This document shows, one piece after another, positions 1 through 12,967 of a stretch of DNA of 12,967 nucleotides. The notes under the pieces were generated by a model. It had not been told where the DNA came from. It searched no databases and saw only the letters and a list, made by a program, of their open reading frames with translations. Source of the DNA: an uncultured Mollicutes bacterium. Lineage in GTDB: Bacteria; Bacillota_I; Bacilli_A; RFN20; CAG-826. Made by a program: the position numbers and the translations under genes. The stretch lies in NCBI GenBank assembly GCA_937893635.1, contig CALBGF010000197.1:1-12967 (forward strand). Reading direction: 5' to 3'. Within the stretch, counting starts at the first letter, position 1; every line of letters starts with the position of its first letter.

Positions 1-10
1 AGTATTATTG

Positions 11-39
11 TTGTAAACAAATTATATTTAATATATAAT
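11..39 (+). promoter_or_regulatory. Probable sigma-A promoter of tig
   Basis: A -35 box TTGTAA (11-16) is followed after exactly 17 nt by a perfect -10 box TATAAT (34-39). Transcription would start near 45-46, giving a leader of about 35 nt. The leader carries a strong Shine-Dalgarno AGGAGG at 66-71, eight nt before the tig ATG. The -35 matches TTGACA at 4 of 6 positions. I see no CIRCE or CtsR-type heat-shock operator in the 79 nt available, but sequence further upstream is cut off by the window edge. Confidence 0.7.
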
Positions 40-79
40 TTAAGGCGTGCGTATGATATTTAATTAGGAGGTTAACAAT

Positions 80-1363
80 ATGCAAAGAACATTAAATAAA
101 TTAGAAAATTGTCGTACAGAAGTAGTTGTTACTTTTGAAGAAGCTGAATGGAAAGCCGCTCGTGCTGATGCTTTTAAGAAATTAGCTGCTAAAGTTGAAA
201 TTAAAGGATTCCGTAAAGGACATGCTCCAGAACAATTAGTAAAAGAAAGAGTTAGTGATATGGAAGTCACTAATAATGCCTTAGATGTATTATTACAAAA
301 AGCTTATGAATCAGCTTTAAAAGAAGAAGGCATCGTTCCAGTTGCTCGTCCATCTGCAGATGTTAAAAAATTATCTGATACTGAATGTGTTGTAAGTATT
401 ATCATTCCTACAAAACCAGAAATCACATTAGGTGAATATAAGAACTTAGATGTTGAACACAAAGAAGTTAAAGTTACTGATGAAGAATTAGAAGCAGAAT
501 TAAAAAGACGTTTAGCAGATAATGCTGAATTAGTCTTAAAAGATGATGCTGCTGAAAAAGGTGATACCGTTGTAATCGATTTTGAAGGATTCGTTGATGG
601 TAAAGCTTTTGATGGCGGTAAGGCTGAAAATCATTCATTAGAATTAGGCTCTGGTCAATTTGTTCCAGGATTTGAAGACCAATTAATTGGCGCTAAAGCT
701 GAAGAACAACGTGAAGTTAAAGTTACTTTCCCAAGCAACTATCCAGAAGGCTTAAATGATAAAGACGCTACATTCAAAGTTGTAGTTCACGAAGTTAAAA
801 CTAAAAAAGTTCCTGAATTAAATGATGAATTTGTTTCTGAATTAGATATTAAAGATGTTAATAACGTTGAACAATATCGTGAATTTGTTAAAAAAGACTT
901 ATTAGAAAAAGCAGAAAAGAATGAAAAATCTCGTTTCTTCGATGCTTTACTTGATAAGATTGTTGCTAATGCTACAGTTAAAATTCCTGAAGCATTTGTT
1001 AATGAAGAAGTTGAAAATATGTTCAATAACTTAAAAGCACAAGTTGAACAAAATGGCTTAGATATGGATGCTTACTTCAAAATTACAAATTCTAAAGAAG
1101 AAGACGTTAAAGCAAAAATGGCCGTTGATGCTCGTAAAAACATCGAAAGATTCTTCGTATTAGATGAAGTTGGTAAGAAAGAAGAAATCGAAGTTAACGA
1201 TGCTGCAATTGAACTTGAAATTGCTAAAATGGCTGAACAATATGGTATGCCAGCAGAAAAAATCAAAGAAATCGTTTGCAAAGACGAAAATGCTAAAGCT
1301 AGATTTGCTGGAGATATCAGACAAAATCAAATCGTTACATTCTTATTAAACAATAACAAATAG
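80..1363 (+). CDS. tig: Trigger factor, ribosome-associated chaperone and peptidyl-prolyl isomerase
   Basis: Trigger factor binds the ribosome at the polypeptide exit and shields nascent chains. The 427-residue product has the usual family length and three-part order. The N-terminal ribosome-binding domain carries the GFRKGxxP signature at residues 43-50. An FKBP-type prolyl isomerase domain spans about 161-240 (GDTVVIDFEG, then FVPGFEDQLIG). An alpha-helical, Lys/Glu-rich chaperone domain runs from about 245 to the end. The ATG at 80 is set by AGGAGG at 66-71. It is the first gene of the housekeeping segment and is followed by a hairpin terminator and then lon. In most Firmicutes clpX follows tig, and it is absent here. 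Nothing looks truncated. Confidence 0.97.
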   Translation: MQRTLNKLENCRTEVVVTFEEAEWKAARADAFKKLAAKVEIKGFRKGHAPEQLVKERVSDMEVTNNALDVLLQKAYESALKEEGIVPVARPSADVKKLSDTECVVSIIIPTKPEITLGEYKNLDVEHKEVKVTDEELEAELKRRLADNAELVLKDDAAEKGDTVVIDFEGFVDGKAFDGGKAENHSLELGSGQFVPGFEDQLIGAKAEEQREVKVTFPSNYPEGLNDKDATFKVVVHEVKTKKVPELNDEFVSELDIKDVNNVEQYREFVKKDLLEKAEKNEKSRFFDALLDKIVANATVKIPEAFVNEEVENMFNNLKAQVEQNGLDMDAYFKITNSKEEDVKAKMAVDARKNIERFFVLDEVGKKEEIEVNDAAIELEIAKMAEQYGMPAEKIKEIVCKDENAKARFAGDIRQNQIVTFLLNNNK

Positions 1364-1386
1364 TTTAATTAAATGACTAATTTAGG

Positions 1387-1410
1387 AAAAATGGCTTATG
1401 GCCATTTTTT
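1387..1410 (+). terminator. Rho-independent terminator after tig
   Basis: A 9-bp perfect stem, AAAAATGGC (1387-1395) with GCCATTTTT (1401-1409), closes a 5-nt loop TTATG and runs into six T residues (1405-1410). It lies 23 nt after the tig stop and 31 nt before lon. Only four of the nine pairs (TGGC with GCCA) are more than a plain A-T run, so readthrough is likely. Because I see no separate lon promoter in the short gap, lon may depend on that readthrough or on a promoter inside tig. Confidence 0.75.
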
Positions 1411-1441
1411 CTACTAATAATAACTAAAAGGAGGTCGTATT

Positions 1442-3772
1442 ATGGAAAACGAAAAAGAATTAATTGCACCTTTGGTGATTACTCGCTCACTCGTAGCGTT
1501 TCCAAGTAATCCAACTACTATTGAAGTAGTCCGTGAATCTAGTTTAGCAAGTATTGAAGCTTCTAAAGATTTTGATAATTGCGTTTTGCTTGTTTCACAA
1601 AAAAATCCTGATGTTGAAAATCCAACTGATGAAGATATTTATTATATTGGTACATTTTGTTGTGTTATTTCGGTAACTAAACTAAAAGAATACACCCGTG
1701 TTCGTTTAGATCCTCGCTATCGTATTAAAATTACATCAATGACTACTGGACCAGATGGATTATCACGTATTGCTACTTATGAACGTGTGGAAGATGTTAT
1801 GGGTGACCGCGTTGAAGAAGAAGCTCTTGTTAAAGCGATTATCCATGAACTTGAACAAATGCCGGAATTAATTAGTGTGTTACCTAAAGCCTTAATTAAT
1901 CAATTATCTAAAGGTGTATCCTCTAATCAATTATCTAATCTTTTATCTAATAATTTACCAATTGATCCTGCCCAAAAACAAAGTTTACTTGAAACAACTG
2001 ATGTTAATAAACGCTTAACAGTTCTTTTACAAATTTTAAATCAACAAAAAGTTATAAGCGAAGTTGAAAAAAAGATTAGTGCTGATGTGCGCGAATCAAC
2101 TGATAAATCACAACGTGAATATATTTTAAGAGAAAAATTAAAAGCTATTCGTAAAGAATTAGGTGAAGATGAAGATGCTAGCGATAGTGAATCTAAGATT
2201 TTAGAACGTCTTGATAATAATCCTTATCCAGAAAATATTAAAACAAAAGTTAAATCTGAACTTAAAAGATATCAAATGATGCCTCAAGCATCTTTAGAAA
2301 GTTCTATTATTAAGAACTACATTGATACTTTAATGGATTTACCTTGGTATCAAAACACTGAAGATAATGATGATTTAAAACACGCTCGTGAAATTCTTGA
2401 TGAAGATCATTATGGCTTAAAAGTAGTTAAAGATCGTATTGTCGAGTATTTAGCGGTTAAAAAGAAAACTGGTAACTTAAAAGCACCAATTATATGTTTA
2501 TATGGTGCACCTGGTGTTGGTAAAACATCTTTAGGAAGAAGTATTGCTCGTGCTTTAAACCGTAAGTTCCATAAAGTAGCCTTAGGTGGTATTTCTGATG
2601 AAGCGGAAATTAGAGGCCATCGCCGTACTTATGTTGGCGCAATGCCAGGTCGAATTATTGCGGGTATGCGTAAAGTAGGCGTTAATAACCCAGTATTTTT
2701 ACTTGATGAAGTTGATAAGTTAGCTAATTCCTATAAAGGTGATCCTGCTTCTGCATTACTTGAAGTATTAGATCCAGAACAAAATATCATGTTTAATGAT
2801 AATTATGTTGAAGAACCTTTTGACTTATCAAATGTCTTATTTATTGCTACCGCTAATGACATATCTAATATCCCTGGACCATTACGTGATCGTTTAGAAT
2901 TAATTGAAGTAAGTTCATATACAGTTACTGAAAAACTTCATATTGCTAAAGAACACTTAGTACCAAAGCAATTAAAACTTGCAGGTCTAGATGTTAATGA
3001 TGTTAAGTTTGAAGATAAAGCTATTTTATCTATTATCTATAAATATACACGCGAGGCTGGTGTTCGTAGCTTAGAACGTAAAATTGCTTCAATTTGCCGT
3101 AAAATAGTCGTTGAATTATTAAATGGTAAAAAAGCTAAAAAAGTGTTAGTTACGGAAAAGAAAGTCCGCGAATATTTAGGATTAGAACCATTCCCAGAAG
3201 AAAAGAAAGAAGATTTAGACCAAATTGGTGTTGTTAATGGCTTAGCTTATACACAATATGGTGGATCAATCTTACCAATTGAAACAACAACATACGTTGG
3301 TAAAGGTCGCTTAGTTTTAACTGGTAGTTTAGGTGATGTCATGAAAGAATCCGCAACGATTGCTTTAGACTATATCCGTGCGAATGCTAAAAAATATGAA
3401 ATTAATGATGAAATATTTGAAAAAAATGATATTCATATTCATTTCCCAGAAGGAGCAATTCCAAAAGATGGACCATCCGCAGGTGTTGCTATTACTACAG
3501 CATTAATTAGTTGCTTAACTAATCAATATGTTCGTAATGATGTTGCTATGACTGGTGAAGTTTCATTACGTGGTAAAGCTATTGCGATTGGCGGCTTAAA
3601 AGAAAAATCACTTGCTGCTCTTCGTAGCGGTATTAAAACTATCATCGTTCCAGTTGATAATAAACCTAACGTTGAAGAACTTCCTGATGAAGTTAAAAAT
3701 GGCTTAGAGATTATTTATATGACTTGCGTTGATGATGCTCTTAAAGTAGCATTTAGGAGCCAAAATGCTTAA
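1442..3772 (+). CDS. lon: ATP-dependent protease La (Lon)
   Basis: Lon is a cytoplasmic AAA+ protease that unfolds and degrades damaged and regulatory proteins. The 776-residue protein has the LonA layout. An N-terminal substrate-binding domain covers about 1-200, followed by a helical region to about 300. The AAA+ module has Walker A GAPGVGKT at 355-362 and Walker B FLLDEVDK with D422 and E423. The C-terminal serine protease domain has catalytic S679 in PKDGPSAG and K722 in GGLKEKS, the classical Ser-Lys dyad at the same numbers as in E. coli Lon. The start has an excellent Shine-Dalgarno, AAAAGGAGG at 1426-1434. The 3' end overlaps the following GTPase gene by 8 nt. If ClpXP is really missing from this genome, Lon would carry a larger share of cytosolic proteolysis. 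All catalytic residues are present. Confidence 0.98.
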   Translation: MENEKELIAPLVITRSLVAFPSNPTTIEVVRESSLASIEASKDFDNCVLLVSQKNPDVENPTDEDIYYIGTFCCVISVTKLKEYTRVRLDPRYRIKITSMTTGPDGLSRIATYERVEDVMGDRVEEEALVKAIIHELEQMPELISVLPKALINQLSKGVSSNQLSNLLSNNLPIDPAQKQSLLETTDVNKRLTVLLQILNQQKVISEVEKKISADVRESTDKSQREYILREKLKAIRKELGEDEDASDSESKILERLDNNPYPENIKTKVKSELKRYQMMPQASLESSIIKNYIDTLMDLPWYQNTEDNDDLKHAREILDEDHYGLKVVKDRIVEYLAVKKKTGNLKAPIICLYGAPGVGKTSLGRSIARALNRKFHKVALGGISDEAEIRGHRRTYVGAMPGRIIAGMRKVGVNNPVFLLDEVDKLANSYKGDPASALLEVLDPEQNIMFNDNYVEEPFDLSNVLFIATANDISNIPGPLRDRLELIEVSSYTVTEKLHIAKEHLVPKQLKLAGLDVNDVKFEDKAILSIIYKYTREAGVRSLERKIASICRKIVVELLNGKKAKKVLVTEKKVREYLGLEPFPEEKKEDLDQIGVVNGLAYTQYGGSILPIETTTYVGKGRLVLTGSLGDVMKESATIALDYIRANAKKYEINDEIFEKNDIHIHFPEGAIPKDGPSAGVAITTALISCLTNQYVRNDVAMTGEVSLRGKAIAIGGLKEKSLAALRSGIKTIIVPVDNKPNVEELPDEVKNGLEIIYMTCVDDALKVAFRSQNA

Positions 3773-4352
3773 TTTCCGCGGCGCTAAATTCATTAAAAGT
3801 GCGACATCAAAATTAGATAGACCAGAAAAGAAACTAAAAGAAGTATTATTTGTTGGTCGTTCTAATGTTGGTAAGTCTTCTTTAATCAACGCTTTAGTGG
3901 ATAATAAGTCTTTATGCTTTACATCTTCTAAACCTGGTCATACTAGATTACTTAACTATTTTGAAATTAAAGATAGTTGCTATTTAGTGGATGCGCCAGG
4001 ATATGGATATTCTAAAGCGGGTCATCAACATGATGAAAACTTTGCTAAAATGATGGAAGATTATTTTAGTGATAACAATGAACTTTCCTTAGTTGTTTTC
4101 TTAATTGATTCACGCCGTGAAGTAAGAGAAGAAGAAATGGATTTATTTAATTTATTTAATGATGATCATATTCCTTATGTTATCGTTCTTACTAAATGCG
4201 ATAAACTAAATCAAAGTGAAAAAGCTAAGGCAATTAAAGAGATTAATACTTCTTTAAGTCATGTTGATAAAAACAATATTATTTTTACTTCGATTAATGA
4301 TAAAAAATCAATTGAAAGTTTACAAAAATATATTGCTAATGCTATTAAATAA
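3765..4352 (+). CDS. ysxC: Ribosome biogenesis GTP-binding protein YihA/YsxC/EngB
   Basis: This is a TRAFAC-class GTPase needed for late assembly of the 50S ribosomal subunit. The 195-residue product is of normal family length. G1 is GRSNVGKS at 31-38. The family-specific G2 region is SSKPGHT, with Thr at 60. G3 is DAPGYG at 76-81, G4 is TKCD at 143-146, and the likely G5 lies near 174-176. The start codon lies inside lon, 8 nt before the end of its stop codon. Its Shine-Dalgarno AGGAG (3755-3759) is within the lon coding sequence, so the two genes are probably translationally coupled. The lon-ysxC pairing is standard in Bacilli. A strong terminator follows and ends the housekeeping unit. Confidence 0.96.
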   Translation: MLNFRGAKFIKSATSKLDRPEKKLKEVLFVGRSNVGKSSLINALVDNKSLCFTSSKPGHTRLLNYFEIKDSCYLVDAPGYGYSKAGHQHDENFAKMMEDYFSDNNELSLVVFLIDSRREVREEEMDLFNLFNDDHIPYVIVLTKCDKLNQSEKAKAIKEINTSLSHVDKNNIIFTSINDKKSIESLQKYIANAIK

Positions 4353-4366
4353 TTAAAATTTATGAT

Positions 4367-4399
4367 AAAACTCGAGTAAAAATTTGCTCGAGTTTTTTT
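4367..4399 (+). terminator. Strong Rho-independent terminator after ysxC
   Basis: AAAACTCGAG (4367-4376) pairs perfectly with CTCGAGTTTT (4387-4396). The stem can extend inward through T-G and A-T pairs to about 13 bp with a 4-nt loop. Seven T residues (4393-4399) follow. It separates the housekeeping genes from the accessory operon downstream, so that operon needs its own promoter. Confidence 0.92.
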
Positions 4400-4446
4400 A
4401 TGCGAAATTTACTAATATTCAAAAATGAAAAGGCTTACACTTTTTA

Positions 4447-4476
4447 TTGACAAAACGCTACGGGGGGGGGTATCAT
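4447..4476 (+). promoter_or_regulatory. Accessory-operon promoter with a poly-G spacer
   Basis: A perfect -35 hexamer TTGACA (4447-4452) and a -10-like hexamer TATCAT (4471-4476, 5 of 6 to TATAAT) are separated by 18 nt. Nine of those 18 nt are an unbroken G run directly against the -10. Predicted transcription start is about 4482-4484, leaving a leader of about 55 nt. This is the only good promoter in the 186-nt gap after the ysxC terminator, and the four downstream genes run from it without a clear classical terminator. The present 18-nt spacing is one above the 17-nt optimum, so loss of one G would be expected to strengthen it and larger changes to weaken it. Promoter assignment is from sequence match only. 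Confidence 0.8.
4462..4470 (+). repeat. Nine-G homopolymer tract, candidate phase-variation switch
   Basis: This is an uninterrupted run of nine G between the -35 and -10 boxes. I noticed no comparable G or C run elsewhere in this AT-rich window, so chance is a poor explanation. Runs of this length slip during replication. In Neisseria porA and the Treponema pallidum tpr genes, G tracts in or by the promoter alter expression through their length. The tract length given here may itself be a consensus over a mixed population, or a sequencing or assembly error. Confidence 0.85.
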
Positions 4477-4477
4477 A

Positions 4478-4528
4478 TTTTTGTAATTGTTTTTTTGACT
4501 AAACTGTAAGCGGTAACAATTACGAGAA
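4478..4528 (+). promoter_or_regulatory. Long inverted repeat in the operon leader
   Basis: GTAATTGTT (4483-4491) and AACAATTAC (4515-4523) are perfect 9-bp inverted arms around a 23-nt loop. With two wobble pairs the stem could reach 14 bp (4478-4491 with 4515-4528). The 5' arm begins at about the predicted transcription start, and the 3' arm ends against the Shine-Dalgarno region AAAGGAAA (4527-4534). It could act as a 5' stabilising hairpin, as a control on ribosome access, or at DNA level as a regulator-binding site. The loop and 3' arm contain the cre-like site. Confidence 0.55.
4505..4518 (+). promoter_or_regulatory. Catabolite-response element (cre)-like operator
   Basis: TGTAAGCGGTAACA fits the Gram-positive cre consensus TGWNANCGNTNWCA at every fixed position. 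It lies about 20-35 nt downstream of the predicted transcription start, where CcpA binding normally represses by blocking RNA polymerase. A local LacI-family regulator with a similar operator is an alternative. No regulator gene is present in the window. Such control is expected for a glycan-use operon. Confidence 0.65.
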
Positions 4529-4538
4529 AGGAAATTTT

Positions 4539-6782
4539 ATGATAAAAAAGAAAAATTCGAAAATGCTATTTGCTAGTTTGATGACTTTAATGGCACTTGG
4601 CATTGCTGGTTGTAACAACCAAACCTCTGAGTCAACAAGTAAAGGTGATTCAACATCTCCAAGTCTTGTTCCTAGTGTTTCAACATCAACGAAGCCATCA
4701 ACTTCGGAAACACCAAAGCCATCAACATCGGAAAAACCATCAGAAAGTACAAGTACTTCCTTAGTTCCAGAACATAATTGTGCACATATTTGTGTTCTTG
4801 ATAACAAATGCATGGATGATAGCTGTACAGATGATAAATGTAAGGATAAATGCTTAGGACATACTATTAGTGAAACTGCAACAATCTTAGAAGCAGAAAA
4901 TGGTATTATTGAAGGAACAATGACCGGAACTGCCGCGGATGATGCATTTATTGGAGCAAGAGATTCTAATAATGAAGATCATCCTACAAGTGGCGGAAAA
5001 GTAGTATTTAACTGGGCCGCTAAAGGAAACACAGTTACATGGAACTTTAAATTAACAGAGGCCATGAAAACTAAAGTTACTTTATGGTGTTGTGCTGGTC
5101 AAAACCAAAGCGCAACAGGATTAGGACTAAAAGTTAATGAGCAAGCTTATAATTGGAAAGAAGATGTCGTATTAGGTAAAGGATTTAGTGAAAATAAATG
5201 GTATTACTGGAATCCTATTACTGTTGATGTCGAATTAATAAAAGGAATAAATAAAGTAGTTTTATCTAATGAATCTGGAGAATCATGGAATTTAGACTCA
5301 TTAACATTAGAAAAATATGTTGAACCTACTCATACATGTGAACATGTTTGCCCTGAATGTGGTAAATGTATGGATAATGATTGCACAGATGATGTTTGTA
5401 AAGATAAATGTGTAGGACATATTAAGACTAATGACGTTATATTAGAAGCTGAAAATGGTAAAATCGCTGGTACTATGACTGGTAGTGGGGCTGATGATGC
5501 CTTTATTGGAGAAAGAAACTCTGATAATCCTGATCACCCTACTAGTGGCGGAAAAGTAGTATTTAACTGGGCGAAAAAAGATAATAGTATTACTTGGTAT
5601 GTAAATAGTAGTGAAGCATTAGAAAATGTCAAAGTAACATTATGGTGCTGTGCTGGTAGTGACCAAGATGCATCCGGCTTATCTTTATTAGCAAATGGCG
5701 ATGCTTCTGCTTGGAATGAAAGTAAAGTATTAGGAAAAGGATTTAGTGAAAATAAATGGTATTATTGGAATCCTATTACTACCACTATTAACTTAAATGA
5801 AGGAATGAATACTATTAAATTAGTTAATAATGGTGATTATTCTTGGAATATTGATAATTTAGTTTTAGCAGTAAAAGAAGGAGCAACTCTATCTTTAATA
5901 CACGTATGTGACCATGTTTGTGATGAATGTGGAAAATGTACTGATCCAAGTTGCACTGATGCTGCTTGTGCTGATAAATGTCCTGGTCATAGTTTAGCAT
6001 TTGTCGATGGCGTTGCAAGAATTGAATGTGAAAACTATGATTCCATCGATAGCGGTATTACCATTGGTAACGCTAATGAAAATGAAGAATTATCAGGCGG
6101 TAAATTTATTGGTGACTTTAACTCCCAAAGAAAAGCAACTTATAAAGTTACTTTAAAAGAAGCAACAACAGTATATTTAAACCTACGTGTTGCTTGCGGA
6201 CTTAACAATAATGATAATGGTGCAGTTGAATTACATGTAAATGGTACAAAAATTGGTAATTATGGCACAAAAACTGATTGGCGTGATTGGGCAACTGTTG
6301 AAAGCGCAATTTTCACTTTAAATAAAGGCGAAAATACAATCATTTTACAAGCACCATACGGATCTTACACAAATTTAGATTACTTTGACATCGTTAAAGT
6401 TAATGCATTTAATGAAAACAAAATGCGTTTAGAAGCTGAAAACTGCACAAACAATAGCGGTGCTACAATAAACGCTGATGGTACAGTAGGAGATTTTGGT
6501 TATCCTGATTATATTGAATTTGAAATTTTCTTAAAAGAAGAAGTAACAGTAGTAATGAACGCTAATATCGCATGCGGCCAAAATAATAGTGATAACGGCG
6601 CGATTGAATTACATGTAAATGGTACACATATTGGTAATTATGGTGCTGTTACTGGATGGAGTGATTATCAAGAAGTAATGACTACTTCATTTACTCTTAA
6701 CAAAGGTAAAAATACTATTAAGATTGCTTGCCCTTGGGGTTCAGCAACAAACCTTGATTATTTTGATTTAATTATTGCCTAA
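4539..6782 (+). CDS. Surface lipoprotein with four CBM6/35-like modules and three Cys-rich spacers
   Basis: This 747-residue exported lipoprotein probably captures glycans at the cell surface; no catalytic domain is visible. The signal peptide ends in lipobox IAGC with the lipidated Cys at 25, followed by a Ser/Thr/Pro linker (26-77). Next come Cys-rich unit 1 (79-108), CBM A (116-258), Cys-rich unit 2 (265-294), CBM B (300-444), Cys-rich unit 3 (455-484), CBM C (493-620) and CBM D (629-747). The CBM call rests on the typical LEAEN/IECEN openings, a VNGT turn, the KGxNTI strand and WNID or NLDYF endings of galactose-binding-like folds. A and B form one subtype with a vicinal Cys pair (184-185, 370-371); C and D form another. 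Units 2 and 3 follow C-x3-C-x2-C-x2-C-x4-C-x4-C-x3-C-x2-H; unit 1 lacks the third Cys. It heads the operon behind the poly-G promoter. The sugar ligand cannot be told from sequence. Confidence 0.85.
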   Translation: MIKKKNSKMLFASLMTLMALGIAGCNNQTSESTSKGDSTSPSLVPSVSTSTKPSTSETPKPSTSEKPSESTSTSLVPEHNCAHICVLDNKCMDDSCTDDKCKDKCLGHTISETATILEAENGIIEGTMTGTAADDAFIGARDSNNEDHPTSGGKVVFNWAAKGNTVTWNFKLTEAMKTKVTLWCCAGQNQSATGLGLKVNEQAYNWKEDVVLGKGFSENKWYYWNPITVDVELIKGINKVVLSNESGESWNLDSLTLEKYVEPTHTCEHVCPECGKCMDNDCTDDVCKDKCVGHIKTNDVILEAENGKIAGTMTGSGADDAFIGERNSDNPDHPTSGGKVVFNWAKKDNSITWYVNSSEALENVKVTLWCCAGSDQDASGLSLLANGDASAWNESKVLGKGFSENKWYYWNPITTTINLNEGMNTIKLVNNGDYSWNIDNLVLAVKEGATLSLIHVCDHVCDECGKCTDPSCTDAACADKCPGHSLAFVDGVARIECENYDSIDSGITIGNANENEELSGGKFIGDFNSQRKATYKVTLKEATTVYLNLRVACGLNNNDNGAVELHVNGTKIGNYGTKTDWRDWATVESAIFTLNKGENTIILQAPYGSYTNLDYFDIVKVNAFNENKMRLEAENCTNNSGATINADGTVGDFGYPDYIEFEIFLKEEVTVVMNANIACGQNNSDNGAIELHVNGTHIGNYGAVTGWSDYQEVMTTSFTLNKGKNTIKIACPWGSATNLDYFDLIIA
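4989..5572 (+). repeat. Direct DNA repeats between CBM A and CBM B
   Basis: A 29-nt stretch at 4989-5017 recurs identically at 5544-5572, an offset of 555 nt. It encodes the SGGKVVFNW region. The offset is a multiple of three, so a crossover between copies would delete or add one CBM plus Cys-rich unit (185 residues) in frame. The flanking DNA is much more diverged, which suggests recent duplication with local homogenisation or strong constraint. Confidence 0.85.
5169..5780 (+). repeat. Second pair of direct DNA repeats between CBM A and CBM B
   Basis: Positions 5169-5222 and 5727-5780 (54 nt each) differ at only two bases, at an offset of 558 nt. They encode the VLGKGFSENKWYYWNPIT segment of each module. 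The offset is again a multiple of three. It differs by one codon from the offset of the other repeat pair, which shows a one-residue indel between the modules. Confidence 0.85.
6226..6626 (+). repeat. Direct DNA repeat between CBM C and CBM D
   Basis: A 23-nt stretch at 6226-6248 is repeated exactly at 6604-6626, offset 378 nt (126 codons). It encodes the ELHVNGT turn. With neighbouring similarity it shows that the last two modules of the lipoprotein arose by duplication separately from modules A and B. Confidence 0.8.
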
Positions 6783-6800
6783 TAACAAATTAGTTTTTAG

Positions 6801-6825
6801 CGCCCTTATCTAAAAAATAAGGGCG
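6801..6825 (+). other. Intercistronic hairpin without a U tract
   Basis: CGCCCTTAT (6801-6809) and ATAAGGGCG (6817-6825) form a perfect 9-bp stem with a 7-nt loop, 18 nt after the lipoprotein stop and 24 nt before the next start. No T run follows (TAATCTTATA), so it is not a classical terminator. It may partly terminate transcription or protect the 3' end of a processed lipoprotein mRNA, leaving the first gene more abundant than those downstream. Confidence 0.7.
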
Positions 6826-6849
6826 TAATCTTATATAAAAGGAGCATAT

Positions 6850-8976
6850 ATGAAAAATAAAGCGAAAATAATTAGTTTTTTATTAGCTTTTATTCCAGTT
6901 TTAGGAAATAGTAATTTTGTCACTTCTGTTTTAGCCGAAAATCATACTCATAATTACGTTAATAAACATTGTGAATGTGGTTCTTATTTATTAGAAGCTG
7001 AAGAAGGTATCATCAAAGGAACTAATTCTACTACAGGAACAACTGATGGATTTATTGCTGAAGCAACTTCTAATAATGCTAGTCATCCTACTAGTAACGG
7101 AAAAGTAGTAAGAAATTGGGGCGTAAACGGCAATACTATTACTTGGAAATTTAATCTTAATAAAGAACAAAAAGACACAAATATTCGTTTATGGGTAGGT
7201 GCTAAGTCAAATGATTTAAAAACAAGTAATTTATCCATAAGCGTTAATAATATCAATGCAACTTGGAAAAAAACTAGTGTTAATACTATTGGAAACTATA
7301 TGTTTTATTTTGCTGGAACAGAAGCAACTTTAAGCTTTCCAAAAGGAAATAATGAATTAACAATTACAAATAATAGCAATATAAATTGGAATATTGATTG
7401 TCTAGAATTAGAGTTTGATTCATCCACTAGTGTTAATAGTTTTATAGAAGGAGAGCCATTAGGAACATTAGATAGTGGTAATAGTGATTCAACAAGTTAT
7501 ACAAGTAGTATAAAAATTGAAGCGGAATACGCAACTAAAATTGAAGGAACAATTGGTAATGGTTCCCCGTCATTTTTAGAAGAAGATGATGAATGTTCTA
7601 ATGGCGGTTGTATTGCTAACTGGGGTAATGAGGGCGATAATATCGTTACATTTGAGTTTGAAAGTAGTAATGATGTTAATAGCGCTATTATCAAAATTGC
7701 TGTTGCGGGTAGTAATGAAGGAGCAGAATACGCAGATACCATTATTCCAAGAATTAATGGTGGTTCCGGCGGAGCGGCACCATTTGATCGTTACCCAGAT
7801 GTAGCAGGTATTGATATTACTAGTTCTGGTACATGGGGCGCTTTTAATGGTTGGTATAGTTTCGTAGAGATATCAACTCCTTCAATTAAATTAAATAAAG
7901 GCACTAATACATTTGAATTAGAATCATTTAATGGATATTCTGTTAATATTGATTATATTATTATTGAAACTTCAGAAAATACTAATTTTACATATACCAA
8001 TGTTGATCGTGGTGTTGGTGGTAAAGGTGGACCAATTACTTTAGAAGCTGAAAACGCAATTATTAAAGGAACTAGTAGCGATTCACAAGGTGTTGATGGT
8101 ATGATTCTTGAACGTCAATCATCTAATCCCGATATTCATGAGACTAGTGGTGGTAAATGTGTAGGTAATTTTGGAACTGTTAATAATAGCATTACTTGGA
8201 CTTTTAAAAGTAATGTTGATGTATCTTCATTTAAATTATCTCTTTGGGTAGCGTCTGCTTTTAGTGGTGGTAATATTAAAGATATATTATCATTTAAAAT
8301 TAATGATGAAGAAGCTAATTTTGATCAAACATTATTCCCAAGTTACCCAGGTAATGATAAATGGTATAACTGGGAAGAATTAACAATTTCTAATGCTAAA
8401 ATTAATCAAGGCGTGAATAAAATTGTTTTAACAAATACGAGTGGTTCTTCATTTAATGTTGATTGCATTCACTTAGAAGTACCAACAAGTTGTATTATTC
8501 GTGTTGATAACATTGATGTTACATCTCCAACAATCGGAATTATATATTTTACTAGTAATGTATTTGAAACATATGAAGATCTTGAATTTACATTTGAATA
8601 TTCGGATGATATAACTGAAAAAGAAAAATTATCTATATCAGTAAAAGTATATTTTGAATTTGGTACAAGTAAACAAGAAACTGTTACATCTATGAATAAT
8701 AAATTTAAACCTACAAAAACTGGAACTTATACCATAATTGTCACTATTAAAGATGAAGCAAATAATGAAACATCAAGAAAAAGAAACGTTGTTGTAGCAA
8801 AAGAAGGAAAGAATAAACCTAATACCCCAATTATCCCTGATAATCCAAATGGTGGCGTTGATGTACATAACATTAATGGAAGAGTACTTGGTGGATGGTT
8901 GACTTTTGCAATTTCTCTTCTTATTAGTGGCGGATTAATTGGTTATATGGTCTATAAAAACAAAAAAAGGATATAG
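6850..8976 (+). CDS. Secreted CBM/Ig-like protein with C-terminal membrane anchor
   Basis: This 708-residue protein is probably a second surface glycan-binding protein. A Sec signal peptide (1-29, likely cleaved after VLA) precedes a short His/Cys segment HTHNYVNKHCECG (32-44). Three CBM6/35-like modules follow: 47-190 (LLEAEEG to WNIDCLELE), 221-374 (IKIEAEY to VNIDYIIIE) and 396-544 (ITLEAEN to VNVDCIHLEV-like ending). An Ig-like beta domain covers about 552-650 (KTGTYTIIVTIKDEANNE). A Pro/Asn linker then leads to one membrane helix (about 681-701) and a basic tail, KNKKRI, so the protein faces outward. No LPXTG motif is present. Module 1 resembles CBM A and B of the upstream lipoprotein (HPTSNGKVV, WNID), so the two genes are paralogous in part. 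Shine-Dalgarno AAAAGGAG is at 6837-6844. No catalytic motif is recognised. Confidence 0.82.
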   Translation: MKNKAKIISFLLAFIPVLGNSNFVTSVLAENHTHNYVNKHCECGSYLLEAEEGIIKGTNSTTGTTDGFIAEATSNNASHPTSNGKVVRNWGVNGNTITWKFNLNKEQKDTNIRLWVGAKSNDLKTSNLSISVNNINATWKKTSVNTIGNYMFYFAGTEATLSFPKGNNELTITNNSNINWNIDCLELEFDSSTSVNSFIEGEPLGTLDSGNSDSTSYTSSIKIEAEYATKIEGTIGNGSPSFLEEDDECSNGGCIANWGNEGDNIVTFEFESSNDVNSAIIKIAVAGSNEGAEYADTIIPRINGGSGGAAPFDRYPDVAGIDITSSGTWGAFNGWYSFVEISTPSIKLNKGTNTFELESFNGYSVNIDYIIIETSENTNFTYTNVDRGVGGKGGPITLEAENAIIKGTSSDSQGVDGMILERQSSNPDIHETSGGKCVGNFGTVNNSITWTFKSNVDVSSFKLSLWVASAFSGGNIKDILSFKINDEEANFDQTLFPSYPGNDKWYNWEELTISNAKINQGVNKIVLTNTSGSSFNVDCIHLEVPTSCIIRVDNIDVTSPTIGIIYFTSNVFETYEDLEFTFEYSDDITEKEKLSISVKVYFEFGTSKQETVTSMNNKFKPTKTGTYTIIVTIKDEANNETSRKRNVVVAKEGKNKPNTPIIPDNPNGGVDVHNINGRVLGGWLTFAISLLISGGLIGYMVYKNKKRI

Positions 8977-8984
8977 GTGATATT

Positions 8985-11966
8985 ATGATATTAAATGGAA
9001 TATTAGATTGGGAAATTGTTCCTGGTTATCCTCTAAAAAGTTTTGATTGGATATTAGCTATTTATATTTTAGGTGTTGCATTATTAGCATTTGTCTTATT
9101 TTATTTTATTTATGTATTTATCTTTACCAAAAATAAAATGAGTAAAGACGAAGAAAAAGAAGCAAATGAACAAATTGCTAAAATTAATAAACTAAATAAA
9201 CAAGAGAAAAAAGATTCAATAAAAAAATTAGATAAGAAAACAAAACGTTTACGTAATTGGAAAATTATGAAATTACCTCTTTCGATTACTTGTGGAGTTT
9301 GTATAGCAGTTTCTTGTATTGCTGCACCTGTACTTTCTACAACTTGGGAAGCGCTTATGCAAGCCTTAAATAAAAAGACAGGCGGTAATAACGATAGTGA
9401 AGCAGCGCGACTTGCTATTGGAGAAAGTAAAGAAAATGTTGTAACTTTAGAAAAAGAAGGAGCAGTATTACTACGTAATAACAATGATGTACTTCCATTA
9501 AACAAAGAAACAAATAATAAAGTAAACATTTTTGGTAGTTCCGCATTTGGTATGCTTTATGGCGGAGGCGGTTCCGGTGTATTTGTTACTAATAGCACTT
9601 ATAATGGTAACGATTTCCACGCAACAAGATTTGAAAAGGCAATGTTAGATGAAGGTTTTGAATATAATATGGATATTTATAACCTTGTTGCTAATTATTA
9701 TGATAAAAAAACATATAGCATTAATGAAAGTAATTATGATATATCTTGTCAATATAATGCCTTCCAAGGTAATACCTATGATAAGAATGGTAATTTATTA
9801 ATTGCACCAACCAAATTCCCATATGATAACGAACCAGAAGTAAAGGCCTATACTCAAACATATCCAAGTTTAAATGGCAAAACTTTGCTTGATAGCGCTA
9901 AAGAATATAGTGATGTAGCTATTTATGCTGTTTCTCGTGCAGGTTCAGAAGATACTGATTTAAATCATGATTTATGTAAATTAACAAGTCGAGAAGCCGA
10001 TATGATTAATTTCTTAGCCGAAAACTTTGATAAAGTAATTATTTTAATTAATTCATCAAATCCTATGGAATTAAAATTATTAGATCAAGAAGGCATTGAT
10101 AGTGTATTATGGATTGGACACCCAGGTTTAACAGGTAATAAAGCTGTTGCAAAAATTATATCTGGTGAATATAATCCATCTGGTAAAATGGCGGATACTT
10201 GGGCTTATGATATTACAAGTGCGCCATCATTCCAATCATTTGGACCAGACACAACTAAATATAGTTCCGCATTAGGTAAAAGTATTGTTGAATATAAAGA
10301 AGGCATTTATGTTGGTTATCGTTATTACACAACTAGAGCCTATGAAGATAATACTTTTAATTATGATGATTATGTGCAATATTCCTTTGGTGAAGGATAT
10401 TCCTATACAACATTTGAAAAACATATCTCTGAATATGAATTTGATGAAGAAACGAATAAACTATCTGTACAAGTAGCAGTGAAAAACACTGGTGATGTAG
10501 CAGGTAAAGAAGTAGTGGAACTATATTTAACCGCTCCATATACTAAAGGTGGTATTGAAAAAGCTTATGTCGAATTAGCAGGTTATGCTAAAACTAATGA
10601 ACTTAAACCTAATGAAACATATTATGCACGTATTGATATTGATTTAGAAGATTTAGCTTCTTGGGATACTAATAATGGTAATTATGTTTTAGAAAAAGGT
10701 ACATATGTTCTTTCTCTTCGTGATGACTGTAATACTTTAACTAAAGTTACGGGAAGTAATAAAAATACAATTACTTTTGAATATAAAAATGATGTCAGAT
10801 TCTTAAGCGGAGATGGCAGAGCTAATTATAAAAATCAATTTAGTGATTGTGAATATGGTCCGCATCAAGATAAGATTCAATATATGACCCGTAGTGATTT
10901 TGCAGGTACTTTCCCAAAAACATCTGACATTGACACTAATGATATATCAGATAACGCCAAAAACGCTTTAAAGAATAAATCATATAATACTGACCAAACA
11001 TTAACTGGTAATACCGATTTAAATCAAAAGAATGGTTTAACATTACGTGATTTAAAAGGCGCTGATTATGATGATCCACGTTGGGAGCAACTCTTAGCGC
11101 AATTATCTAAACAAGAATTAATTGATTTAGTTGATAATGGTGGTTTCCAAACTATTAAAATAGATTCAATTAGTAAACGTTTAACTTATGATGATGATGG
11201 TCCAGCTTCAATTCAAGTTAAAGGAACTGGCTATGTTGGTGAAGTGGTAATAGCGTCAACTTGGAATTTAGATGCTGCTAAATTAATGGGTGAATCAATT
11301 GGTAAAGAAGGAGCCGCTATGGGACTAACTGGTTGGTATGCACCAGGGCTTAATATCCATCGCTGCGCAACTGGCGGAAGAAACTTTGAATATTATAGTG
11401 AAGATCCAATTCTTTCTGGAAGTATGGGTGGATATGTTGCGAAAGGCACTGCTAAGTATGGTGTATTTACTTATGCTAAACATATTGCTCTTAATGACCA
11501 AGAAACTGAACGTCAAAATTTAACTGTTTGGGCTAATGAACAATCAATACGTCAAATCTATTTACGTCCTTTTGAAATTTATGTTAAAGAAGGCGGATTA
11601 GGATTTATGTCATCATTCTCACGTATTGGTAGCGTTTGGAGCGGATCACACGGTTTCCTTAATAGCGTATGTCGTGATGAATGGGGATTTAAAGGCGTCG
11701 TAATCACTGACTGGATTAATCCAAACTTAATGCCTGTTAATATGGGCATTCGTGGTGGAAATGATTTATGGCTACTTAAAAACACCATTAGCGGTGCTTC
11801 TAAATTAGCAAATGAAACACCTAGTGACGCAATTATATTATTAAAAAATGCTGCTCATCATATTCTTTATGCCTGCGCTAATTCAAACTGTGTTTGGACA
11901 GAAGAAGAATACCATGAATTAGGAGTCAATGTTGACTTCTCACAAATGGGTTATGACAATATTTAG
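8985..11966 (+). CDS. Membrane-anchored, domain-swapped glycoside hydrolase family 3 enzyme
   Basis: This is probably a beta-glycosidase acting outside the membrane; the sugar specificity is unknown. The 993-residue protein starts with a membrane helix (22-47), a Lys-rich charged loop (48-96) and a second helix (97-118). By the positive-inside rule the loop is cytoplasmic and the enzyme external. The GH3 C-type alpha/beta sandwich comes first (about 146-406: VLLRNNNDVLPL, WIGHPG, NPSGKMADTW). A fibronectin III-like domain follows (about 473-585), and the catalytic TIM-barrel-type domain is last (about 690-935). This reverses the usual order, as in Ruminococcus albus-type beta-glucosidases. 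Barrel motifs are DDGP (737-740), GRNFEYYSEDP (798-808), KH (832-833) and GFKGVVITDW with nucleophile D909. E322 in GSEDTDL is a candidate acid/base. Shine-Dalgarno AGGTGA (8975-8980) overlaps the preceding stop codon, implying coupled translation. Confidence 0.9.
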   Translation: MILNGILDWEIVPGYPLKSFDWILAIYILGVALLAFVLFYFIYVFIFTKNKMSKDEEKEANEQIAKINKLNKQEKKDSIKKLDKKTKRLRNWKIMKLPLSITCGVCIAVSCIAAPVLSTTWEALMQALNKKTGGNNDSEAARLAIGESKENVVTLEKEGAVLLRNNNDVLPLNKETNNKVNIFGSSAFGMLYGGGGSGVFVTNSTYNGNDFHATRFEKAMLDEGFEYNMDIYNLVANYYDKKTYSINESNYDISCQYNAFQGNTYDKNGNLLIAPTKFPYDNEPEVKAYTQTYPSLNGKTLLDSAKEYSDVAIYAVSRAGSEDTDLNHDLCKLTSREADMINFLAENFDKVIILINSSNPMELKLLDQEGIDSVLWIGHPGLTGNKAVAKIISGEYNPSGKMADTWAYDITSAPSFQSFGPDTTKYSSALGKSIVEYKEGIYVGYRYYTTRAYEDNTFNYDDYVQYSFGEGYSYTTFEKHISEYEFDEETNKLSVQVAVKNTGDVAGKEVVELYLTAPYTKGGIEKAYVELAGYAKTNELKPNETYYARIDIDLEDLASWDTNNGNYVLEKGTYVLSLRDDCNTLTKVTGSNKNTITFEYKNDVRFLSGDGRANYKNQFSDCEYGPHQDKIQYMTRSDFAGTFPKTSDIDTNDISDNAKNALKNKSYNTDQTLTGNTDLNQKNGLTLRDLKGADYDDPRWEQLLAQLSKQELIDLVDNGGFQTIKIDSISKRLTYDDDGPASIQVKGTGYVGEVVIASTWNLDAAKLMGESIGKEGAAMGLTGWYAPGLNIHRCATGGRNFEYYSEDPILSGSMGGYVAKGTAKYGVFTYAKHIALNDQETERQNLTVWANEQSIRQIYLRPFEIYVKEGGLGFMSSFSRIGSVWSGSHGFLNSVCRDEWGFKGVVITDWINPNLMPVNMGIRGGNDLWLLKNTISGASKLANETPSDAIILLKNAAHHILYACANSNCVWTEEEYHELGVNVDFSQMGYDNI

Positions 11967-11976
11967 AGGTGCTCTT

Positions 11977-12954
11977 ATGAAAAATAAATACAAATCAATT
12001 ATTTTATTAATGGGTTTACTAGCGGTTACTTCGTGCAATAAAAATCCTGCTAGTACATCAAACTCTTCCTCAACTTCAAATTCTAGTAGTGGTAATACCG
12101 AAGTTGAAGTTAATAAATCAATCACAGTCATGTCTTGTAACCTTGATCAAGGACACCAAAATAACAACTATTACCATGAATTAGTAAAAGAACAAATTGT
12201 TAGTGTCATGCCTGATTTACTTGGGGTACAAGAAGAAGGAGAAGGTTGGACACTTGCTTTAGAAAGTAGTCTAGAAGAATATGGTTATCAACATATTTAT
12301 CAATCTCGTGGCGGTAGTTTTCCAGAAGCTAGTGGTATCTTTATTAAATTAGATCGTTTTATTATTAAAGAAAGCGGAACATTTTGGTTTGGTGATGATG
12401 AAAATGCCTCAAGCGGATATATTGCTTCCGAATGGGGTGCATCATTCCCCCGTGTATGTTCATGGGCTTTATTAACCGATCGATATACCAATAAAGATAT
12501 AAGTTATTTTAATGCTCATTTAGAGTATAACCATGCTTATGGAAATATGAATGGTGAAGCGACAGAAACAAATAATACTAAATTATGTCGTAAAAATTCT
12601 TGCTTACAAGTAATTAATAATATGAAAAAACTTAATGTTCCTGGTTTCTTTACGGGTGATTTAAATTATTGGCGCGAAGAAGAAAATGAAACATATCAAG
12701 CATGTTTAGAATATTTTGATGATTCTTGGGCAAGTTATAAAGATAGCCAAAAAATGTGTACTTTTCATAATTATGGAAAAGAATTAGATGAATCAACACG
12801 TGAACATCCTTATTCACCAATTGATTATATATTCTCTACCAAAGATAAATTTGAAATTAATAACTTCATTATTATGAATAATGAGGGAAACAAAGAAAGT
12901 GATTTTGCTAGTGATCATTTCTTCGTACACGCTAATTTCTCTTATAAAGAATAG
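11977..12954 (+). CDS. Lipoprotein of the endonuclease/exonuclease/phosphatase fold
   Basis: This metal-dependent phosphoesterase-fold protein is anchored to the outer face of the membrane. The 325-residue product has a signal peptide with lipobox VTSC (lipidated Cys 20), then a Ser/Asn/Thr linker (23-40). The EEP domain (about 48-322) keeps the family landmarks: N55 in MSCNL, metal ligand E86 in LLGVQEE, H181 in NAHLE, D228 and N230 in GDLN, D283 in PIDYIF, and D313-H314 in SDHFF. The fold serves nucleases, sphingomyelinases and sugar or inositol phosphatases, so the substrate is open. The frame is open upstream to an ATG at 11929, but the ATG at 11977 is preferred. It follows AGAGGTG (11965-11971), leaves only 10 nt after the GH3 stop, and begins a proper lipoprotein signal. 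Its place in a glycan operon suggests it removes a phosphate or phosphodiester substituent, or acts as a nuclease. This is inference. Confidence 0.87.
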   Translation: MKNKYKSIILLMGLLAVTSCNKNPASTSNSSSTSNSSSGNTEVEVNKSITVMSCNLDQGHQNNNYYHELVKEQIVSVMPDLLGVQEEGEGWTLALESSLEEYGYQHIYQSRGGSFPEASGIFIKLDRFIIKESGTFWFGDDENASSGYIASEWGASFPRVCSWALLTDRYTNKDISYFNAHLEYNHAYGNMNGEATETNNTKLCRKNSCLQVINNMKKLNVPGFFTGDLNYWREEENETYQACLEYFDDSWASYKDSQKMCTFHNYGKELDESTREHPYSPIDYIFSTKDKFEINNFIIMNNEGNKESDFASDHFFVHANFSYKE

Positions 12955-12957
12955 GAG
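12953..12957 (+). promoter_or_regulatory. Shine-Dalgarno of a further gene beyond the window
   Basis: AGGAG begins within the TAG stop codon of the EEP lipoprotein gene (12952-12954) and is followed by TTATTAAGTT to the window edge. The same stop/Shine-Dalgarno fusion precedes the two genes upstream, so another gene of the operon very likely starts at or just after the edge. No start codon is visible. Confidence 0.6.
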
Positions 12958-12967
12958 TTATTAAGTT

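Follow-up and report, generated by a model that had tools for sequence, protein, structure and literature searches.

The promoter and the genes around it

The window, by which we mean the whole stretch of 12,967 bases that was analysed, contains a predicted promoter followed by four codirectional genes; all window coordinates given here refer to the + strand. Upstream of the promoter are three genes. They encode trigger factor, a protease that its sequence suggests is of the Lon type, and an EngB-type GTPase (3765..4352), the last of which was identified by its translation, a domain search and an EngB comparison, and whose gene is here called engB after its family. This gene is followed by a terminator-like hairpin with a T run (4363..4400, folding at -16.2 kcal/mol in ViennaRNA), which is absent from the list returned by a terminator scan.

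The promoter consists of the -35 hexamer TTGACA (4447..4452), a 9-nt left spacer AAACGCTAC (4453..4461), a tract of nine G nucleotides (4462..4470) and, directly adjoining the tract, the -10 hexamer TATCAT (4471..4476). This order was established by direct reading and by script, and a promoter scan returned the same pair of hexamers, with 11 of 12 consensus matches. The -35/-10 spacer is thus 18 nt long, exactly as in the preliminary description, which had reported TTGACA, an 18-nt spacer with nine G and TATCAT. We infer that the two hexamers form a working promoter, with the G tract as the proposed slippage element. The same description had called the tract improbable by chance, and the statistics agree: the next longest G run in the 12,967 bases is 4 and the longest C run is 5, approximately 0.003 runs of at least nine G or C are expected in the window from base composition, and a dinucleotide model likewise gives 0.003 expected G runs of at least nine.

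Between the -10 hexamer and the first ATG, a pattern search found a perfect match, TGNAANCGNTNNCA (4505..4518), to the consensus of cre-type (catabolite control) boxes. This is the only match in the window, and shuffles of the whole window gave a mean of 0.08, with at least one match in 14 of 200. The cre-like box may place the operon under catabolite control. A search with the CcpA model TIGR01481 had hits in all six relatives searched, none of the six above the cut-off. A sequence resembling a ribosome-binding site, GAGAAAGGAAA (4524..4534, by eye), precedes the ATG.

The four genes are separated by gaps of 67, 8 and 10 nt. The first (4539..6782) encodes a lipoprotein-like protein of 747 amino acids, with two CBM6 stretches found by domain search and with a signal and three Cys-rich modules recognized by eye. 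The second (6850..8976) encodes a surface protein of 708 amino acids with a polysaccharide-lyase-type CBM-like domain and, by eye, a C-terminal membrane anchor. The third (8985..11966) encodes a GH3 glycosidase of 993 amino acids, with a membrane anchor seen by eye at its N-terminus; in this enzyme the order of the domains is swapped, the C-terminal domain preceding the N-terminal domain. The fourth (11977..12954, start codon by eye) encodes a lipoprotein-like protein whose match to the endonuclease/exonuclease/phosphatase family is weak and below the Pfam cut-off. The signal and anchor segments suggest that the products of the operon are located at the cell surface. The preliminary description of a ‘surface glycan operon’ therefore needs to be divided: the surface proteins stand, and the operon looks like one for carbohydrate binding and degradation (CBM, GH3), unlike one for glycan synthesis.

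As to the distribution of the first protein, a 94% identical lipoprotein is present in public data (P0001, 48 member sequences), and the protein has weak matches, to its N-terminal region only, in two of five near genomes. Its Cys-rich module of about 27 residues (CxHxC...CxKCxxxxCxxxxCxxKCxGH-like, three copies by eye) has similar counterparts near the N-termini of many otherwise unlike proteins among 39 homologues.

The promoter layout recurs in related genomes

The host is AT-rich and Bacilli/Mollicutes-like. When EngB was compared with 224 genomes of the G001 family, G077 and G024 (77% each), G055 (71%) and G094 (66%) matched best, and by this comparison the window probably belongs to the order of the G001 relatives. 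The preliminary description had proposed looking for other TTGACA-poly-G-TATNAT promoters, and we ran such a search in relatives. The pattern was TTGACA, 2-14 nt, a G run, 0-6 nt and TANNNT, with a minimum run of six G in the searches of the G002 and G001 families and of seven in those of the order, class and phylum; the control was the reversed pattern in the same genomes. For the G002 family, 8 of 18 genomes have the layout (control, 0), and for the G001 family 34 of 196 (control, 3). In the wider searches it is present in 48 of 279 genomes of the relatives’ order, at 98 sites (control, 0), in 47 of 395 of a class draw (control, 3) and in 16 of 215 of a phylum draw (control, 2). The phylum draw adds little, since 15 of its 16 matching genomes had already matched in the narrower searches. 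By the same pattern search, 231 of the 279 genomes of the order lack the layout.

The order and class searches collapsed to 192 listed sites in 82 genomes; a genome of the order that the class draw also included was counted once. Several matches to one -35 hexamer were merged into one, normally by keeping the nearest -10; for three sites in G496 the match ending in TATAAT was kept, and a fourth is listed only with a nearer TANNNT, TATAAT being present there as well. For G372, 10 of the 13 counted matches are among those listed.

The listed sites share a regular layout. The left spacer is exactly 9 nt, its commonest length and that of the window, at 83 of the 192 sites, the tract adjoins the -10 hexamer at 142, and the tract has 8-11 G at 175. 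The total spacer is 17-20 nt at 135 sites, and at 152 the -10 hexamer has at least five of the six consensus bases. At least three sites occur in each of 26 genomes, with a maximum of 10 among the sites listed, and eight genomes have 6-10 listed sites each. The layout in the window is thus one of a large set and not a lone curiosity. In G555, five promoter-like sites have TTGACA directly followed by ten G and TAYATT, at a spacing of only 10; these sites do not conform to the spacer model, and their true -10 may be a different one. We also considered a phage or mobile origin of the promoter, and a scan of viral contigs for one pattern (9-nt left spacer, at least eight G, TATNAT) gave no matches.

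Tract lengths differ between near-identical promoters

Among groups of sites that share a left spacer, the number of G nucleotides is unequal in 9 of 15 groups within genomes and in 5 of 9 groups across genomes. One pair in G602 is identical at 65 of 65 flanking bases, yet one copy has eight G and the other nine. Unequal G numbers were found in 6 of 21 close pairs in G602, 3 of 6 in G372, the single pair in G269 and none of the one pair in G496, and equal numbers in 15 of 21 in G602, 3 of 6 in G372 and the one pair in G496; all six unequal pairs in G602 involve a single copy with eight G. Under the same rule there are no close pairs in G010, G332 and G490. Tract length thus differs between otherwise identical copies in the genomes of relatives.

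Contig 6 of G602 (L200-L201) has seven genes for secreted proteins in tandem, and before each of them stands a near-identical promoter, with eight G in one case and nine in the other six. In G372 (L202-L210), ten promoters with nine or ten G were read. The downstream frame was readable for eight of them, and in seven of these eight cases it encodes one of a set of paralogous membrane-anchored proteins.

A census of G tracts that does not presuppose a promoter

We also took every tract of at least eight G in nine related genomes, with no promoter required beforehand. Four genomes (G010, G012, G014 and G015) had been chosen for their pattern matches, and four (G024, G077, G055 and G094) as the nearest by EngB, though matches in them were already known; G073 had been chosen only as a neighbour of the EngB-nearest genomes in the list. 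An automatic rule divided the 56 tracts into 27 promoter-like, 14 coding and 15 other; for the five genomes G024, G077, G055, G094 and G073, 7 of 17 tracts are promoter-like. TTGACA at most 20 nt upstream together with a TANNNT starting 0-3 nt downstream was found at 25 of the 56 tracts, compared with a mean of 0.07 and a maximum of 2 for shuffled flanks, and for 22 tracts the distance to an upstream TTGACA is exactly 9 nt (0.02 for shuffled flanks).

The genes downstream of these promoters show a modest surface bias. A lipobox or membrane segment is present in 18 of 25 of them and in 139 of 326 neighbouring ORFs, a control that is biased (Fisher p 0.006). For the lipobox alone the counts are 6 of 25 and 51 of 326; the regular expression used the first match only, at least one start of lipoprotein type (L178) escaped it, and the counts are unadjusted for this.

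A Pfam scan covered seven of the 14 proteins with a coding tract, and five of the seven passed the cut-off. In these five the tract lies inside a type I specificity subunit (HsdS; L131, 5599-6723), a DNA methylase (L135, 4631-6376), an Eco57I-type methylase (L168, 13449-15296), an FkbH-like protein (L137) and a glycosyltransferase (L174); the match for the protein at L140 was below the cut-off, and that at L161 had no Pfam matches. Methylase and specificity genes are classical targets of phase variation, and the G tracts in restriction-modification genes suggest that methylation is phase-variable in these bacteria. The contig ends are a further place where tracts occur: 9 of the 56 lie within 350 nt of one, versus 1.5 expected. 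Mixed tract lengths or the repetition of promoters may have interrupted the assemblies there, and we take this as a hint only.

The preliminary description had put forward the window promoter as a candidate phase-variable promoter. That proposal gains support from the 192 listed sites in 82 genomes, from the unequal tract lengths in near-identical promoters and from the G tracts inside restriction-modification, FkbH-like and glycosyltransferase genes.

Is the tract a fixed signal, a relic or an accident?

The G tract could instead be a fixed signal without switching. It might be bound by a regulator or by an alternative sigma factor, or it might be stiff and in this way adjust the strength of the promoter. 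The regular layout, with its 9-nt left spacer and its tract against the -10 hexamer, is in keeping with such a signal, as is the relation between the tract and its flanks. Over the listed sites, flank length and G number have a correlation of -0.009, and the variance is 7.11, compared with 7.16 when shuffled, so we found no compensation by which a fixed overall spacing would be maintained. Since flank length fails to compensate for G number, there is no visible sign that spacing is kept constant. This is what would be expected of a switch sampled at random, and equally of a spacer whose length is irrelevant, and it is the point at which the comparative argument is weakest. A fixed signal is nonetheless at odds with the unequal lengths among near-identical copies. 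It is also at odds with the variable position of the tract inside the spacer, which differs in G496 and G268. In G496 the tract begins one base after the -35 hexamer and the remaining spacer lies behind it, with TATAAT at a spacer of 15-16, still close to a functional distance, in all four sites read (a nearer TANNNT is also present in three of the four); this arrangement points to distance rather than position as what matters. Moreover, a promoter signal leaves unexplained the G tracts of similar length inside coding regions, including restriction-modification genes. We therefore consider a fixed signal unlikely, though it is the most probable of the alternatives.

A second alternative is that a promoter that once switched is now locked, fixed or silent, in the species of the window. 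The place orthologous to the window promoter bears on this. In G077, G024 and G094 the stretches after engB hold other genes, and such an operon is absent from them. In G055, engB is followed by TTGACAAAATGCTAC, a broken 7-nt tract and TACAAT, with a spacer of 16, and then by a lipoprotein-like gene; inspection by eye shows that in the assembly the apparent start of this gene does not lead into an open frame. From this comparison, the promoter would already have existed when the lineages of G055 and the window separated, its tract can apparently decay, and the gene that it serves appears to change. The broken tract in G055 and the interrupted tracts in G077, G060 and G076 are what a relic would look like, but the window tract is a pure run of nine G, inside the 8-11 range of 175 of the 192 listed sites, and we regard a locked promoter in the window as very improbable. 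Finally, although homopolymers are error-prone in assemblies and AT-rich DNA often contains pairs that resemble -35 and -10 hexamers (mean of 1.2 per shuffle of the 231-nt promoter stretch, both strands), it is barely conceivable that a G run fell by chance, or through an assembly artefact, between promoter-like hexamers, given the expectation of about 0.003 G or C runs of at least nine in the window, the absence of the reversed pattern from the 279 genomes with 98 sites, and the full layout at 25 of 56 tracts against 0.07 in shuffles.

Relation to known phase-variable promoters

Phase variation of the porA and tp0126 type is characterized by a homopolymer tract that lies between the -35 and -10 hexamers, and the predicted promoter of the window has such a tract. 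In Neisseria meningitidis, the promoter of the surface protein gene porA has a G tract between -35 and -10, and expression is graded by one-G steps, the amount of protein at the surface being high with 11 G, approximately 2-fold lower with 10 G and 13-fold lower with 9 G (PMC3639595). The analogy with porA drawn in the preliminary description is correct, in that both promoters have a tract in the 9-11 G range within the spacer of a surface-protein promoter (PMC3639595). Unlike the window genes, porA encodes a porin of an unrelated Gram-negative bacterium. That description had also invoked the tpr promoters of Treponema. The genus was well chosen, and within it tp0126 is the closer parallel: tp0126 of Treponema pallidum has, like the window promoter, a poly-G between -35 and -10, and is transcribed best at 17 nt (PMC7864442). 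The length of tprL tracts in vivo ranges between 7 and 11 G, and transcription of tprL starts at the fourth base after the tract (PMC7864442). The nine G of the window fall within the 7-11 G range reported as varying for porA and tprL. Whereas tp0126 and tpr are outer-membrane genes of a spirochaete, the commonest layout here is -35, 9 nt, 8-11 G and -10, in an AT-rich, Bacilli/Mollicutes-like lineage.

Other systems are more distant. In Neisseria, the product of fetA is a receptor in the outer membrane. Gut bacteria have invertible promoters that switch surface genes at random, through DNA inversion by a recombinase and not through slippage. In the pilus switch of Bifidobacterium breve the G tracts reportedly lie in coding sequence. 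As in the window, a homopolymer controls spacer length in the fetA promoter, but there the tract is poly-C; gonococcus strain NCCP11945 has three transcriptional phase-variable genes (PMC5320596). The B. breve switch resembles our case in concerning a gut commensal, slippage and a surface structure, although in another phylum (PMC9187656). We found no report of such promoters in the window lineage among titles and abstract starts of the open-licence literature, which is weak evidence of absence; a word search in a 2025 review of phase variation did not return the words Firmicutes, Gram-positive or uncultur- (PMC11868660). The mechanism is already known, and what appears to be new is the host lineage, the copy number and the glycan-capture cargo with its cre-like box.

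Proposed mechanism and its meaning for the lineage

We propose that the window promoter is read by the housekeeping sigma factor, and that its -35/-10 distance would be set by the slippage-prone G tract. Replication slippage would add or remove one G at a time and so move the spacer around its optimum, from 17 nt with eight G, through the 18 nt with nine G seen in the window, to 19 nt with ten G. Since the hairpin behind engB should shield the operon from transcription upstream, expression of the operon would depend on the G-tract promoter. Transcription of the four-gene glycan-capture operon would then be switched on and off, or raised and lowered, by chance and reversibly from one daughter cell to the next, and the cre-like box after the -10 hexamer may add repression that depends on sugar. 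As judged from sequence comparison, the window promoter is very probably a slippage-controlled promoter like those of porA and tp0126 and one of a lineage-wide set. At the window locus itself, slippage would be expected in the living population, and tract length would be expected to alter transcription. Taken as a whole, we hold this account, a slippage-set spacer with random, reversible control of the operon, to be the best explanation, and with good confidence. The promoter kept after engB in G055 speaks for it; against it count the close pairs with equal G numbers, the 231 of 279 order genomes that lack the layout, the other genes behind engB in G077, G024 and G094, the modest surface bias and the missing compensation.

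A wider reading, which we judge to be evenly poised between right and wrong, is that of a class-wide transcriptional phasome. Its cassette (TTGACA, about 9 nt, 8-11 G, TATAAT) would have been copied to places before lipoproteins, surface-protein arrays, acyltransferases and glycan-capture operons, and would operate together with frameshift switches that G tracts form in restriction-modification genes. The window would add a cre box, thus coupling random switching to sugar sensing in a bet-hedged foraging for glycans.

In the literature cited here, G-tract switching in promoter spacers has been studied in few pathogens, with a handful of promoters each, whereas here eight genomes have 6-10 listed sites each. 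The host lineage is known here mainly from assemblies, including metagenome assemblies, and the single G count that an assembly gives for a genome may record just one state of a population that is mixed. If the proposal is true, variation from cell to cell in surface proteins and glycan use would be readable, without culture, from the G counts in existing metagenome reads.
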